Positions 1 to 64,000 of a stretch of DNA of 64,000 nucleotides are shown here, in pieces. The notes below the pieces were generated by a model that saw only the letters and a program-made list of their open reading frames with translations, was not told the DNA's origin and ran no database searches. The position numbers and the translations under genes are program-made. Position 1 is the first letter of the stretch. Every line of letters starts with the position of its first letter. This DNA comes from Candidatus Poribacteria bacterium. Lineage in GTDB: Bacteria > Poribacteria > WGA-4E > WGA-3G. Location: NCBI GenBank assembly GCA_022823085.1, contig JAJDXV010000033.1:17333-81332 (forward strand), read 5' to 3'.

Positions 1-2
1 AC

Positions 3-1112
3 GTTAAGCTGCGACTCTACCCACAGGCAGCTGATGCCTTTAAGTCAATTCTATCGCAACAACCGACAAATGTAGACGCACTCTTCCAACTCGCAAACGT
101 CTATAAACTGCAAGATGAACTGGAATTAGCGATTGAAACCTTTAACAAGATTTTTCCGGCAGCTGCAGACTTAAAAAATGTTCCTGTAAAAACACGGATT
201 TACGGATTAACGCATCTCGCCCTGGCGGAAATCTATTGCAAACAGAGCAAATTAGACATCGCAGCGCAGCACGCCAAAGAAGCCGTGCAGAACGCTCCAA
301 CAGATGCCGATACACACTACCGACTCGGTTATATCTATACACATCAGGCAAAATTCGATGAGGCACTCGTCGCGTTCAAGCGTACCCTTTCACGCAAGCC
401 AGATTTCCCAGAAGTCTACGAATGGCTCGGTCTGATCGCACTCATGCGGAACGAACCGAAACAAGCCGTGACACACTATCAGACAGCCATCGAGAAAAAA
501 CCTTACGTCCAGAGTGCCTACTACAACCTCGCCAAGGCGTACCGACTGCTCGGCGATACACCCGCAGCGACGGAACAACTCAAACTGTTCCACAAAATGA
601 AAACCTACTACGACCGGACGTACGCCATCGAAGGTGCTTTGGCGGAAGATCCAACGAACGCCACCCTCCGGTTGAAATTGGCAGAGGTCCATCTGGAACA
701 CAAACATATTTCCGCAGCCATTGCGACCTACCAAGCACTTATCCGTCTGAACCCAGACTTAACAAGCGGATACGACAAGTTGGCGAGGCTTTACATGAAC
801 CTCAACGCACCGCAACACGCGATCCCACTTTTCGAGAAAGTCCTCGAATTGAAACCCGATACCGTAGAAGCACACGTCCGATTGGGATGGCTCTATACGC
901 AAACAGAGGCACTCGACAAGGCAGAAGCACATCTTCAAGCAGCCATAGCGAAGATGCCACACCTGAGCTTGGCATACCACGGATTAGCCGAGATTTACAC
1001 GCAACAAGGGCAACTCCAAAAAGCGATAGACACTTACCGACATATCACCAAAATTGAACCCGACGATAACGACGCTTGGAAAGCACTCAATAAACTCGAA
1101 CGTCTAAAGTAG
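3..1112 (+). CDS. TPR-repeat protein, 5'-truncated by the window edge
   Basis: The frame is open from base 3, so the ORF-track start at 285 is only an internal ATG and the true start lies outside the window. Repeated 34-residue helical units such as AHVRLGWLYTQTEALDKAE and AYHGLAEIYTQQGQLQKAI are classic tetratricopeptide repeats, about eight of them in the visible part. The protein ends right after the last repeat, with no other domain. TPR arrays bind protein partners, so no enzyme activity is expected. The next gene, a CRTAC1-like exported protein, follows after 31 bases on the same strand and is probably co-transcribed; TPR proteins often accompany such FG-GAP/ASPIC proteins. Family assignment is certain; the partner is unknown. 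Confidence 0.9.
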   Translation, partial: VKLRLYPQAADAFKSILSQQPTNVDALFQLANVYKLQDELELAIETFNKIFPAAADLKNVPVKTRIYGLTHLALAEIYCKQSKLDIAAQHAKEAVQNAPTDADTHYRLGYIYTHQAKFDEALVAFKRTLSRKPDFPEVYEWLGLIALMRNEPKQAVTHYQTAIEKKPYVQSAYYNLAKAYRLLGDTPAATEQLKLFHKMKTYYDRTYAIEGALAEDPTNATLRLKLAEVHLEHKHISAAIATYQALIRLNPDLTSGYDKLARLYMNLNAPQHAIPLFEKVLELKPDTVEAHVRLGWLYTQTEALDKAEAHLQAAIAKMPHLSLAYHGLAEIYTQQGQLQKAIDTYRHITKIEPDDNDAWKALNKLERLK

Positions 1113-1143
1113 GAATCACAAACAACACGATGAGTCCATTCGT

Positions 1144-2844
1144 ATGCTAAAAAATGTACTGAACAGTAGACCTCTAAATCTCTATCGCCGTCTTGGATGC
1201 GCAGGCATAGCCGTATTTATAAGTCTCCTCTACTGCACAACCGTCCCAGCAGAACAGATTTTCATTGATGTCACGGAATCCGCAGGGTTAACCTTCGAGC
1301 ACACCGACGGTAGGAGCGGTTTAAGGCTTTTCAACGAATTCCTCGGATCCGGCGGCGGTTTTTTCGACTACGATGGCGACGGCGACCTCGACATCTATCT
1401 CGTTAACGGCGCACGCCAGACAGACAACGTTCAAGGTCGAAAACCGAATAACGTCCTCTACCGAAACAACGGAGATAACACTTTCACCGACATCACCGAG
1501 ACGGCTGGTGTCGGAAGTACCGCCTACGGTACCGGTGCCACCGTCGCAGATTACGACAACGACGGCGACTTAGACCTCTACGTCACTAACTACGGCAGAG
1601 ACCAACTCTATCGAAACAACGGCGACGGGACTTTTACAGACATAACGATGCACGCCAAAGTTGGCAACCCAAATTGGGGCACCAGCTGCGCCTTCGCTGA
1701 TGTCGATAACGATGGACACTTAGACCTCTACATTGCGAACTATGCTGAATGGACACCAGAAAAGGACACCCGCTGCGAAGAACGTGGCGTTCAGGTCTAT
1801 TGCGGACCACACGCCTACCCCGCCGTTCACGATACCTTTTACAAAAATAACGGAGACGGCACGTTTACCGATGTGTCAACCTTATACCGCCCTCCCGATC
1901 TGATACCGCAGCACGGGTTAGGTGTAACCTTTGGCGACTACGATACCGATGGGAATATTGATTTCTATGTCGCAAACGACCAAGACCCGAACTTCCTGTT
2001 TCAGAACGGTGGTAACGGTAATTTTTTAGAAGTTGCATTAATTTCTGGGGTTTGCTACAATGATATGGGAAAAGAAGAAGCCGGAATGGGAACCGATTTC
2101 GGTGATTACGACAACGACGGGAAGTTTGATCTTACCGTCAGTAATTACCAGACCGAAACCAATACCGTCTACCGGAACCACGATAGCACCTTCTTTATCG
2201 ACAACACCATTACATCAGGGATAGCAGAGGTAACGCACGGCTATTTGGGATGGGGCATCAAATTTTTCGATTACGACAATGACGGATACCAAGACATCTT
2301 CGTCGCAAACGGACATCTCATGGATAACATCAATGTCCTTGAGAAACACGTAACCTATCCGCAGAAGAACCTGCTATTCAGGAACTTAGGCGATGGAACA
2401 TTCGCCAATGTTGTGTCGGAAACCGACGGCTTAGCACTCAAAAAAGTCAGTCGTGGTGCCGCTATCGGCGATTACGACAACGACGGGGACCTCGATATCC
2501 TCGTCACGAACTGCAACCAACGTCCAGACCTGCTCCAAAACGCAGTCGGAAACCGAAACAATTGGATACAAATCCAGACTGTCGGACAAAAAAGCAACCG
2601 TTCCGGGATCGGAGCAAGAATCAAAGTTGTAACCGGAACACACGTTCAATATCGGGAAGTGCATAGTGGTGGGAGTTACCTCTCTTTCCACGATCTGCGC
2701 ACCCATTTTGGTGTCGGCAAAGCGGAACAGATTGACCGCCTTGAAATCCGTTGGACCAGCGGACACACCGACCGTTGGACACATCTCCCTGTCAACCAAA
2801 GATTTAGGGCAGTTGAAGGCGGAGAGATTGTTCCGATAGATTAG
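1144..2844 (+). CDS. CRTAC1-like exported protein with FG-GAP/VCBS repeats and ASPIC/UnbV domain
   Basis: An N-terminal hydrophobic stretch (LGCAGIAVFISLLYC) followed by VPA looks like a signal peptide. The body carries six or more calcium-binding type repeats of the form DYDNDGDLDLYVTN, spaced about 50-60 residues, which build an integrin-alpha-like beta propeller. The last 80 residues (NRNNWIQIQTVGQKSNRSGIGARIKV and on to LEIRWTSGHTD) match the ASPIC/UnbV domain. Such proteins are exported and thought to act in adhesion or extracellular binding; the substrate is unknown. Length (566 residues) is normal. It sits between a TPR protein and a pair of LamG proteins, which makes a small cluster of surface or matrix proteins. 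It lacks the short C-terminal tail shared by the LamG proteins. Confidence 0.9.
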   Translation: MLKNVLNSRPLNLYRRLGCAGIAVFISLLYCTTVPAEQIFIDVTESAGLTFEHTDGRSGLRLFNEFLGSGGGFFDYDGDGDLDIYLVNGARQTDNVQGRKPNNVLYRNNGDNTFTDITETAGVGSTAYGTGATVADYDNDGDLDLYVTNYGRDQLYRNNGDGTFTDITMHAKVGNPNWGTSCAFADVDNDGHLDLYIANYAEWTPEKDTRCEERGVQVYCGPHAYPAVHDTFYKNNGDGTFTDVSTLYRPPDLIPQHGLGVTFGDYDTDGNIDFYVANDQDPNFLFQNGGNGNFLEVALISGVCYNDMGKEEAGMGTDFGDYDNDGKFDLTVSNYQTETNTVYRNHDSTFFIDNTITSGIAEVTHGYLGWGIKFFDYDNDGYQDIFVANGHLMDNINVLEKHVTYPQKNLLFRNLGDGTFANVVSETDGLALKKVSRGAAIGDYDNDGDLDILVTNCNQRPDLLQNAVGNRNNWIQIQTVGQKSNRSGIGARIKVVTGTHVQYREVHSGGSYLSFHDLRTHFGVGKAEQIDRLEIRWTSGHTDRWTHLPVNQRFRAVEGGEIVPID

Positions 2845-2897
2845 CCTATAAAAATAATGCACAAGAAACCAACAGCACATCCTACACGGAGGAAAAA

Positions 2898-3674
2898 ATG
2901 AGGCACCTATTTATCATACTAACCCTTATCACGTTTGCAGCATCTTTCGCTTATGCAGCAAACGAACCGGAGGAATCGCTGATCCTCTACTTCTCTTTTG
3001 ATGAACTCGACGGTAAAAACGCCATCGACCACTCACAATACGAAAACCACGGTGAATTGGTCGGGGACACTAAACTTGCTGACGGTAAATTCGGTAAAGC
3101 TTTGGAATTCAACGGAACGACTGACTGGGTGTTGGTTCCACACCACGAAACGCTTACTGTCGATGAGAGCGTTACCGTCATGGCTTGGATCAATACCCCA
3201 CGCCATACAGGTCCTGGTGGTGCACAATGGCAAGGCATCCTTGCCAAAGGCAATGGACCTCGTTCCTATAGCTTCTACACCGAATCTGTGAGTCAGTGTT
3301 TACACCTTAGTGTCGGCGGTTCAGGCAGTGTTTGTAACAAAAATGTGCCGTTAGAGGAATGGGTGCATGTTGCCGCACAAGTTGATGACGGGACACATCG
3401 GTACTGGGTGAATGGCGAAAATGCCGGCGAATCCGGGGGCAAAAACCCACCGCCCGGCGCAGCCGATACTGCGGATGTCTTTGTCGGGAAAACACACGAA
3501 GGCAACCGTCAATTCGAGGGATTCATCGACGAAGTCCGCATCTGGAACCGCGCACTCACTGAAGAAGAGGTACAAGAACAGATGGAAAAAGGGCATTTTG
3601 AACTTTTTCCTGTTGACCCGCGTCAGAAACTCGCGACATCTTGGGGACAACTGAAGAAAACCTCACAACGCTAA
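2898..3674 (+). CDS. Exported LamG (concanavalin A-like) domain protein with conserved C-terminal tail
   Basis: An AGGAGG-like site (acggaggaaaaaATG) decides this start. Residues 1-20 form a signal peptide ending in SFAYA. The rest is one LamG/Laminin_G_3 jelly-roll domain: LILYFSFDEL opens it, VTVMAWI marks the core strand, and FIDEVRIWNRALTEEEV is the typical closing segment. Such domains bind carbohydrate or matrix glycans. The two cysteines (SQCLHL and SVCNK) could pair. After the domain comes a tail PVDPRQKLATSWGQLK that recurs at the end of four other proteins in this window. The next gene is a close tandem paralogue (about 60 percent alike by eye), so this is a local duplication. Confidence 0.9.
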   Translation: MRHLFIILTLITFAASFAYAANEPEESLILYFSFDELDGKNAIDHSQYENHGELVGDTKLADGKFGKALEFNGTTDWVLVPHHETLTVDESVTVMAWINTPRHTGPGGAQWQGILAKGNGPRSYSFYTESVSQCLHLSVGGSGSVCNKNVPLEEWVHVAAQVDDGTHRYWVNGENAGESGGKNPPPGAADTADVFVGKTHEGNRQFEGFIDEVRIWNRALTEEEVQEQMEKGHFELFPVDPRQKLATSWGQLKKTSQR

Positions 3675-3682
3675 AATCTATG

Positions 3683-3742
3683 GTATGTGCGCTTTAGGGT
3701 TACCCGGATATTCAAATTCTATGGAACCCTAAACGCGCATAC
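3683..3742 (+). repeat. Long imperfect hairpin between the two LamG genes
   Basis: The arms GTATGTGCGCTTTAGGGTT and AACCCTAAACGCGCATAC pair over about 18 positions with a bulge and few mismatches, leaving a 23-base loop. There is no T tract, so it is not a standard intrinsic terminator. It could stabilise the upstream mRNA 3' end or be one of the interspersed hairpins. Confidence 0.7.
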
Positions 3743-3769
3743 ATCTACCTATAAGTAAAGGAGAACATA

Positions 3770-4534
3770 ATGAAAACTTTTCTCTCTATATTGACGATTC
3801 TCATGATCGCGGCACCTTTCGCACACGCCGCAGATCCCGCCGATGATTCGCTTATCCTCTACTTCTCTTTTGATGAACTCGATGGCGATACAGTGCCGGA
3901 TCTCTCAAAATACGAGAACGACGGCACCATCGCTGGCGCGCCGGAATTAGCCGCAGGAAAATTCGGGAACGCACTCAAACTCAACGGTGAAAGCGACTGG
4001 GTCGAAGTCCCGCACGCCGACATCCTTACCGTTGATACAAACGTAACGGTCATGGCATGGATTAATGCCGAGAGATACACCGGCGGAACAGCCGGCGCGC
4101 AGTGGCAAGGTATCCTTTCAAAAGGGAATGGCCCGCGCTCCTACAGCTTCTACACTGAATCCACAAGTGAATGCTTGCACCTCAGTGCCGGTGGTAGCGG
4201 TAGCACTTGCACGGGGAAAATCGAACTTAACGAGTGGACGCACGTCGTCGCACAGGTCGAAGACGGTGTTCACAGGTATTGGTTAAACGGTGAGCACGCC
4301 GGCGAATCCGACGGCAAAAACCCGCTCCCCGGTGCCGCTGATACTGCTTCCGTCCTCATCGGAAAAACACACGAAGGCAACCGTGAATTTCTCGGACTCA
4401 TCGACGAAGTCCGTATCTGGAACCGAGCACTCAGTATGGACGAAGTCCGGGTAGAAATGGAGACCGCATCAACACCCGTCGAACCGCTCGGGAAGCTGTC
4501 CACAACCTGGGCAACGCTGAAGTCGGACAGATAA
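3770..4534 (+). CDS. Exported LamG domain protein, tandem paralogue of the upstream gene
   Basis: A strong ribosome site (aaaggagaacataATG) sets the start. The signal peptide ends in PFAHA. The LamG domain follows the same plan as the gene before it: LILYFSFDELDGD, VTVMAWINAE, a cysteine pair (SECLHL, STCTG) and LIDEVRIWNRALSMDEV. The C-terminus PVEPLGKLSTTWATLK is the same short tail motif, again ending a few residues before the stop. The two copies probably bind related glycans outside the cell. Which ligand they bind cannot be told from sequence. Confidence 0.9.
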   Translation: MKTFLSILTILMIAAPFAHAADPADDSLILYFSFDELDGDTVPDLSKYENDGTIAGAPELAAGKFGNALKLNGESDWVEVPHADILTVDTNVTVMAWINAERYTGGTAGAQWQGILSKGNGPRSYSFYTESTSECLHLSAGGSGSTCTGKIELNEWTHVVAQVEDGVHRYWLNGEHAGESDGKNPLPGAADTASVLIGKTHEGNREFLGLIDEVRIWNRALSMDEVRVEMETASTPVEPLGKLSTTWATLKSDR

Positions 4535-4550
4535 AAAACAACGCATTAAT

Positions 4551-4581
4551 ATGTAGGCGCGCTGTCGAAGCGCGTCTACAT
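4551..4581 (+). repeat. Hairpin with near-perfect 13-base arms
   Basis: ATGTAGGCGCGCT and AGCGCGTCTACAT pair apart from one G-T position, with a 5-base loop. It has no T run behind it and lies 28 bases ahead of the cupin gene, so it may be an interspersed hairpin or a leader structure. Confidence 0.65.
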
Positions 4582-4609
4582 CGCGAATGAAAGGAGCACT
4601 CACAACCTT

Positions 4610-5011
4610 ATGAACGGGAAATTTATTGCGTCAGCCGACGTAGAACGAGACGAACTCGATTGGGGAACCATCGGTTGGCTGAGCCGCCCAGAAAGCACCG
4701 GTGCAAAAGACATCGTCGCCATGGAGGTCTCACTCTCCCCAGGCTACGGACACGACTTCCATAAACACCCTGAACAAGAAGAGGTCATCTACGTGATAGA
4801 AGGCAGCGTCGAACAGTGGATCGAAGACAAAAAACAGACACTCAACGCCGGCGATTCTGTTTTTATTCCAGCAGATATGGTCCACGCCTCCTTTAACGTC
4901 TCTTCGGAATCCGCAAAGTTGTTCGTAACCTTGAGTCCGAGCAAAGGTGCAGAGGGATACCAACTCATCGACGTTTATGACGAAGCACCTTGGAATACGC
5001 TCCGTGCTTAG
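4610..5011 (+). CDS. Small cupin-domain protein
   Basis: A single cupin beta barrel of 133 residues. The first cupin motif is HDFHKHPEQEEVIYVIEG, giving two histidines and a glutamate for a metal, and the second is AGDSVFIPADMVHASFN with the last histidine. So the usual 3-His/1-Glu metal site looks complete. Stand-alone cupins of this size bind small molecules or act as isomerases and dioxygenases, so the substrate cannot be named. The ribosome site AAAGGAG lies 13 bases ahead of the ATG, a little far. The neighbours (LamG protein and methyltransferases) give no pathway clue. Confidence 0.85.
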   Translation: MNGKFIASADVERDELDWGTIGWLSRPESTGAKDIVAMEVSLSPGYGHDFHKHPEQEEVIYVIEGSVEQWIEDKKQTLNAGDSVFIPADMVHASFNVSSESAKLFVTLSPSKGAEGYQLIDVYDEAPWNTLRA

Positions 5012-5137
5012 GCAAAACGCATTCGCTTCGCTATGAGAACGCAGCTTCTGGATCATACTATCGTTTGGACACGCTTCTGTAGAATAGGAAACTGTTGGTT
5101 TCCTGTTCAATCTTCTGTGAATTATCAGGACACCTTC

Positions 5138-6010
5138 ATGCCACAGACACAGCTAACTTCATCGGAAGACACCGTGAAACGAAGTGGAACGGTGACCAAA
5201 TTTAATAATTTAAAAACCCGGCAACGGATGCGTGAATTCTACGAAACATCGGAAAGCTATAAAAGCCTTCTCGATGCACACGACGAAACCTATCTCCGAC
5301 ACTACGTAGAACTGGTCGTCCGTTACGCGCCACCGCGTTCCAAGGTCCTCGATCTCGGATGCGGGAACGGTATCTCCGCGAAACTGCTCAATCAGGCAGA
5401 TTTTGATGTCGTCGGCACCGATATTTCGCCGCTCTTTCTCAAGGAGGCACGGAACTGGGAAAACCCGCGCCTCAAATACGAAGTCTGCGATGTACTCGAA
5501 CTCCCTTTTGACAGTAATACCTTCGATGTTATCTGCTCAAATGAATTGGTTGAACATCTACCAGACGTGGAGACGGCTTTAACGGAGATGGGACGCGTGG
5601 TACGCAAGGGTGGACGCATTGTCATCTCTGGACCGAACCTCTGTTCCCCTTTAATCCCACTGCTGGATTGGCTCCGCCTGATATCCGGCAAACCGGGCAG
5701 ACCGGTCTGGGGTGAAACGAAACGGCAAGCGTTCCAACAGTTCAAACGCAACTGTCAGCTCTATTTACAGAAACGGTTCTTCACAAAATCGCCGCAATTC
5801 ATCTATAGAGAACCCGATTTACAAGCAGACGCAATCGGCGGCGACGCTGATAGTGCATACTACGCAAGTCCGATAGACCTCGCGCAATTTTTCCGACAAA
5901 ACGGGTTCACGATCGTCAAAAAGGCTGTCGGGTTCGGCATAAAAGGCAGAATTATCGCTGGCACATTTCCGTATATGAGCCCTTACATCACCCTGGTTGT
6001 AGAAAAATGA
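5138..6010 (+). CDS. Class I SAM-dependent methyltransferase
   Basis: A Rossmann-fold methyltransferase: motif I is VLDLGCGNGISAKLL, motif II region DVVGTDISPLF, and the Methyltransf_11 signature FDVICSNELVEHLPD follows. The ORF track starts at 5033, but those first 35 residues have no resemblance to the family; I chose the ATG at 5138 (MPQTQLTSSED), which has AGGA nearby and gives 290 residues. The C-terminal 100 residues, with an arginine- and aromatic-rich segment, probably select the substrate. The next methyltransferase overlaps it by four bases (ATGA), so the two are translated together and likely act on the same or successive substrates such as a glycan or lipid precursor. Confidence 0.85.
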   Translation: MPQTQLTSSEDTVKRSGTVTKFNNLKTRQRMREFYETSESYKSLLDAHDETYLRHYVELVVRYAPPRSKVLDLGCGNGISAKLLNQADFDVVGTDISPLFLKEARNWENPRLKYEVCDVLELPFDSNTFDVICSNELVEHLPDVETALTEMGRVVRKGGRIVISGPNLCSPLIPLLDWLRLISGKPGRPVWGETKRQAFQQFKRNCQLYLQKRFFTKSPQFIYREPDLQADAIGGDADSAYYASPIDLAQFFRQNGFTIVKKAVGFGIKGRIIAGTFPYMSPYITLVVEK

Positions 6011-6843
6011 ACATCCGTGCGAACGACTTTGTCTTAGAGATAGGGAGCGGTCACAATCCGAAAGCGCGTTCGGATGTCTTATGCGATAAATTCATAGAAG
6101 ATGATGAACAACGCGGCGGCGGAATCGTTACCGACCGTCCGATCGTCGAAGCCGACGGACAGTTCCTCCCGTTCGCAGACCAAGCGTTTGATTATGTCAT
6201 CTGCGCACACGTACTGGAGCATGTTGAAGACCCGAAACAACTCATCGCTGAACTCATGCGCGTGGCACGGCGCGGCTACATCGAAACGCCCTCTGAAATA
6301 GGCGAACGGATATACGGATGGCACTACCACCGATGGATCGTTAATCTAATCGACGGACGTTTAACACTCCAAAAAAACAACCAGCAACCGCAGTTCGGAC
6401 AACTGTTCCACACACTCGCGGCGAAAGACAAGCACTGGAAACGGTTCCATATTACGCACCACAATATCTTTCTCGTTCAATACGAATGGGAAAACAATAT
6501 AGATTACGAAATACGACCCGAAACGGAACCGATACTCGACTTAGAATGTCCGGCGACCTTACAGACACTTATTGCTCCCGACGGTAGCAATCAAGGCAAA
6601 AATCGGTGGCTACCACTTCTCAAAAATGCTGTGCCGCGAGGGATCGTCTCCCGCGCAAAATCGTTTTTGGCAAAAGGTAAAAGTCGCCAGAAAAAAACAT
6701 TACAAGAGATTCTCGTCTGCCCGCAATGTAAAGGTGCGATTACATGGGAAGAACAGCGTCTCCACTGCAAAGCCTGCGAACAACACTATCCAATTACTAA
6801 CGGAATTCCGAGACTTTTTAATTTTTCGCAAGGCGTAAGGTAA
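6007..6843 (+). CDS. SAM-dependent methyltransferase with C-terminal Trm112-like zinc ribbon
   Basis: Residues 1-100 form a short methyltransferase core (VLEIGSGHNPKARSDVLCD, then FDYVICAHVLEHVED). Residues 100-210 are not recognised. The last 50 residues are a Trm112p/YcaR-type zinc ribbon: VCPQCKGAITW and LHCKACEQHYPITNGIPRL give four cysteines and the typical YPI-G-IP ending. Trm112-like modules activate partner methyltransferases, and here one is fused to the enzyme. The start codon overlaps the stop of the previous methyltransferase (ATGA). The last codons lie inside an interspersed direct repeat whose second copy follows in the spacer. Confidence 0.85.
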   Translation: MNIRANDFVLEIGSGHNPKARSDVLCDKFIEDDEQRGGGIVTDRPIVEADGQFLPFADQAFDYVICAHVLEHVEDPKQLIAELMRVARRGYIETPSEIGERIYGWHYHRWIVNLIDGRLTLQKNNQQPQFGQLFHTLAAKDKHWKRFHITHHNIFLVQYEWENNIDYEIRPETEPILDLECPATLQTLIAPDGSNQGKNRWLPLLKNAVPRGIVSRAKSFLAKGKSRQKKTLQEILVCPQCKGAITWEEQRLHCKACEQHYPITNGIPRLFNFSQGVR

Positions 6844-6992
6844 AGTAATTAGTTTGTTGACGTTTTTTCTCATATCCGCCTGCACCGTTGTTGCAGGCTA
6901 CCATTCTTAATTGGCGCAAAGCGTAAGATAAAGTAATTAGTTTGTTGACGTTTTTTCTCATATCCGCCTGCGCCGTTGTTGCAGGCTACCAT
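6827..6992 (+). repeat. Two-copy direct repeat of about 78 bases, each with a GCCTGCA/TGCAGGC hairpin
   Basis: Copies span about 6827-6904 and 6915-6992 and differ at only a few bases. Both run from CGCAARGCGTAAGRTAAAG through ATTAGTTTGTTGACG to a hairpin (GCCTGC, loop, GCAGGC) and end in TACCAT. The first copy starts inside the 3' end of the methyltransferase gene and supplies its last codons and stop. There is no gene here. Confidence 0.85.
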
Positions 6993-7000
6993 CTTTAGTT

Positions 7001-7303
7001 ACCGTAGCTCGTAACGAAGTGGAGAGCGGATTTAAGGAAGCACATCAATAGTCCAAACCCACTTGACTGACCGCAAGGAAAATTAAAAACTTAGTCTGAA
7101 ACGAAGTGGAAGACGGATTACGTAAAAGCAGTCCATCCATAAAACCCACTTGACTGACAGCATCTTTAGTTACCGTAGCTCGTAACGAAGTGGAGAGCGG
7201 ATTTAAGGAAGCACATCAATAATCCAAACCCACTTGACTAACCGCAAGGAAAATTAAAAAATCCGCAAGGAAAATTAAAAAATCCGCAAGGAAAATTTAA
7301 AAA
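7001..7303 (+). repeat. Three hairpin-repeat modules (family A) and triplicated leader ahead of the Ldh gene
   Basis: This fills the rest of the 461-base spacer. Hairpin cores lie at 7007-7027, 7094-7114 and 7178-7198. The loop region (GTAACGAAGTGG or GAAACGAAGTGG) is constant while the stems differ in compensating pairs: GCTC/GAGC and GTCT/AGAC. Each core is followed by CGGATT, an AAGCA-containing stretch and CCAAACCCACTTGACT. The module ends in CCGCAAGGAAAATTAAAAA, which is repeated three times just before the next start codon, where AAGGAAAA can serve as ribosome site. Confidence 0.8.
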
Positions 7304-7304
7304 T

Positions 7305-8282
7305 ATGAATGTTGTACCGAAAGAATTTATTCGCGTGATGCCAGATACGATGCAAGACTTTATCAGCGAAGCGTTCCAGAAAGCAGGCACCACGGCGGAA
7401 GATGCCACACATATAGCAAACCTGTTAGTGCTCACAGATCTGCGCGGTGTATTCAGCCATGGCACCCGCCAAACGCCCGGATATATCGGGATGATGCTCG
7501 ATGGCAAAGTCAACCCACGTCCGAACGTCCGATGCATCGACGAATCCCCGACGACAGCCGTCTACGACGGCGACGGTGGGATGGGACATTTTGCCTCGTA
7601 TCACGCCGCAAAAGCAGCCGTTAAAAAAGCCAAAGAGATGGGACTCGGTGCCGCAACGAGTCGGAACCACTTCCATTTCGGGAGTGCAGGCAAATATTCG
7701 AGGCTCGCACTCGAAGTAGATTGTGCCGGGTTCGCCGTCTCCTGCCACCGTTTCCGACACAACCCGGACGGTGTGATTGCCACCGCAACCGGTGCCTCGC
7801 CGATGAGTTTTGCGATCCCAGCAGGCGACCAACCGCCCATAGTCGTCGATATGGCAACCGGCATCTATGGATCACAGCCATTTGAAGAAGCATTTGAACA
7901 GAATCCAGCTGCGTTCTTCAAGATGTTGGGATTGAGCCATGTCAGCCATGCACTCGGTGGATTTATGGCAGGTATCTGGCTCTTCGATAAACCGCCGGAT
8001 CCGCCAACAATCTGGGAAGGTGCCAATCAAGGTGCCTTCATCGCAGCGATCGACATCTCCCGATTCCGACCAATTGACGCATACAAAGCGGAGATCGATC
8101 AACATATCCACGACGCACGGCAGATGCAACCGGCACCGGGTTACGACCGATCGGACTTACCCGGTGGTTTAGAATGGGAGCGCGAACAGGAATGGGCTGA
8201 AATCGGTATACCGGTCGGCGAAGCACATCAGGAACAGTTGAAAACAGTTGCTGAACGCATCGGCATTCCGCTGCCATTCTAA
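7305..8282 (+). CDS. Ldh family (malate/L-sulfolactate dehydrogenase type) NAD(P)-dependent oxidoreductase
   Basis: The family that includes malate/L-lactate dehydrogenases YlbC, ComC and AllD. Signatures seen are THIANLLVLTDLRGVFSHGT near the N-terminus (the histidine of SHG is catalytic in this family), MGLGAATSRNHFHFG and a nicotinamide-site region. The usual substrates are 2-hydroxy acids oxidised to 2-oxo acids. The length of 325 residues is close to normal; the middle part (QNPAAFFKMLGLSHVSHALGGFMAGIW) corresponds to the helix-rich cap. It is not possible to tell the substrate. It is preceded by repeat leaders with an AAGGAAAA ribosome site and followed 15 bases later by thioredoxin reductase. 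Confidence 0.85.
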   Translation: MNVVPKEFIRVMPDTMQDFISEAFQKAGTTAEDATHIANLLVLTDLRGVFSHGTRQTPGYIGMMLDGKVNPRPNVRCIDESPTTAVYDGDGGMGHFASYHAAKAAVKKAKEMGLGAATSRNHFHFGSAGKYSRLALEVDCAGFAVSCHRFRHNPDGVIATATGASPMSFAIPAGDQPPIVVDMATGIYGSQPFEEAFEQNPAAFFKMLGLSHVSHALGGFMAGIWLFDKPPDPPTIWEGANQGAFIAAIDISRFRPIDAYKAEIDQHIHDARQMQPAPGYDRSDLPGGLEWEREQEWAEIGIPVGEAHQEQLKTVAERIGIPLPF

Positions 8283-8297
8283 ATAAGAAGAAATCTT

Positions 8298-9299
8298 GTG
8301 GACAAAAATAAAACTTTAAAGGAATCAAAAAACAGAATGGAAACCAATACAAACAACATAGAAGACCGAAATATCGTGATTATCGGCGGTGGCACTGCAG
8401 GATTTGCCGCAGGAGTCTATACCTCTCGTGCGATGCTTGAACCCGTCCTGATTACAGGCGAAGCACTCGGCGGACAACTCTCTTTGACGCTCGACTTGGA
8501 GAACTATCCCGGCTTCTTCGGGAACGAGGCGGGTGTCTTTATACAAGGCATGCAGGAACAGGCAGAACGGTTCGGCACCGAAGTTAAATTTGACACCGTA
8601 ACAGCAGTCGATTTCTCGCAACATCCGTTTGCTGTCACGACTTACGAGAAAGAATACCGCGCGAAATCTGTGATTATCTGCACAGGTGCCTCACCACGCA
8701 CACTCGATATCCCCGGTGAAGAGGGATACGGCGGACGCGGTGTCTCCTACTGTGCAACATGCGACGGATTTTTCTTCCAAGACCAACGGCTCATCGTCGT
8801 TGGCGGTGGCGACGCAGCGCTTGAGGAGGGCATCTTCCTAACAAAATACGCCTCCGAAGTATACATCGTCCACCGACGCGACCAACTCCGAGCAAGCCAG
8901 ATCATGCAGGAACGCGCCTTCAAAAACGATAAAATCAAGTTTATATGGGACACCGTCGTCGAAGAAATCAACGGCGACGCAGATAAAGTGACCGGCGCAA
9001 CCCTGAAAAACGTCAAAACCGGTGAAACGCAACTTTTCCCGATTGACGGGGTATTTATCTTTATAGGACATATTCCGAACACCGAACTGTTTACAGATGT
9101 CATAAGTATGGACGAACAGGGGTATGTCATTGTCGACGAGATGCAGCGCACGAACATAAACGGTGTTTATGCCGCTGGCGACGTGCATGACCACGTATTC
9201 CGTCAAGCGATTACCGCTGCGGGTGCAGGGGCCGCAGCCGCCATCGCCGCCGAAAAGTTCGTCGCAGAACTGGAAAACCGCGCTTATCCGGGGAATTGA
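8298..9299 (+). CDS. trxB: Thioredoxin reductase (NADPH)
   Basis: A two-dinucleotide-fold flavoprotein of about 320 residues: FAD motif IVIIGGGTAGFAAG, redox-active pair CATC in SYCATCDGFFF, NADPH motif VVGGGDAALEEG and the closing FAD motif GVYAAGDVHD. It reduces thioredoxin with NADPH in the cytoplasm. The GTG at 8298 is the track start; an ATG at 8337 (METNTN) with AAAGGA upstream is also possible and removes 13 poorly conserved residues. The last 35 bases of the gene are found again, with three changes, on the far side of the following Rpn gene, which suggests that gene inserted here and carried or duplicated the trxB tail. Confidence 0.93.
   Translation: MDKNKTLKESKNRMETNTNNIEDRNIVIIGGGTAGFAAGVYTSRAMLEPVLITGEALGGQLSLTLDLENYPGFFGNEAGVFIQGMQEQAERFGTEVKFDTVTAVDFSQHPFAVTTYEKEYRAKSVIICTGASPRTLDIPGEEGYGGRGVSYCATCDGFFFQDQRLIVVGGGDAALEEGIFLTKYASEVYIVHRRDQLRASQIMQERAFKNDKIKFIWDTVVEEINGDADKVTGATLKNVKTGETQLFPIDGVFIFIGHIPNTELFTDVISMDEQGYVIVDEMQRTNINGVYAAGDVHDHVFRQAITAAGAGAAAAIAAEKFVAELENRAYPGN
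9265..9299 (+). repeat. Left copy of 35-base direct repeat (trxB 3' end) flanking the Rpn gene
   Basis: The segment starting CAGAACTGGAAAA and ending GGGAATTGA is the 3' end of trxB, including its stop. It recurs at 10372-10406 with 32 of 35 bases identical. The repeats bracket exactly one gene, the Rpn-type nuclease. Confidence 0.85.
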
Positions 9300-9328
9300 T
9301 TCGCTGAATAGGTGACCTGCAAAGAAGG

Positions 9329-9358
9329 TTGATATTCATGGGCAAATTCGCGTAAAAT
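9329..9358 (+). promoter_or_regulatory. Sigma-70-type promoter giving a probable leaderless Rpn transcript
   Basis: TTGATA, an 18-base spacer and TAAAAT stand directly ahead of the Rpn gene. Only six bases separate the -10 box from the ATG, so transcription would begin at or next to the start codon. No ribosome-binding site is present. The second Rpn gene on the other strand has exactly the same geometry. Confidence 0.65.
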
Positions 9359-9364
9359 GTTAAT

Positions 9365-10333
9365 ATGGTCTACATAAGAGAGCAGCCTGATCCAGATTTT
9401 GCGTCACTGCCGCACGGTAGATACGATATTGTGACCAAAGATGCCTTGCAGAAATTCCCTGAAGATATCCTACAAGCAGTCTTGGAACGCACTGATTTTA
9501 AATTTGTAGAATTTGTGGAAGGCGAATTCACAACTGTTGAAATCCGCCGAACAGATAGCCTCATAAAGGTCCAACTCGGTGATGAACCCGTTTTGGTGCA
9601 CATTGAGTTTCAAGTAGGCGATAGCACCGATGTCGAAATGGCACGTCGCAACGTGGGCTATCTCGGTAGATGCTATGAAAGATACGGCTTACCAATCCTC
9701 TCTCATGTTATCTACCTCCGTCCCAATGCTGGGGCGAATGATCCCGGCGGTTACAGGCAAAACATACCGAACCACCGGTTCATTGTTGAGTACAAGGTGA
9801 TTCGTCTCATTGAACTTGATGGACAATCTGTTTTTGAGACACAAAATGCTGGACTCATGCCATTCGCACCGTTGATGCAACCACCGGAAGGCATGGAACA
9901 ACTCCAATGGGCAATTCAATGTAATGAAAAGACAAAAAGACTCTCACTACCCACAGATATTCGGAGCAATCTGCTCGTATCACAATGGGTCATGAGTGGG
10001 TTAATTCATCCCCATCAAGCAATTAGCAGCTTTTTATCGGAGGCAGTCATGCAAGAATCTTCAGTCTATCAACATTTCTTGGAGACAGCGGGAAGAGAAC
10101 ACTACGAACGAGGGTTACAACAAGGAGCTGAGCTGGGTGCTCGCCAAACAGCAATCAAATCTCTCGTCAAGGTACTTGAGTTCAAGTTTGATGGACGCGC
10201 AGTTCAAGCACTTAGACCCGCATTAGAAAGCATTCAAAATTTGCAACGTCTTGAAGAATTGCATGACGAGGCTTTACGCGCAGAAACCTTCGAGGCGTTC
10301 GCTCACACTTTGGGCATGAACGACAACGAGTAA
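9365..10333 (+). CDS. Rpn/YhgA-type PD-(D/E)XK nuclease-like protein (transposase-like family)
   Basis: The N-terminal 150 residues carry the PD-(D/E)XK core of the Rpn family: RRTDSLIKVQ gives the aspartate, VLVHIEFQVG gives the E-x-Q pair, followed by RNVGYLGRCYERYGLPILSHVIYL. The C-terminal part is helical with the charged coiled stretch RGLQQGAELGARQTAIKSLVKVLEFKF, typical of this family. Members include recombination-promoting nucleases and proteins tied to phage defence and mobile DNA. Here the gene is bounded by a 35-base direct repeat of the trxB tail, as expected for an inserted gene. A paralogue at 56435-57342 shares about the same layout but is frameshifted. No ribosome site; see the promoter. 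Confidence 0.8.
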   Translation: MVYIREQPDPDFASLPHGRYDIVTKDALQKFPEDILQAVLERTDFKFVEFVEGEFTTVEIRRTDSLIKVQLGDEPVLVHIEFQVGDSTDVEMARRNVGYLGRCYERYGLPILSHVIYLRPNAGANDPGGYRQNIPNHRFIVEYKVIRLIELDGQSVFETQNAGLMPFAPLMQPPEGMEQLQWAIQCNEKTKRLSLPTDIRSNLLVSQWVMSGLIHPHQAISSFLSEAVMQESSVYQHFLETAGREHYERGLQQGAELGARQTAIKSLVKVLEFKFDGRAVQALRPALESIQNLQRLEELHDEALRAETFEAFAHTLGMNDNE

Positions 10334-10371
10334 TCGGTTCAGGAGACCGCTCATGGGCTCAAAACGCATCA

Positions 10372-10406
10372 CAGAACTGGAAAATCGCGCTTATCTCGGG
10401 AATTGA
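10372..10406 (+). repeat. Right copy of the 35-base trxB-tail repeat
   Basis: Matches 9265-9299 at 32 of 35 positions, including the TGA that is the trxB stop in the left copy. It lies in non-coding DNA between the Rpn gene and the kinase gene. Confidence 0.85.
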
Positions 10407-10444
10407 AGACGATTTTATGATTTAAGAATGTACAGGAGAAATTT

Positions 10445-12061
10445 GTGGCAAGAAAAAGACTCGCGCTCGGTTTAGATTCAAGCACGCAAAGTCTATCCGC
10501 TATCGTCATTGATATAGACACAGCGGAGAAATGCTTTGAGCATTCGCTCGACTATCGCGCCGATACAAGACTCAACCAATTCGATATCGGGGAGGATTAT
10601 ATCCTACCGCCGAGAGAAGAAGGCGAAGCCGAACAGCCGCCGTTGATGTATCTCGCATCACTCGATGCTATGTTCACCGATATGCGCGAGGCTGGTGTCG
10701 CATTGGAAAACATCATCGCCATCAACACATCCGGACAACAGCACGGACACGTCTATCTGAACCAGAACGCCGCGAATGGACTCTCCAATCTCCAAAAGTC
10801 AGAGAGTCATGCGTCTGAATTGAAAACGCTTTTGGCAGATGTTTTCTCATATCCGAATGCACCGATATGGATGACTGCCAACACCGCCGCACAGACAAAC
10901 CACGTCCGAGAAGCCGTCGGTGGCAAAGCAGAGATGATTAACCTTTCCGGTTCCGATGCGCCACTCCGATTTACAGGCACAGTCGTCCGGCGCGTCGCGG
11001 AACAGCACCCCGAACACTACGCTGCAACAGCAAAGATTCAATTGATTAGCAGTTTCATTCCAGCAGTACTAACAGGGAACGCAAACGTACCCATCGACTA
11101 CGGAAACGGATGCGGCATGTCGCTGATGAACTACCGGTCAAAAACATGGGATTCGGCGTTGTTAGCAGCGACAGCGGACGGATTAACCGGCGGCACAGAA
11201 ACACTCCAATCAAAATTACCGGCACTCACGAGACCAGATGCCATCGTCGGAAACCTCGCCACATACTACGTAGAAAAATACGGCTTTAAGGAACGCTGCG
11301 CTATCACAGCAGGTTCCGGTGACAACCCGCAGGCGAAAGTACCCATCGCAGGGGATCTCTTAAGCCTCGGCACCAGTTTCGTTAATATGGTATCAACCGA
11401 TGGAGACACGCTCGACCCTGAAGGCTTCGCCAACGCTATGTATGATGGCATCAACCGTCCTTTCATGTTCGGATGCCGTACAAACGGTGCTATGGTCTGG
11501 GATGCGGTGAGAAACCATTACGATTTAGCAAAAGCGGAATACGCGCCTGCAGAGGCAGCATTAAAGCAAGTCGCACCGGGGCAGTTTATGACGTTTTGGC
11601 AACCGAAAACGGAATCCTTTCCGGTCTCCGGTGCGTTTGACTTGATTCGTTCCGTTGGGCAACCGATATTAGCAGAAGATTACGCCGGCATCATTGAGAC
11701 AAGCCTCGCCGCTGTGTACATCTATTCCGCAGTCTTCACAAAGCAGACCCAAGCACCACTGTTTGTAACGGGTGGTGCCACCGACAGTCCCGAAATCATG
11801 CGACGCGTTGCTGGCATCTGGAACAGACCGACACTACCGGTGGAAAAGGGCGGTGCAGCACTCGGTGCCGCTGTCGCAGGCGTTAAGGCACTCCACGACG
11901 CAGCAAACGAACATTTCGACATCGAAGCATTCAGTGCCGCCGTTCTGAAACGCGGCGAACCGATTCAGCCACATCCTGAAGATGTCAAGGCATATCACGG
12001 CGAAGGCAAATACCTTGAAAGGTTCCGTGAAAAATACGAACAAATCACAACAAACTTTTAG
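10445..12061 (+). CDS. FGGY-family carbohydrate kinase (xylulokinase-like)
   Basis: A 538-residue sugar kinase with the actin-like ATPase fold. The first phosphate loop is LALGLDSSTQSLSAIVIDI, the substrate-side motif is IAINTSGQQHGHVYLN (as in xylulokinases, SGQQHG), and the C-terminal FGGY signature region is FVTGGATDSPEIMRRVAGIWNRP followed by GGAALGAAVAG. It would phosphorylate a ketose such as xylulose with ATP in the cytoplasm; the exact sugar is not certain. The start is GTG, supported by AGGAGAA five bases ahead. No sugar isomerase or transporter lies next to it. Confidence 0.88.
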   Translation: MARKRLALGLDSSTQSLSAIVIDIDTAEKCFEHSLDYRADTRLNQFDIGEDYILPPREEGEAEQPPLMYLASLDAMFTDMREAGVALENIIAINTSGQQHGHVYLNQNAANGLSNLQKSESHASELKTLLADVFSYPNAPIWMTANTAAQTNHVREAVGGKAEMINLSGSDAPLRFTGTVVRRVAEQHPEHYAATAKIQLISSFIPAVLTGNANVPIDYGNGCGMSLMNYRSKTWDSALLAATADGLTGGTETLQSKLPALTRPDAIVGNLATYYVEKYGFKERCAITAGSGDNPQAKVPIAGDLLSLGTSFVNMVSTDGDTLDPEGFANAMYDGINRPFMFGCRTNGAMVWDAVRNHYDLAKAEYAPAEAALKQVAPGQFMTFWQPKTESFPVSGAFDLIRSVGQPILAEDYAGIIETSLAAVYIYSAVFTKQTQAPLFVTGGATDSPEIMRRVAGIWNRPTLPVEKGGAALGAAVAGVKALHDAANEHFDIEAFSAAVLKRGEPIQPHPEDVKAYHGEGKYLERFREKYEQITTNF

Positions 12062-12126
12062 TTATTCACAAAGTGCTAAAGGCGATTTTAATGGGAAATG
12101 CGTAAGTTCTAACTTATCTCACGTAA

Positions 12127-12213
12127 CCATAGCCCGTAATGTAATGGAGGGCGGATTTAAGGGATACACGTCAAAGATTCAAATGAACGTCATTCCTCCG
12201 CAAGGTAAAATTA
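12127..12213 (+). repeat. Family A hairpin module overlapping the moaC start
   Basis: GCCC (12132-12135) and GGGC (12149-12152) flank the constant GTAATGTAATGGA loop; the following CGGATTTAAGG, CACGTCAA and CCGCAAGGTAAAATTAAA stretches line up with the modules at 7.0-7.3 kb. The second half of the module is now moaC coding sequence. Confidence 0.7.
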
Positions 12214-12692
12214 AATTAACACACTTCGATGAAAAAGGCAATACACGGATGGTAGACGTCGGTGGCAAAGAAGAGACGTTGCGCATCGCCATCGCACGCG
12301 GGCATATTACTGCCCAACCAGAAACACTCCGATTAATCGCTGAGCAAAAGATGAAGAAAGGCGATGTCTTAGAGGTCGCACGCCTTGCAGGTATCATGGC
12401 AGCGAAACGGACCGGTGAACTCATCCCGCTCTGCCACCCGCTCGCTTTGACTTCAATTCGCGTCGAACTCGGCATCGCAACCGATACATCACGCATCGAA
12501 ATTGAATCAGAAATCCAAACGATCGGTCGCACCGGTGTAGAGATGGAAGCACTCACAGCCGTATCCGTCGCTGCCTTAACTGTTTACGATATGTGCAAAG
12601 CAGTGGACAAGGAGATGGTCATCGGTGATGTTAGACTTATAAAAAAAACTGGCGGAAAAAGTGATGATTTCATATCCAATTCCGACACATAG
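12183..12692 (+). CDS. moaC: Cyclic pyranopterin monophosphate synthase MoaC
   Basis: MoaC turns the MoaA product into cyclic pyranopterin monophosphate in molybdenum cofactor synthesis. Diagnostic stretches are MVDVGGKEETLRIA, AKRTGELIPLCHPLALTSI (active-site region), GVEMEALTAVSVAALTVYDMCKA and KEMVIGDVRLIKKTGGKS. The track ORF starts at 11982, inside the kinase gene, but the family begins near LTHFDEKGN; I use the ATG at 12183, giving 169 residues, the usual size. An ATG at 12144 is possible. The first ten codons come from an interspersed repeat. No other moa gene is in the window, so it stands alone here. Confidence 0.92.
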   Translation: MNVIPPQGKIKLTHFDEKGNTRMVDVGGKEETLRIAIARGHITAQPETLRLIAEQKMKKGDVLEVARLAGIMAAKRTGELIPLCHPLALTSIRVELGIATDTSRIEIESEIQTIGRTGVEMEALTAVSVAALTVYDMCKAVDKEMVIGDVRLIKKTGGKSDDFISNSDT

Positions 12693-12723
12693 GGACCCTA
12701 AAAACATCAAGGGAGAAAAGAAA

Positions 12724-15660
12724 ATGCGCCAAACATTCATTGCAATTTTCACTGTTATTCTGGTTTCTACAACAGCGTTCGCAGCAGACCACGTTCTCAT
12801 CATTGGTGGTGCTGCCGGTGAGAAATCCTTTTACGACGCATTCTGGAATGCCACCTCCCGATTCCACCAACTCCTCACCGATGAATACGGCTATACATCC
12901 GACCAAATTACTTTCCTCTTTGAAGATATGGACGCACCTGGTGCTGAAGGACTTACCGATACCGAATCGAGACGTGAACAGGTTTTCGCAGCGTTCGACC
13001 AACTCGCAGAGACCCTCCAACCCTCAGATCGGTTCCTGCTCTTCATGATCGGACACGCATCCCGCACCAACAAAGGTGAACTGAAATATAATCTGCTCGG
13101 ACGGGATATTAGTGAAGCGGAATACATAACACGTCTCAACAGCATCCCCGCCGAACGTCAGATTTTAATCTTCGGTTTCCCCTATAGCGGCAAACTTGTG
13201 CGACAACTCAGTAAACCGGGACGTATCATCCTCACATCCAGTTCGCGAAATGAAGGCTACTCACTACAAGCAGGATTTGGCGATGCCTTTGTCGATGCCT
13301 TCTCCGATGCAACGAACGATACCGACAGAAACGGCGACATCTCGCTCTTAGAAGCGTTCTTATCGCTACAAGCACACACAAAAGACTTCTACGAACAAAA
13401 CGGCAACGTCCAAACTGAGCATCCGCATCTCGACGATAACGGCGACGGGAACGCTACCCGAAACTTGACAGTTGTAGAGAACGAAACAGACGATGGAACG
13501 CTCGCCGAAAAGACATTCTTAGGGACACGACGTGCGCGCTTAGAAAACGCAACCGTTCCAACCGTCAGTAACGAAACGATCGAAACAGAGGCACGCGGAC
13601 GTGGACCGGATATCGTCTCTCAGAACCCCGAAAATCGTGGATCCTCACTTCCTTACAACTACATTAGCGAAGCAGACGAGCAAGCCATCCAAGAAATTAT
13701 GGAGAAACTGCCCTCCGAAAAAGACTATCCTGATGAAGGTGCAGTCGTCCTTTGGGAGAGCGTCGATGTCAATATCGATGAGAAAAGCCGTTATATCTAT
13801 TCCACACGGCGGATCGCAAAAATCTTTAACGAAGACGGTAAAAACCTCGCAGAGGTGAGCATCCCTTATATGCGTGGCAGAGACGATGTCACGATCCATC
13901 ATGCACGAACCTTAACACCGAACGGTGAACTCGTTGAACTCGACAAGAACGAAATTATCGCCAACGTGCCGCCACCGAGCGCCGTGGATGCCGGACTATA
14001 CGTTGACGCACGACTGATGTACTTCACACTTCCCAAAGTTAGCGACGGCTGTATCATAGACTACGCTTATTCCACGAACAACGTCGGGCACGTCATGCAA
14101 GGCGAATTCTGGCGGCAAGTCTATTTTCAAGGCGCGCATCCGGTGCGCTATTACCGCCTCACAGTCCATATTCCAAAGAAAAAGCAGCTCTATTATCAGG
14201 TCTCAGGGGCACCCGCTGCCGCCACAGATGTTCAGTCGGACAGTTCCTTTCTCGATATTGAACCGACGATGACAGAGAACAACTACACCCGCACCTACAC
14301 CTTTGAAGCACGAGATGTACCACCCCTGAATGAAGAATATCTGATGCCCGCACCGCAAGACCTCGCTTATAACATCAGCATCTCCTCCCTCGATTCTTGG
14401 GATGAACTGGCAACGTGGTATGCAACACTGATTCGGGAACAAGACAAGATTACACCCGAAATCGCCAAAAAGACAGAGCAGATTCTCACCGGTGCCTGGA
14501 CACGAAAAGAAAAAATAAAAAGGCTTTACGAATACGTCGCAACGAACATCCGGTACTACGGTTATGAACTTGGAATTTGGGCGATTAAGCCCTATCCAGC
14601 TGACTTTGTTCTGACGCAAGGTGCCGGAGATTGTAAGGACAAAACAACGCTCCTTTCCACAATGCTCGCAGCTGAAGGCATTAATTCCTATCCTGTTCTC
14701 ATCTCCGCTGGCGACACCCGCGGCATCAATGCACATCTCTTTGATGGCGGTTCCGAAGTCGAAGCCGTACCTTCGCTCTCCTATTTCAATCACATGATCC
14801 TCGCTGTCGAAGGCGACAAAGATGGCGAACTCATCTGGCTCGACCCGACAGCGGAGACATGTGCATTCGGTGATTTCCCCGCCAGCGACCAAGACAGATG
14901 GACCCTGATTATCAATCCGCGTTTCTTGGAAACCGAAAGCGATCCAAAGTCTAAAGAGGATATTGGCGATCTACAGAATAGCCTCTACCGCTTTCAGAAG
15001 AGCCCCGCTCTCGACGCAACATCAAATCTTAAACAGGTTCACACCGACGTAAAGGTGAAGAGGGATATGAGCGTCTCTGTCCGCCAAGAATTGACCCTCA
15101 CAGGCAGCTACAATATGAAACTGCGAAGCCAACTCTCGCATCTCCAAACCGCTGAAGAAAAATCTGAGTTCCTTCACAAACTTTTGGAACTCGACGATCG
15201 CGCTAAAGTCGAAAATTTCAAAGTCTCCGAACTTTCCGAACTCAAAGGTGAATTGAATATTGAACTCACCTGGACCTGTAAAGAATATCTCTACGCTATC
15301 GGTAAACAGTTCGTACTTGAGCTCCCGCTTGTTAAGCATCCTTACGCAGAATTACTGAGTGAGGAACGCCGAATGTATCCTGCTGCGATCGGTAAGGCAC
15401 TCACCCTTGAGGACAAAATCACCGTCAGTACCGAGGCGCCCTTTAAGATCGATATTGTCCCAGAAGAACAGGCACTCAAAACCGAAGTTGCGGAAATCCA
15501 ACTCCGCTACACCAAATCCAAGCGCAAAGCCGAAATGCATCAGACCATCCGTTTCCTAACACCGAGGGTTACACCGGAGAACATCCTGCATCTCAAAGAT
15601 GTCGTCAGAACCGCCTCAAACCGAGGAACAAAACGGTTCATATTAATACAAGAGTTTTAA
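12724..15660 (+). CDS. Exported caspase-fold (C13-like) / DUF3857 / transglutaminase fusion protein
   Basis: I start at the ATG at 12724 (after GGGAGAAAAG), which exposes a signal peptide ending TTAFA; the track start adds 21 unlikely residues. Residues 18-240 look like a C13/caspase-type fold: VLIIGG opening, histidine motif LLFMIGHAS, then ILIFGFPYSGKL where the usual CYSG is PYSG, so the cysteine is gone. Residues 330-560 match DUF3857, and a transglutaminase-like domain follows with an intact triad: GAGDCKDKT (Cys), FNHMIL (His), WLDPT (Asp). The last 240 residues resemble the C-terminal region of DUF3857 proteins. So one half is likely a dead binding module and the other an active periplasmic amidase or crosslinker. 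MoxR follows 180 bases later. Confidence 0.8.
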   Translation: MRQTFIAIFTVILVSTTAFAADHVLIIGGAAGEKSFYDAFWNATSRFHQLLTDEYGYTSDQITFLFEDMDAPGAEGLTDTESRREQVFAAFDQLAETLQPSDRFLLFMIGHASRTNKGELKYNLLGRDISEAEYITRLNSIPAERQILIFGFPYSGKLVRQLSKPGRIILTSSSRNEGYSLQAGFGDAFVDAFSDATNDTDRNGDISLLEAFLSLQAHTKDFYEQNGNVQTEHPHLDDNGDGNATRNLTVVENETDDGTLAEKTFLGTRRARLENATVPTVSNETIETEARGRGPDIVSQNPENRGSSLPYNYISEADEQAIQEIMEKLPSEKDYPDEGAVVLWESVDVNIDEKSRYIYSTRRIAKIFNEDGKNLAEVSIPYMRGRDDVTIHHARTLTPNGELVELDKNEIIANVPPPSAVDAGLYVDARLMYFTLPKVSDGCIIDYAYSTNNVGHVMQGEFWRQVYFQGAHPVRYYRLTVHIPKKKQLYYQVSGAPAAATDVQSDSSFLDIEPTMTENNYTRTYTFEARDVPPLNEEYLMPAPQDLAYNISISSLDSWDELATWYATLIREQDKITPEIAKKTEQILTGAWTRKEKIKRLYEYVATNIRYYGYELGIWAIKPYPADFVLTQGAGDCKDKTTLLSTMLAAEGINSYPVLISAGDTRGINAHLFDGGSEVEAVPSLSYFNHMILAVEGDKDGELIWLDPTAETCAFGDFPASDQDRWTLIINPRFLETESDPKSKEDIGDLQNSLYRFQKSPALDATSNLKQVHTDVKVKRDMSVSVRQELTLTGSYNMKLRSQLSHLQTAEEKSEFLHKLLELDDRAKVENFKVSELSELKGELNIELTWTCKEYLYAIGKQFVLELPLVKHPYAELLSEERRMYPAAIGKALTLEDKITVSTEAPFKIDIVPEEQALKTEVAEIQLRYTKSKRKAEMHQTIRFLTPRVTPENILHLKDVVRTASNRGTKRFILIQEF

Positions 15661-15759
15661 TAGCAGTCAGCCATCGGCTATTAGCCATCGGTTATTAACC
15701 ACTCATAGTCCGTATGTCTCTGGAAGGCAATCTGTTTATTTTAAAAATTTACGGCACAG

Positions 15760-15825
15760 ATTCACAAACCCAGTTGAAACTAACCGAAAACCTGCCCGAA
15801 ACGAAGTGGCGGGCAGCTCAGGAGG
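15760..15825 (+). repeat. Family A hairpin module carrying the MoxR ribosome site
   Basis: A perfect stem CTGCCCG (15792-15798) / CGGGCAG (15810-15816) encloses the constant AAACGAAGTGG loop. It is preceded by CAAACCCAGTTGAAACTAACC, close to the CAAACCCACTTGACTGACC of the 7-kb modules. GGAGG follows at once and is the MoxR ribosome-binding site, 14 bases from the ATG. Confidence 0.75.
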
Positions 15826-15839
15826 CAATAATTTAAAAA

Positions 15840-16847
15840 ATGCCAGCAACCGAAGAAGTTAAAGCAATAGAAGAACTCATGGAGAGCCAAGAACTCATCT
15901 TGGCACAACTCAAGAAAGTCATCGTTGGGCAAGAGGAAGTTGTCAATCAGATGTTGATGGCACTTTTTGCTGGTGGACACTGCCTACTCGAAGGTGTCCC
16001 AGGACTCGCCAAAACCCTTATGATTAGGACCCTGGCACAGATCCTGAACCTTAAGTTCAAACGCATCCAGTTCACCCCGGATCTGATGCCTGCCGACATC
16101 ACCGGCACGGATGTCCTTGAGGAAGACCGGGCAACCGGACACCGCACCATTCGGTTTATCCAGGGACCGATCTTCGCGAACATTCTCCTCGCAGATGAGA
16201 TTAACCGGACACCACCGAAAACGCAAGCCGCACTCTTGGAGGCGATGCAGGAATACCACGTCACCGCTGGCGGCAACGAATTCCAATTGGAGCAACCCTT
16301 CTTCGTCCTCGCCACACAGAACCCGATCGAGCAAGAGGGGACATATCCGCTACCAGAGGCACAGTTGGACCGGTTCATGTTCAAAATTGTCATCGACTAT
16401 CCGACAGAGGCGGAGGAGACAGACATCGTTTCGGCAACGACTGGGGCAGAGATCCCTGAACTTGATACCGCACTCTCCGGGCACGCTATCGTAGCCCTCC
16501 ATAATATTGTCAGGCGTGTACCTGCCGCCGACAACGTCGTACAATACGCCGTAAAAATCGCGCGCGCAACACGTCCGAAAGAAGAAGACGCACCCGATTT
16601 CATTCAACAGTGGGTACGCTGGGGTGCCGGACCCCGTGCCGGGCAATACCTCATCTTAGGCGCGAAAGCCAGAGCCATCCTACGCGGACGCTTCAACGCC
16701 TCCTGTGAAGACGTGAAATCCGTTGCCCCCGCAGTGCTACGCCACCGTATCCTAACCAACTTCCACGCCGAAGCCGAAGGCATTGGCTCAGACACCGTCG
16801 TCCAACGTCTCCTCGACACGGTCCAAGAACCGGCTTCAAAACTGTAG
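15840..16847 (+). CDS. MoxR-family AAA+ ATPase
   Basis: MoxR chaperone-type AAA ATPase of the usual length (335). Walker A is GVPGLAKT (the family's G-x-x-G-x-x-K-T), Walker B is [24 protein letters not shown], sensor 1 is [24 protein letters not shown], and the C-terminal lid carries AVLRHRI. MoxR proteins help fold or insert metal centres and often work with DUF58 and von Willebrand factor A proteins and transglutaminases. Here the transglutaminase fusion lies upstream but no DUF58 or VWA gene follows, so the set is incomplete. The leader holds a hairpin just ahead of the ribosome site. Confidence 0.92.
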
Positions 16848-17147
16848 CACGCACCCTTTGACTCACGTTTTGCAGGCGGGATTTGAAATCCCGCCATGCC
16901 TTGTGCTGGTCAACTGGTCCACAAATCGCACCGAACTCAGGGAAATCTACACACAAAATTGACCTCTACGGAACTGTACTTGACCCCAGACCCGGTAGGT
17001 TCGGTTTGCAACCGAACCGGATTCTATACAGAAACTCTAAATCCTTCAAAACCCTCTTCAGTCGCGTAGCGACGGAATGTTTATAGCAGCTTAAAGAAAA
17101 AAAGGAATCAAGCCCCGTAGGGGCGGCATGTTTATAACTATGAACAA
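16848..17147 (+). repeat. 300-base spacer with four hairpins of different repeat families
   Basis: No gene is seen. Hairpins: GGCGGG/CCCGCC at 16875-16895 (loop ATTTGAAAT); GGTTCGGTT/AACCGAACC at 16998-17018 (family D, also at 58272-58292); GTCGC-GTA-GCGAC at 17061-17073 followed by GGAATGTTTATAG; and GCCCC-GTA-GGGGC at 17112-17124 followed by GGCATGTTTATAA (family B). None has a T tract. Confidence 0.8.
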
Positions 17148-17855
17148 ATGGACACCATACAGACAGTTTCTATTATTATCCCAGTCCTCAACGAAGAAAA
17201 CGCCATCGCCAAAGTCATCAACGATATTCCCAAAACCGACGGAGAGACAACACGCCAAGAAATCATCGTCGTTGACAACGGCTGCACGGACAACACCGCC
17301 GCCATCGCAAAACGCAACGGCGCACGCGTCGTCACCGAACAGCGGCGCGGGTACGGATACGCCTGTCTCGCGGGTATCGCCGCACTCACAACGCACCCCC
17401 CGGACATCGTCGTCTTTCTCGATGGCGACTACAGCGACTACCCAACCGACATGCCACGACTCCTACACCCCATACTCGAAAACAGAGCCGCACTCGTCAT
17501 CGGCGCAAGAACACAAGGCGACGCAAAAGCGGCACTACTCCCGCAAGCACGCTTCGGCAACTGGCTCGCCTGTTTTTTGATACAACATTTCTTCGGGATC
17601 CGCTATACAGACTTAGGTCCCTTCCGCGCCATCCGATATTCGGAGCTGCTCGCCTTGAACATGCAAGACAAGACCTTCGGCTGGACAGTCGAGATGCAGC
17701 TGAAAGCCGCGAAACGTGGCATCCCAGTGTGTGAAGTCCCTGTCCGGTATCGCAAGCGCATCGGCACCTCCAAAATCACCGGCACATTCGCCGGCACCCT
17801 CAAAGCAGGCTACAAAATCCTCACAACCCTCTTTTACCACCGTTTTTTGGCATAA
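17148..17855 (+). CDS. Family 2 glycosyltransferase (DPG/dolichyl-phosphate sugar synthase type)
   Basis: A GT-A fold glycosyltransferase of 235 residues: VSIIIPVLNEENAI is the nucleotide-binding start, IIVVDNGCTDNTA follows, VVFLDGDYSDYP holds the metal-binding acidic cluster, and GWTVEMQLKAAKRG is the acceptor-side region. It most resembles polyprenyl-phosphate or undecaprenyl-phosphate glucosyl/mannosyl transferases but has no C-terminal membrane pair. It would pass a sugar from a nucleotide sugar to a lipid or glycan acceptor on the cytoplasmic face. Family B hairpins crowd both flanks. No ribosome site is obvious; the ATG follows AACAA. Confidence 0.85.
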   Translation: MDTIQTVSIIIPVLNEENAIAKVINDIPKTDGETTRQEIIVVDNGCTDNTAAIAKRNGARVVTEQRRGYGYACLAGIAALTTHPPDIVVFLDGDYSDYPTDMPRLLHPILENRAALVIGARTQGDAKAALLPQARFGNWLACFLIQHFFGIRYTDLGPFRAIRYSELLALNMQDKTFGWTVEMQLKAAKRGIPVCEVPVRYRKRIGTSKITGTFAGTLKAGYKILTTLFYHRFLA

Positions 17856-18285
17856 ACCTCTTACTTCTCAACCGCGCATGGGTGTTTAAATATGCTAACA
17901 GCGTTACTCTATCGGAGCGATCTAAGCACTCCCCTGGAGTGCATTTATCGCTGACATCTGACCCTATAGACATATCACGCCTCTGGCGTGAGGAGAACCT
18001 AATCTCTCCAAAAACCTCTTTGCTCCAGCGGAGCAACATGTCTATAGAAGAGATAGCGCCCCTCTTGCACTCCAGCGGAGTGCTATGTCCACAAACCTGT
18101 CCGTTTTAAAAAAAAATCAATATGCTGCCAAAAACTTTACACACCCACCGCGCATTTTCCAATTGAAACCCACCCCAATTAATGCTATACTTAGTCTAAC
18201 ATTCTCAGGACTTGCTCAGTATACCTACGCTTGTAGGATAAGAACCGCTAATCGTCTTTAAAATAAAGATAGAGGTTTACAAACG
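17856..18285 (+). repeat. 430-base spacer with four family B hairpins and a promoter
   Basis: Perfect hairpins are GCACTCC-CCT-GGAGTGC (17926-17942), CACGCC-TCT-GGCGTG (17976-17990), TGCTCC-AGC-GGAGCA (18021-18035) and GCACTCC-AGC-GGAGTGC (18067-18083). The stems differ but most carry a neighbouring ATGTCTATAG-like tag, in reverse orientation for the second. The only other signal is the promoter at 18163-18191; no gene is seen. Confidence 0.8.
18163..18191 (+). promoter_or_regulatory. Sigma-70-type promoter with extended -10
   Basis: TTGAAA, 17-base spacer, TATACT with TGC in front (extended -10). It stands about 95 bases ahead of the DUF104 antitoxin gene and would give it a leader of that size. 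Confidence 0.6.
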
Positions 18286-18543
18286 ATGAAACGAAAAAAA
18301 ATAAAAGCGACATACAGAAACGGCGTGATTGAGCCGTTAGATAGGATTGACCTACCCGAAGGACAGGAGCTTGAGATCGAATTCAGCGTGCTCCAAAAAA
18401 CGCCTCGTGAACTTACTCGCGAAGCAAAAACAGAATTGATCCAAAAAATGAGTGGTTCTATGAAAGGAACATGGGGAAGCACGGTCAAAGAAATTGATGC
18501 TTATATCAAATCAGAAAGGCAATCATGGGATCGAGAATTTTAG
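18286..18543 (+). CDS. DUF104/AF2212-like antitoxin
   Basis: An 85-residue protein opening with KIKATYRNGVIEPLDRIDLPEGQELEIEF, the hallmark of the DUF104/AF2212 antitoxin family (a small swapped beta-barrel that usually pairs with a downstream PIN toxin). The C-terminal half is helical and charged. No PIN gene follows: the next 200 bases are non-coding and then a sensor kinase begins. It is therefore an orphan antitoxin or the first gene of the island that lost its toxin. AGAGG lies 12 bases before the ATG. Confidence 0.8.
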   Translation: MKRKKIKATYRNGVIEPLDRIDLPEGQELEIEFSVLQKTPRELTREAKTELIQKMSGSMKGTWGSTVKEIDAYIKSERQSWDREF

Positions 18544-18581
18544 ATTTCTCTATAGTAAACTTTCACATAACATTGATATTG

Positions 18582-18612
18582 TTGGACACCTCCTTTAGTT
18601 TTATGCTATAAT
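18582..18612 (+). promoter_or_regulatory. Candidate promoter for the sensor kinase operon
   Basis: TTGGAC, 19-base spacer and a perfect TATAAT with TGC ahead. The spacer is long but the extended -10 could compensate. The kinase gene starts about 140 bases downstream. Confidence 0.5.
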
Positions 18613-18753
18613 AAACTATAAATAAATTTAGCATTTTTTCAACATTGTATTGTGATATGGAAGCGCGAACGGAAGATCCTATCAAATTAGGAATATAATG
18701 TCTGTACTTTTAGTGCAAGAAATCTCGCAAAAGTTCAGGAGGAATTGGTAACT

Positions 18754-20919
18754 ATGAAAACTGGCACATTGTATAAAATTAGACCCGCGGGACGACATAT
18801 TCTCACCATCGGCCGTGATCTTATTCAAGACAACTATGCGGCTGTTTTTGAGTTGGTAAAAAATGCTTATGATGCTGATTCTCCTGATGTGCACATAGAA
18901 TTCAAAGTATCTCCTGATGACAGTGGATATTCCATTGTCATCTCTGATCATGGGCATGGGATGTCCAGGGACGATGTCATTAACAAATGGATGGTGCCAT
19001 CAACTGATAACAAACGTAAAAGGCGAAAGAGTCCTTCTGGAAGGGTACTGCAAGGCAGTAAAGGTGTAGGACGCTATGCAGCATCTATCCTTGGAGCAGA
19101 TATCCTTCTTGAAACGGTTAATCTCAAGGGTGAAAAAACAACCACTTATCTTGAATGGAGCAGCTTTGAGACTGCCTCGTACTTGGATGATGTGGAAATA
19201 CCATTGGAAACAACCATGGTCTCTGAAACTCCAGGCACACGGTTGACTATCAATGGCGGGAGTGAAATGCTCGCTGAATGGGACCAGAAACAGTTTGACA
19301 AGCTCCGGTTTGAGTTGAAGAAACTTACCTCACCCATAATCAATGCGCTCAGCAAGAAAGATAGAGGTGAGGCATTCCATATCAGTCTGACAGTTAACGG
19401 ATTCCCCGGTGTGAACGACATAAACGAAATTATCGAACCTTATCCGCTTCTCGACCTCTTTGATTACAAGATCGCAGGTAAAATTAGCAAGAATGGTAAA
19501 GGTATTCTAACATATTCATCACAGAAAGCTCGAAATATTCCAGAAGAGAAGATTTCCTTCAATTTTGAGAAACCCACAGGCTGCGGCGAACTTGATATTG
19601 ATATCCGCGTTTATGACCGGGAGGCAGATGCCATTGATGCCCTCATTAAGCGGGGTTTTACGGATGAATCCGGCAAATATGTCCAAAAACTTGAGGCGAG
19701 ACAGATTCTGAATGCCAGCAACGGTATTGGCGTTTATCGAAATGGATTCAGAATCCGACCGCTCGGCGATCCTGACTTCGATTGGTTGAAACTCAACGCC
19801 CGAAGAGTGCAGAACCCTACACGCTGTATCGGCAGCAACCAAGCAATTGGCTATGTCCAGATTCAATCCGAGGATCAATCTCACTTAATTGAAAAAAGTG
19901 CTAGGGATGGATTGAAAGAAAATACAGCTTTTAATCGACTAAAAGAAATAACAACGCAGGTTATAACAGAGCTTGAATGGAGACGTTTCAGTTACAGAAA
20001 GCGCGCGGGTTTGAGCCGTCCCGCTTTCAAGATGGAAAATAATCTACAGAATCTTTTTTCCTACGATGACCTAAAAGAAAATATAGAACTGGTATTGACC
20101 AAAGCCGCTGTTGATAGAATAACAACTGACGAAATCATTAAACGCATCAATGAAGATGCCGAAGAAAAAAATAAACTTGCTGATGAAATCCGCCAAACTG
20201 TTGCTATTTACCAGAGCCAAATTACCTTGGGAAAAATCATTAATGTCTTACTTCATGAAGCCAGACGACCGCTCAGTTACTTTCGAAACCGAATACCTTA
20301 TCTCAAGCGTAGGTACGACTCATTTCAGAAAAATGGAGACTTGATAGACCTTGAAAAAGCTATCGAAATTGTTGACGGAATTGCTGAAAATTCTCAATTC
20401 TTTGTAAACCTCTTTAAAAGGCTTGATCCGTTGGCAGCGGGAAAAAGATCCGCGAAAAAACCTTTGGCATTAAAAAAAATAATAGAGAATGTGTTTTCTG
20501 TCTTTGAAAACGAAATGAAATCTCACAATATCTCTGCTGAAATCGAATGCCCCGACGAATTCAGATTTCCCGCTTGGCATCAGGACATCTATGCAATTTT
20601 CACGAATCTCATCGACAACAGCCTTTATTGGATCAGTCAGAAAAAGTCTGAAACACGCGAAATTACGATTGAATTCCTGATCCATGAGGGATCCCTGATT
20701 CATATTGACTATCACGATACCGGACCAGGAATTGAAACCCGTCTTATTGAGAGCGAAGTGATCTTTGAACCCCATTTTTCCACCAAACCAGACGGAACGG
20801 GACTCGGGCTGGCGATAGCAGCGGAAGCCGCAGACCGAAGCGGGCTTGAACTAAAAGCTTTTGAATCTAAAAACGGTGCTTATTTCAGGCTGCAGCCCAA
20901 AGTAGAAGGGGAAAAATGA
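18754..20919 (+). CDS. Dual-GHKL sensor: N-terminal Hsp90/MORC-like ATPase plus C-terminal histidine kinase
   Basis: AGGAGG ten bases before the ATG at 18754 decides this start (the track begins at a TTG nine bases earlier). Two complete GHKL ATPase sites are visible. The first, residues 10-130, has AAVFELVKNAYDAD, SDHGHGM and GSKGVGRYA, as in Hsp90/MORC/MutL-type ATPases. The second, at the end, has IFTNLIDNSLYWI, DTGPGI, FEPHFSTK and GTGLGLAIA, a standard histidine-kinase ATPase. Between them LLHEARRPLSYF is an H-box with His501. No membrane segment is seen, so it is cytoplasmic. The following receiver gene overlaps by ATGA, so they form a phosphorelay pair. The island setting points to defence or stress sensing. 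Confidence 0.85.
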   Translation: MKTGTLYKIRPAGRHILTIGRDLIQDNYAAVFELVKNAYDADSPDVHIEFKVSPDDSGYSIVISDHGHGMSRDDVINKWMVPSTDNKRKRRKSPSGRVLQGSKGVGRYAASILGADILLETVNLKGEKTTTYLEWSSFETASYLDDVEIPLETTMVSETPGTRLTINGGSEMLAEWDQKQFDKLRFELKKLTSPIINALSKKDRGEAFHISLTVNGFPGVNDINEIIEPYPLLDLFDYKIAGKISKNGKGILTYSSQKARNIPEEKISFNFEKPTGCGELDIDIRVYDREADAIDALIKRGFTDESGKYVQKLEARQILNASNGIGVYRNGFRIRPLGDPDFDWLKLNARRVQNPTRCIGSNQAIGYVQIQSEDQSHLIEKSARDGLKENTAFNRLKEITTQVITELEWRRFSYRKRAGLSRPAFKMENNLQNLFSYDDLKENIELVLTKAAVDRITTDEIIKRINEDAEEKNKLADEIRQTVAIYQSQITLGKIINVLLHEARRPLSYFRNRIPYLKRRYDSFQKNGDLIDLEKAIEIVDGIAENSQFFVNLFKRLDPLAAGKRSAKKPLALKKIIENVFSVFENEMKSHNISAEIECPDEFRFPAWHQDIYAIFTNLIDNSLYWISQKKSETREITIEFLIHEGSLIHIDYHDTGPGIETRLIESEVIFEPHFSTKPDGTGLGLAIAAEAADRSGLELKAFESKNGAYFRLQPKVEGEK

Positions 20920-21971
20920 AAAAATTAAGGTTACTTATAGTTGAAGATGTTGAAGAGGAACTCGAAAGTTTTAGGGATGACCTTGAAGACTACACGCGCG
21001 AAAAAGAACGCGATATCGATTTGGTCGAATGCAAAACGCTGCAGGAAGCATTAGACAAACTGGATAATTCCTTTGATGGTGCCATTATTGACCTAAAACT
21101 CGCGAACCATCGAACTAATGAAGGACATCAGGTTGTTGAAAAGATTAGAAAGTCGTTTTTTCGGATTCCAATCGCCATATTTACTGGAAATCCAGGGGAT
21201 TGGAATCACAATTTGAATGAACAAACTATGCTTATTGATGTCTTCACAAAAGGGGAAACTGGACACTATGAACTCTTAGACCGGTTTTGGGAAATTTATA
21301 ACACAGGGCTCACTCGTATCATGGGAGGCAGAGGCCGAATCGAGCAGTGCCTCAACGAAGCTTTCCTCAAAAACCTCCTACCCCAAATAAAAAAGTGGAT
21401 ATCCTACGGAGAAATAGACCCAGAACGCACTGAAAAGGCTCTCCTCCGATACGCTCTAAATCATTTGTTTCAACTCCTTGAAGATGACGAGGAACGCTGT
21501 TTTCCTGAAGAATTCTATTTATATCCTCCGACATTGGACCGGATTACCACCGGAAGCATTGTAAAAATGGATGAGCAATCATTTGTGGTTCTGACGCCAG
21601 CTTGTGATCTTGTTCCCAGAGGGCAAAATGGCGAACCCAATACAAATCACATTCTCTTGACCGAGATCGAAAGCGTAGACCAGGTGTTAGGAGGCAGTAA
21701 GAGTAAAAGCAAAATTACAGAGCTTTGTAGAAACAGACTTCAATATTATCATTGGCTACCGAAAACAGATTTTTTTGAGGGCGGGATTCTCAACTTCAGA
21801 AAACTGACAACTCTTGACAAAGACGATTTTGATGAAAAATTTGGAAAACCGACAATTCAAATATCTCCCTCTTTCGTAAAGGATATCGTATCACGCTTTT
21901 CTTCTTACTATGCCCGACAAGGGCAACCCGATATTGACAGCGAAGATTTTGTCATTCGCTACACTACTTGA
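20916..21971 (+). CDS. Response-regulator-like protein with uncharacterised C-terminal domain
   Basis: Residues 1-120 are a receiver domain: acidic pair in LLIVEDVEEEL, phospho-acceptor Asp59 in GAIIDLKLA, Thr90 in IAIFTGNPG and Lys112 in VFTKGE are all present. The inserted segment LANHRTNEG after the aspartate is typical of receivers from conflict systems. The remaining 230 residues match no output domain I know: no helix-turn-helix, no GGDEF. It contains SFVVLTPACDLVPRGQNG, a conserved-looking core with a cysteine. The start overlaps the kinase stop, and its own stop overlaps the next start (TGATG), so translation continues into a toxin-like gene. Confidence 0.8.
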   Translation: MKKLRLLIVEDVEEELESFRDDLEDYTREKERDIDLVECKTLQEALDKLDNSFDGAIIDLKLANHRTNEGHQVVEKIRKSFFRIPIAIFTGNPGDWNHNLNEQTMLIDVFTKGETGHYELLDRFWEIYNTGLTRIMGGRGRIEQCLNEAFLKNLLPQIKKWISYGEIDPERTEKALLRYALNHLFQLLEDDEERCFPEEFYLYPPTLDRITTGSIVKMDEQSFVVLTPACDLVPRGQNGEPNTNHILLTEIESVDQVLGGSKSKSKITELCRNRLQYYHWLPKTDFFEGGILNFRKLTTLDKDDFDEKFGKPTIQISPSFVKDIVSRFSSYYARQGQPDIDSEDFVIRYTT

Positions 21972-22138
21972 TGCCATTAGTGGAAAAGGACGCGTATAGA
22001 CAGCGTTATACGCTTGATTTCACGCTGAATTGGCGGGATAAACAAGCGACAATTCGGAGTGCTTGGATTATTGAAACTAACACTGACATCCCAAAATTGA
22101 CAACCGCGTTTCCGTTGATAAATCAGGATAAACCATGA
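21971..22138 (+). CDS. DUF6883-like protein, N-terminally truncated (55 residues)
   Basis: This gene is below the track's size limit. Its ATG overlaps the receiver stop (TGATG) and its TGA overlaps the next ATG (ATGA), which strongly supports real translation. The protein MPLVEKDAYRQRYTLDF followed by ATIRSAWII and PKLTTAFPL matches, from memory of the family, the C-terminal half of DUF6883, a roughly 110-residue protein usually encoded next to DUF4926. The N-terminal half is missing. DUF6883/DUF4926 pairs have the layout of a toxin-antitoxin module, and DUF4926 is indeed the next gene. The truncated form may be inactive or a reduced module; this is inference. Confidence 0.7.
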   Translation: MPLVEKDAYRQRYTLDFTLNWRDKQATIRSAWIIETNTDIPKLTTAFPLINQDKP

Positions 22139-22617
22139 AAGACAAATTTTCCGACAACACCTCAAATATAGATAGTTTGCCTGAATCTACAGACAAAGGC
22201 GAAATCAAACTTCTGGATGTCGTCGCGCTCACACAGGATGTCCCTGAGCACAATCTCAAGCGCGGAGACATCGGCGCGGTTGTTGAAATACTTTCAAACG
22301 GCGAAGCGTATGAAGTTGAATTCAGCAATGCTTACGGACAAACGTCCAAGTGCCTTAGTTTCCTTGCCTCTCAACTTAGAGTCCTTCCTCACGAACAAAT
22401 AAAAGCGGATTTCAAACTTGAAAAAGATAAACAAGTAAAAGGAACGACAGAAAAGGGAAAAAATGCCGCCGCACAACGCCTCATCAAAGCGATGGAAAAA
22501 CCGCCACATCTCACCGATGAAGACATTGAGGCACTGAACCACTCAATAAAAGAAGGGAAAATACCGATAAAGTTCGATTCGCCTTTTGAACCGGATGAAC
22601 CTGAAAATAATGAATAA
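22135..22617 (+). CDS. DUF4926 domain fused to VapB-like antitoxin tail
   Basis: Residues 20-85 (EIKLLDVVALTQDVPEHNLKRGDIGAVVE and following) are a DUF4926 beta-barrel-like domain. Residues 95-160 look like a VapB-family antitoxin: a helical stretch ending PPHLTDEDIEALNHSIKEGK and PIKFDSPFE, the usual toxin-wrapping tail. It overlaps the truncated DUF6883 gene upstream by ATGA and the VapC gene downstream by eight bases. So one protein appears to serve two toxin families, joining two toxin-antitoxin modules in one operon. Neither half shows an odd or missing core, but direct pairing with either toxin is inferred from position. Confidence 0.75.
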   Translation: MKDKFSDNTSNIDSLPESTDKGEIKLLDVVALTQDVPEHNLKRGDIGAVVEILSNGEAYEVEFSNAYGQTSKCLSFLASQLRVLPHEQIKADFKLEKDKQVKGTTEKGKNAAAQRLIKAMEKPPHLTDEDIEALNHSIKEGKIPIKFDSPFEPDEPENNE

Positions 22618-23026
22618 GTATCTCTTGGAAACAACAACGTGGAGTCTGTTGATGAAAGATAATTCCGAAGTTAAAGCGCGTTTGAATTCTCTAACCGAAT
22701 CGGACTATACTTTCACCTGTTCCATAGTTAAGGGCGAAATTCTGTTTGGAATTGCTCGGCTTCCTGCAGGAAAAAGAAAACAAGATCTTCAACAAAAAGC
22801 AAACGAATTATTTGAGGTAGTTCCTTGTGAGCCAATCTCAGAGAATGTCAGTGAGGCATACGCAAAAATAAAAGTTGCGGCGGAACAGCAAGGAACATCT
22901 TTAGGTGAATGCGACCTTTGGATCGCTGCAACAGCACTTGTTTTTGATGCGATTCTGGTCACCTCTGACTCCGATTATCAGCGAATAGTCGGGTTGGGAC
23001 TACGTTTAGAAGATTGGACGAGTTAA
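22610..23026 (+). CDS. PIN-domain toxin, VapC type
   Basis: A 138-residue PIN ribonuclease. I start at MNKYLLE (22610), overlapping the antitoxin stop; the track start adds eight residues. The acidic cluster is E in YLLETTTW (normally D), E in KGEILFGIARL, D in GECDLWIAATAL and D in LVTSDSDYQRI. VapC toxins cut tRNA or rRNA when their antitoxin is lost. The D-to-E change at the first metal ligand might weaken but need not abolish activity. The methyltransferase gene begins 72 bases later, so the toxin pair leads into the restriction-modification operon. Confidence 0.88.
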   Translation: MNKYLLETTTWSLLMKDNSEVKARLNSLTESDYTFTCSIVKGEILFGIARLPAGKRKQDLQQKANELFEVVPCEPISENVSEAYAKIKVAAEQQGTSLGECDLWIAATALVFDAILVTSDSDYQRIVGLGLRLEDWTS

Positions 23027-23098
23027 TAACAAGGATGGTTGTCCCCCCGACTGTAAAGACACAAGCGATAAATCAGATAAACCGAAAGGAATGGACGC

Positions 23099-24712
23099 AT
23101 GCCTACACTCGAATTCAAAGGAAAACACCATATTTATGCACATCATCTTTCTGTCCCGTACCGCCAACTACAACAGGACGAAAACCGATCTTGCAACCCG
23201 TCGGGCAAAGAAGATAACCTCATCATCCACGGCGATAACCTACACGCCCTCAAGGCGTTGCTGCCCCGCTATGCAAACCGAGTCAAGTGTATCTACATTG
23301 ACCCACCCTATAACACCGGAAACGAAGGCTGGATCTATAATGACAACGTCAACAACCCACCCATGCAGGAATGGTTTAAGGAGCACAGTCCGGTTGACAA
23401 CGAAGACTTAGAGAAGCACGACAAATGGCTCTGCATGATGTGGCCGCGGTTACATCTGCTAAAAGAACTCCTCGCTGAAAATGGTGTTATTTTTATATCC
23501 ATTGATGATAATGAACAACACCATCTGCGAATGTTGATGGATGATATTTTTGGAAAAGAGAATTTTATTGAATCTTTAATCTGGCGTTCAAGGTTAGGGC
23601 GGGGAGCAACAGCAAGAAATACCGCCACGTTACACGAGTATATCATCGCTTATGCCAAGGATATAGCGTCAGTAGAATTCAGAGAAGATAAGCGAGTTAG
23701 GGAAATGGAGTCAAGGGAAAGATTACGACAATGGGGACAAGGCGATAGACGAGAAGATAGACCAACAATGTACTATCCTATTTATTCTGACGAATTCGGC
23801 GAAATCTACCCCATAAAACCCGATGGAACTGATGGACGTTGGAGAGTTGCACAACCTACGATGGAGAACCTTATTGAGAAAGGTTTAGTTGTCTTTGAGG
23901 AACAACCAGACAGTCGTATTGAGGCATATAGAATTATACCTGCTGGTACAGAAACCTATACGGCGTATCCTTCGCTACTTGATTCTGAGATTGTCAAAAC
24001 AACTGCTCATGGTAGCATTGAGTTGAAGAATATTTTGGGACCCAACAAGTTTTCCTATCCTAAACCATCATCGCTGGTAAAAGAAATTGCATCTCTGTGC
24101 ACCCAAAAAGGTGATATTGTTTTAGACTCTTTCGCTGGCAGTGGCACAACCGCCCACGCTGTTCTTGCCTTAAACAAAGAGGATAGCGGCAACCGAAAGT
24201 TTATCCTCATTGAATGCGAAGATTATGCCGATACCATCACCGCTGAACGGGTGCGACGCGTCATAAACGGCGTTGAAAATGCTAAAGATGAAACACTCCG
24301 AAAGGGGCTCGGTGGTTCCTTTGCTTACTGCACTTTAGGGGAACCGCTTGAGATAGAGACAATGCTCACTGGGGAAGCGTTACCAGCATACCCAACACTG
24401 GCTGCTCATCTGTTGTTTGCTGCCACCGGTACGTCTGTTGGAGAGAATACTTTGGCGCAGAAAAACGATGATGGATTTTTTTATAGCGATGACAAAAATG
24501 ACTACTACCTACACTATAAACCTGATATCGCGTTCTTACGTAGTGAGGATGCGATCCTAAATAAAGCACAGGCAGTGCGTATCCACGAAGCGGGCCGCAA
24601 GGATGGCAAAAAAGCGATTGTTTACGCCGCAGGCAATTACATCGGACAACGTGAACTGACTAATTTGGGAATCGTATTTTGTCAACTCCCCTATGCCCTG
24701 CACGAAAGATAA
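23099..24712 (+). CDS. mod: Type III restriction-modification DNA methyltransferase (Mod)
   Basis: A beta-class N6-adenine (or N4) methyltransferase: the catalytic motif IV CIYIDPPYNTGNEGW comes first and the SAM-binding motif I VLDSFAGSGTTAHAV comes near residue 345, the order of type III Mod proteins. The region between, with charged stretches such as REMESRERLRQWGQGDRRED, would be the target recognition domain. It methylates one strand of an asymmetric site and is needed both for protection and, with Res, for cutting. The matching Res gene lies 600 bases downstream, with a HicAB pair between. At 537 residues it is a little shorter than EcoP-type Mod proteins but in range. Confidence 0.9.
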   Translation: MPTLEFKGKHHIYAHHLSVPYRQLQQDENRSCNPSGKEDNLIIHGDNLHALKALLPRYANRVKCIYIDPPYNTGNEGWIYNDNVNNPPMQEWFKEHSPVDNEDLEKHDKWLCMMWPRLHLLKELLAENGVIFISIDDNEQHHLRMLMDDIFGKENFIESLIWRSRLGRGATARNTATLHEYIIAYAKDIASVEFREDKRVREMESRERLRQWGQGDRREDRPTMYYPIYSDEFGEIYPIKPDGTDGRWRVAQPTMENLIEKGLVVFEEQPDSRIEAYRIIPAGTETYTAYPSLLDSEIVKTTAHGSIELKNILGPNKFSYPKPSSLVKEIASLCTQKGDIVLDSFAGSGTTAHAVLALNKEDSGNRKFILIECEDYADTITAERVRRVINGVENAKDETLRKGLGGSFAYCTLGEPLEIETMLTGEALPAYPTLAAHLLFAATGTSVGENTLAQKNDDGFFYSDDKNDYYLHYKPDIAFLRSEDAILNKAQAVRIHEAGRKDGKKAIVYAAGNYIGQRELTNLGIVFCQLPYALHER

Positions 24713-24792
24713 GGTAGTAGGCACTCTTCAATGGGTTCTCCGTAACAAAAGCATTTAACACCAAACGCAGAACGAAAATCAACACATCTATA

Positions 24793-24993
24793 ATGAAAGT
24801 TAGAGAAGTCATCAAATTACTTAAAGATGATGGATGGTTCGCTCACAAAACAAAAGGGAGCCACAGACATTTTAAACATCCGACTAAACCTGGAAAAGTG
24901 ACAGTTCCAGGACAAATGGGTAAAGATATTCATCCCCGAACATTGAACTATATTTTGAAACAAGCCTCTTTAGAAAAAGGAGATTTAAACTAA
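24793..24993 (+). CDS. hicA: HicA family mRNA interferase toxin
   Basis: A 66-residue double-stranded RNA-binding-like fold with the HicA signature: KVREVIKLLKDDGW, then KGSHRHFKHP containing the catalytic histidine (G-S-H), and HPRTLNYILKQASL. HicA cleaves mRNA and is held by HicB. The stop overlaps the HicB start (TAATG). It sits 80 bases behind the Mod gene and inside the restriction-modification operon. Confidence 0.93.
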   Translation: MKVREVIKLLKDDGWFAHKTKGSHRHFKHPTKPGKVTVPGQMGKDIHPRTLNYILKQASLEKGDLN

Positions 24994-25316
24994 TGCGTTA
25001 TCTTGTATTTTTTGAACAAGGTGATACGAATTACAGTGCTTACGTTCCAGATCTTCCTGTATGTATAGCAGTAGGGGATACACTTGAAGAAACACGCAAG
25101 GAAATCTCTGAAGCCATAAAATTTCATATTGAGTGTCTACAAGAAGATGGCGAAATTGTTCCAAAGCCCATTTCAAAATTACCTGATCAAACACCTTCAG
25201 GTGTTTCAGCGGAATTTGTTAACATCAAAGCAGATGCGCTCAAACCGAAGAAACAGTCTATTTTACCTTTTCTTGCGCCTATCATGTCACGCTTTAAACG
25301 GAAGATAAGACCATGA
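24993..25316 (+). CDS. hicB: HicB family antitoxin
   Basis: The N-terminal 70 residues are a partial RNase H-like HicB domain: YLVFFEQGDTNYSAYVPDLP, then VAVGDT-type GDTLEETRKEISEAIKFHIECLQEDGE. The C-terminal part (about 35 residues, rich in lysine and proline) is where HicB proteins often carry a DNA-binding domain, but no clear ribbon-helix-helix or helix-turn-helix is visible here. It overlaps HicA by one base and the Res gene by ATGA, so antitoxin and restriction enzyme are made from coupled reading frames. Confidence 0.9.
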   Translation: MRYLVFFEQGDTNYSAYVPDLPVCIAVGDTLEETRKEISEAIKFHIECLQEDGEIVPKPISKLPDQTPSGVSAEFVNIKADALKPKKQSILPFLAPIMSRFKRKIRP

Positions 25317-27874
25317 TGCAATTGAAAGAATATCAACGCAACACCCTTGATGCCTTTAGTCGTTGGCTTGAGACACTAAAAAAAGAAAGAGATAAGTCCA
25401 ATAAAGGGATTGAGGCATTGGAACAAGCTGGGATCGATATACCGGATGATTTGCGTAATTATCCGAAAAAGGCATGGGATCAATTGAAAGAGAATAGTGG
25501 TGTTGCGCCAAGTGCTGGCGATTATGTCTCACGCACAGACGAGGTAGACCGCCCTATCCCACATATCTGTTTCAAAGTGCCGACAGGTGGTGGTAAAACA
25601 TTGCTTGCTACTGCAGCTTTGGAGCGTCTGAATCGGCAGCGCGGATTGACTTTGTGGATTGTGCCGACCAAAGCGATTTACGCTCAAACAAAAGCTGCTT
25701 TGTGGGATAGACAACACCCGTATCGTTTAATGTTGGAACGCGCCAGTGCTGGGAAAGTCAAGGTGCTTGAAAAGGAAACTCCGTTTAACAGGGATGATAT
25801 TGCCAATTACCTGTGCGTGATGCTACTGATGTTACCCGCCGCAAATCGGAGAACTGCGGAAAGCAGGGAGTTCCTCCGGATGTTTAAAGATTCGGGACGT
25901 TATCCGAGTTTTTTTCCTGATAGCGACGACATTCTTGGCAATGCGCGTATGCAAGAAGAATATCCTGATCTGGAATGTAAAACAGGAGGCGGATTTGTCA
26001 AACAGAGCCTGTTTAACGTATTCAAAAAGCTGCGTCCTGTTGTCGTACTTGACGAGGCACATAAAGCCTATGGCGCGAGCAACCGCGAAGCAAACGAAGA
26101 ATTCGCTAAATCTATCAACCGACTTAATCCGCAAATGGTGATTGAACTCTCTGCCACCCCAAACCGCGGAATTAGTAATCTACTGGTTGACGTGAGCGGA
26201 ACTGACCTGAAAAAAGAAGAGATGATTAAATTGCCTATACAGGTAAAAGCTTTCAAAGGTGTCCAGTGGCAATACACCTTAGCACAGTCAGTTGATGAAC
26301 TCAATCGACTCGCGACTGCGGCACAAGCACTTGAAAGCGGGACAGAACGATATATCCGCCCGATTGCTGTTGTCAGAGTCGAACGTACAGGGAAGGATAA
26401 ACGGGATGGCGAGCGAATTCATGCGGAAGATGTCCGCGAGCATCTTGAGCGATTAAATGTGCCTCGGGAGACAATCCGCGTTAAATCCTCTGATAATGAC
26501 GAACTGGGCGGAGAAGACTTACTCTCCAAAGAATCGCAAGTCCGTTGGATCATCACGAAATCCGCCCTCATGGAAGGTTGGGACTGTCCGTTCGCCTATC
26601 TGTTAGTGATGCTTGACAATACACAAGCACAAAAGGCGATAACGCAACTCGTGGGACGTGTTATGCGGCAACCGCATGCACAACGCACAAAACAAGAACT
26701 CTTAGATCAGTGCTATGTTTATTGTAATAATACGGATGTCGGGGCTGCAGTTGAAAAAGTCAAGATCGGATTAGAAAAGGAAGGACTCACCGGATTAGGG
26801 GATGAGGTCATAAGCACAGTAGATACACAAACTAATTTGCGTACAATAGTCGTTCAACGACGCGAACGTTTCCGAGGGAAGACAATCCATCTGCCAACAG
26901 TGCTACATCAGAATGGAGATGAATATGTTCAACTCAATTATCAAGAACATATTCTACCGCATATAGACTGGGCATCAATCCAACCGCCCGACCCAAATGC
27001 ATCTGCACCTGACAGTGCAATAGGGCAAACTGCAACGGTGGATGTAGAGGAAACACTTCCTGTTTACCATGAGAAGCAAAAACTGGACATCGACAAAACG
27101 GTGAACGTCTCCGATTTTGCGCGTCGTCTCTCAGATATCCTACCGAATCCGTGGCACGCCGCTCGCATTGCAGCACAGATGCACGAGAACCTAAAACAAA
27201 ACGGTGAAACCGAAGAAGATATTTATGACAGACGTTCTTACCTTGTGCATATCCTGCGGGAACACATAAAGCAGGACGTGGAGAAACGAGCAGAGAAGGT
27301 TTTTCAGAGAAAATTGGAGGCAGGCATCATCCGATTTGATTTGGAAACAGGAGAACCTAATTACAAAATCCGAGACACGTATGAAATCACGGTTCCTCAA
27401 AATGCGACACCACTTGCACAGTATGGTAATGCTGTCCAACTCACGTTGTTTGAAAAAGTATTTGAGCAACAATTTGATAACGACTTTGAAAAGAAATTCG
27501 CATTTTACCTTGATGAGCAACAAGCCCTCCAATGGTGGCATCGGATCGCTGCGCGGCAAAGTGGAGAGTATTATGTACAGGGGTGGAAGCAAGAACGGAT
27601 TTACCCAGATTTCGTTGCAATGGCTAACGAAATCAGTGGTGTAACACGCGTATTACTCTTTGATACAAAGGGCGAACATCTGGAAGGCAACCTTGATACA
27701 AAATACAAGCGAAAGGTGTTGAAAACCCTTGAAGGGTCCTTTAATGCCGCCGGTACTATGGTGGTGCACGACGGCACGCAACGGAAGGGCATATTTCGAT
27801 TGGTTTTCAACGAACAAGAGTTTCAAGAAATATCTGCACAGTTGAATGACGGCGGATATTCTACGGAAAGTTAG
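25313..27874 (+). CDS. res: Type III restriction enzyme Res subunit (SF2 helicase-endonuclease)
   Basis: An SF2 translocase with Walker A CFKVPTGGGKTLLA, DEAH box VVLDEAHKAYG, motif III ELSATPNRG, and motif VI QLVGRVMRQPHAQRT. The C-terminal endonuclease is a PD-(D/E)XK site: IYPDFVAMANE followed about 20 residues later by LLFDTKGEHLEG. It hydrolyses ATP to move or signal along DNA and cuts when two unmodified sites are met, together with Mod. Length 853 is somewhat short for type III Res (often 950-1000), but all motifs are intact. The start (MMQLKEY) overlaps hicB. The gene ends about 100 bases before an AAA ATPase with its own promoter. Confidence 0.9.
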   Translation: MMQLKEYQRNTLDAFSRWLETLKKERDKSNKGIEALEQAGIDIPDDLRNYPKKAWDQLKENSGVAPSAGDYVSRTDEVDRPIPHICFKVPTGGGKTLLATAALERLNRQRGLTLWIVPTKAIYAQTKAALWDRQHPYRLMLERASAGKVKVLEKETPFNRDDIANYLCVMLLMLPAANRRTAESREFLRMFKDSGRYPSFFPDSDDILGNARMQEEYPDLECKTGGGFVKQSLFNVFKKLRPVVVLDEAHKAYGASNREANEEFAKSINRLNPQMVIELSATPNRGISNLLVDVSGTDLKKEEMIKLPIQVKAFKGVQWQYTLAQSVDELNRLATAAQALESGTERYIRPIAVVRVERTGKDKRDGERIHAEDVREHLERLNVPRETIRVKSSDNDELGGEDLLSKESQVRWIITKSALMEGWDCPFAYLLVMLDNTQAQKAITQLVGRVMRQPHAQRTKQELLDQCYVYCNNTDVGAAVEKVKIGLEKEGLTGLGDEVISTVDTQTNLRTIVVQRRERFRGKTIHLPTVLHQNGDEYVQLNYQEHILPHIDWASIQPPDPNASAPDSAIGQTATVDVEETLPVYHEKQKLDIDKTVNVSDFARRLSDILPNPWHAARIAAQMHENLKQNGETEEDIYDRRSYLVHILREHIKQDVEKRAEKVFQRKLEAGIIRFDLETGEPNYKIRDTYEITVPQNATPLAQYGNAVQLTLFEKVFEQQFDNDFEKKFAFYLDEQQALQWWHRIAARQSGEYYVQGWKQERIYPDFVAMANEISGVTRVLLFDTKGEHLEGNLDTKYKRKVLKTLEGSFNAAGTMVVHDGTQRKGIFRLVFNEQEFQEISAQLNDGGYSTES

Positions 27875-27900
27875 TAGAGCAATAGTCCGTTATTTAATTT

Positions 27901-27929
27901 TTGCCTTTTCCTACCAAATATGCTACTAT
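27901..27929 (+). promoter_or_regulatory. Sigma-70-type promoter for the AAA ATPase gene
   Basis: TTGCCT, 17-base spacer, TACTAT with TGC in front. It lies just behind the Res stop and 48 bases ahead of the ATPase ATG, giving the ATPase gene its own transcript. Confidence 0.55.
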
Positions 27930-27976
27930 TTTAACAATCAACATGGGGAGCATAGATTTTAAGTGGGAGTCGAGTC

Positions 27977-29275
27977 ATGAATAGTTACTACATCGAATCC
28001 TTCAAAATAGAAAAACTGTGGAGCTATCGAGACATTGATCTAACTTTTAACGACGATGTAAATATACTGATAGGTCCGAACGGTTCTGGCAAAACCACTA
28101 TTTTGCACCTTCTTCATGCTATCTTATCAGGTGATCTACGAAGTGTCGTAAACTTTAATTTTCAACAAGCAAAAATCGGATTGAAAAGTTTCAAAAGTAA
28201 TTCTGTCCGCACTATTAAGGTTAATATTGGAGACGAATCCTTGAAACTCAAGGTAGGACAGAGAGAATATAGTGCCCCTATAGATATTTTTTCCGACCGA
28301 AGACCGATCCGATTCCCTCTCCGCTATCTTTATGAAAGAGATAACGTTATCAGGAACATGCTATCAGAGGAAATTGATGGCGAATCAACTCCAATAGTTC
28401 CTCTGGTTTGGCTCCCTGTAAGTCGTTGTTTACCTGTAACAGAAGATGAGGAAGAAAGGTATAAGAGAAAAAAGCCTTTAGAATCAGTAGACTTACGCCT
28501 TGAGGATTTATTAGAAGGTCTTTCTCGCTATCATTCCACCTTAAACGCCCAACTTTCTGAGCGTTTTAGGGAATTTGAGCGTCAGGTTCTATCAGTAATT
28601 CTTTTTAGTAAAAAACACGACCAACTTAAGTCAATACGTAACTCAGTGTTTCACTCGCCGCCAACAGAAGCAGAGAAGGATCAATTATTAAATGCTTTTG
28701 AAGCTGCCGGGTTCTTAGACGAATCGATGCAAAGCAGAATTGACGATCATTTCGCTGCATTCGATGCTGCAAAAAAGGTGTTTCCCCTGATTTATGCAGG
28801 AAAAGACATTCCCTTGGAATTTGAAGATACCTTCGTAATTCCACTTATAGGTCGAACAAAAGCTATGGTTAAATATGCAGGAGAACTTGAAGAGGATAAA
28901 GAACGAATTTTTGCCTCTTTACAACTTTACGAAAAAACAGTTAATTCATTTTTCTATGACAAGTCCATTAAAGTTGATAGGAACGGTATTTTAAACATTA
29001 AGTCGTCCTCGCCATCAGAATTAAACTGGCGCCTCCTCTCTTCCGGAGAAAAACAGGTTTTGATTTTGCTTACGCAAGCCCTCCTTAAATTTGATGAACC
29101 AGTCGTTTATATTGCGGATGAACCAGAATTGTCATTGCATGTCACTTGGCAGGAAAAACTTTTGGAATTTTTAGTAACACTTGGCGCACAGAAACAGATA
29201 ATCGTTGCAACGCACTCTCCTGATATTGTTGGAGAATTCCATGATAAAGTGATAGATTTGCGGAGGGAAACTTGA
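27977..29275 (+). CDS. AAA/ABC-type ATPase, PARIS AriA- or OLD-like
   Basis: A 432-residue ATPase with an ABC-style head: Walker A NILIGPNGSGKTTIL near residue 35, signature LLSSGEKQVLILLTQALL and Walker B VVYIADEPELSLHVTWQ near the end, then IVATHSPDIVG. The middle is helical and probably forms the coiled-coil and dimer region. This layout is that of AAA_15/AAA_21 ATPases used in PARIS, Gabija and OLD-type phage defence, where the partner is a TOPRIM or DUF4435 nuclease. Such a partner begins in the last four bases of this gene but is broken. The ATPase itself looks complete. Confidence 0.8.
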   Translation: MNSYYIESFKIEKLWSYRDIDLTFNDDVNILIGPNGSGKTTILHLLHAILSGDLRSVVNFNFQQAKIGLKSFKSNSVRTIKVNIGDESLKLKVGQREYSAPIDIFSDRRPIRFPLRYLYERDNVIRNMLSEEIDGESTPIVPLVWLPVSRCLPVTEDEEERYKRKKPLESVDLRLEDLLEGLSRYHSTLNAQLSERFREFERQVLSVILFSKKHDQLKSIRNSVFHSPPTEAEKDQLLNAFEAAGFLDESMQSRIDDHFAAFDAAKKVFPLIYAGKDIPLEFEDTFVIPLIGRTKAMVKYAGELEEDKERIFASLQLYEKTVNSFFYDKSIKVDRNGILNIKSSSPSELNWRLLSSGEKQVLILLTQALLKFDEPVVYIADEPELSLHVTWQEKLLEFLVTLGAQKQIIVATHSPDIVGEFHDKVIDLRRET

Positions 29276-29481
29276 TTTTGTTTTCTCGAACCCACTCGGG
29301 GGATGCAGCAAAATATCTTTTTTATTCAGAAATTCTCGTTTATGTTGAAGGTTATACTGACATCCCTTTCTATAATGAAGTTCTCCAAGGTTATAATTGT
29401 CGGATAATATCAAAAAAAGGAAAACCAGAGCGAGAACCTTTCAACAGAAGTATGGCATTCAGTGAAAACCCGCGACCATAA
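29272..29481 (+). pseudogene. Truncated DUF4435/TOPRIM-like partner of the AAA ATPase
   Basis: A TTG start overlaps the ATPase stop (TTGA). The residues SEILVYVEGYTDIPFYNEVL match the opening glutamate motif of DUF4435/TOPRIM-type nucleases (V-E-G-x-x-D-x-x-F), which in PARIS is AriB. After about 55 residues the frame runs out (SMAFSENPRP), far short of the 200-300 residues expected. In another frame a short open tail (HNSLKRRLHKAVREAEK, ending near 29560) could be the remains of a different gene fused by deletion. The effector has probably been lost, leaving the sensor ATPase. Confidence 0.6.
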
Positions 29482-29888
29482 CAGTCTGAAAAGACGATTG
29501 CATAAAGCAGTCCGAGAAGCAGAAAAAATTCGTCAAGCACAATCAAGCACCAGTTCGTAGTCGTGCTATTCTGCGGCGTACTCGCTCAAATGCGAAGTGC
29601 ATTATCGCACGTCAAGACAATCACTTGTAATTCCATAAACCTATTACTTCTATCAACACAGCGCAAGCCTCAAATATAAATTTGCCTTTACAAATTATAT
29701 ATGTTATTATATATAATGTATACTGAAATTAATAAAAACCACCCTATAATCATGATAATCTCGTAAACCCCGATTCAAAGAATAAAATGTTACACTTTTC
29801 GCCTTTTTTTTCAAATACGAACCCATAACACAATCGCCTCTGAACCCTTACAATGACTAAGTTTATCGCAATAACCTATCCATACCCA

Positions 29889-29908
29889 ATGTTACACTGG
29901 TGTAACAT
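29889..29908. promoter_or_regulatory. Perfect operator-like palindrome ATGTTACAC-TG-GTGTAACAT
   Basis: Nine-base arms with a two-base centre. Half sites ATGTTACAC (29787-29795) and ATGTTAC (30233-30239) occur at the ends of the two flanking direct repeats. The spacing suits a dimeric regulator; the next gene codes for a Crp/Fnr-type protein, but the sequence is neither the Crp nor the Fnr consensus. Confidence 0.55.
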
Positions 29909-30348
29909 TTTAAGGACAGACGCAGTGCCGGAAATTAAAGTCCCTGATAAGCGGACACCTGCGATCGCAACCCGAACCGGAACCGCCCGAACCTGAATCG
30001 ATAGTCCCGAACCCGTCGCAGAAAAAGTATGACGCAGATTTTTGCGCACAAAAAGAAATTTTGCGTACAAAAAAAATTAAAGTGCCTCTATGACAAAAAT
30101 CACAACAGCAGTTTTTGCGTACAAAAAAAATTAAAGTGCCTTGAAGATACAAAATGTATACTAAAATTAATAAAAATCACCCTATAATCGTGGTAATCCG
30201 ATAACCTCGTAAATCCCGATTCAGAAAAAAAAATGTTACCACTTTCCATGATAATATTTTTTTTGTAGCAGAAATCGCACAAAAAACACCAGAAAACCCA
30301 TACTATGACTGGGTTTCCAACCATAAAGAAAAAGATACCAAAAAACCA

Positions 30349-30374
30349 AAAAAGATACCATTTGGTATCTTTTT
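30349..30374. terminator. Bidirectional terminator-like hairpin
   Basis: AAAAAGATACCA and TGGTATCTTTTT pair over 12 bases around a two-base centre, giving an A run before and a T run after the stem on both strands. The stem is AT-rich, so strength is uncertain. A further AAAGATACCA lies at 30331-30340. Confidence 0.5.
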
Positions 30375-30458
30375 GAGACGAAAACACAATCGAACCTCAC
30401 ACAGAAACCGCTTTACATCGCGTGAACCGACAATTAAAAACGAATTCCGCTATTTTCC

Positions 30459-30487
30459 TTGATTTATCAGCAATATACTGCTATAAT
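30459..30487 (+). promoter_or_regulatory. Strong sigma-70-type promoter upstream of the Crp/Fnr gene
   Basis: TTGATT, 17-base spacer and a perfect TATAAT preceded by TGC (extended -10). The regulator ATG lies 85 bases downstream. Confidence 0.7.
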
Positions 30488-30572
30488 TAAGGGCAGAGCA
30501 GACCGAAATATTTGCAGCCGACACTCATAACAAACACACGGTCAACCAGAAAACCGACGGGATCATCACGCC

Positions 30573-31541
30573 ATGGCGACACAACGGAAAATTCCAGAAA
30601 GATTCTGGTGCGTGAAACAGATACATATCTTCCGAGACCTCTCCGAGGACGACGCAGACGCACTCAAACAGATAACGACCTTCAAAACACTGAAGCACGG
30701 AGACCCCGTTTCCGACGAAGGCGTTTATCTGCTGAAGGAAGGACGTATCAAAATCTACGAAACGCCAACTGAAGGTGAACCCGTTACTTTAGAGGTTATG
30801 GAACCCGGCGAAATCTTTGGCGCGATTGCGTGGGACGACAACGAAACAGACCGGAACATCACCGCTGACACACTTACAGAAGCCGTTATCGGTATTGTCA
30901 GCGCAAAAAATTTCCAATACTTTCTGAAGCGGAAAATCCATTTAGCGATGCCGTTCAAACGACCGCTACACGAGCGGGTACTGTCCGCTATAGATGCCTT
31001 AATCCGTCGGTTAGACAGCACATCCAAATGGACACCCATTGAGACATCAGGCACTCTGCTCGCGACGCAGCTGCACCGTCTCCGAAATGTGTTGTTCAAA
31101 TGGATAACCGGACGGCGAAAACAGCAAGGCAAAACGACGAACCCATTTACAAACGTTGCGTTTCGGAGTCCCGAATCGCGGCTCGCGCTCCTATTACGGA
31201 ACTATGCCGACGCGCCGAGCCTAAACCGCACGCTGACCGAGCGCGGTTCGCAGTGCACACTACACAAACTCTCAGCGAAAAAATTAGCACGCTTAACCGG
31301 CTGCTCCATCGAGAAAACGGAAACACTCCTAAACCAGTTCAAACAACACGGAATCCTTGAAAAACGGTACCGACGCATCCAGATATTAGACCCTTGGCAC
31401 CTAAAAAAGACTGCCAACGCAAGAATGGCATCGCTACCCCCAAAAATTACTAACATAGAAACCGATAAAAACGAAGAGAACAGCGAAAATTATGAGCAAA
31501 ACGAACCCTTACTTGCAGTTCGACCAACAGATGGTCGGTGA
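30573..31541 (+). CDS. Crp/Fnr-family transcriptional regulator, enlarged
   Basis: Residues 15-115 form a cyclic-nucleotide-binding-type barrel (FRDLSEDDADALKQI, VYLLKEGRIKIYE, VMEPGEIFGAIAW). The conserved arginine and serine of cAMP binders are not evident, so it may sense something else. A basic linker (residues 130-195, KWITGRRKQQGK) is an addition to the family plan. Residues 230-275 hold a Crp-type winged helix (LHKLSAKKLARLTGCSIEKTETLLNQF). An acidic tail of 40 residues overlaps the next gene by 50 bases. At 322 residues it is about 90 longer than normal. It could control its own operator-rich upstream region. Confidence 0.8.
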   Translation: MATQRKIPERFWCVKQIHIFRDLSEDDADALKQITTFKTLKHGDPVSDEGVYLLKEGRIKIYETPTEGEPVTLEVMEPGEIFGAIAWDDNETDRNITADTLTEAVIGIVSAKNFQYFLKRKIHLAMPFKRPLHERVLSAIDALIRRLDSTSKWTPIETSGTLLATQLHRLRNVLFKWITGRRKQQGKTTNPFTNVAFRSPESRLALLLRNYADAPSLNRTLTERGSQCTLHKLSAKKLARLTGCSIEKTETLLNQFKQHGILEKRYRRIQILDPWHLKKTANARMASLPPKITNIETDKNEENSENYEQNEPLLAVRPTDGR

Positions 31542-32871
31542 TATCTATACTTCACAAGAGGTGATGGACAATCTGACTGTCTTATGCGATGAATACGGCG
31601 CACGATTCGCCGGAACACCAGAGGAATACGCAGCCGCAAACTTTATCGCAGACTGCTTCAAACGATACGGACTCCAGAACGTCAGACTCGAAGACTACCC
31701 CTATGCAGGGTGGACGCGCGGCACGGCGACGCTTGAGGTACTCGAACCCATCCGCCGAAAACTGCACTGCATCTCGCTCCCGTACTGTCCCGCTGACGAC
31801 ATCACAACCGAACTGGTCTCTGCTGGACACGGAAGCCCCGCGGAATATGAGGCACTCGGCGACACCGCCATCGCGAGGCTGGTTATGGCACAGAGTACCT
31901 CACCACCAGACCTCGGCAGATGGGTCCATCGCAAGGAGAAATTTGAACGCGCGGTACTCGCTGGCGCATGCGGATTTATCTTCGTTAGCGAACACCCAGG
32001 GGTCGGCCCCGAAACAGGGAGCCTCCAAAACAATCAAGAAGCACCCATCCCAGGGATATCCGTCTGCAAAGAAGACGGCGAATTCCTAAAACGACTCCTC
32101 GCGCGGGACGCTGGAACAGTCACATTGAAACTCAAAACGACCGACATCAACGAACCGCGCACGTCATGGAACGTCGTCGCAGACCTACCCGGTCATGAAA
32201 ACGGTGCGGAGATGGTCATTGTCGGCTGCCACTACGACGGACACGATATCTCGCAAGGCGCGCACGATCCGGCATCAGGTATGGTCTCCGTGATAGAAGC
32301 CGCACGCGTCCTGTCCGCTTACGCAGGGAACTCGCTCAAACGTACCGTCCGGTTCATCGCCTTCGGAACAGAGGAAATCGGACTCACAGGCGCGTTCCGA
32401 TATGTTGACGCGCACGATTCCGAATTGGATAATGTCCGGTTCATGCTCAATATGGACGCAGCAGGCGGCGCAAGTCGTAAAGGCATTGTCCTACACCAAT
32501 GGGACGCATTAGGACCGTTCTTTAACACTGCACGCGAACAGATGAACGCCGAAATGCCGGTCGGACAGAAAGTACATTCTTACTCCGACCATTTTCCGTT
32601 TTTCTTAAAGGGTGTCCCGTCAAGCCATATCGGCGACCCGGAGGCACTGCCTTCCGGTAGAGGTTTCGGGCATACAGCTTATGACACACTCGAAAAAGTA
32701 AAATTAGAGAATTTACGTGCCGCCAGCGCAGTCGGTGCAAGGATAGCACTCCGATGCGCCAATGCCGACGACTTCCCCGCCAAACGGCGATCCCTGGAAG
32801 CTGTCCAAGAAATCGTTGATACCGATCCAGGGTTAGAAGGCTATCGTATCTCGCTAAAGTTAACAGGCTAA
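31492..32871 (+). CDS. M28-family metallopeptidase (aminopeptidase Y/S type)
   Basis: A zinc peptidase with the M28 ligand set: VGCHYDGHDIS (His), GAHDPASGMVSVIEAARVL (bridging Asp), FGTEEIGLTGA (catalytic Glu pair), LNMDAAG (Asp) and HSYSDHFPF (His). Residues 100-210 look like a PA-type insert. No signal peptide is evident, so it may be cytoplasmic. It frees N-terminal residues from peptides. The ATG at 31492 overlaps the Crp/Fnr gene by 50 bases; this start keeps the conserved N-terminal helix (YTSQEVMDNLTVLCDEYG), so overlap is likely real and the two genes are probably co-transcribed. Confidence 0.88.
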   Translation: MSKTNPYLQFDQQMVGDIYTSQEVMDNLTVLCDEYGARFAGTPEEYAAANFIADCFKRYGLQNVRLEDYPYAGWTRGTATLEVLEPIRRKLHCISLPYCPADDITTELVSAGHGSPAEYEALGDTAIARLVMAQSTSPPDLGRWVHRKEKFERAVLAGACGFIFVSEHPGVGPETGSLQNNQEAPIPGISVCKEDGEFLKRLLARDAGTVTLKLKTTDINEPRTSWNVVADLPGHENGAEMVIVGCHYDGHDISQGAHDPASGMVSVIEAARVLSAYAGNSLKRTVRFIAFGTEEIGLTGAFRYVDAHDSELDNVRFMLNMDAAGGASRKGIVLHQWDALGPFFNTAREQMNAEMPVGQKVHSYSDHFPFFLKGVPSSHIGDPEALPSGRGFGHTAYDTLEKVKLENLRAASAVGARIALRCANADDFPAKRRSLEAVQEIVDTDPGLEGYRISLKLTG

Positions 32872-32907
32872 GTTTCGGAAAGAAAAAGTTTTGGTCAAAA
32901 GTAGATT

Positions 32908-34338
32908 ATGATACGCTTAGGTCGCAATTATAACAGTCCAACCTCGCTGCGACTGTGGCTGCTCTTTATATTCGTGGGCACGTTCTGCAACACCGCGTAC
33001 ACAGCAGAACCCAGTCATGCAGCGACACAAGAGACCGTAACCGCATCGCGGCGCACCGCCATCGTTACAGCCGTCGCGAAAGCGAGTCCCGCGGTCGTTA
33101 ACATCAGTGCTGTCCGCACCGTTGAACAGCTAACGCTCTCTGACGAATGGTTCCGGCGGTACTGGGGCGAAATCCCCTACCCGCGAAGGCGTTCGCTGCG
33201 TGAAGTCGGTTCCGGGGTCATCTTTGATAAAAAAGGATATATCCTAACGAACCAGCACGTCATCGAAAACGCAGATAGCATCACCGTTACGGCACCCGAT
33301 GGACAGAAGTTTACAGCACAGGTCGCAGGATACGATTATCTCTCAGACCTCGCCGTTTTAAAGGTAGACACAGACACAACACTACCGGAGATTCAGTGGG
33401 GCGACTCTGAATCTCTCTTAATAGGGGAGTGGGTGGTCGCCATCGGCAACCCATTCGGTTTATCGATAGGCGACGCGCAACCTTCCGTAACAATCGGCAT
33501 CGTCAGCGCAACACAACGCTCGCGAACCGTTGAAAATTTTCACCACGAAAATCTGATTCAGACAGATGCCTCCATTAATCCAGGGAACAGCGGCGGCGCG
33601 TTGGTCAACATCCATGGTGAACTCATCGGTATAAACACCAGCATCCATTCAACCAGCGGCGGTTCACAAGGTGTCGGCTTCGCTATTCCCGCGAATAAGG
33701 CGAAGAAAGTCGTCGAACAAATCATCGAATACGGCAGCGTCGTCCCGCCGGACCTCACACTCGAAGTCCAAAACATAACCGAAGAATTGGCAGAAAAACT
33801 GTCAACACCGATGAATACTGGGGTCTTGGTATCAGAAATAGAGAAACGGAGTCCGCTTAGCAATGCCGGCATCCGACGCGGCGATGTCATTAGCAGCATT
33901 TCAGGGCATCGCATAAGGCGTAAAGAAGATTTTTACGCACTCACACGTCTGCTACCGATCAATCAATCCATAAAATGTGAATTCAGTCGTCGCGGTAAAG
34001 ATAAACAAACCGAATTCAAAATAAAAACTCGGCAATGGCGTTATACACCCCAGGGATGGGGTATCACATTGGCACAACTCGACAAGGATATGGCACGTAA
34101 ATACCAGATACCCGGTGTCATCATCACACACGTCGATAGAAACAGCAGATTGAAGGACAGGCTTAAACGCGGAGACCTCATCTATCGAATAAACGATACC
34201 GGTATCTATTCACTCGAAATTTTTAAACTCGTTGATGAAAACATCCGTTCTCAATACAGGGCACGCCTCCATTTTGAACGAGACGGTGTCCGTGATACCA
34301 TTGAGCTCTTTTTTAATAGAAACAATCGCCGGAGATAA
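32908..34338 (+). CDS. HtrA/DegP-type S1C serine protease with PDZ domains
   Basis: A signal peptide or anchor (LRLWLLFIFVGTFCNTAYTA) precedes a trypsin-like domain. The catalytic triad is intact: His117 in LTNQHVIE, Asp147 in SDLAVLKVD, Ser228 in NPGNSGGALV. One PDZ domain (residues 275-370, NTGVLVSEIEKRSPLSNAGI and RRGDVISSI) is clear, and a second, more divergent one (GVIITHVDRNSRLKDRLKRGDLI) ends the protein. It is a periplasmic quality-control protease or chaperone that handles misfolded envelope proteins. It follows the peptidase gene after 36 bases, so the two may share a transcript. Confidence 0.93.
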   Translation: MIRLGRNYNSPTSLRLWLLFIFVGTFCNTAYTAEPSHAATQETVTASRRTAIVTAVAKASPAVVNISAVRTVEQLTLSDEWFRRYWGEIPYPRRRSLREVGSGVIFDKKGYILTNQHVIENADSITVTAPDGQKFTAQVAGYDYLSDLAVLKVDTDTTLPEIQWGDSESLLIGEWVVAIGNPFGLSIGDAQPSVTIGIVSATQRSRTVENFHHENLIQTDASINPGNSGGALVNIHGELIGINTSIHSTSGGSQGVGFAIPANKAKKVVEQIIEYGSVVPPDLTLEVQNITEELAEKLSTPMNTGVLVSEIEKRSPLSNAGIRRGDVISSISGHRIRRKEDFYALTRLLPINQSIKCEFSRRGKDKQTEFKIKTRQWRYTPQGWGITLAQLDKDMARKYQIPGVIITHVDRNSRLKDRLKRGDLIYRINDTGIYSLEIFKLVDENIRSQYRARLHFERDGVRDTIELFFNRNNRRR

Positions 34339-34349
34339 GTGTTCTTATA

Positions 34350-34560
34350 GTCGTCAGTTTTCAGTTAACAGGTTTCAGTTAACAGGTTTCATGTAACAAT
34401 TCACCGGTTAGGGGTGTACTCCAAGTTAGAATCAATGTTACAGAATAAATCATCAGGGGGAATAATTATCAGTCATCGGTTATTCGTTATCGGTTAAAGA
34501 GGTACTTTTTTTTCACAAAAACCTCTTTTAACTGACAACTGACAACTGGTAACTGATAAC
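34350..34560 (+). repeat. Heptamer-rich stem-loop element (family F)
   Basis: TTAACAG- and TAACTGA-type 7-base units lie on both sides of a hairpin with arms GTTAAAGAGGT (34493-34503) and ACCTCTTTTAAC (34521-34532). The whole forms a long imperfect palindrome of about 100 bases between two same-strand genes. The loop side has a T run, so it may also end transcription. Confidence 0.7.
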
Positions 34561-34568
34561 TAAAAAAT

Positions 34569-35285
34569 ATGAAACTCCAACTACCGACACTCATCGCCGT
34601 CTGCCTTTCTATTCTGATCATTGGCATTATCTACTTTTTTGCCAAAGACGAATCCCAATTGGGTGTCGCTGTCAATTTGGAAAGTGAAGAGTTCAAACAG
34701 ATGCGCACACACGCCAAAGATGCGTTTAACGCCAAAAAATACCAACAAGCAATCGAACTTTACAACCAAGCCATAATCATGCGTCCCGAAAACGCCGAAG
34801 TCTTTAACGACCTCGGAGCCGTCTATTATCAACAAGGTCTTGAATACGCCGGCCCGAACTGGCCCTCATGGGAAAAAGAATTGAGCAGCGAATCACGAGA
34901 CAACGCAATAGCGGAACTCAAAAACGCTATTGACAAAACCGACTCCGGCTCCATTGTACTCAAAACACGACATGAAGCAGTCGCTGATGCCATCGAAGCA
35001 GAAGCCAAACAACTCGGCGGCGAGGTATACAGACAACGTTGGGAAAACGAAATTACGCTTAACATTCTCATCGGAGAAACAAAAGTATATCTGTTACGCG
35101 CACGCGACCATTACATGCGCGCATTAGACCTGAAATCGACACATAGCGTCGCATATCGCAATCTCGGTTCGTTTTATATGAAAGTCGGCAAAACCGATAG
35201 AGCGATCGACTTCTACCAAGAAGCGTATAAACTGGACCCACGCGATACCGAATTACAAGAATATCTGAACCAATTCAGAAAATAA
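34569..35285 (+). CDS. Membrane-anchored TPR protein
   Basis: An N-terminal membrane segment (LIAVCLSILIIGIIYFFA) is followed by TPR helices: AFNAKKYQQAIELYNQAIIMRPENAEVFNDLGAVYYQQG near residue 55 and VAYRNLGSFYMKVGKTDRAIDFYQEAYKLDP at the end. The segment between is a charged helical insert. With no cleavage site visible it is likely an anchored periplasmic protein-interaction module. It starts directly behind a family F repeat (AAAAAATATG) without a clear ribosome site. The cyclase/AAA/TPR signalling gene follows after 42 bases. Confidence 0.85.
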   Translation: MKLQLPTLIAVCLSILIIGIIYFFAKDESQLGVAVNLESEEFKQMRTHAKDAFNAKKYQQAIELYNQAIIMRPENAEVFNDLGAVYYQQGLEYAGPNWPSWEKELSSESRDNAIAELKNAIDKTDSGSIVLKTRHEAVADAIEAEAKQLGGEVYRQRWENEITLNILIGETKVYLLRARDHYMRALDLKSTHSVAYRNLGSFYMKVGKTDRAIDFYQEAYKLDPRDTELQEYLNQFRK

Positions 35286-35327
35286 TACACAAGTTCTCTG
35301 TCCACAACGTAGGCGAGGAAACGGCGT

Positions 35328-38300
35328 ATGCAGCACAAACTCTGCGCAAATTGTGGGTTTTTAAATCCATCATTCAAATTTTGCGGTGAATGCGGCACAC
35401 CGCTCAACGCGCCTTCGCGCCCACGTGAATTACCGACACCCGATACAACCGCCATCGAACAGGCACTACCACACGGTGCGGAACGCCGACAACTCACAGT
35501 CCTTTTCTGCGATATTGTCGACTCCACAGCATTCACCGAAAAACTCGATCCCGAAGAACTCCGAAACCTATTAGAGATATATCGGACCTGTATCATGGAG
35601 GTGGTCTTAGCACAAAACGGACACATCGCACGCTACTTCGGGGACGGTATACTCGTCTATTTCGGTTACCCCGCCGCACATGAAGATACAGCACACCGTG
35701 CCGTGAGGGCTGCACTCGGTATCGTCGCCGCTATTAAAACACTAAACCCGTACCTCCATACAACCTTCGGTGTAGAGATCAGCGTCCGTATTAGCATTGA
35801 TACAGGACGTGTCGTCGTCTGGCACATCTCCGCGCAGGAATCACCGGAAGCCATCGACATCGTCGGTAAAACACCGAACCTCGCCGCAAGGATGCAAAAA
35901 CTCGCATCACCGAATACCATCGTGATTGGGGATACAACACACCAATTGGTTGACGGCTTTTTTGAATGCGATGCGCTCGGGGCATCCGCACTACGTGGTA
36001 TTTCGCAACCCGTCAACATCTATCAGGTGTCCGGTGAATTCCCCGCCCAAAGCCGACTCGATATCGCCAGTGAGAGTGGACTCACACCGCTGATCGGACG
36101 TAAACATGAGGTCGAACACCTTAAACAGAGTTGGACACAGGCACTCGCAGCGAATGGACAAGCACTCCTTATTGAAGGCGAAGCCGGTATCGGAAAATCG
36201 AGATGTGTACAAGTCATTCAGGAACACGTTGCAAACCATCCGGAGGCTGTCACTTTAGAAGGTAGATGCTCGCAATACTACCAGAACAGTCCGCTGTACC
36301 CTATCCTCTCGCTGTTCCAAGAACATGTTGTACAGTTCACCAATACCGACACCGCAGAAGCGAGGCTCGAAAAACTCGAAAATTTGCTCCAAGACTATAG
36401 CGTTCCAACTGTCGAACAGAACGAAAACGCGCAAGCACATATACCAGAAACGCTGCCACTCCTCGCCGAATTATTGGAGATACCTTTTGAAATACAGCGC
36501 CAAACGGAAACCGGTATCGGTATCCATCCATACAGTAGACCGATTGAGCAGGACACATACCCTTCCGGCTGGCGGCGCAGACAGCGACGACAACAGACAC
36601 TCGAAGTCCTCGTCGAAGTACTCCTGAAGATGTCGGAACAGAAACCGATCCTCTTCATCGTAGAGGACCTTCACTGGATCGATCCATCAAGTATCGAATT
36701 CCTCACACTTTTAATCGCACGGATCCAAAATGCCCGAATCTTCGTGGTCCTGTCCTGCCGCTCAGACACACACCATTTTCGGAACAGCGCGCAATCCAAT
36801 GAGGAACAGAACACACAGACAGGTACAGATGAGCGACTCGCAAACAATACCGTCGACAAAGAAACGCTGAAGAAACTGCTGCAACCGGCATGGGCAAATA
36901 CACTACCGCTGGAACCACTCACGCCGCCACAGGTAGAGACAATGATCCAACACGTTGCAGGCGATACGCGATTACCATCAGACTTATTGACAAAAATCGT
37001 CGAAATGACGGAAGGGGTCCCGCTGTTCGTCGAGGAACTCACACAGATGATGCTCGAAGGCGATACCTTGGCACTGTCTTCGGAGGCAACAGACGCAAGC
37101 GGCACAACAGCACAAACAGTAACTGTCCCTGTAACACTGCAAGACCTCCTGACAACACGATTAGATGAACTCGGTCCCGTCAAGGAGATCGTACAACTCG
37201 GCGCAACGCTCGGCAGAGAATGGACAGCCGAACTCCTCCACAAGATCGCCTCCGGTGTCGAACTCGGAAACGATACTTTTACCGATTTCGTAACCCTGAA
37301 GGCTGAACTCGATACATTAGTAAACGCCTATATCCTCAATCGAGACAAGATCTCGGATAGCCAATTCCGCTATACCTTTAGACATCCGCTGCTCCGCGAG
37401 ACGGCTTATCAAGCACTCCTAAAAAGCACGCGACAGCAGTACCATCAACAGATCGCAGAGGTCCTCCAACGCGAAGACGGTTTCCAACCCGAACTCGTCG
37501 CATATCACTATACCGAATCCGGACTCTCCGAAAAAGCGATCGACTATTGGCACCGAGCTGCACACCGCTCCTTAGAACGCTCCGCCAACGTCGAGGGTGT
37601 CCGACATATCATGCAAGGGTTGGCAGCACTCGAAACACGCTCAAAAAGCGTCAACACAACGGAAGAACAGGAAGCCGTCCAACGGCGTGAACTCGAACTG
37701 CAAACGACGCTCGGCACAGCACTCATCGCAACCAAAGGGTACGCCTCCCCAGAGGTCGAAGTCGCCTATACACGCGCACGCGAACTACTTGAAACACTCG
37801 AAAAAACGGAGGAGACAACTTCAAAAAATGAACCCGATACCTCGCTCGATGAGATAAAAGACCTCCGCTTCCCGATACTGTTCGGATTGTGGCTCTCACA
37901 TGTCGTTCGCGGCAGACTCCTCTCCGCACGCGAACTCGGTGAAGCCTGTGTCGCTATCGCAAAACAAGCGGAAAACCAAGCCTTTGAAATTGAAGCGCAT
38001 CGCGCACTCGGCGCAACACTCTACTATTTGAGCGAATTCAAAAGTGCATTAGCGCACATGGAGAAAGGCATTGAATACTATCAACCCCAGCACCACCACT
38101 CAGTGCCAGCGTTCCTCCACTATGTCGCTGAACCCGGTATGACACTCCTCGCCTACTCCGCACCCGTACTGTGGTGCCTCGGCTACCCAGCACAAGCCGA
38201 AGAACGGCTTAACAAAGCAATGGCGATCGGAAAAGATTCAAACCATCCATTTAGTGAGGCAGTATCGCTCCATTTCAAAACTGTCTTCTATCAATACCGA

Positions 38301-38942
38301 GGTGAAGTGGTGGAAGTAGATACCGCAGCACGGCAGATGCTACAGATATGTCGGGAACACGCGTTTTCCGGGTGGGAAGCCGCCGCACTCGTCATGAAAG
38401 GATGGACCATAGCAGAGCAGGACCGCCCTGAAGAAGGCATCGCTATGATCCGGAAAGGCATCGCCGCATGGGAAGAGACACGCGCTGAAGTACTCCTGCC
38501 GCTCTTCCTCGCACTCCTCGCACAAGCATATCAACGCGCCGGACAATACAGCTTGGCACTACAAACGCTTGATACCGCATTAGTTGTCATTACACGCACC
38601 GGCGAACGCACCTATGCCGCTGAACTAACGCGACGGAAGGGTGAACTCTACCTGATCCTCGCTGAGAAAGTTGAGGCTTACAGCAATGAGAATACGGCAG
38701 CAACGCTCGCGGAAGCCGAATCCTATTTTCTCGATGCCTTGGCTATCGCACAACGCCAAAACGCAAAATCGTGGGAACTCCGAGTCGCACTCAGTCTCAG
38801 CGAACTATGGCACACGCAAAACCGAGATACAGACGCATACAACTTACTAAAACCGATATACACATGGTTCTCAGAAGGTTCGGATACAAAAGACCTTATC
38901 CGCGCCAAAAACTTTCTAAAGGAATTAGAAACTCTCGCATAA
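35328..38942 (+). CDS. Zinc-ribbon / class III nucleotidyl cyclase / AAA ATPase / TPR signalling protein
   Basis: Domains in order: a four-cysteine zinc ribbon (LCANCGFLNPSFKFCGECG), a class III adenylate/guanylate cyclase at about 45-220 with both metal aspartates (LFCDIVDSTAF, RYFGDGILVYFG), a STAND-like AAA_16 ATPase from about 245 (Walker A IEGEAGIGKS, Walker B FIVEDLHWID), and a C-terminal TPR-like helical array from about 740 to the end. The enzyme half would make cAMP (or cGMP), and the ATPase/TPR half would switch it in response to a ligand. Such proteins are frequent in soil and marine bacteria with large signalling sets. A Crp/Fnr protein lies 4 kb upstream, a possible but unproven receiver of the signal. 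Confidence 0.9.
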   Translation: MQHKLCANCGFLNPSFKFCGECGTPLNAPSRPRELPTPDTTAIEQALPHGAERRQLTVLFCDIVDSTAFTEKLDPEELRNLLEIYRTCIMEVVLAQNGHIARYFGDGILVYFGYPAAHEDTAHRAVRAALGIVAAIKTLNPYLHTTFGVEISVRISIDTGRVVVWHISAQESPEAIDIVGKTPNLAARMQKLASPNTIVIGDTTHQLVDGFFECDALGASALRGISQPVNIYQVSGEFPAQSRLDIASESGLTPLIGRKHEVEHLKQSWTQALAANGQALLIEGEAGIGKSRCVQVIQEHVANHPEAVTLEGRCSQYYQNSPLYPILSLFQEHVVQFTNTDTAEARLEKLENLLQDYSVPTVEQNENAQAHIPETLPLLAELLEIPFEIQRQTETGIGIHPYSRPIEQDTYPSGWRRRQRRQQTLEVLVEVLLKMSEQKPILFIVEDLHWIDPSSIEFLTLLIARIQNARIFVVLSCRSDTHHFRNSAQSNEEQNTQTGTDERLANNTVDKETLKKLLQPAWANTLPLEPLTPPQVETMIQHVAGDTRLPSDLLTKIVEMTEGVPLFVEELTQMMLEGDTLALSSEATDASGTTAQTVTVPVTLQDLLTTRLDELGPVKEIVQLGATLGREWTAELLHKIASGVELGNDTFTDFVTLKAELDTLVNAYILNRDKISDSQFRYTFRHPLLRETAYQALLKSTRQQYHQQIAEVLQREDGFQPELVAYHYTESGLSEKAIDYWHRAAHRSLERSANVEGVRHIMQGLAALETRSKSVNTTEEQEAVQRRELELQTTLGTALIATKGYASPEVEVAYTRARELLETLEKTEETTSKNEPDTSLDEIKDLRFPILFGLWLSHVVRGRLLSARELGEACVAIAKQAENQAFEIEAHRALGATLYYLSEFKSALAHMEKGIEYYQPQHHHSVPAFLHYVAEPGMTLLAYSAPVLWCLGYPAQAEERLNKAMAIGKDSNHPFSEAVSLHFKTVFYQYRGEVVEVDTAARQMLQICREHAFSGWEAAALVMKGWTIAEQDRPEEGIAMIRKGIAAWEETRAEVLLPLFLALLAQAYQRAGQYSLALQTLDTALVVITRTGERTYAAELTRRKGELYLILAEKVEAYSNENTAATLAEAESYFLDALAIAQRQNAKSWELRVALSLSELWHTQNRDTDAYNLLKPIYTWFSEGSDTKDLIRAKNFLKELETLA

Positions 38943-39080
38943 AGGAGTAGCCAGTAAGCAGTTATAAGTTATAAGTTATAAGTTATAAGTTAAGAGGTGT
39001 TAGAATTATCGCATCCCTCTTTTAACTTATAACCAATAACTAAAAGGCGTACTCGCCGTACCAATAACTGCGTACTCGCT
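38943..39080 (+). repeat. Family F element, copy 1 of a duplicated leader of about 130 bases
   Basis: Four AGTTATA units, then a hairpin (AAGTTAAGAGG / CCTCTTTTAACTT) and a shared segment AAAAGGCGTACTCGCCGTAC that is itself a short hairpin. Nearly the same 130 bases recur at 39951-40081 ahead of the next gene, the second copy having fewer heptamers. Confidence 0.85.
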
Positions 39081-39089
39081 ATGAAAAAT

Positions 39090-39950
39090 ATGAGACTCGG
39101 CATCGTTGGACTCTGCGGTGATTTCCGCACACTGACATCAGAGCAGATCGCAAACATCAAGGCTCTGGAATTTACAGGTTTAAGTTTCCATTTTCCCAGT
39201 GCAGAGATACCGTCTGTACCGCCAGACGCGTGCACGCGTTGTGTAGAAATGTTGGAAGCCGCGGAACTCGATCTCGTGCAATTCGGCATCACATACAACG
39301 AATGCCTCTTTCACCCGAATGCCGCTGTCCGAGAAGCCGCGATCGCAAGCGTCCAACGCGGCATGGCAACCGCAGCCGCGCTCAACGCGCAACACTACCT
39401 GTTCCGACCGGGTAGCCTTAACCCTGACGGTGCTTGGACTTCGCATCGGGACAACTATCTCCCTGAATCGATGGAACGCTTGATTGAGACCCTGAAACCG
39501 ATCGCAGCACACGCCGAAAAACACGAACTCACACTCGTTATGGAGACACACGCCGTCTCCATCATGGATTCACCGGAAACCTGTCTCGAAATCGTTGAGA
39601 AGACCGGTTCCGAACGATTACGCATCGTTATGGATTTCGTCAACCATTTCCAAACACTCCGACAGGTCTACGATAGTGAAAATCGGCTTAACCACATCTT
39701 TGACGTGATGGGTCCTGTCGCACCTATGGCGCATATCAAAGACATCAGCGTTCAGAACGGACTCGTACTCCATCTCAATGAAGAGGTGCCCGGTGAAGGG
39801 GAGTTGGATATCGGTGTGGCACTCAAACGTTTCGATGCCCTCTATCCCGATGGCTATGGATTGATAGAACATCTACCCACGGAGAAGATCCCGCTCGCAA
39901 ACACCAACGTCCGACGTATCGCCGCCGAAAATGGCGTTAACATCTATTAG
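39090..39950 (+). CDS. Sugar phosphate isomerase/epimerase (xylose isomerase-like TIM barrel)
   Basis: An AP endonuclease 2-type TIM barrel. Metal-site segments are LVMETHAVSIMDSPETC (Glu), RIVMDFVNHFQ (Asp, His), MAHIKDISV (His, Asp) and YGLIEHLPTE (Glu), each at a strand end as expected. I use the ATG at 39090 (MRLGIVGLCGDF), which follows the AAAAATATG pattern seen at other starts here; the track ATG nine bases earlier lies in the repeat. It probably isomerises or epimerises a keto-sugar or inositol derivative. Its leader is a duplicated family F element. Confidence 0.85.
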   Translation: MRLGIVGLCGDFRTLTSEQIANIKALEFTGLSFHFPSAEIPSVPPDACTRCVEMLEAAELDLVQFGITYNECLFHPNAAVREAAIASVQRGMATAAALNAQHYLFRPGSLNPDGAWTSHRDNYLPESMERLIETLKPIAAHAEKHELTLVMETHAVSIMDSPETCLEIVEKTGSERLRIVMDFVNHFQTLRQVYDSENRLNHIFDVMGPVAPMAHIKDISVQNGLVLHLNEEVPGEGELDIGVALKRFDALYPDGYGLIEHLPTEKIPLANTNVRRIAAENGVNIY

Positions 39951-40081
39951 TGGAGGAGTAACCAGTAAGCAGTTATAAGTTATAAGTTAAGAGGTGTTAG
40001 AATTATCGCATCCCTCTTTTAACTAACTTATAACCAATAACTAAAAGGCGTACTCGCCGTACCAATAACTGCGTACTCGCT
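39951..40081 (+). repeat. Family F element, copy 2 of the duplicated leader
   Basis: Matches 38943-39080 almost base for base, except for fewer AGTTATA units and an extra TAAC in the right arm. It ends in the same GCGTACTCGCT directly before the next start codon. Confidence 0.85.
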
Positions 40082-42640
40082 ATGAAAAACATGTTCAAAA
40101 ACACACGCATCACACAACGCTTTTGGGCGTATACATTGCTCGCCATTTTTCTTTTTGTTACGCTTTTACCCGCAGTATTCGCGCAAGAAGAAACGGCCAC
40201 CGATGCTTTAGCAGAAAGTGCAAGTAGCCTCTGGGATCGGGTAAAAATCTATGTTGCGGCTGCCGCAATTAGCTTTCTGTTTGCTGGTATCTTCTACATT
40301 ATAGGACTCTTTCGGAAAGATAGACTCCTAAAGACGCTCCTCAATAAATATGTCGTTTTTCAGATGAAGGGCGAAGACAAACGGTATCGCGGCACGATGC
40401 GCCTTGAGATCACAGGGATGGAAATTATCTCCGAAGAATCGAGGCAACGGGGACACGCACCGAGTTATATCTTCACAAACAAAGAGCGTGAAGACCAAAT
40501 TGTCGCATATATCCGCTATCACGATACGATGAACGAGCGTGAACTACGCGAACGCGCCTGGGAACTCGAGCGCGTCTACCACCCACCCCTCCTCTACAAA
40601 ATACGGCGGAAAATACGAAACATGTTCGTCGCGCTCGGAGAAGCCTCAAAAAATGCGATCAGCATGGTGTTTCAAGGGGTCCGCAACAGTTTAGGAACGC
40701 GCTTCAACCGGTATAACCAAGCATACCAACAAGCACTCAACAGAAATAACGCAGATGTTACCGGACTCAGCGAACTCGATGAATCCACCGACTATCTCGA
40801 AGAAGAAGAGGTCTATGAACGTCTCATAGAACGTCTCGTCGGCACACGCATCAAAGTGCGTACAGCGACAGGCGAATATACCGCGATCCTCAAAGACTAT
40901 AATAATAAACATATCGCTTTAATGGACGTGAAAGACAAAGACAACAACGGGTACAGAGATGATTGGAAATATGAAATTGAGTATAAACACAACTTAAATG
41001 CGCTAAATCGACGCGACGACCGCGGCTTGCGCTGTCGCGCCGAAGCCGGCGACGCAAACGGAGACTTTCTCGTCTTTGAAAACAATACACCTTATCAGAT
41101 CCGACTCGGGAAAATCGTGTTTTGGGATGGCGCGCCCGAATGGGGTCGGGATTTTGAGTTCAAAAAATATACGATCAACGCCTTCAGTGTCCAGAAACTC
41201 CGGGTTCGCCCCGTCGCCAGACATAAGGTCGGCCCATTCGACCGCGTTGCGAAACCTGAACGACTCAGGATAGGAAATTATAAAAAGTTTAGGATCAACT
41301 TTCGCTCTTTTCGCGATGCCGACATAATCTTCCCGCGTACAGGCGGACGCTGCACCATTATCGAAAGCGCGGAAAAATATCAACCCGAACTCTTCAGTCT
41401 AAGCGGCTTGACAGACACGATTTTAGACATGAGCGATAAAGAAGACATCGCCATCGCAGATAAGGAAGGCAAACCTATCCACGGCATAAACATCGTCCAC
41501 GGATATGTGACCAACGTCAACGAAGAACGCATCGATCTGAAAACGATTGACACCAGTTATAGCCGAAGATGGGATATTGAAAACGCCTTCCGCAGTTTCG
41601 ACAATAGATTCCGTCGCGGATTCCCGCTCCACAAACGGCTAATGCCGACAAATCGCGCCAAAATTACCGCACACGCCGCCATCGTTGAACAGATACACGA
41701 CAACGCCGTTCGGCACGAGGCGTTAGCACCGCTCGTCTATCCGCAGAGCCGAACGCTAAATCGGACAGAACAACGCAAACGCCGCCGAAAACTCATCCGA
41801 AACCGAATTGCCGGAAGCATAAACGCTGTCGTTAACAGCAAGTTCTTCAAACCCGATACCGGAATCGCCAGAATCCCAGGTGTCACCCGCTCAGAAGTAC
41901 AAATGGCGATGCCCCTCAAACTCATGGCACTCACCGGGAACACTTCCACAGTCGAGTATCCTGTCCTCGAACGTTTCGAGTACATTCAAGAACATCATAT
42001 ACTCTATAGCGAAGTCCAAAACTTACGAACCGACCGGCTCCCGAAAACCGATATTTTGTGGATCGGCAACGGTGAAATCTACAAATCCGGCTATCGACTG
42101 AACATCGATGCGGAACATCGGATCAAAAACTTCGTCAGCCAAGGCGGCGTCGTCATCGTCTCCGGGCAAGATGTCAAGGCAAGTGCCAAGCAGCGCCGTG
42201 GAACCGGATGGATACCCGAACCGCTCACCGGCATCGAGTGTGACGAAACTTATGAACTCTTTCCGACATCACAAGGAAAACGCTCACGGATCTTCCAACG
42301 ACCGAATCCAATAAACGGAAATCACCACGCCGATCCAAACGCGATGGACCAACCCCTAATCCGGCTCGACGATATGTGGCTCGACCCACTCAGAAAATGG
42401 ACACCGCTCGCGAAAACCAATACGGCAGCAGCGGGGCTAAAGGACGGGTTTGAGGACGCCTCCGCACTGCTTCTCCTGCCATTTCAGAAGGGGTTATACA
42501 TCGTTACCAGCTTGAAAAATGAGACAGAAACGGATGTGAAAATCAACGATAAAATCATGGAAAATCTGCTCCACTTCTCTGTCAGATGGATCGACAAACA
42601 ACGTTCACCGCGCAAACCACACAACGGAGCCGTAAACTAA
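40082..42640 (+). CDS. Large membrane protein of unknown function with C-terminal DUF4159/GATase-like domain
   Basis: I do not recognise the protein as a whole. Residues 14-34 (FWAYTLLAIFLFVTLLPAVFA) look like a signal peptide or anchor, and 60-80 (VAAAAISFLFAGIFYIIGLF) is a second membrane segment. Residues 80-590 are charged, arginine-rich and contain an SH3-like beta stretch (TRIKVRTATGEYTAILKDY). Residues 620-790 resemble a DUF4159 or ThuA-type glutamine-amidotransferase fold: TDILWIGNGEIYKSG, then FVSQGGVVIVSGQD. No catalytic cysteine is evident. The stop is adjacent to the lpxK stop on the other strand (convergent, no spacer). Confidence 0.6.
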   Translation: MKNMFKNTRITQRFWAYTLLAIFLFVTLLPAVFAQEETATDALAESASSLWDRVKIYVAAAAISFLFAGIFYIIGLFRKDRLLKTLLNKYVVFQMKGEDKRYRGTMRLEITGMEIISEESRQRGHAPSYIFTNKEREDQIVAYIRYHDTMNERELRERAWELERVYHPPLLYKIRRKIRNMFVALGEASKNAISMVFQGVRNSLGTRFNRYNQAYQQALNRNNADVTGLSELDESTDYLEEEEVYERLIERLVGTRIKVRTATGEYTAILKDYNNKHIALMDVKDKDNNGYRDDWKYEIEYKHNLNALNRRDDRGLRCRAEAGDANGDFLVFENNTPYQIRLGKIVFWDGAPEWGRDFEFKKYTINAFSVQKLRVRPVARHKVGPFDRVAKPERLRIGNYKKFRINFRSFRDADIIFPRTGGRCTIIESAEKYQPELFSLSGLTDTILDMSDKEDIAIADKEGKPIHGINIVHGYVTNVNEERIDLKTIDTSYSRRWDIENAFRSFDNRFRRGFPLHKRLMPTNRAKITAHAAIVEQIHDNAVRHEALAPLVYPQSRTLNRTEQRKRRRKLIRNRIAGSINAVVNSKFFKPDTGIARIPGVTRSEVQMAMPLKLMALTGNTSTVEYPVLERFEYIQEHHILYSEVQNLRTDRLPKTDILWIGNGEIYKSGYRLNIDAEHRIKNFVSQGGVVIVSGQDVKASAKQRRGTGWIPEPLTGIECDETYELFPTSQGKRSRIFQRPNPINGNHHADPNAMDQPLIRLDDMWLDPLRKWTPLAKTNTAAAGLKDGFEDASALLLLPFQKGLYIVTSLKNETETDVKINDKIMENLLHFSVRWIDKQRSPRKPHNGAVN

Positions 42641-43774
42641 CTATCCACCGAACAGTGCTTCATCAAACTTATCAACTTCGTTCTTAATAACCAAAGCGAT
42701 CTCAAGCACGGCTATCACAACTTCCCGATCTGCCGCGAGATCCACCAACTTCTGTTCATCCTTCTGTGTTGTAACAATCAGGTCGGCTTGTGCTGTCTGA
42801 AACGCGGTCTCTATCGCTGCCATGTCTACCTCAGTATAAACGTGATGATCCGGAAACGCCAGCAGCTCTACACGTTCTGGTGAATATTGCCTAAGCGTCG
42901 CAACAAACGCATCTGGGTTCCCGATCCCGCAGACAGCGAGAATCCGTTTTCCCGCAATCGCTTTCTTCGCAGTGTGGAGAAACGCCGTCTCCTCAAAACT
43001 CGGCTTCGGCACTAAAGGATAGAGACGTACAGGTTGGTGGACACTCTCCAAAATCAGCGCGTTCGGTGCGAGCTGTTGAAATGCTGCTTTAGCATCTTGC
43101 AACATATCAGCCGCGTCTGTATGTGTCAATAGGATAACATCCGCGCGTCGGAGCGCTGTAAAAGGTTCGCGCAGGGTCCCCGCGGGTAATAATTTCGCTC
43201 CACGCCTCGCTGCCACGCTTCCAACCGAGCCGCCTCCGACAGGAACGGTGAGGATATCGACATCACGCGCGAGCCGCCGGTGTTGGAACCCGTCATCAAG
43301 AAGCAGAACATCCACACCAAAACGTTCAAGTGCAACCTGTCCTGCCTGATAGCGGTGCCGCCCTACAATAATCGGTATACCGCTGAGATGCTTCGCCAAC
43401 ATATACGCTTCATCGCCGCTCTCTTTTAAGGTGGCACACACCCGCTCACCATCTGAGACAATTGTTACCTGTTCACGAGACGCACGTTTATACCCACGCA
43501 GTAGAATCGCGGCACGGACATTCTCCCGCTGAAGACGTTTCGCAATAGCAATAACGGCAGGTGTTTTCCCGGTTCCGCCAACGGTAATATTACCGACACT
43601 GATCACCCGACACGGCAACCTGCGCGCTTTAAACACACCGACCGCATAAAGTCGGTTCCGCCCTGAAACAATCAAACGATAAAGCCAACTGAGGGGTAGG
43701 AATAAAAAACGGATAGGACTGGAAAGAAGTCGCTGTTGCAGTGAGGCAAGATCAAGCGAGGATGTAAGTTTCAT
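42641..43774 (-). CDS. lpxK: Tetraacyldisaccharide 4'-kinase LpxK
   Basis: Lipid A kinase of the inner membrane; it phosphorylates the 4' position of the disaccharide made by LpxB. The P-loop is SVGNITVGGTGKTPAVIAI, the second conserved block VLLDDGFQHRRLARDVDIL, and the third PAGTLREPFTALRRADVILLTHTD. The N-terminal hydrophobic helix (IRFLFLPLSWLYRLI) is the expected membrane anchor. The track starts at a TTG; I use the ATG at 43774 (MKLTSSLD). It follows lpxB, 70 bases apart, across a repeat. Together they show that the cell makes lipid A and so is diderm. Confidence 0.93.
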   Translation of the reverse strand: MKLTSSLDLASLQQRLLSSPIRFLFLPLSWLYRLIVSGRNRLYAVGVFKARRLPCRVISVGNITVGGTGKTPAVIAIAKRLQRENVRAAILLRGYKRASREQVTIVSDGERVCATLKESGDEAYMLAKHLSGIPIIVGRHRYQAGQVALERFGVDVLLLDDGFQHRRLARDVDILTVPVGGGSVGSVAARRGAKLLPAGTLREPFTALRRADVILLTHTDAADMLQDAKAAFQQLAPNALILESVHQPVRLYPLVPKPSFEETAFLHTAKKAIAGKRILAVCGIGNPDAFVATLRQYSPERVELLAFPDHHVYTEVDMAAIETAFQTAQADLIVTTQKDEQKLVDLAADREVVIAVLEIALVIKNEVDKFDEALFGG

Positions 43775-43789
43775 ATTTTTCAAGTTGCC

Positions 43790-43875
43790 AGTTACCAGTT
43801 TCCAGTAACCAGTTGCCAGTAACCAGTGAAGAAGTCTCTTTTACTGTTAACTGTTAACTGTTAACTGTTAACTTC
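43790..43875 (-). repeat. Heptamer repeats (family F) overlapping the lpxB 3' end
   Basis: Four tandem TGTTAAC units plus CAGTTAC/CAGTAAC units fill the lpxB-lpxK spacer and run into the lpxB reading frame. They encode the final residues TVNS and the stop codon of LpxB. Confidence 0.8.
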
Positions 43876-45023
43876 AAAACTAATTCAGCAGTACGTTCAG
43901 CGGCACCGGCTGTACCGAGTTGTGCATAAACTGCTTGAAGTGCCTCTCGTTGTGTTTCCCGTTTTTGTGGATGCCCCAGAAAATCGAGTGCCAACGCCGT
44001 CAAAGCATCCGGTGTCAACGCCGTCTGTAACAATTCCGGGACAATATCACGTCCAGCAATAAGGTTCGGGAGTCCACTCCGATTCAGCGAAGTCAACATC
44101 TTGATGATATGCCAATTGACGGATGCCGTGCGAAAGAGGATAAGCATCGGTGTACCGATACATGTTGCTTCAAGCGTCGCTGTGCCGGAAGTAACCAGCA
44201 ACAGGGTTGACGCGCGCATCGCTGTATACGTCTGATTTTCGACAATCTGAATCGGTGGGTGCTGTGGGGACTGGGTTCCCCGGTTTCCGCTACCGTGTTC
44301 CGCAATGCTTTCACGTGAAATTCCGGGTGCTAACGGGAGCACCCACTGCGCGTTCGGATAGACCTTCGCAATGTTCGCAGCGGCTTTTAGCATAATCGGT
44401 AAAATATGCCGAATCTCGGAACGACGGCTCCCCGGCATCAAACCGATAACAGGTGCGTCTCGATCCTCCGTTTCACACAAATTGAGACGTTCTCGTGCCT
44501 CAAACACTGTTAAAGGCGTCTGCGCGAAATCGACAAGCGGATGCCCAACGAATTCCGCGTTTGCACCCGCATCTCGGTAAAACGCCGCTTCAAATGGGAA
44601 AATGGCAGCGACAACGTCTGCTGATTTCGCCAGTTTCTTGGCTCGACCCGCACGCCACGCCCACGCTTTCGGCGGAATGTAATAGACAACCGACACCCCG
44701 CACCGACGCGCAAACTTGGCTAACGGCATATTAAACTCAGCAAAATCTACAAGGAGAAGCACATCCGGACGCACCTCACGGATACGGCGTTTCAGATATG
44801 CCTGTTTCCGAAGGAACATCGGTAGGACAGTCATCACATCCGCAAAACCCATAACGGCGGAATCTCGGATGTGAAAGTCAAGGTTCACAGATGCCGCTGC
44901 CATCTCGTCACCGCCCATGCCGAAAAGCACTATATCCGGACAAAGTGCCTTGAGTTGCCGCGCAACATGCGAAGCGTGCAAGTCGCCAGAAGGTTCCCCA
45001 GCAACAATCATAACAGTTGGCAC
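43854..45023 (-). CDS. lpxB: Lipid-A-disaccharide synthase LpxB
   Basis: GT19 glycosyltransferase joining UDP-diacylglucosamine and lipid X. Signatures: MIVAGEPSGDLHASHV at the start, YYIPPKAWAWRAGRAKKL, FVGHPLVDF, and LLVTSGTATLEATCIGTPMLIL in the donor site. The track begins at a TTG at 45035. I favour the GTG at 45023, because GGAG lies six bases ahead of it and the protein then opens four residues before the conserved strand; 389 residues result. The last codons lie in a heptamer repeat. It is in the same direction as lpxK and argC. Confidence 0.93.
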   Translation of the reverse strand: MPTVMIVAGEPSGDLHASHVARQLKALCPDIVLFGMGGDEMAAASVNLDFHIRDSAVMGFADVMTVLPMFLRKQAYLKRRIREVRPDVLLLVDFAEFNMPLAKFARRCGVSVVYYIPPKAWAWRAGRAKKLAKSADVVAAIFPFEAAFYRDAGANAEFVGHPLVDFAQTPLTVFEARERLNLCETEDRDAPVIGLMPGSRRSEIRHILPIMLKAAANIAKVYPNAQWVLPLAPGISRESIAEHGSGNRGTQSPQHPPIQIVENQTYTAMRASTLLLVTSGTATLEATCIGTPMLILFRTASVNWHIIKMLTSLNRSGLPNLIAGRDIVPELLQTALTPDALTALALDFLGHPQKRETQREALQAVYAQLGTAGAAERTAELVLKLTVNS

Positions 45024-45059
45024 AAGCGTCTCCAAATAGTTATTACGCCTCGTAGTGAA

Positions 45060-45200
45060 CGCAGGGCGGTTTTCAGAATTTTCAGGTTTCAGTTGTCAGT
45101 TTGCCTCACAGTGAGAGTTAACCGTTGTGGCAGTTGCTTTTGTTGTCCCTGCCACAGCATACCTCTTAACTTATAACTTATAACTTATAACTTATAACTA
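45060..45200 (-). repeat. Family F heptamer element between lpxB and argC
   Basis: Four TTATAAC units (45169-45198), a GCCACA/TGTGGC stem (CGTTGTGGCAG and CTGCCACAG), and GAGAGTTAACC paired with the CCTCTTAACTT to its right. It begins right behind the argC stop and ends near the lpxB start. No gene lies in it. Confidence 0.7.
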
Positions 45201-46244
45201 TTAAGGCATCATCCCCGGTACTTTCAGGCCATCGGTTTCATTCAAACCGAACATCAGATTGAGGTTCTGCACAACAGCACCGGCAGCACCTTTACCGAGG
45301 TTATCAATCGCTGCCATCGCGACGACACGGCGGGTACGTGTATCCACTTCAACCCCAATATCGCAATAGTTACTGCCGAGTACGGACTTGGTCTGCGGAT
45401 ATGCACTCGAGGGCAGCACACGAACAAACGGCTCATCTCCATAAAATTTCTCATACAACGCAAGCACATTCTCTGTAGACAGTTCCGCCGTGAGACGCAT
45501 GTAGACGGTACTGAGAATGCCTCGTGTCATCGGAACGAGATGCGGCGTAAACGTCACCCGAACCGGCTCCGATGCGACAGCACTTAACTCCTGCTCAATC
45601 TCTGGTGTATGCCGATGCACACCGATATTATAGGCGACGACATTAGACTCACGGTTTGGATAGTGCGTATTTTCGCTCGGTTTCGGACCGGCACCGGAAA
45701 TTCCTGATTTCGAGTCAACAATGATAGAATCCAACGCCACCGCACCTTGCACAACTAACGGCAGCGCCGCAAGTACAGCACTCGTCGGATAACACCCCGG
45801 ATTCGCAACCAATTGGGCAGTCCGAATCTGTTCGCGATACCGTTCCGGCAACCCATAGACCGCCAGTGGCATGAGTTCCGCGCTTGTATGCTCAGCATGG
45901 TACCACGCTTCGTAGGTGTCGGCATCCCCGAGCCGATAGTCCGCACTGAAATCCACAACACGTAAACCTTGTGCCAGAATTTGCGGCACAAACGACATCG
46001 CCACCTTGTGCGGAACCGCAAGCACAACAACATCTACCCGCGCCTTGAGAGCTCTAATATCTAACGGTTCAAATGTGGTGGACAGAAACCCGCGAAGGTT
46101 CGGCAGGACACTTTCAACACATTGTCCGGAGTATGTTTCAGAAGTACAGAGTGCCACCTGCAACTTACCAGAGTGGTTCGCGAGAAAGCGTAACAATTCG
46201 CTACCGCTATACCCTGACGCACCAACAATTCCAACTTTTATCAT
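45201..46244 (-). CDS. argC: N-acetyl-gamma-glutamyl-phosphate reductase ArgC
   Basis: Third step of arginine synthesis: NADPH-dependent reduction of N-acetylglutamyl phosphate. The NADP motif is VGIVGASGYSGSELLRFLA, the catalytic cysteine lies in VANPGCYPTSAVLAALP, and GISGAGPKPSENTHYPNRES plus HRHTPEIEQEL and LVPMTRGILSTVYMRL are diagnostic of the AGPR type 1 enzymes. Length 347 is normal. No other arg gene is near. A good promoter lies 50-80 bases upstream on the minus strand. Confidence 0.95.
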   Translation of the reverse strand: MIKVGIVGASGYSGSELLRFLANHSGKLQVALCTSETYSGQCVESVLPNLRGFLSTTFEPLDIRALKARVDVVVLAVPHKVAMSFVPQILAQGLRVVDFSADYRLGDADTYEAWYHAEHTSAELMPLAVYGLPERYREQIRTAQLVANPGCYPTSAVLAALPLVVQGAVALDSIIVDSKSGISGAGPKPSENTHYPNRESNVVAYNIGVHRHTPEIEQELSAVASEPVRVTFTPHLVPMTRGILSTVYMRLTAELSTENVLALYEKFYGDEPFVRVLPSSAYPQTKSVLGSNYCDIGVEVDTRTRRVVAMAAIDNLGKGAAGAVVQNLNLMFGLNETDGLKVPGMMP

Positions 46245-46292
46245 TTTTGTTTCACCGCATGTTTTTATTGGGAAGTCATATATTATTTAGGA

Positions 46293-46321
46293 ATTTTACT
46301 ACATTTTGGCGATAAAGTCAA
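46293..46321 (-). promoter_or_regulatory. Sigma-70-type promoter of argC
   Basis: Read on the minus strand: TTGACT, 17-base spacer, TAAAAT. The argC ATG is about 50 bases downstream. Confidence 0.65.
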
Positions 46322-46347
46322 ATTAGCATCTTATAAAAGCATCACCT

Positions 46348-46371
46348 GTAGCATAGACTGTTAGTCTGTGC
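46348..46371 (+). repeat. Single family C hairpin with a different stem
   Basis: GTAGCATAGACT-GTT-AGTCTGTGC has the same frame (GTAGCATA, GTT loop, TGTGC) as the tandem array at 47313-47558, but the stem is AGACT/AGTCT instead of AACCT/AGGTT. Confidence 0.75.
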
Positions 46372-46437
46372 AATGTATTAACTGTTGACCACTGAGTACT
46401 GATCGCGCGCCGCCGACAGCCATGCCAAAGAAATACA

Positions 46438-46467
46438 TTGACAGCACATTTACACACAAGGTAAAAT
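46438..46467 (+). promoter_or_regulatory. Sigma-70-type promoter of the fumarylacetoacetase-family gene
   Basis: A perfect TTGACA, 18-base spacer and TAAAAT, 65 bases before the ATG at 46532. Confidence 0.65.
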
Positions 46468-46531
46468 ATACAAACTTTCAACTTACATCTCACACCCTAT
46501 AACCTTGTCAGAAAATCACAAAGGAGAAACT

Positions 46532-47284
46532 ATGAAATTTGCACGCTATGAATTAAATGGCACAATCGGTTACGGCACCGTCTCAGGCGAAAGTCTGAAC
46601 GTTTTATCGGGATGTCCATTCGGAGAATACAGCGAAACAGGCGATACTGTCGCTCTATCGGATGTCCAACTCCTCGCACCGACAACACCCACAAAGGTTT
46701 TAGCCGTCGGTTTAAACTATCGGAGTCATTTAGACGGTGCCCCGGAGCCGACAAACCCCGAAATCTTCATCAAAACGCCTTCCTGTATCAACAACCCCGG
46801 CGGCAATATCGAATTACCCGATGGCGATGATGATGTACACGCCGAAGGCGAACTCGTCGTCATTATGAAAAAACAGACCCGAAAGGCGACACCAGAAGAA
46901 GCCGCCGCCAATATATTAGGCGTGACCTGCGGCAACGATGTCAGCGCACGTACATGGCAGAACGATGATATGCAGTGGTGGCGCGCCAAAGCATCGGATA
47001 CCTTCGGACCCATCGGTCCCGTCATCGCGACGGATGTTGACTACACCGACGCGCAATTGGAGACCCGTATCAACGGCGAAGTCGTCCAGAAACAGACAAC
47101 AGCAGACCTTATTTTCCCAGTAACAACCATCGTCAGTTTCATCTCACAAGCAATAACGCTCGAACCCGGTGACGCAATCTTTACCGGCACCCCCGGCACA
47201 ACGACTGCGTTGAAAACCGGTGATGTCGTTGAAATCGAGATTGAAGGCATCGGCATCTTGAAGAATAGCGTCGTAGCATCGTAA
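46532..47284 (+). CDS. Fumarylacetoacetate hydrolase (FAH) family protein
   Basis: Start at the ATG behind AAAGGAGAAACT; the TTG used in the track adds nine residues. The C-terminal FAH fold is complete: KVLAVGLNYRSHLDG, the metal site HAEGELVVIMKK (the Glu cluster), GNDVSARTWQ, and the closing GDAIFTGTPGTTTALKTGD. Residues 1-60 form the small N-terminal domain. Family members hydrolyse or decarboxylate 2-oxo acids in the breakdown of aromatic compounds or act as oxaloacetate or acylpyruvate hydrolases. No catabolic neighbours point to a substrate. Downstream lies the tandem hairpin array. Confidence 0.9.
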   Translation: MKFARYELNGTIGYGTVSGESLNVLSGCPFGEYSETGDTVALSDVQLLAPTTPTKVLAVGLNYRSHLDGAPEPTNPEIFIKTPSCINNPGGNIELPDGDDDVHAEGELVVIMKKQTRKATPEEAAANILGVTCGNDVSARTWQNDDMQWWRAKASDTFGPIGPVIATDVDYTDAQLETRINGEVVQKQTTADLIFPVTTIVSFISQAITLEPGDAIFTGTPGTTTALKTGDVVEIEIEGIGILKNSVVAS

Positions 47285-47312
47285 GTTATGATACAACTTT
47301 TCAACCGCGCCG

Positions 47313-47558
47313 CTTTCGTAGCATAACCTGTTAGGTTGTGCCCCTTTGTCTTTCGTAGCATAACCTGTTAGGTTGTACCTTTCATAACCTGTTAGGTTGT
47401 ACCTTTTTGTCTTTCGTAGCATAACCTGTTAGGTTGTGCCTCTTTGTCTTTCGTAGCATAACCTGTTAGGTTGTGCCTCTTTGTCTTTCGTAGCATAACC
47501 TGTTAGGTTGTGCCTCTTTGTCTTTCGTAGCATAACCTGTTAGGTTGTGCCTCTTTGT
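47313..47558 (+). repeat. Tandem array of seven family C hairpins (37-base unit)
   Basis: The core AACCT-GTT-AGGTT occurs seven times, each (except one shortened copy) preceded by CTTTCGTAGCAT and followed by TGTGCCTCTTTGT or TGTACCTTT. The last four units are virtually identical, so copy number is probably variable. It lies between the FAH gene and an exported protein and ends 16 bases ahead of the latter's ATG, within its leader. Confidence 0.9.
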
Positions 47559-47573
47559 ATAAGGAGAAAAGAA

Positions 47574-48359
47574 ATGCGTTCCACATCTCTATGCTGTTTT
47601 CAGCATAGACAGCACCGCAGTGTACGCCAACTACCTTACTGCGCCATAATTGTTGTGCTTATGTTATATATCGGTATAACAACACAGGCATCGGCAGCCT
47701 TGTTGTTTCACGATGATTTTGAAAAGGATGAAGTCGGTAAGGAACCGAGCAAATGGGAAGTCGGATTCGACGGGGCAACAGTCGCTAAAGTCGTCGCCGA
47801 CCCGAAAAAAGGGAGCAACAAAGTTCTACTAACTTCTGACAAGGGATCAAATCAGTCCCGGCACGATGTCGGCGGCTCCATCTATGTCGTCGGAGACCTC
47901 GCTTGGGACGATTACGTCGCCGAATGGGATATGATGTTCCCAGATGACTTCTACATGGGAATCGTCTTCCGTTTTCAAGACGGTGAAAAATTCTATCTCA
48001 GCGACCGACGGCAAGGTGGACGAGATTACCACTTCTACAAACGGCAAGGCGGTTGGGCACTCGTCCAAGCCGGATTGGTGGAAAACGATCCTGAAGTCTG
48101 GTACCGCGCACAACTCGTTCTCGAAGGCGACAATTTTACCTTCAAACTCAAAGAACGGAAAGATAACACGCCATTTGACAAAATTGATCCGGCAACCGAA
48201 GGCGAAGATGGCAATTTCAAAACCGGCAAGTTCGGCAACTACGGACTCGTCTATATTGATAACATCTTCATCGGCGATTCCGTCGAAGACCTCGTTCTCC
48301 CCGTCGAACCACAAGATAAACTCAGCATGACCTGGGGCGAGATTAAGGATGCTTATTAG
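47574..48359 (+). CDS. Exported ConA-like protein carrying the shared C-terminal tail
   Basis: AAGGAGAAAAGAA ahead of the ATG at 47574 fixes the start. A hydrophobic segment (IIVVLMLYIGITTQASA) is the signal peptide. The rest resembles a concanavalin A-like jelly roll of the DUF1080/3-keto-disaccharide hydrolase type: LLFHDDFEKDEVGKEPSKWE opening, YVAEWDMMFP core, WYRAQLVLEGDNFTFKLKER, and YIDNIFIG end. It is probably a glycan-binding protein; catalytic residues cannot be assigned. The end, PVEPQDKLSMTWGEIK, is the same tail as in the LamG proteins although the main domain is of another subfamily. Confidence 0.75.
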   Translation: MRSTSLCCFQHRQHRSVRQLPYCAIIVVLMLYIGITTQASAALLFHDDFEKDEVGKEPSKWEVGFDGATVAKVVADPKKGSNKVLLTSDKGSNQSRHDVGGSIYVVGDLAWDDYVAEWDMMFPDDFYMGIVFRFQDGEKFYLSDRRQGGRDYHFYKRQGGWALVQAGLVENDPEVWYRAQLVLEGDNFTFKLKERKDNTPFDKIDPATEGEDGNFKTGKFGNYGLVYIDNIFIGDSVEDLVLPVEPQDKLSMTWGEIKDAY

Positions 48360-48674
48360 AAGAAAGCATGGAAGGTTGGAAGGTTGGAAGGAAGTCTCTC
48401 GCACAAGACCGTTCTTCCCTTCTTCCACTCTTCCGTATTTTCGTTTTCCCGTTACGCGTAAGCACAACCAACGGGCGTGCTGGATATAGGGAGTGGAAGG
48501 TTATCATCATAACTCACCTTACCGAACCGAGATCGAAAATATCAAGATCGAAAATATCGACAATAATGCCATTTGACAAAGGCACGATATTTTCGGTCTT
48601 AATAATGTTATTTGACAAAGGCACGATATTTTCGGTCTCAGGGAAATTAAAAATACGCAAGGAAAATTTAAAAT
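48360..48674 (+). repeat. 315-base spacer with paired direct and inverted repeats
   Basis: No gene is seen; the 214-residue track ORF here is a frame-shadow running into the LarA gene. Two AGATCGAAAATATC units (about 48530-48558) face two units of 39 bases (48562-48600, 48601-48640), each containing GCACGATATTTTCGGTCT, so the left and right halves can pair. The 5' part holds GGAAGGTTGGAAGG repeats. The leader GCAAGGAAAATTTAAAATATG matches that of the Ldh gene. Confidence 0.7.
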
Positions 48675-49952
48675 ATGTCAACCTATATTGCCCAGGGTGG
48701 CAAAGACACCATTATCGCCACCAAAAAAAAACGCGCCCTGCTACACGAGGCACTCCTCAAGCTCGGCGGTATCCCGAAAAAGATTCTGGTTGTTCCGCCG
48801 GACATAACACGCCTCCACTCAAACGCAGGCGAACTCACCCGAATCCTCTACGAACTCTGGGACGCTGCAAACGGTACAACTTTCGACATCCTCCCGGCTA
48901 TCGGCACGCATGCACCGATGACCGAACCCCAGATTGCCGAAATGTACGGCGATCTGCCGAAAGCAACGTACCACGTCCACAACTGGCGTACCGGGCTCCA
49001 CCACTTCGGTGAAGTACCATCCGAATTTGTCCAAGAGGTCTCCGCTGGTAAACTCGACTATAGCATCCCTATCGCCGTAAATCGTCGCCTTGTGGAAGGC
49101 GAATATGAACTTATCATCTCTGTCGGACAGGTAATCCCGCACGAAGTCATCGGTATCGCAAACGGATTTAAGAACATTCTCATCGGTACAGGCGGGGTCG
49201 AGACAATCAACAAATCGCACTTCCTCGGTGCCGTAGACGGTATGGAACGGTTGATGGGCCGCACCGATACCTCCGTCAGGAGAGTCCTAAACTACGCGCA
49301 CACACACTATTTGAAACAACTCGGCATTCTATATGTCATGAGCGTCATGGATGCCGATGCCACTGGTGAACGCGTGATGCGCGGACTCTACGTCGGCGAC
49401 GACGCACAGACCTTCGAGACCGCCGCCGAATTGAGCAGAGCCGTTAACATGACCTTCTTAGACGAACCGCTATCGAAGGTGGTCGTCTACTTAGATCCGA
49501 GAGAATTCAAAAGCACATGGCTCGGTAACAAGGCGGTCTATCGCACACGCATGGCAATGGCAGACGACGGTGAGTTAATTATTATCGCACCCGGACTCCG
49601 CGAATTCGGTGAGGACGCTGAAATTGACCGACTTATCCGAAAGTACGGCTACCGTGGCACCCCCACGACACTCAATGCCGTCTCCGAAAACGAAGAGTTG
49701 CAAGAGAACCTCTCCGCCGCGGCGCACTTGATCCACGGCAGTACCGAAGGACGCTTCAAGGTCACTTATGCCACGGAACACCTCACCCAAACCGAAATTG
49801 AATCGGTTGGTTACCAATGGGCACCCCTCAATGAAGTAATTGCCGAATACAACCCCGAAACGCTTGTTGACGGCTTCAACGACGATGGGTTTTTCTATAT
49901 TAGCGAGCCCGGACAAGGGTTATGGGCACTCCGCTCGCGGTTCAGCGAGTAG
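48675..49952 (+). CDS. LarA-like protein (DUF2088, lactate racemase family)
   Basis: The N-terminal half matches DUF2088/LarA: ILVVPPDITRLHSNAGELTR (the D-x-T-R motif), ILPAIGTHAPMTE (G-T-H), and HNWR. The C-terminal half carries YELIISVGQVIPHEVIGIANG and KNILIGTGG, where LarA uses conserved histidines. LarA is a nickel-pincer-dependent 2-hydroxy acid racemase; many homologues act on other substrates. The Ni-pincer cofactor genes larB, larC and larE are not in this window. The start codon follows AAGGAAAA by eight bases. Substrate unknown. Confidence 0.85.
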   Translation: MSTYIAQGGKDTIIATKKKRALLHEALLKLGGIPKKILVVPPDITRLHSNAGELTRILYELWDAANGTTFDILPAIGTHAPMTEPQIAEMYGDLPKATYHVHNWRTGLHHFGEVPSEFVQEVSAGKLDYSIPIAVNRRLVEGEYELIISVGQVIPHEVIGIANGFKNILIGTGGVETINKSHFLGAVDGMERLMGRTDTSVRRVLNYAHTHYLKQLGILYVMSVMDADATGERVMRGLYVGDDAQTFETAAELSRAVNMTFLDEPLSKVVVYLDPREFKSTWLGNKAVYRTRMAMADDGELIIIAPGLREFGEDAEIDRLIRKYGYRGTPTTLNAVSENEELQENLSAAAHLIHGSTEGRFKVTYATEHLTQTEIESVGYQWAPLNEVIAEYNPETLVDGFNDDGFFYISEPGQGLWALRSRFSE

Positions 49953-49973
49953 ATTTGCTAAAGCCCGTATTTT

Positions 49974-50666
49974 ATGGTACAATATACAATAGAAAAACCA
50001 AAAGTTTACATTGAAACCACAGTGGTCAGCTACCTGGTAGCACGCCCCAGTAACGATGTAACAGTATTTGATCGGCAACGATCAACTCAACAATTGTGGG
50101 AAGAATATTCCGATGCTTTTGAGTTTGTCACTTCGGAGACAGTTCTCAGTGAAGCTGAACGTGGCGACCCAAGAGAAGCCCAACGTCGGACTGCCCTGTT
50201 AGACGGCCTAACGGAATTGCGCTTGTCGCCGGAGGCGACTGCTCTTGCACATAAATTAGTAGATGCTGGTGCCGTGCCAATGCAATCTTTATCGGACGCG
50301 CAGCATATTGCCATTGCTGTGGTCCATAAGGTTGAGTACCTCGTTTCTTGGAATTACAAGCATATTATTAATGAAACTAAGCGGCAGCATATCAAGGACG
50401 TTTGTCTCGCCGCTGGATATCAACCAACAACCCTCTGTACACCTGAGGCGTTAATGGAGGAGATGCAGATGAAAGAGCATCTTGAACCGCAGACGGATCC
50501 TATCTTGGAAGAATGTTATCGAATAAAAGCAGAATTTTCTGCCCAATTTAATTCTTTAGAGGAACTCTATGATTACGTGAAGGCAAGAGAGAAAGTGGGT
50601 GAAGCCCAAGGCAGGATATATATAGATCCGCCTCCACCTCCTACAAAAGGGAGCACGCAGGAGTGA
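49974..50666 (+). CDS. PIN-domain toxin fused to a C-terminal antitoxin-like helix (copy 1)
   Basis: Residues 8-160 form a PIN domain: first Asp replaced by Glu in VYIETTVVSYL as is usual for this subfamily, then FVTSETVLSEAERGD, SLSDAQHIAIAVVHKVEYLVSWNYKHI (D and N). Residues 180-215 (TDPILEECYRIKAEFSAQF, NSLEELYDYV) match small helical proteins that in other genomes are encoded right behind such PIN genes and probably act as antitoxin; here they are fused in frame. The gene starts 21 bases behind LarA without a ribosome site. A paralogue with the same fusion lies at 54438. Confidence 0.8.
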   Translation: MVQYTIEKPKVYIETTVVSYLVARPSNDVTVFDRQRSTQQLWEEYSDAFEFVTSETVLSEAERGDPREAQRRTALLDGLTELRLSPEATALAHKLVDAGAVPMQSLSDAQHIAIAVVHKVEYLVSWNYKHIINETKRQHIKDVCLAAGYQPTTLCTPEALMEEMQMKEHLEPQTDPILEECYRIKAEFSAQFNSLEELYDYVKAREKVGEAQGRIYIDPPPPPTKGSTQE

Positions 50667-50694
50667 CACAGCTCACGCTATGTCGAGGTAAAAT

Positions 50695-51468
50695 ATGCTT
50701 ACAAATCAGCAATTAGCACAATTTGAAGAAACAGGCTATCTACTTCTGTCCGGATTAATTCCACAAGAGACTGTCACAAAAGCGAGGGACGCGATGTGGC
50801 ACATGATGGGAATGCATGCTGATAATCCGAGTTCATGGACAGATTGCAAACATCCGCCTGCCTCTGAGTTTTACACGCAGAGGGCGGGAGCTCTGACCGA
50901 ACTTTTCGGTGTTACGCATCCAGATGTTTTGGCATGTTGCACGCCTGATTATCTCGCTATCCTTAAGCAACTCGCCACGCAATACCCAGGGATCCCGCAT
51001 TGCGAAAGGCAGCGTCCTGATGGCATCTGGGCACTCAATAAATTCCCCGTTTCAGCCGAGTGGAAAAGACCGTCGCCCCATTTAGATGGCGACTTCCGAG
51101 ATATACGATTAGATCCCGGAACATTTCGAGTGACCAGTTTAACCTATCTCACCGATGCGAACGCGCACAGCGGAACAACAATAATATGGCCCGAAGGCCC
51201 ACAACGCATCCGTGAATTCCGCAAAAACAATCCAGGGTTCTCTAACCATATCCGTGATATGAAGGCACAGCTTCCAAAGATGGATTTAGGTGAACCCATA
51301 GAAGTCGCCACCAAACAGGGAGACGTACTATTTTTTCACCACTTGCTACCGCATAACGGCACAATGAATGTCAGTTCTGCCCCGCGTTTCGCAATCCGAT
51401 ATATGTGTTTATGTCTCGCATGCCGCAAATGGGAGAAAAAAGAGGAATGGAATGTCTGGATGCCTTAA
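50695..51468 (+). CDS. Phytanoyl-CoA dioxygenase (PhyH) family protein
   Basis: A Fe(II)/2-oxoglutarate dioxygenase of 257 residues. FEETGYLLLSGLIPQETV is the typical PhyH start, the iron ligands are His and Asp in SPHLDGDF and the distal His in FFHHLLPHNGTMNVS, and the 2-oxoglutarate-binding arginine follows in PRFAIRYMC. It hydroxylates an unknown small molecule or lipid. PhyH genes are very numerous in Poribacteria, which fits the host guess. It lies 28 bases behind the PIN fusion and is transcribed in the same direction. Confidence 0.88.
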   Translation: MLTNQQLAQFEETGYLLLSGLIPQETVTKARDAMWHMMGMHADNPSSWTDCKHPPASEFYTQRAGALTELFGVTHPDVLACCTPDYLAILKQLATQYPGIPHCERQRPDGIWALNKFPVSAEWKRPSPHLDGDFRDIRLDPGTFRVTSLTYLTDANAHSGTTIIWPEGPQRIREFRKNNPGFSNHIRDMKAQLPKMDLGEPIEVATKQGDVLFFHHLLPHNGTMNVSSAPRFAIRYMCLCLACRKWEKKEEWNVWMP

Positions 51469-51658
51469 GCGATTTTTGAACGTTACAACGAAAATCGAAG
51501 TTTTGTAACGCGATGCACGTCGCATCTGGGGTTTTTGCTGGGGCGTTTCTTCAAGTACGCCGCAAAACTTTCCAGTTTGCGTACGCAGAGGCAACACAAC
51601 CTAAAAGATGAGACTACAAAGGCGGAAACTCAGGTTATTATAAAAAAGAGGAACGATC

Positions 51659-52426
51659 ATGCGTATACTTTCTTCTATTTTATCACTCCTGCTTGTTGTC
51701 GGTATCTACACAGCACAAGCAATCAATGAAGACACATTACTGCTCTATTTACCCTTTGATGATGGGGCAGGAAAAACCCCCAAAGATGCTTCTGGCAATG
51801 GAAATAAAGCCAGCATTAACGGTGATTTGAAATGGGTCAAAGGCAAATTCAACGGTGCCCTCGAATTTGACGGAGGTGCGGAGAATTTTGTCGAAGTGGC
51901 ACACAGTGCCGACCTCGAAGGTATGAAACAGTTAACCGTTGAAGCCTGGGTTCAACCTTTCGGGACAGATGCGCTCGCAAGGGGGATCGTCTCCAAACGC
52001 GCAGCATGGCAGGCTGGAGATGTTTATAACCTCTTCTCCTGGAATGAGAGCAAGTTTTGGGCAAGGGTCAACGCTAAGGACGGTCAACAAATCTCTTCGG
52101 AATCCATCTTAGAAAATAAAAAATGGATGCATCTCGCTTATATCTATGACGGGAAAACAAAGAAACAACTGCTCTACGTCAACGGTGAACTCGAAAACGA
52201 AGTAGATCACCCTGAAACCGAAGTTAGCGAAGGTGGAGAACCGATCTGGATCGGCACTCTCAATCAAGGATACGCGCAAACATGGAACGGTCTCATTGAT
52301 GAGGTCAGAATCTGGAGCAGTGCCCTCACCGAAGACGATATCAAATTGTCAATGGCTGGAGAACTCCTACCCGTCCAACCTTATGGAAAAGCAACAACAA
52401 CATGGGGACGCATTAAGGCAAAATAA
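51659..52426 (+). CDS. Exported LamG domain protein with shared C-terminal tail
   Basis: A signal peptide (LSSILSLLLVVGIYTAQA) precedes one LamG domain: TLLLYLPFDDGAGKTPKDASGNGN, LTVEAWVQPFG, WMHLAYIYDGKTKKQLLYVNGE, and LIDEVRIWSSALTEDDI. It ends with PVQPYGKATTTWGRIK, the tail shared with four other proteins. The 190 bases ahead of it hold no gene. The ribosome site is weak (AAAGAGGAACGATC). It forms a tandem pair with the next gene, parallel to the pair at 2.9-4.5 kb, but the two pairs are not close copies. Confidence 0.9.
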   Translation: MRILSSILSLLLVVGIYTAQAINEDTLLLYLPFDDGAGKTPKDASGNGNKASINGDLKWVKGKFNGALEFDGGAENFVEVAHSADLEGMKQLTVEAWVQPFGTDALARGIVSKRAAWQAGDVYNLFSWNESKFWARVNAKDGQQISSESILENKKWMHLAYIYDGKTKKQLLYVNGELENEVDHPETEVSEGGEPIWIGTLNQGYAQTWNGLIDEVRIWSSALTEDDIKLSMAGELLPVQPYGKATTTWGRIKAK

Positions 52427-52482
52427 GCAGATCAATTTTTCAGAACCGATTCACGTTTAAAGAAATTAGAAGGAGATCAATC

Positions 52483-53283
52483 ATGACCAAGAGATTCATG
52501 GAAACCTCGTTTCACCTATTACTTGTCGCTTTAGCAATCACACTCATAGTACCACTTGGAGAGGGCCACGCCGCCGAAGAGGACATGGTGCTTTATCTCT
52601 CATTTGATGAAGACGGCGATCCGACCGATGCCTCGGACAATCCGACAGAGGTCACAGTGCACGGAACATTAAACAAGGCTGACGATCAGTTCGGCGGACA
52701 GGCAATGGAATTTGACGGCGACAGTGCAAACTTCATCGAAGTCGCCCATGCCAGCAAACTCGCCGGTATGGAAGCATTGACGATTGCAGCGTGGGCAATG
52801 ACAACAAACGCTGATGCGCAAGCAAGAGGCATCATTTCGAAACGCGTCGGGTTCAACGATGCCGATGTCTATCAGGTCTTCTCATGGAACGATGTAAAGA
52901 TGTACGCCCGCGTTAATGCCCAGAACAGTGGAAATACCCAAATGGTTTCCGAGACAGTACTCGAAAGTGATGTGTGGTATCATTTCGCGATCGTCTTCGA
53001 CGGGGAAGCATCGGAAGCAGCGCGAGGAAAGATGTACGTCAACGGCACGCTCGAAGGAACGTTTTCTCACCCGAATCAAGCAGTAGGTGACAGTGATGCC
53101 CCGGTGTGGATAGGCACCCTGAATACGGGGTACGCCCAGACTTGGATCGGTCTCATTGATGAACTGAGAGTCTTTGCGCGTGCCCTCAGCGAAGACGATA
53201 TCCTTAAGTTGACGGCTGGACCGACACCCGTCAAACCGCGCGGAAAATTAGCAACAACCTGGGCGAGACTCAAGCATCCGTAA
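52483..53283 (+). CDS. Exported LamG domain protein, second of the tandem pair
   Basis: AGAAGGAGATCAATC gives a strong start. The signal peptide ends in GEGHAA. The LamG domain shows MVLYLSFDEDGDPTDASDN, LTIAAWAM, WYHFAIVFDGEAS, GKMYVNGTLEG and LIDELRVFARALSEDDI. The tail is PVKPRGKLATTWARLK. The orphan HicB gene begins only 11 bases behind, an odd partner for an exported protein, and may be read from the same mRNA. Confidence 0.9.
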   Translation: MTKRFMETSFHLLLVALAITLIVPLGEGHAAEEDMVLYLSFDEDGDPTDASDNPTEVTVHGTLNKADDQFGGQAMEFDGDSANFIEVAHASKLAGMEALTIAAWAMTTNADAQARGIISKRVGFNDADVYQVFSWNDVKMYARVNAQNSGNTQMVSETVLESDVWYHFAIVFDGEASEAARGKMYVNGTLEGTFSHPNQAVGDSDAPVWIGTLNTGYAQTWIGLIDELRVFARALSEDDILKLTAGPTPVKPRGKLATTWARLKHP

Positions 53284-53294
53284 ACGAGGACAGC

Positions 53295-53513
53295 ATGCAA
53301 CCCTTCAAGATTATTATTGAAAAACATACCGATGGCTATGTCGCCTATCCGCTTGGGTTGAAAGGTGTTGTCATAGGACAAGGCGATACCTACGAGGAAA
53401 GTGTTGAGGACGTAACCTCTGCAATTCGGTTTTATATTCAGACTTTCGGAAAAGAAGAACTCGAAGTTGAGGAACCCGCCTTAGACGTTTTCGTAACCGA
53501 AGTGAATGTCTGA
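53295..53513 (+). CDS. Orphan HicB-like antitoxin (copy 1)
   Basis: A 72-residue HicB fold: FKIIIEKHTDGYVAYPLGLKG, then GQGDTYEESVEDVTSAIRFYIQTFG and a strand LDVFVTEV. It lacks a DNA-binding tail. No HicA gene is beside it on either side. A near-identical copy lies at 55259, whose 3' end is altered. Orphan HicB proteins may protect against foreign HicA or simply remain after toxin loss. Confidence 0.85.
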   Translation: MQPFKIIIEKHTDGYVAYPLGLKGVVIGQGDTYEESVEDVTSAIRFYIQTFGKEELEVEEPALDVFVTEVNV

Positions 53514-53544
53514 TGCCTCGTTTTCCTATAGATGCCCCTAAAAA

Positions 53545-53625
53545 TAGAGTGATTTGACACCCACTAACCCTGAGCAGGATTTGTGGGTGTTGCGCTCGCG
53601 GTTCGGTAGGAAGGGTTTGCAACCC
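53545..53625 (+). repeat. Hairpins in the spacer between HicB and the membrane protein
   Basis: ACACCCAC and GTGGGTGT pair across an 18-base loop, followed by GGGTTTGCAACCC. The second sequence is related to the family D hairpin. GCTCGCGGTTC between them also occurs at the end of the LarA gene. Confidence 0.5.
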
Positions 53626-53659
53626 CGAAGTGAATCCCCATAGAAAGAAGGAAAACGGC

Positions 53660-54373
53660 ATGCAACTCTTCAAAATCATCGTCAACTGGACACCCAAAAT
53701 ATGGTTACCGTTGGCAATTGTGCTGTTGGATCGCGCAATTACCATTGTGGCGAGGCAACATCTTTTAGCATATTTGGATTTAGATTTACTTCAAACCTCC
53801 CCTTACTTTCAGAGTATCGGTGGATTTTTCGCTATCGCTGGGGCATTGATCGATTGGATCCTGATAAGCACTCTCCTCTTTTTTGGGTGTCGGTTACTTT
53901 ACAATCGCGAGGGTGTTTTCCAAAATTTCTTTAAGATCATAGGTATGTGCTATCTCGTCTTGTTGGTGGCCACAATAAGTTACTTCATTGTCATTTCAAT
54001 CAGCTTGCGTCCTGATTCCACAACGCTTGAATTAACCACTTTACCCCGGGATCTCACAACGCTCGAATATAACAGGACAAGTTCACAAGAGCGATCAGAA
54101 GCAATTACTGAAACGTTGGCTTCACTCAAGCTGCCAGCCCAACTGATTCACATTGTCGGTCACGTCTGTTTCGTGCTTATCCTCGTAGCAGTTGTTCAAG
54201 CGTTTTTTGAAATTAAGTGGATTCAGGCTTTTTGTATCACATGTATCTCTTATGCTATCTATTGGGTTTTGAACGAAGCCTTGTGGTATATTTTTTCGTC
54301 CGTTCTTCTCTTTTTTTACCAACAATTCTTTGGTCTCCCAAGTTGGCAGCCAGGTGATCCGATTTTACCGTAA
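53660..54373 (+). CDS. Small integral membrane protein of unknown function
   Basis: I do not recognise it. The ATG at 53660 (MQLFKIIVNW) has AGAAGGAAAAC ahead and is preferred over the track start ten codons upstream. Four or five membrane segments are visible: IWLPLAIVLLDRAITIVA, FFAIAGALIDWILISTLLFFGC, FKIIGMCYLVLLVATISYFIVISI, IVGHVCFVLILVAVVQAFF and FCITCISYAIYWVLNEALWYIF. The leader and first eight codons resemble those of the HicB gene at 55259 (GAAGG-AAA then ATGCAA-CTTCAA), so its 5' end may have been copied from there. It lies between the two HicB/PIN cassettes. Confidence 0.65.
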   Translation: MQLFKIIVNWTPKIWLPLAIVLLDRAITIVARQHLLAYLDLDLLQTSPYFQSIGGFFAIAGALIDWILISTLLFFGCRLLYNREGVFQNFFKIIGMCYLVLLVATISYFIVISISLRPDSTTLELTTLPRDLTTLEYNRTSSQERSEAITETLASLKLPAQLIHIVGHVCFVLILVAVVQAFFEIKWIQAFCITCISYAIYWVLNEALWYIFSSVLLFFYQQFFGLPSWQPGDPILP

Positions 54374-54437
54374 CCTAATCCCACTCTCAATGAAGGGTTT
54401 GCGGATTTGGGAATAGATTTGCTAAAACCCCCGTTTT

Positions 54438-55124
54438 ATGTTAAACTATACAACAGAAAAACCGAAAGTTTACATTGAAACTACTGTAGTCAGTTACTTA
54501 GTAGCGCGTGCCAGCAACAATATAACAGTATCTGATCGACAACGATTAACTCGGCGGCTGTGGGAGGAATATTCTGATGCTTTTGAGTTTGTCACTTCAG
54601 ACCTAGTTTTAGAAGAAGCTGAACGTGGCGATCCAAGAGAAGCCGAGCGTCGGATTACATTGTTAGATGACCTAAGGACATCGCCCCTGTCCCCGGAGGC
54701 AGCTGCTCTTGCACATAAGTTGATAGAAGCTGGGGCCGTGCCGCCACAATCTCTATCGGATGCACAACATATTGCTATTGCCGTAGTCCACGGCATCGAG
54801 TATCTCGTTTCTTGGAACTATAAGCACATTGTTAATGAAACCAAGCGGCAGCATATCAATGACGTTTGCGTCGCCACTGGATATCAACCAACAACCCTCT
54901 GTACACCGGAAACGTTAATGGAGGAAATACAGATGAAAGAACAACTGGAACCACAGACAGATCCTATCCTTGAAGAATGCTATCGAATAAAAGCAGAATT
55001 TTCCGCTCAATTCAATTCTATAGAGGAGCTCTACAACTATTTGAAGGCAGTAGAGAAAAAACGCAGAGCTCAAGGTAAGATATATATAGATCCCCCACCA
55101 TCTCCAGCGGAGCAGAGCGAGTAG
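54438..55124 (+). CDS. PIN-domain toxin fused to antitoxin-like helix (copy 2)
   Basis: About 80 percent identical by eye to the gene at 49974, in the same order: KPKVYIETTVVSYLVAR, SDLVLEEAERGDPREAE, LSDAQHIAIAVVHGIEYLVSWNYKHI and the C-terminal TDPILEECYRIKAEFSAQFN. The upstream flank (ATAGATTTGCTAAA and GTTTTATG) is shared too, so the duplicated unit includes the leader. The last codons carry CTCCAGCGGAG, a family B hairpin core, so a repeat has moved into the 3' end. Both copies are intact, hence probably both functional. Confidence 0.8.
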   Translation: MLNYTTEKPKVYIETTVVSYLVARASNNITVSDRQRLTRRLWEEYSDAFEFVTSDLVLEEAERGDPREAERRITLLDDLRTSPLSPEAAALAHKLIEAGAVPPQSLSDAQHIAIAVVHGIEYLVSWNYKHIVNETKRQHINDVCVATGYQPTTLCTPETLMEEIQMKEQLEPQTDPILEECYRIKAEFSAQFNSIEELYNYLKAVEKKRRAQGKIYIDPPPSPAEQSE

Positions 55125-55258
55125 TCCGCTATGTCACCGGGGTGATGTGTTCTGCGGTATCGGCGAACTCGCTTGCGGTTTCTTGCAAGTGCACATTTTC
55201 TTCATCGCAACGCGGTGTCCAGTCAGTAGCTGAATTCCCACAAACAGAAGGGAAAAAA

Positions 55259-55474
55259 ATGCAACCGTTCAAGATTATCGTTGAAAAACATACCGATGGC
55301 TATGTTGCCTATCCACTTGGATTGAAAGGTGTTGTCATAGGACAAGGCGATACCTACAAGGAAAGTGTTGAGGACGTAACCCCTGCAATTCGGTTTTATA
55401 TTCAGACTTTGGAAACGGAATTAGTCGTTTTGGACCTGTGGAATTTTAAAAAATGGCTCAAATGTTTTCCATGA
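55259..55474 (+). CDS. HicB-like antitoxin, copy 2, with altered 3' end
   Basis: The first 52 residues match copy 1 almost exactly (FKIIVEKHTDGYVAYPLGLKG). After FYIQT the reading changes to LETELVVLDLWNFKKWLKCFP, while copy 1 has the expected final strand LDVFVTEV. The DNA suggests a short deletion and a frame change. The last beta strand is lost and the protein may not fold. The ATG at 55259 follows AGAAGGGAAAAAA; the track start at 55142 is not used. Its end overlaps the NERD-like remnant. Confidence 0.75.
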   Translation: MQPFKIIVEKHTDGYVAYPLGLKGVVIGQGDTYKESVEDVTPAIRFYIQTLETELVVLDLWNFKKWLKCFP

Positions 55475-55578
55475 AAAATCCACCAAGTCGATCTGCAGAA
55501 CACAAGGTATTTGAGGCACTTAAAAGTGCTGACCACACTCGGAATTGGAAAGTATTTTATTCATTGATTTGGACTTAA
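55453..55578 (+). pseudogene. N-terminal remnant of a NERD-domain protein
   Basis: A 41-residue frame too short for the track. PSRSAEHKVFEALKSA followed by NWKVFYSLIW resembles the opening of NERD (nuclease-related) domains fused to UvrD-type helicases, where a glutamate helix leads to W-x-V-x-x-S. A stop follows at once. It overlaps the altered HicB end. Likely the remains of a larger gene removed by deletion; short length limits certainty. Confidence 0.45.
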
Positions 55579-55620
55579 ACCTCATTATCACACACTTCAC
55601 AAAAATCGTCAAATTCATTT

Positions 55621-56331
55621 TTATTGTCCCTGCCTATTAAGCAGTTCCGGCAGTTCAGACAGGCTCTGAATCGTCTCATGCCACCTATCGACCTGTGTCC
55701 CGTCCCGGTCAATCAGTATTGGACGAATGCCTACACCTTGCGCCCCAACAATATCCGCTTCGTAAGTATCCCCGACATGCACGGTTTCCTCTGCCGAAAC
55801 ACCGACCTGTTTCAGCGTCCATTCAAAAATATGCGGATCCGGCTTCGCAGACCGGACACGTTCATCATGTGAAGCGGTAATCGTGTCAAAATAGTCGGCA
55901 ATTCCCAACCGTTCGGTGAGTGGGTCCAAGGGTGTATCCCAATTGGAAACAATCGCTAACTTGAAACCGGCATCCCGTAAATACGCAAGCGTCGGGACAG
56001 TGTCGTCGTAGAGCGTAGCAGCATTGGCAGCAAAAAGGGAGTGCTCCGATTGAAGCAACTCCCATGTCATTTGGTCTAAGTAGTCCTGCACACCGAGCGC
56101 CGCCAGAAAACCTCGGTAACTATCGATGATCTGCTGCATCGTCTCCAGAAGATCGTGGGTCATCGGGTCTGATCCCGACGCATCGGCATAGAGGTTTCCG
56201 CGTGCCGTGTCATAGCGTGCCCACTCAATTTCACAAGCATACCGATCTGTGATTTTTTGAACTCTCGGTCTAAGTGATTCTCCCCAAACGCCTAACGTCT
56301 GGTAAAAATCAAAGAAAACGGCTTTTACCAT
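55621..56331 (-). CDS. HAD-superfamily hydrolase (subfamily IA)
   Basis: The conserved domain begins at MVKAVFFDFYQTLG, so I use the ATG at 56331 rather than the track start 45 codons upstream, which lies in the Rpn gene tail. Motif I is FFDFYQTL (the second Asp is Tyr, as in haloacid dehalogenase-like members), motif II KLAIVSNWDTPLDP, motif III lysine in VRSAKPDPHIF, and motif IV VHVGDTYEADIVGA. It likely dephosphorylates a small metabolite. It is downstream of the broken Rpn gene on the same strand. Confidence 0.88.
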   Translation of the reverse strand: MVKAVFFDFYQTLGVWGESLRPRVQKITDRYACEIEWARYDTARGNLYADASGSDPMTHDLLETMQQIIDSYRGFLAALGVQDYLDQMTWELLQSEHSLFAANAATLYDDTVPTLAYLRDAGFKLAIVSNWDTPLDPLTERLGIADYFDTITASHDERVRSAKPDPHIFEWTLKQVGVSAEETVHVGDTYEADIVGAQGVGIRPILIDRDGTQVDRWHETIQSLSELPELLNRQGQ

Positions 56332-56434
56332 AATTTTAGGATCAAGTTCCCCTATGTATTCAGCCTTCGTTACCACCATGAAAGCGGCTTGAACACGCCC
56401 AAACACAGCGTCCGGGGTGCTTGTACCATCTTCC

Positions 56435-57342
56435 TTATTCAAAGAGCACTGCCGTAAAATTTTCAAGACTTTTCACGTTAATAGCAGTGAGAAGGAGCTG
56501 CTCAAGACGTTGCAAGTCGTCTATATTTTTAAGTGCTGGTGTTAGTGCGCGCACAGCCTCTGCGTGGAATTTCGCGTTGAGTACTGTCATAAGACTCTTG
56601 AGAGTGGCATTCTTGGCCCCTTGTGCAACACCTTGCTCAATACCTTGTGTGATACCTTGCTCAATAAACTTTTCGCGTTGGTGTTGGAAAACAGCAGATT
56701 CTTGCATAAGTTCCTCCGGTATGCTTTCAAATAAGCCCTGGTCATGAATGAGGCTCCCAAAAAGGGAGAGCCCATAAAGCAGTGTCCCTTTCATCGGTGG
56801 CTCAACGGGTGTCGCTATTGTTGCATCGATACACTGCTGCACCCATTGATCAAGCGGCATCTCATCAGGCGGTTTCATGAGTGGCGTGAACGGCAACAGA
56901 CCTGGTGTTTGCGCCTCTAAAATCGTTTGCCCATCTATCTCAATCAACCGTATCACCTTATAGTTGAGTCGATAATCGTAGCCATTCCAACTATACGCAT
57001 AGTACCCTGGATCGTTTTTGCCAGCGTCTGGATGAAAGTAGATAACATTCGAATAGACAGGCATCTGATGTTCACCGACGAGATAGCCGTGATAGTGTGC
57101 GTTCCGGGCCCACATCGGTTTTTCCGTGCTGTCGCGGAGCTGTAATTCAATATGTAGAACAGCCTCGTGGGTGTCCAACCGGACGTGCTTTGTAATATCT
57201 GTACGAAAGGCACGGACCAGTTGTTGTTCGGTGTCAAGGTCTGAAAGCACCTCGACCTCCGGGACATTCAGGACAAACCGCGCGATTTCGTCGATTTGTT
57301 CATTCAGGATGTCTTTCCAGTCGTATCGTATTCTTGTGCCAT
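56435..57342 (-). pseudogene. Second Rpn-type PD-(D/E)XK gene with a frameshift near its start
   Basis: The track ORF begins at a GTG (57250), but the same frame continues upstream as WKDILNEQIDEIARFVLNVP, and a promoter plus ATG at 57342 encode MAQEYDTT in the frame one base off. A single-base loss near 57320 therefore splits the gene after eight codons. The core is intact: RTDITKHV (Asp), VLHIELQLRD (E-x-Q), ARNAHYHGYLVGEHQMPVYSNVIYF, and the C-terminal coiled stretch EQGITQGIEQGVAQGAKNATLKSL. It may still be made from a later start, otherwise it is inactive. Paralogue at 9365. Confidence 0.7.
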
Positions 57343-57348
57343 ATAGGT

Positions 57349-57378
57349 ATTATACAATCGGTTGCTGCGAATTGTCAA
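57349..57378 (-). promoter_or_regulatory. Consensus promoter for a leaderless Rpn transcript
   Basis: Minus strand: perfect TTGACA, 18-base spacer, perfect TATAAT, then six bases to the ATG at 57342. No ribosome site fits in. Same box spacing as at 9329-9365. Confidence 0.75.
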
Positions 57379-57437
57379 GGAAGAAAATTAGCAGACATCA
57401 AAACGCTTCTCCAAGAGGGGCATGATGTTTTCCATAT

Positions 57438-58124
57438 TTAGCGATAGCGCGTCGGATCGGGGATACCTGCCGCTTTAAAGCCCCTTTTCCGAAGCAGGCA
57501 ACTATCACAACCACCACATGCGCTGCCTTCCGCGTCAGGATCGTAACAACTTAAAGTGAGACTATAATCGACACCGAGTGCTGTGCCGATTCGGATGATT
57601 TCCGCCTTCGTTTTATCAATAAGTGGCGCGCGGATCTTCAGTTCTGTTTTCCCTTCAACACCAACTTGCGTCGCAAGGTTCGCCATCTTTTGATAGGCAC
57701 TTATATATTCGGGACGACAATCTGGATAGCCGCTATAATCCATAGCGTTGACACCGATAAAAATGGTATCCGCACCGAGCACTTCAGCCCAAGCGAGCGC
57801 GTAGGAGAGAAAAATCGTGTTCCGAGCAGGGACGTAAGTTATCGGTATGCTATCCCCCATCTCTCCATCCGCCCTATCCTTCGGCACTGCAATATCGGCT
57901 GTCAAGGCGGAACCACCGAAGATACGCAGATCGATGTCAACGATCACGTGTTGTTTCACACCGAATGCTTTTGCTGCCTTTTCTGCAAACTGCAGCTCCA
58001 CCGTGTGCCGTTGACCGTACCGAAAACTCATGCAATATGTATCATAACCCGCATCGCGCGCGATAGCGAGGATTGTCGTTGAATCTAAGCCGCCACTCAG
58101 CAAGACGACCGCCTTTTTAAGCAC
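57438..58124 (-). CDS. queC: 7-cyano-7-deazaguanine synthase QueC
   Basis: Makes preQ0 from 7-carboxy-7-deazaguanine, ammonia and ATP, in queuosine (or deazapurine DNA) synthesis. The PP-loop is [16 protein letters not shown], and the C-terminal zinc site is [25 protein letters not shown] with four cysteines. [14 protein letters not shown]-type [16 protein letters not shown] is diagnostic. Length 228 is normal. No other que gene or deazaguanine DNA-modification gene is in the window, so a tRNA role is the default assumption. Confidence 0.95.
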
Positions 58125-58399
58125 TGATTTCCTTTCTATTTTATCTTACCTTGCGGGGAAACAATGTGTGTTTAGCCCATTGGATGCGTTCCTTAAGCCC
58201 GCCCTCCACTACGTTACGGGCTAATGTCTCTGATTATAGTAAAGTTTAGAATTAATAGAACACTCGGGCCCGGTTCGGTTAGAAACCGAACCTACCGGGG
58301 CGAGGCAAGTGTCTCTTTATTTTTAGGTTTCACTATAAATCAAATACTTAATCGAAAACCTGCTCGTAATGTAATGGAGAGCAGTTCAGCGGACCATAA
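58125..58399. repeat. 275-base spacer with two family A hairpins and one family D hairpin
   Basis: Family A cores: AGCCCG/CGGGCT at 58196-58222 (minus-strand orientation, loop TAACGTAGTGGAGGG) and CTGCTC/GAGCAG at 58360-58384 (plus, loop GTAATGTAATGGA). Family D: GGTTCGGTT-AGA-AACCGAACC at 58272-58292, the inverse of the copy at 16998. No gene is seen. Confidence 0.75.
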
Positions 58400-58933
58400 T
58401 TAAGAAGATTCAAACTCTAATTTCGCGAAACGGAGAAAAATACCGCCACCGGGTCTACCGAATGGACCATTCACAGCCAAACACGCGATGACATGTTTCG
58501 CACCCGGCTCCGCGCTTTCGCTCACAACGACGCGCTGCGGCGCATTGAAACCAGAGGCAGCACCACGTCCCGATTCTCCAAAAGCCAGATCAATCTCACC
58601 GTCAACCCAGACCTCACCGTAGTCATCAATACACGTATGAAACCACACTTGCGAACCGGCGACGGAAACCCCATCAACCGCTTCAGGAATTGTAACGGTG
58701 ATCCGATACCAACCGAAACACAATCCAGTTGAGATAACCGCTTGGATGTTCTCACAAATATCCCAATCCGAATCGTCATAATCAGCAAGACGCGCTGGCG
58801 TTTCCGGCAACTGATCGACCAAGCCACCGTTCGGTTCACCCGGAACAAGCCCGTCGGCATAACGCCACTCGGAATCAGTGAGTTCACGATGTTCAGCATT
58901 TTCTAAATCAAGTTCTGCAATAATCATTAGCAT
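58400..58933 (-). CDS. Galactose-binding-like (glycoside hydrolase 2 N-domain-like) protein
   Basis: A 177-residue protein that I place only by fold: WRYADGLVPG, the segment DYDDSDWDICENIQ, FGWYRITVTIPEA, VWFHTCIDDYGEVWVDGE and IACLAVNGPFGRPGGGIFLRFAKLE follow the pattern of the sugar-binding jelly roll found at the N-terminus of beta-galactosidases and in small stand-alone proteins. No signal peptide is seen. GAAGGG lies right before the first ATG (58933); the second ATG (58927) has the better spacing. Poribacterial genomes often join such domains to gluconolactonase-type enzymes, but here it stands alone. Confidence 0.6.
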   Translation of the reverse strand: MLMIIAELDLENAEHRELTDSEWRYADGLVPGEPNGGLVDQLPETPARLADYDDSDWDICENIQAVISTGLCFGWYRITVTIPEAVDGVSVAGSQVWFHTCIDDYGEVWVDGEIDLAFGESGRGAASGFNAPQRVVVSESAEPGAKHVIACLAVNGPFGRPGGGIFLRFAKLEFESS

Positions 58934-58985
58934 TCCCTTCTTAGTAAGATTTTAATTCGGTAGTGCATCAGCAGCCTCTTATAGT

Positions 58986-59008
58986 AGGAGCGAGCTGTGC
59001 TCGCGATC
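58986..59008 (-). repeat. GCGAGC-TGT-GCTCGC hairpin
   Basis: A perfect six-base stem with a three-base loop, framed by GTAGGA and GATCCC, which can extend the stem. It sits between the galactose-binding-like gene and the MFS gene. Confidence 0.55.
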
Positions 59009-59048
59009 CCTAAAAATTACCGCCATAAACGATTACCGAAATATTTAT

Positions 59049-60233
59049 TTAGTTTGCGCGCCCAATATTCGTCTGCCAAAGTCTATAGGCAATACCCGTC
59101 GAAAAGCTCAGGGAAATTCCTGCGACAATAAACGGAACATGAACAGAGATGTTAACCAGAAAACCGCTTGCAACGTAACCGAGCAGAAACCCGGTACTCC
59201 ACGCCAAATGTGTCAGACCGACACCGTGTCCCTTCTCATCAGGTTCAGTAAATTCGTTGATAAATCGTGGGATTGTCGTCGAAAGTGCCCATGCCGCGCC
59301 CGCACCGAGAATTCCGAAGACCTGCAGTGCGATGAAAGAATTGTGAAAGAACGCCACACCAAAAGCGAGAAGTGTAACGATTGCGTTCGCCACAAGCGCA
59401 GGCGCACGGTGCCCAACCACATCACAGATCCGTCCAACAGCCAATTGGCACCCGAAAGCGAACAAAAGACTGACTGCCCCGTAATAACCCGTCGCCTTCA
59501 CGCCAGCGATACGCGCAATCAAGACCGGCATTAGCAGGTTCACGGAACCCCAATAATAGGTCGGAAAAACGCGTAAACCGACCAGCATCTGCATTTCTCG
59601 CCGCCGAATCAGACTCAGATACGCTGCAACGTTAAGCGTTGACTTCCATATCCCCTCACGCCTCCGTTGCGTATTTGAAGCGTGTGCCAACCGCGGTAGA
59701 AAGAGGCACGCCCCTACAAACAGCACACCCGCCAGAACCGCTGCCCCGATCCCAAAAGCACTATAACTGGTACGATCAATAACCTCACCTGCAATAGCAC
59801 TCCCGATCGCGTTCCCGACAGTACTGCTGATGAAGTACAGCCCTGTCGCTAACCCCAACCGCTCAGGAGACACCGAACTAATCAGATAGGTCTGTCCGCC
59901 TGCGGTTTTGAAACCCGAAGCAATCCCTTCATAACAGAGGATCCCCCACAAGAACAACGGTATCTGCGTTGTAAAAAGGGTGCCGACCACGACTGCCCCG
60001 GTCATCCCGATCAGCACGGTCAGTTTCCGTCCGAACCGGTCGCAGAGTGTTCCACCTATCAGTGCTGAGATACCCCCCAGCCCGATAGGCAATGCGCGCA
60101 ATAGTGCCGCGAACAGCGCGCTCTCCTCTAAAACCGTCTCCGCGTAGACCGGAAACAGCATCTGTACCGGTCCCGTCACCAAACCGACAACAAACACAAT
60201 GGCACAAAGAAGTATAAACCCGCGACTCCACAT
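59049..60233 (-). CDS. Major facilitator superfamily transporter
   Basis: About 12 membrane helices over 394 residues. The loop 2-3 signature region is LIGGTLCDRFGRKLTVLIG, the classic G-x-x-x-D-x-x-G-R-(K/R). The second half repeats it in weaker form as LAVGRICDVVGHRAPAL. N-terminal FILLCAIVFVVGLVTGPV is the first helix. The substrate cannot be read from sequence; the DHA1-type drug or sugar efflux group is most similar. The start is six bases behind the NuoEF stop, so the two genes share a transcript. Confidence 0.88.
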   Translation of the reverse strand: MWSRGFILLCAIVFVVGLVTGPVQMLFPVYAETVLEESALFAALLRALPIGLGGISALIGGTLCDRFGRKLTVLIGMTGAVVVGTLFTTQIPLFLWGILCYEGIASGFKTAGGQTYLISSVSPERLGLATGLYFISSTVGNAIGSAIAGEVIDRTSYSAFGIGAAVLAGVLFVGACLFLPRLAHASNTQRRREGIWKSTLNVAAYLSLIRRREMQMLVGLRVFPTYYWGSVNLLMPVLIARIAGVKATGYYGAVSLLFAFGCQLAVGRICDVVGHRAPALVANAIVTLLAFGVAFFHNSFIALQVFGILGAGAAWALSTTIPRFINEFTEPDEKGHGVGLTHLAWSTGFLLGYVASGFLVNISVHVPFIVAGISLSFSTGIAYRLWQTNIGRAN

Positions 60234-60239
60234 GCTATG

Positions 60240-61874
60240 TTAAAAGTAGCGCATCAGACTGTCTGTAATGTTTGGCGCGGCGGTCCCGAGTCCACACGCA
60301 CTCGTTGCCTTCATCACTGCCCCGATCTCTGAGATTAGTGCCTCCGAATCCGATCCCAACGGTGCAGACAAAAGTTCTGTCAACCGCTGCGTCCCGATAC
60401 GGCACGGAAAACATTTCCCGCAAGACTCCTCAGCAAAGAATTCCATGGCGTTGCGTGCCACGCCAAACATATCCCGTGTGCTATCGAACACCATGATCCC
60501 CGCTGCGCCGAGCATCGCACCCACTTTTTGGAAACTCGGTTCATCAATCGTAATATCCAGATCGTCGCCTGCAATAAATCCGCCAGAAAGTCCAGCTGTC
60601 GTAATCGCTTGGATTTCGCGTCCGTCCGGCGCACCACCTGCCCATTCGTAGAGAAGCGTTTTCAACGGAAGTCCGAACGGTACTTCGTAATTCCCAGGTC
60701 TCTGGATGTCGCCAGAGAGGCTAATAATCTTTGTGCCTGCCAAATCCTCATCATAACTCAGACCCTTATACCACGCGGCACCGTGTCGTAGAATTTGTGT
60801 CGCCGCAGCGAGCGTCTCTACATTGTTCACGGCAGTCGGTAGGTTCTCAAATCCATGCGTCACAGGATAGGGTGGACGGTTCCTCGGAAACGGATGTTTC
60901 CCCTCAAGGCTATTCAACAGCGACCCTTCTTCGCCACAGACATAAGCACCTGCCCCGCGTCGAATATAGATGTGGAAATTAAAGTCTTCACCGAGGATTG
61001 AATCGCCAAGCAACCCCGCTGCCTCCGCTTCTGACAAGGCACGTTCAAGTGTCTTTAAAGTCTCCGGATACTCGTATCGGAGATAGATGAAACCGCGCGT
61101 CGCACCTGTCGCGTAAGCGGCAAGCACCATCCCTTCAATCACAGCGTGCGGCGCATAATCGAGAATGACACGATCTTTAAAGCAGCCCGGTTCGCCTTCA
61201 TCAGCATTGCAGACGATTGTTTTCGGTTCACCCGGTGCATTCAAGACCGATTCCCACTTCATACCTGTCGGAAACCCTGCACCACCTCTACCCGCAAGTT
61301 GGCTCTCCTTAAGCGTCTCAATCACACCTGTTGGTGTAAGCGTTGTTACCGCACGCGTCAACGCTTCATAGCCACCGGTGCGTCGGTAGCCTGTTAGTGT
61401 ATTTTGTTCGGGTTCGCGAATTTCGGCGAAGATACACTCTTCACCATCGCCCGGATAGGGTGGGGGTAAAGGGGAGGATTGTACAGAAAGAGTGTCTGCT
61501 TGCTTCCCAACGAATACCTCATGTCCTTTCAGGACAGGCACACAATCGTCACACCTTCCAGCACACGGCATCTCGGTCGCCCCTTCGTCTTTGAGTGCCT
61601 CAAGAATTTCCAAACCGCCTTGCAACCGACAGACAGGTCCGGTGCAGACCCGCGGCGCATCTTGTCCCGGTGCCTCACGTGCAAAATGGTGATAAAATGT
61701 TAGCGTGCCAAAAAGTTCAGCAAGCGGAATCCGAAGCCCGATGGCGATATCGCGAAGAGCTGCTTCCGAGATAAACCCGTCTCGGTCATGAAAGGCGTGT
61801 AGTAATGATAGTAACGGCGCGGGTTCATCGCGCCACTGTGCAATCACTTCTCGATTCGTCGGGGCTGCTGCCAT
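60240..61874 (-). CDS. NuoE-NuoF fusion: NADH/FMN flavoprotein with [2Fe-2S] thioredoxin-like domain
   Basis: Residues 1-130 are a NuoE-like domain with its [2Fe-2S] cysteines (VCTGPVC and PCAGRCDDC). Residues 150-544 are NuoF-like: SQLAGRGGAGFPTGMKWESV and CNADEGEPGCFKDR for FMN/NADH, GAYVCGEEGSLLNSLEG, an SLBB segment, and the [4Fe-4S] cluster motif SCGKCFPCRIGTQRL. Such fusions feed electrons from NADH into bifurcating hydrogenases or act as the diaphorase (beta) subunit of NAD-dependent formate dehydrogenase; no large partner subunit is in the window. It is followed closely by an MFS gene. Confidence 0.9.
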   Translation of the reverse strand: MAAAPTNREVIAQWRDEPAPLLSLLHAFHDRDGFISEAALRDIAIGLRIPLAELFGTLTFYHHFAREAPGQDAPRVCTGPVCRLQGGLEILEALKDEGATEMPCAGRCDDCVPVLKGHEVFVGKQADTLSVQSSPLPPPYPGDGEECIFAEIREPEQNTLTGYRRTGGYEALTRAVTTLTPTGVIETLKESQLAGRGGAGFPTGMKWESVLNAPGEPKTIVCNADEGEPGCFKDRVILDYAPHAVIEGMVLAAYATGATRGFIYLRYEYPETLKTLERALSEAEAAGLLGDSILGEDFNFHIYIRRGAGAYVCGEEGSLLNSLEGKHPFPRNRPPYPVTHGFENLPTAVNNVETLAAATQILRHGAAWYKGLSYDEDLAGTKIISLSGDIQRPGNYEVPFGLPLKTLLYEWAGGAPDGREIQAITTAGLSGGFIAGDDLDITIDEPSFQKVGAMLGAAGIMVFDSTRDMFGVARNAMEFFAEESCGKCFPCRIGTQRLTELLSAPLGSDSEALISEIGAVMKATSACGLGTAAPNITDSLMRYF

Positions 61875-61921
61875 CTATTTCTCCAATACTAACACGAAAT
61901 GTAATTTCAATTTCTTTGTGT

Positions 61922-61950
61922 ATCTTATCAATTTTCCAACTTCGCGTCAA
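61922..61950 (-). promoter_or_regulatory. Sigma-70-type promoter of the NuoEF-MFS operon
   Basis: Minus strand: TTGACG, 17-base spacer, TAAGAT, about 48 bases ahead of the ATG at 61874. Confidence 0.55.
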
Positions 61951-62052
61951 TGTTTTTTAACTGAACTTACGCAATTTTTTCTGAATCCCTATATATTATA
62001 CACAGTCGGTGAGATTGCAGATTTCGCCAGCGAAGAGGCTGCGTAACTGCTG

Positions 62053-63450
62053 TTACACCTCAACACGCACAAACGCGAGATACGCTCCAAAAAAAAGAAC
62101 AACGAAAAATAGTGTCAACAATAATAAATCTATCGCTGCTGCATTGAAATCTTTACTCAGACTGATCGAATCCTCAAAGATCGGGATGGATTCTGGACGC
62201 ACAGGTTTTTTAGACATGGCTCTCCGAACACCTATGAGATGGAGGCTTTCTGGGTCCCCGCTATCGGTGTCAACGATAAATTTGCGGTATTCGCTGGCGT
62301 AGCGCTGCGCATTCTCTAAAAATTGTAGATGCCGCTCAAAACCGGTTCCAGCAAAGGATTCAAGAAGATGTTGAAGGACTGCAGTCGGTGAGATGCGAGT
62401 TATAGAACGGGCATGTTGAACCTGTACGATCTGCTCGTCCAACCGCTTTTCGATCAAGCGTTCCTGTTCTACTGCTTCATGTGTGACATACTTGCTTCCT
62501 GCCTCTAAAGCTTCTGAGTTAGGTCCGCCGAGTCCGCGCCGGTATTCCGTAAGGTGTTTGTCATTAATCTGTTTCTGGCGTATCCGTAATTCATCTTTCG
62601 ACATCGGTGAGGAGAAACCGCTGGCAATTAGCGCGAGAACGCTCGGCATAAAAACCACAAGTGTAACCCAAGTCAGTAGAAGCATGACCAGACTTACTGC
62701 GCTGCGCTGCACACGTGCAGACACAAGCAACCCCAACGCCAGAAACAGACTTATGTACAAGAGACCAACAAAGAAGATGATACCTAAGCGTCCCCATGCA
62801 TCAGGGCCGAGAGAGATTGTACTTGATGTGGATAACACCAAAAGATTTATCAACACAGTTAGTGCGAAAGGGATACTAATGCTCATCAACGCCCCTAAAA
62901 ACTTGCCGACCAGTACGGTGTGGCGCGGCACTGAATTGGCTAATATCAATCGAAGGGTGCCGCGTTCACGTTCACCAGCAACGGAATCGAACGTAAACAG
63001 GAGTGCTATCAGACTCAACACATAACCGATCACAAATGCCCAATCTATTTTCGTAACGTCTGGGCGAATATTTGTCAGATTTAGGGTTGCAGCTGGATAC
63101 CGCATCTGCCAGAAACTCCTTAGATCGCCGTTTCCCCAAAAGTAGTGATTTGACTCAACAGCACCTGACAGAAAGGGGTCGCCGCCTTCTGCACAGAAAT
63201 GGAGAGTGGACGGTTTTTTGTAAAGCTTTCCGGGGCCCTGCCGTGCAAGTTCATATAAACTATCCGCCCGCGCCTCTAAAACATTACGGGCATCCCTGAC
63301 AGCAGCAAGATACTTCTGTACGCTAACGGGTTGTTCTCGGAGATGCACAACTGCGTTTGTTAGCATTAATCCCAACAATAACACGGTTGTCAGGGCAAAC
63401 CGGAGGCTATTTAAGTTATCGTAAAGTTCTCGTTTTGCGATATGCCACAT
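62053..63450 (-). CDS. ABC-2 type transporter permease (DUF3526-like)
   Basis: Six membrane segments are visible: LRFALTTVLLLGLMLTNAVV near the N-terminus, then VIGYVLSLIALLFTFDSVAG, ISIPFALTVLINLLVL, LGIIFFVGLLYISLFLALG, VSLVMLLLTWVTLVVFMPSVLALIA and the final LLLTLFFVVLFFGAYLAF. The segment FDSVAGERERGTLRLILANSVPR is the typical coupling-helix signature of ABC-2 permeases. A large outside loop between helices 1 and 2 and another before the last helix mark the NosY/DUF3526 group. No ATPase gene is in the window; it would lie beyond the right edge if present. Confidence 0.88.
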   Translation of the reverse strand: MWHIAKRELYDNLNSLRFALTTVLLLGLMLTNAVVHLREQPVSVQKYLAAVRDARNVLEARADSLYELARQGPGKLYKKPSTLHFCAEGGDPFLSGAVESNHYFWGNGDLRSFWQMRYPAATLNLTNIRPDVTKIDWAFVIGYVLSLIALLFTFDSVAGERERGTLRLILANSVPRHTVLVGKFLGALMSISIPFALTVLINLLVLSTSSTISLGPDAWGRLGIIFFVGLLYISLFLALGLLVSARVQRSAVSLVMLLLTWVTLVVFMPSVLALIASGFSSPMSKDELRIRQKQINDKHLTEYRRGLGGPNSEALEAGSKYVTHEAVEQERLIEKRLDEQIVQVQHARSITRISPTAVLQHLLESFAGTGFERHLQFLENAQRYASEYRKFIVDTDSGDPESLHLIGVRRAMSKKPVRPESIPIFEDSISLSKDFNAAAIDLLLLTLFFVVLFFGAYLAFVRVEV

Positions 63451-63602
63451 GAGTTATTAGTTATCAGTACGGATTACTGCGTAATCCTTTCAGTTGTCAG
63501 TTATCAGTTTTCAGAAAATTGGTTATAGGTTATAAGTGGTAGGTTAAAAGAAAAAGCCGTTCAGAGTCCGTGAACCCTCTTAACTTATAACTGTTAACTA
63601 CT
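63451..63602 (-). repeat. Family F heptamer element between two permease genes
   Basis: CAGTTATC/AGTTATAAG-type units on both sides of AGGTTAAAAG and CCTCTTAACTT arms, as in the other family F elements. No gene is seen. Confidence 0.65.
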
Positions 63603-63860
63603 TCACACTTCACTCCTGAGAAAAAACAGAAATATTATTACAAACAAGATTAAGTTGATCGTCAGCAGTAGGAACAAATCTGGAAATGCTCGCTTGGCAT
63701 TTACACCTATATCATCTCTTTGAAAGGAAAACTGAGGCAGCGTGTCCCAGTCCACTTTACTTTTGTCCGCTGCGAACCACTGTCGAGAGCCGAATGCCTT
63801 CGTATCATATAAATAAGCGACGACTGCCTGTCGGTATTGTCGAACTGCATTAAAAAAATC
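63603..63860 (-). pseudogene. C-terminal fragment of a second DUF3526-like ABC permease
   Basis: An open frame on the minus strand with FFNAVRQYRQAVVAYL, DTLPQFSFQRDD and the closing membrane helix LFLLLTINLILFVIIFLFFLRSEV, parallel to the end of the permease next to it. The frame meets a TAG at 63861-63863 and the sequence beyond it (to the window end) no longer looks like a permease. So the gene is interrupted about 85 codons from its end, by insertion or rearrangement. It is too short at its 5' side for the ORF track to list. Confidence 0.65.
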
Positions 63861-64000
63861 CTATAGTTTGGACAGTTTGCTAAGTTTAGGAGTTATGAAA
63901 AGTTGGCAGTGTTCTCCCGTTAGAGCTCCCGAACAGATGTTAGGATTGGCTTCTAAACCTGTTTTTGGGTCTCTATTGTGTTAGAAACGACTGCTTTTTG
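63861..64000. other. Unassigned sequence interrupting the permease
   Basis: Begins with CTATAGTTTGGACAG behind an A run. A short plus-strand frame (ATG at 63895 behind TAGGAG, MKSWQCSPVRAPEQ) runs for about 30 codons to a stop. It may be one end of an insertion sequence, but no transposase or terminal inverted repeat can be confirmed before the window ends. Confidence 0.35.

Follow-up and report, generated by a model that had tools for sequence, protein, structure and literature searches.

A nucleophile-less caspase/C13-like domain fused to an apparently intact transglutaminase beside a MoxR ATPase gene in Candidatus Poribacteria

Results

Layout of the fusion locus

The 64-kb window, by which we mean the whole stretch of DNA that was analysed, derives from a Candidatus Poribacteria genome, and its nearest named records are all Poribacteria MAGs. 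On the + strand, positions 12724-15660 (stop included; 12724-15657 coding) hold a gene for a 978-aa protein with orthologues in other genomes. The ATG start codon at 12724 has the purine-rich stretch AGGGAGAAAAG just upstream, and an alternative GTG start lies further upstream at 12661. The protein is predicted from its sequence to begin with a Sec-type signal peptide (aa 1-20, 12724-12783), which reads MRQTFIAIFTVILVSTTAFA followed by AD and ends in a cleavage-like AFA/AD site. This is followed by a pseudo-C13/caspase-like domain (aa 21-245, 12784-13458), a low-conservation linker (aa 246-340, 13459-13743), a DUF3857 domain (aa 358-535, 13795-14328; Pfam E 2.4e-30) related to PDB 3kd4, a transglutaminase-like core (14473-14844; Pfam PF01841) and a C-terminal region (aa 721-978, 14884-15657) that has no Pfam match and is conserved in the orthologues. 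Next to the fusion gene on the same strand, at 15840-16847, lies a gene for a MoxR AAA+ ATPase (Pfam AAA_3, E 8.8e-64). It belongs to the MoxR type that pseudo-C13 operons carry in other phyla.

The Transglut_core match (PF01841) covers aa 584-655 with an E value of 2e-6 and a score of 28.5 bits against a cut-off of 23 bits. Cys637, His690 and Asp707 are invariant in all 41 orthologues that cover them, so the catalytic triad that an earlier note on this DNA had read in the transglutaminase is present, and the module is apparently a working enzyme. That note's overall picture, an intact exported transglutaminase fused to a caspase/C13 fold without its nucleophile and placed beside a MoxR ATPase, is borne out by the open reading frame, the Pfam matches and the orthologue columns. 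As a conserved orthologue is found across most of the phylum, the fusion gene is real and lies far beyond chance. The same genome also encodes a paralogue (L002, G000:C56:55618-57315) in which TPR repeats take the place of the pseudo-caspase domain before DUF3857-transglutaminase.

Several other genes in the window were recorded. At 18745-21971 lie genes for a 724-aa protein and then a 351-aa receiver-like protein. The former carries two GHKL ATPase domains, HATPase_c_3 close to its N-terminus and HATPase_c at its C-terminus, and it matches the PADLOC REase_II models at 4.8e-11, probably through the GHKL part. Just after this pair, 23099-27874 holds an N6_N4 DNA methylase (537 aa) and then a type III restriction-like helicase (853 aa), and the two pairs possibly form one restriction or defence island. 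A 1204-aa protein with guanylate cyclase, AAA_16 and TPR domains is encoded at 35328-38942.

Fold of the N-terminal domain

When scanned alone, the N-terminal 326 aa give no match in Pfam, and a single-sequence search with the N-terminal domain returned only a metacaspase hint at E 0.1. A profile of 29 Poribacterial sequences matched yeast and plant metacaspases at E 3e-5 to 1e-4, and enlarging it with relatives from other phyla brought the metacaspase match to E 1.4e-7, with an alignment that extends up to the GH histidine and includes it. An hhalign comparison with six Cys-bearing C13-like proteins, four of which lie above the Pfam Peptidase_C13 cut-off, gave P 99.7% and E 9.6e-26 over 214 columns, and it set the Cys of their NPCYSG motif onto the Pro of GFPYSG in the window protein.

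An AlphaFold model of aa 21-262, built on 12 close sequences, has a pLDDT of 64 and a pTM of 0.67, with better values in the core strands. The modelled order of strands and helices is that of clan CD, with GH following one core strand and PYSG following the next. Foldseek places metacaspase 4, legumain, caspases and GPI8 as the best PDB matches to this model with a probability of about 1.0, at TM-scores of only about 0.35-0.56 and on a model of moderate confidence. The full-length AlphaFold model, made from an alignment of close relatives only, has a pLDDT of 34 and is unusable for domain contacts. Combined, the profile, hhalign and model comparisons argue that assignment to the C13/caspase fold is solid and that the model coordinates are not, and the caspase/C13-like fold proposed in the earlier note has held up in each of these comparisons. 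A search of viral contigs found no relatives, and a viral fold library gave no match below 1e-3, its best named entries being caspase-like.

The domain also contains two acidic loops. One is the EF-hand-like NDTDRNGDISLLE (aa 198-210, 13315-13353), where 8 of the 29 members have sub-threshold Pfam EF-hand matches, and the other is HLDDNGDG (aa 235-242, 13426-13449), which the alignment places after a conserved EHP. EF-hand-like loops are common to the window family and to its Ser-type and Cys-type relatives. These two loops might bind calcium.

Loss of the nucleophile and selection on the domain

The catalytic-type histidine, His111, lies in the GH motif (IGHAS; 13054-13056) and is invariant in 42/42 Poribacterial orthologues. 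The nucleophile column, which holds Cys in active C13/C14 relatives and Ser in the operon relatives described below, is occupied by Pro153 in the window protein (codon ccc, GFPYSG; 13180-13182), and 40 of the same orthologues have Pro there and the other 2 have Gln. There are zero cysteines in aa 21-260 of the window protein, and no replacement cysteine was found in its domain. The earlier note had read PYSG for an expected CYSG with the histidine kept and had called for inspection of this column in homologues, and that inspection agrees with its reading. Measured against active C13/C14 peptidases, the domain has the catalytic histidine and lacks the catalytic cysteine. These residues suggest that the N-terminal domain is a pseudoprotease that is probably no longer able to cut.

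The pseudo-caspase domain is carried by 67 of 85 genomes of the Poribacteria phylum, a count that leaves out one of 68 matching genomes (G017) where the match is only a 38-residue fragment. The fusion is usually single-copy; it is carried by most Poribacteria genomes and is no one-genome oddity. At one locus (L049, genome G027) two copies of the fusion gene stand directly one after the other, the first truncated and the second with a run of X (N) at its start, and this duplicate is probably a scaffolding artefact.

Pairwise dN/dS values are 0.06-0.16 for the N-terminal domain, 0.05-0.12 for DUF3857 and 0.05-0.11 for the transglutaminase, and those for the linker (0.14-0.33) lie above the flanking domains in most comparisons. 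Purifying selection on the pseudo-C13 domain is therefore as strong as that on the enzyme modules. Conserved blocks within the domain are GGxxGEKSFYDxFW, GHA and EHP. One genome, G016, lacks the pseudo-caspase domain but retains the signal peptide along with the transglutaminase (57% identity).

Stand-alone relatives and origin of the domain

Among 387 genomes searched, nine from other phyla have strongly matching stand-alone relatives of the domain (E 1e-24 to 1e-48), and tblastn added one on a Gemmatirosa kalamazoonensis plasmid, making ten in all (loci L066 and L101-L109). Their identity to the window domain is about 25-33%, and all ten keep the histidine and have Ser in the nucleophile column. 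All ten genes also lie directly downstream of a gene for a GATase1-like/vWA membrane protein of about 800 aa. The full gene run, DUF4159 - MoxR - DUF58 - BatA/vWA - DUF4175 - GATase/vWA - pseudo-C13, is present at two loci (L104/L136 and L109/L139); a third (L105/L137) has the same run with DUF4159 not visible, and L066 and L107 have a MoxR-DUF58-type run that is rearranged. MoxR, DUF58, BatA and DUF4175 are thus visible in the region of five of the ten relatives. Near L101, L102 and L108 neither MoxR nor DUF58 was found, only the GATase/vWA partner, and the neighbourhoods of L103 and L106 end at contig ends.

Two of these relatives, L104 (25.7 bits) and L103 (28.1 bits), pass the Pfam Peptidase_C13 cut-off of 22.8 bits. 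Both have a Cys near the site (TSCSA in L103, ASCSG in L104) that was considered as a nucleophile and ruled out, as it falls one residue late when the S-G/A motif is aligned; the other eight relatives have no Cys at that place.

In the domain tree the ten relatives form one group (100/99) apart from the Cys-bearing C13/C14 set, and rooting on that set makes the operon proteins and the Poribacterial fusions nearest kin, on long branches. This tree fits one loss of Cys that preceded the fusion, two losses also being possible, and the long branches call for caution. The cysteine was probably lost before the fusion and not as a by-product of it, since Ser is already present at the site in the closest free-standing relatives outside the phylum. 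The operon context of these relatives makes a MoxR-DUF58-vWA envelope system the probable source of the pseudo-C13 module. Present-day proteins still display what were likely the successive states of the site, with Cys in C13-like proteins, then Ser in the operon proteins, then Pro in the fusion.

Other caspase-like and C13-like domains were also seen. A Poribacterial PEGA-domain protein (L119, G047:C1:360638-361081) has a distant caspase-like domain in which His and Cys are both apparently lost, and two secreted-type proteins of genome G355 (L110 and L111) have Cys-bearing C13-like domains with EF-hand-like loops and FlgD-type tails, one of them being 2516 aa long with beta-helix repeats.

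Association with the MoxR ATPase

The MoxR gene directly follows the fusion gene in 23 of the 30 Poribacterial loci with room for it, with a gap of 13-14 bp in two, and is not adjacent in the other seven, five of which belong to family f3; at the one f3 locus that was checked, DnaJ follows the fusion. The window MoxR shares 55-61% identity with its counterparts in the pseudo-C13 operons (53-61% when its orthologues are included) and about 46% with two other Poribacterial MoxRs compared, and it groups with the operon MoxRs. Its place beside the fusion gene is probably no accident, since several relatives of the domain belong to MoxR-DUF58-vWA-GATase operons whose MoxR type it shares. Homologues of DUF58 and GATase/vWA are found only elsewhere in the genome and not in the gene run of the fusion, and the fusion locus looks derived from a MoxR-DUF58-vWA envelope operon and not like a complete member of this class.

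When this MoxR type is counted at identities of at least 72% (the common paralogue reaches at most 66%), 65 of the 85 genomes have both it and the pseudo-C13 domain and 16 have neither, an agreement in 81 genomes that carries limited weight since the co-occurrence is clade-structured and reflects few independent events. The four discordant genomes have MoxR only (G056, where the locus is cut by a contig end, and G018) or the domain only (G019 and G005). The absences in G048, G017 and G018 are probably assembly gaps, as moaC next door is also missing, and the joint absence in G048 and G017 was for this reason dropped as evidence of coupling. The one informative loss is G016, in which this MoxR is absent together with the domain while the transglutaminase is kept.

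Discussion

Proposed function and alternatives

Domain order, loss of the Cys, the intact triad, the fold family, conservation of the fusion, the operon context of the relatives and the kinship of the MoxR are all read from sequence. With these in hand, we give about an even chance to the reading that the gene encodes an exported transglutaminase-like enzyme with a pseudo-C13 docking or regulatory module inherited from a protein of MoxR-DUF58-vWA-GATase operons. A stand-alone operon protein, probably already cysteine-less, would have been fused to the enzyme in the Poribacteria lineage and would have stayed beside the MoxR of its operon. Catalysis would fall to the DUF3857 and transglutaminase-fold cysteine enzyme, whose peptide or protein substrates would lie in the periplasm or on the cell surface. 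The pseudo-C13 module would recognise or dock a substrate or a partner protein, for instance the vWA/GATase membrane proteins, and this docking, possibly with calcium through the EF-hand-like loops, would target or regulate the transglutaminase. MoxR may act from the cytosol; as the fusion protein is predicted to be exported, their coupling would need membrane partners, and the Poribacterial homologues of those lie elsewhere in the genome. We infer in this way the order of events, the docking role, the calcium dependence, the coupling of MoxR across the membrane and the nature of the substrate. A substrate- or partner-binding role for the dead domain, as the earlier note had suggested, is plausible.

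Other readings of the domain were weighed. It could be an inhibitory prodomain that covers the transglutaminase site until the linker at aa 246-340 is cut or a partner pulls the domain away. The fast-evolving linker that joins the N-terminal domain, the intact triad of the catalytic module and a secreted orientation that would suit a zymogen all fit such an arrangement, yet G016 has the enzyme without the domain, and seven of the nine genomes with stand-alone relatives have no matching transglutaminase, so that the older role of the domain was not to inhibit this enzyme; we consider the prodomain reading unlikely. Rather less probable is that the domain is an inert leftover that serves only as a spacer or folding aid. 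It has no catalytic residue besides the His and one lineage does without it, but purifying selection equal to that on the catalytic modules, the conserved sequence blocks and retention in most of the genomes surveyed are not what a mere remnant would lead one to expect.

It is also quite improbable that the domain is still enzymatic through another residue, for example by Ser/His or metal-dependent chemistry. The invariance of His111, the Ser in the nucleophile column of the stand-alone relatives and acidic loops that could hold a metal would suit residual activity. Against this, the nucleophile position is Pro or Gln throughout, the window domain has no cysteine, and Ser155 belongs to an SG motif that is also present in active relatives. 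The inactive caspase effectors of MoxR-vWA biological conflict systems offer a further precedent, as MoxR and inactive caspase-like domains co-occur there and about 70% of the caspases in effector position are inactive (PMC7159879). The window MoxR does pass the bpMoxR cut-off (43.8 versus 27 bits), but AAA_3 fits it far better (213.7 bits), the fusion has no PADLOC match, and the operons of the relatives are of the DUF58/BatA/GATase type. The fusion is moreover exported, it is usually present as one copy per genome, and its distribution covers most of the clade instead of being patchy. Membership in such a conflict system is accordingly very improbable. Among the neighbours examined, no VMAP, iSTAND, FtsH or beta-propeller component was seen.

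That a dead enzyme can be retained as a binding module is familiar from kinases and, to a growing extent, from proteases, but bacterial cases with a traceable origin are few. The cell-envelope role of MoxR-DUF58-vWA operons is poorly understood, and the fusion suggests a partner enzyme and a possible, testable function for an unnamed protein of these operons. We extend the docking reading only tentatively to a wider one, namely that MoxR-DUF58-BatA-GATase envelope operons of several phyla could share the cysteine-less C13-fold protein as a conserved component not described before, which would serve as a peptide or partner receptor and perhaps depend on calcium, with the Poribacteria fusion hinting at substrate delivery to an envelope-modifying enzyme under MoxR control.

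Comparison with known systems

In the open-licence literature we found no paper that describes a caspase/C13 domain joined to DUF3857-transglutaminase, or a pseudo-C13 protein as part of DUF58 operons, which is weak evidence of absence; the pairings of DUF3857 with transglutaminase, of DUF58 with caspase and of Poribacteria with caspase likewise gave nothing relevant there.

The domain shares with Peptidase C13/clan CD (legumain, GPI8, metacaspase, orthocaspase) the order of the fold, in which the His and then the nucleophile loop follow successive core strands, and EF-hand-like acidic loops occur in it and in C13-like bacterial proteins alike. It differs from that family in having Pro for Cys, in having no Pfam match there and in being fused to DUF3857-transglutaminase. 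Pseudo-orthocaspases are, like the window domain, bacterial caspase-fold domains without the dyad, and in the sections of the orthocaspase survey used here they number 858 of 9,994 orthocaspases, mostly of the YS, YA and FS types and also HA and QC (PMC6426788). No variant named in those sections is His-Pro, and the partners listed there are TPR, trypsin and DUF4843 with no transglutaminase (PMC6426788). The window domain is nearer to C13 than pseudo-orthocaspases are.

For the DUF3857-transglutaminase part, the only solved relative found is PDB 3kd4, a putative protease (E 7e-6), in which YGTPLE is aligned opposite the GDCKD active-site motif of the window family and no caspase-like domain is matched. 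TgpA of Pseudomonas aeruginosa lies in the inner membrane and is not known to have a caspase-like or DUF3857 domain, and its neighbours PA2875 and PA2874 encode a MoxR-type ATPase and a DUF58 protein. The gene for this transglutaminase-domain protein (PA2873) is co-transcribed with these two upstream genes (PMC3507681). Unlike the TgpA operon, the window gene has no DUF58 gene alongside. Closest of all is the pseudo-C13 protein of MoxR-DUF58-BatA-DUF4175-GATase operons, which keeps the His and has a site without Cys, and which differs from the fusion in being stand-alone, in having Ser in the site and in adjoining a GATase/vWA gene.
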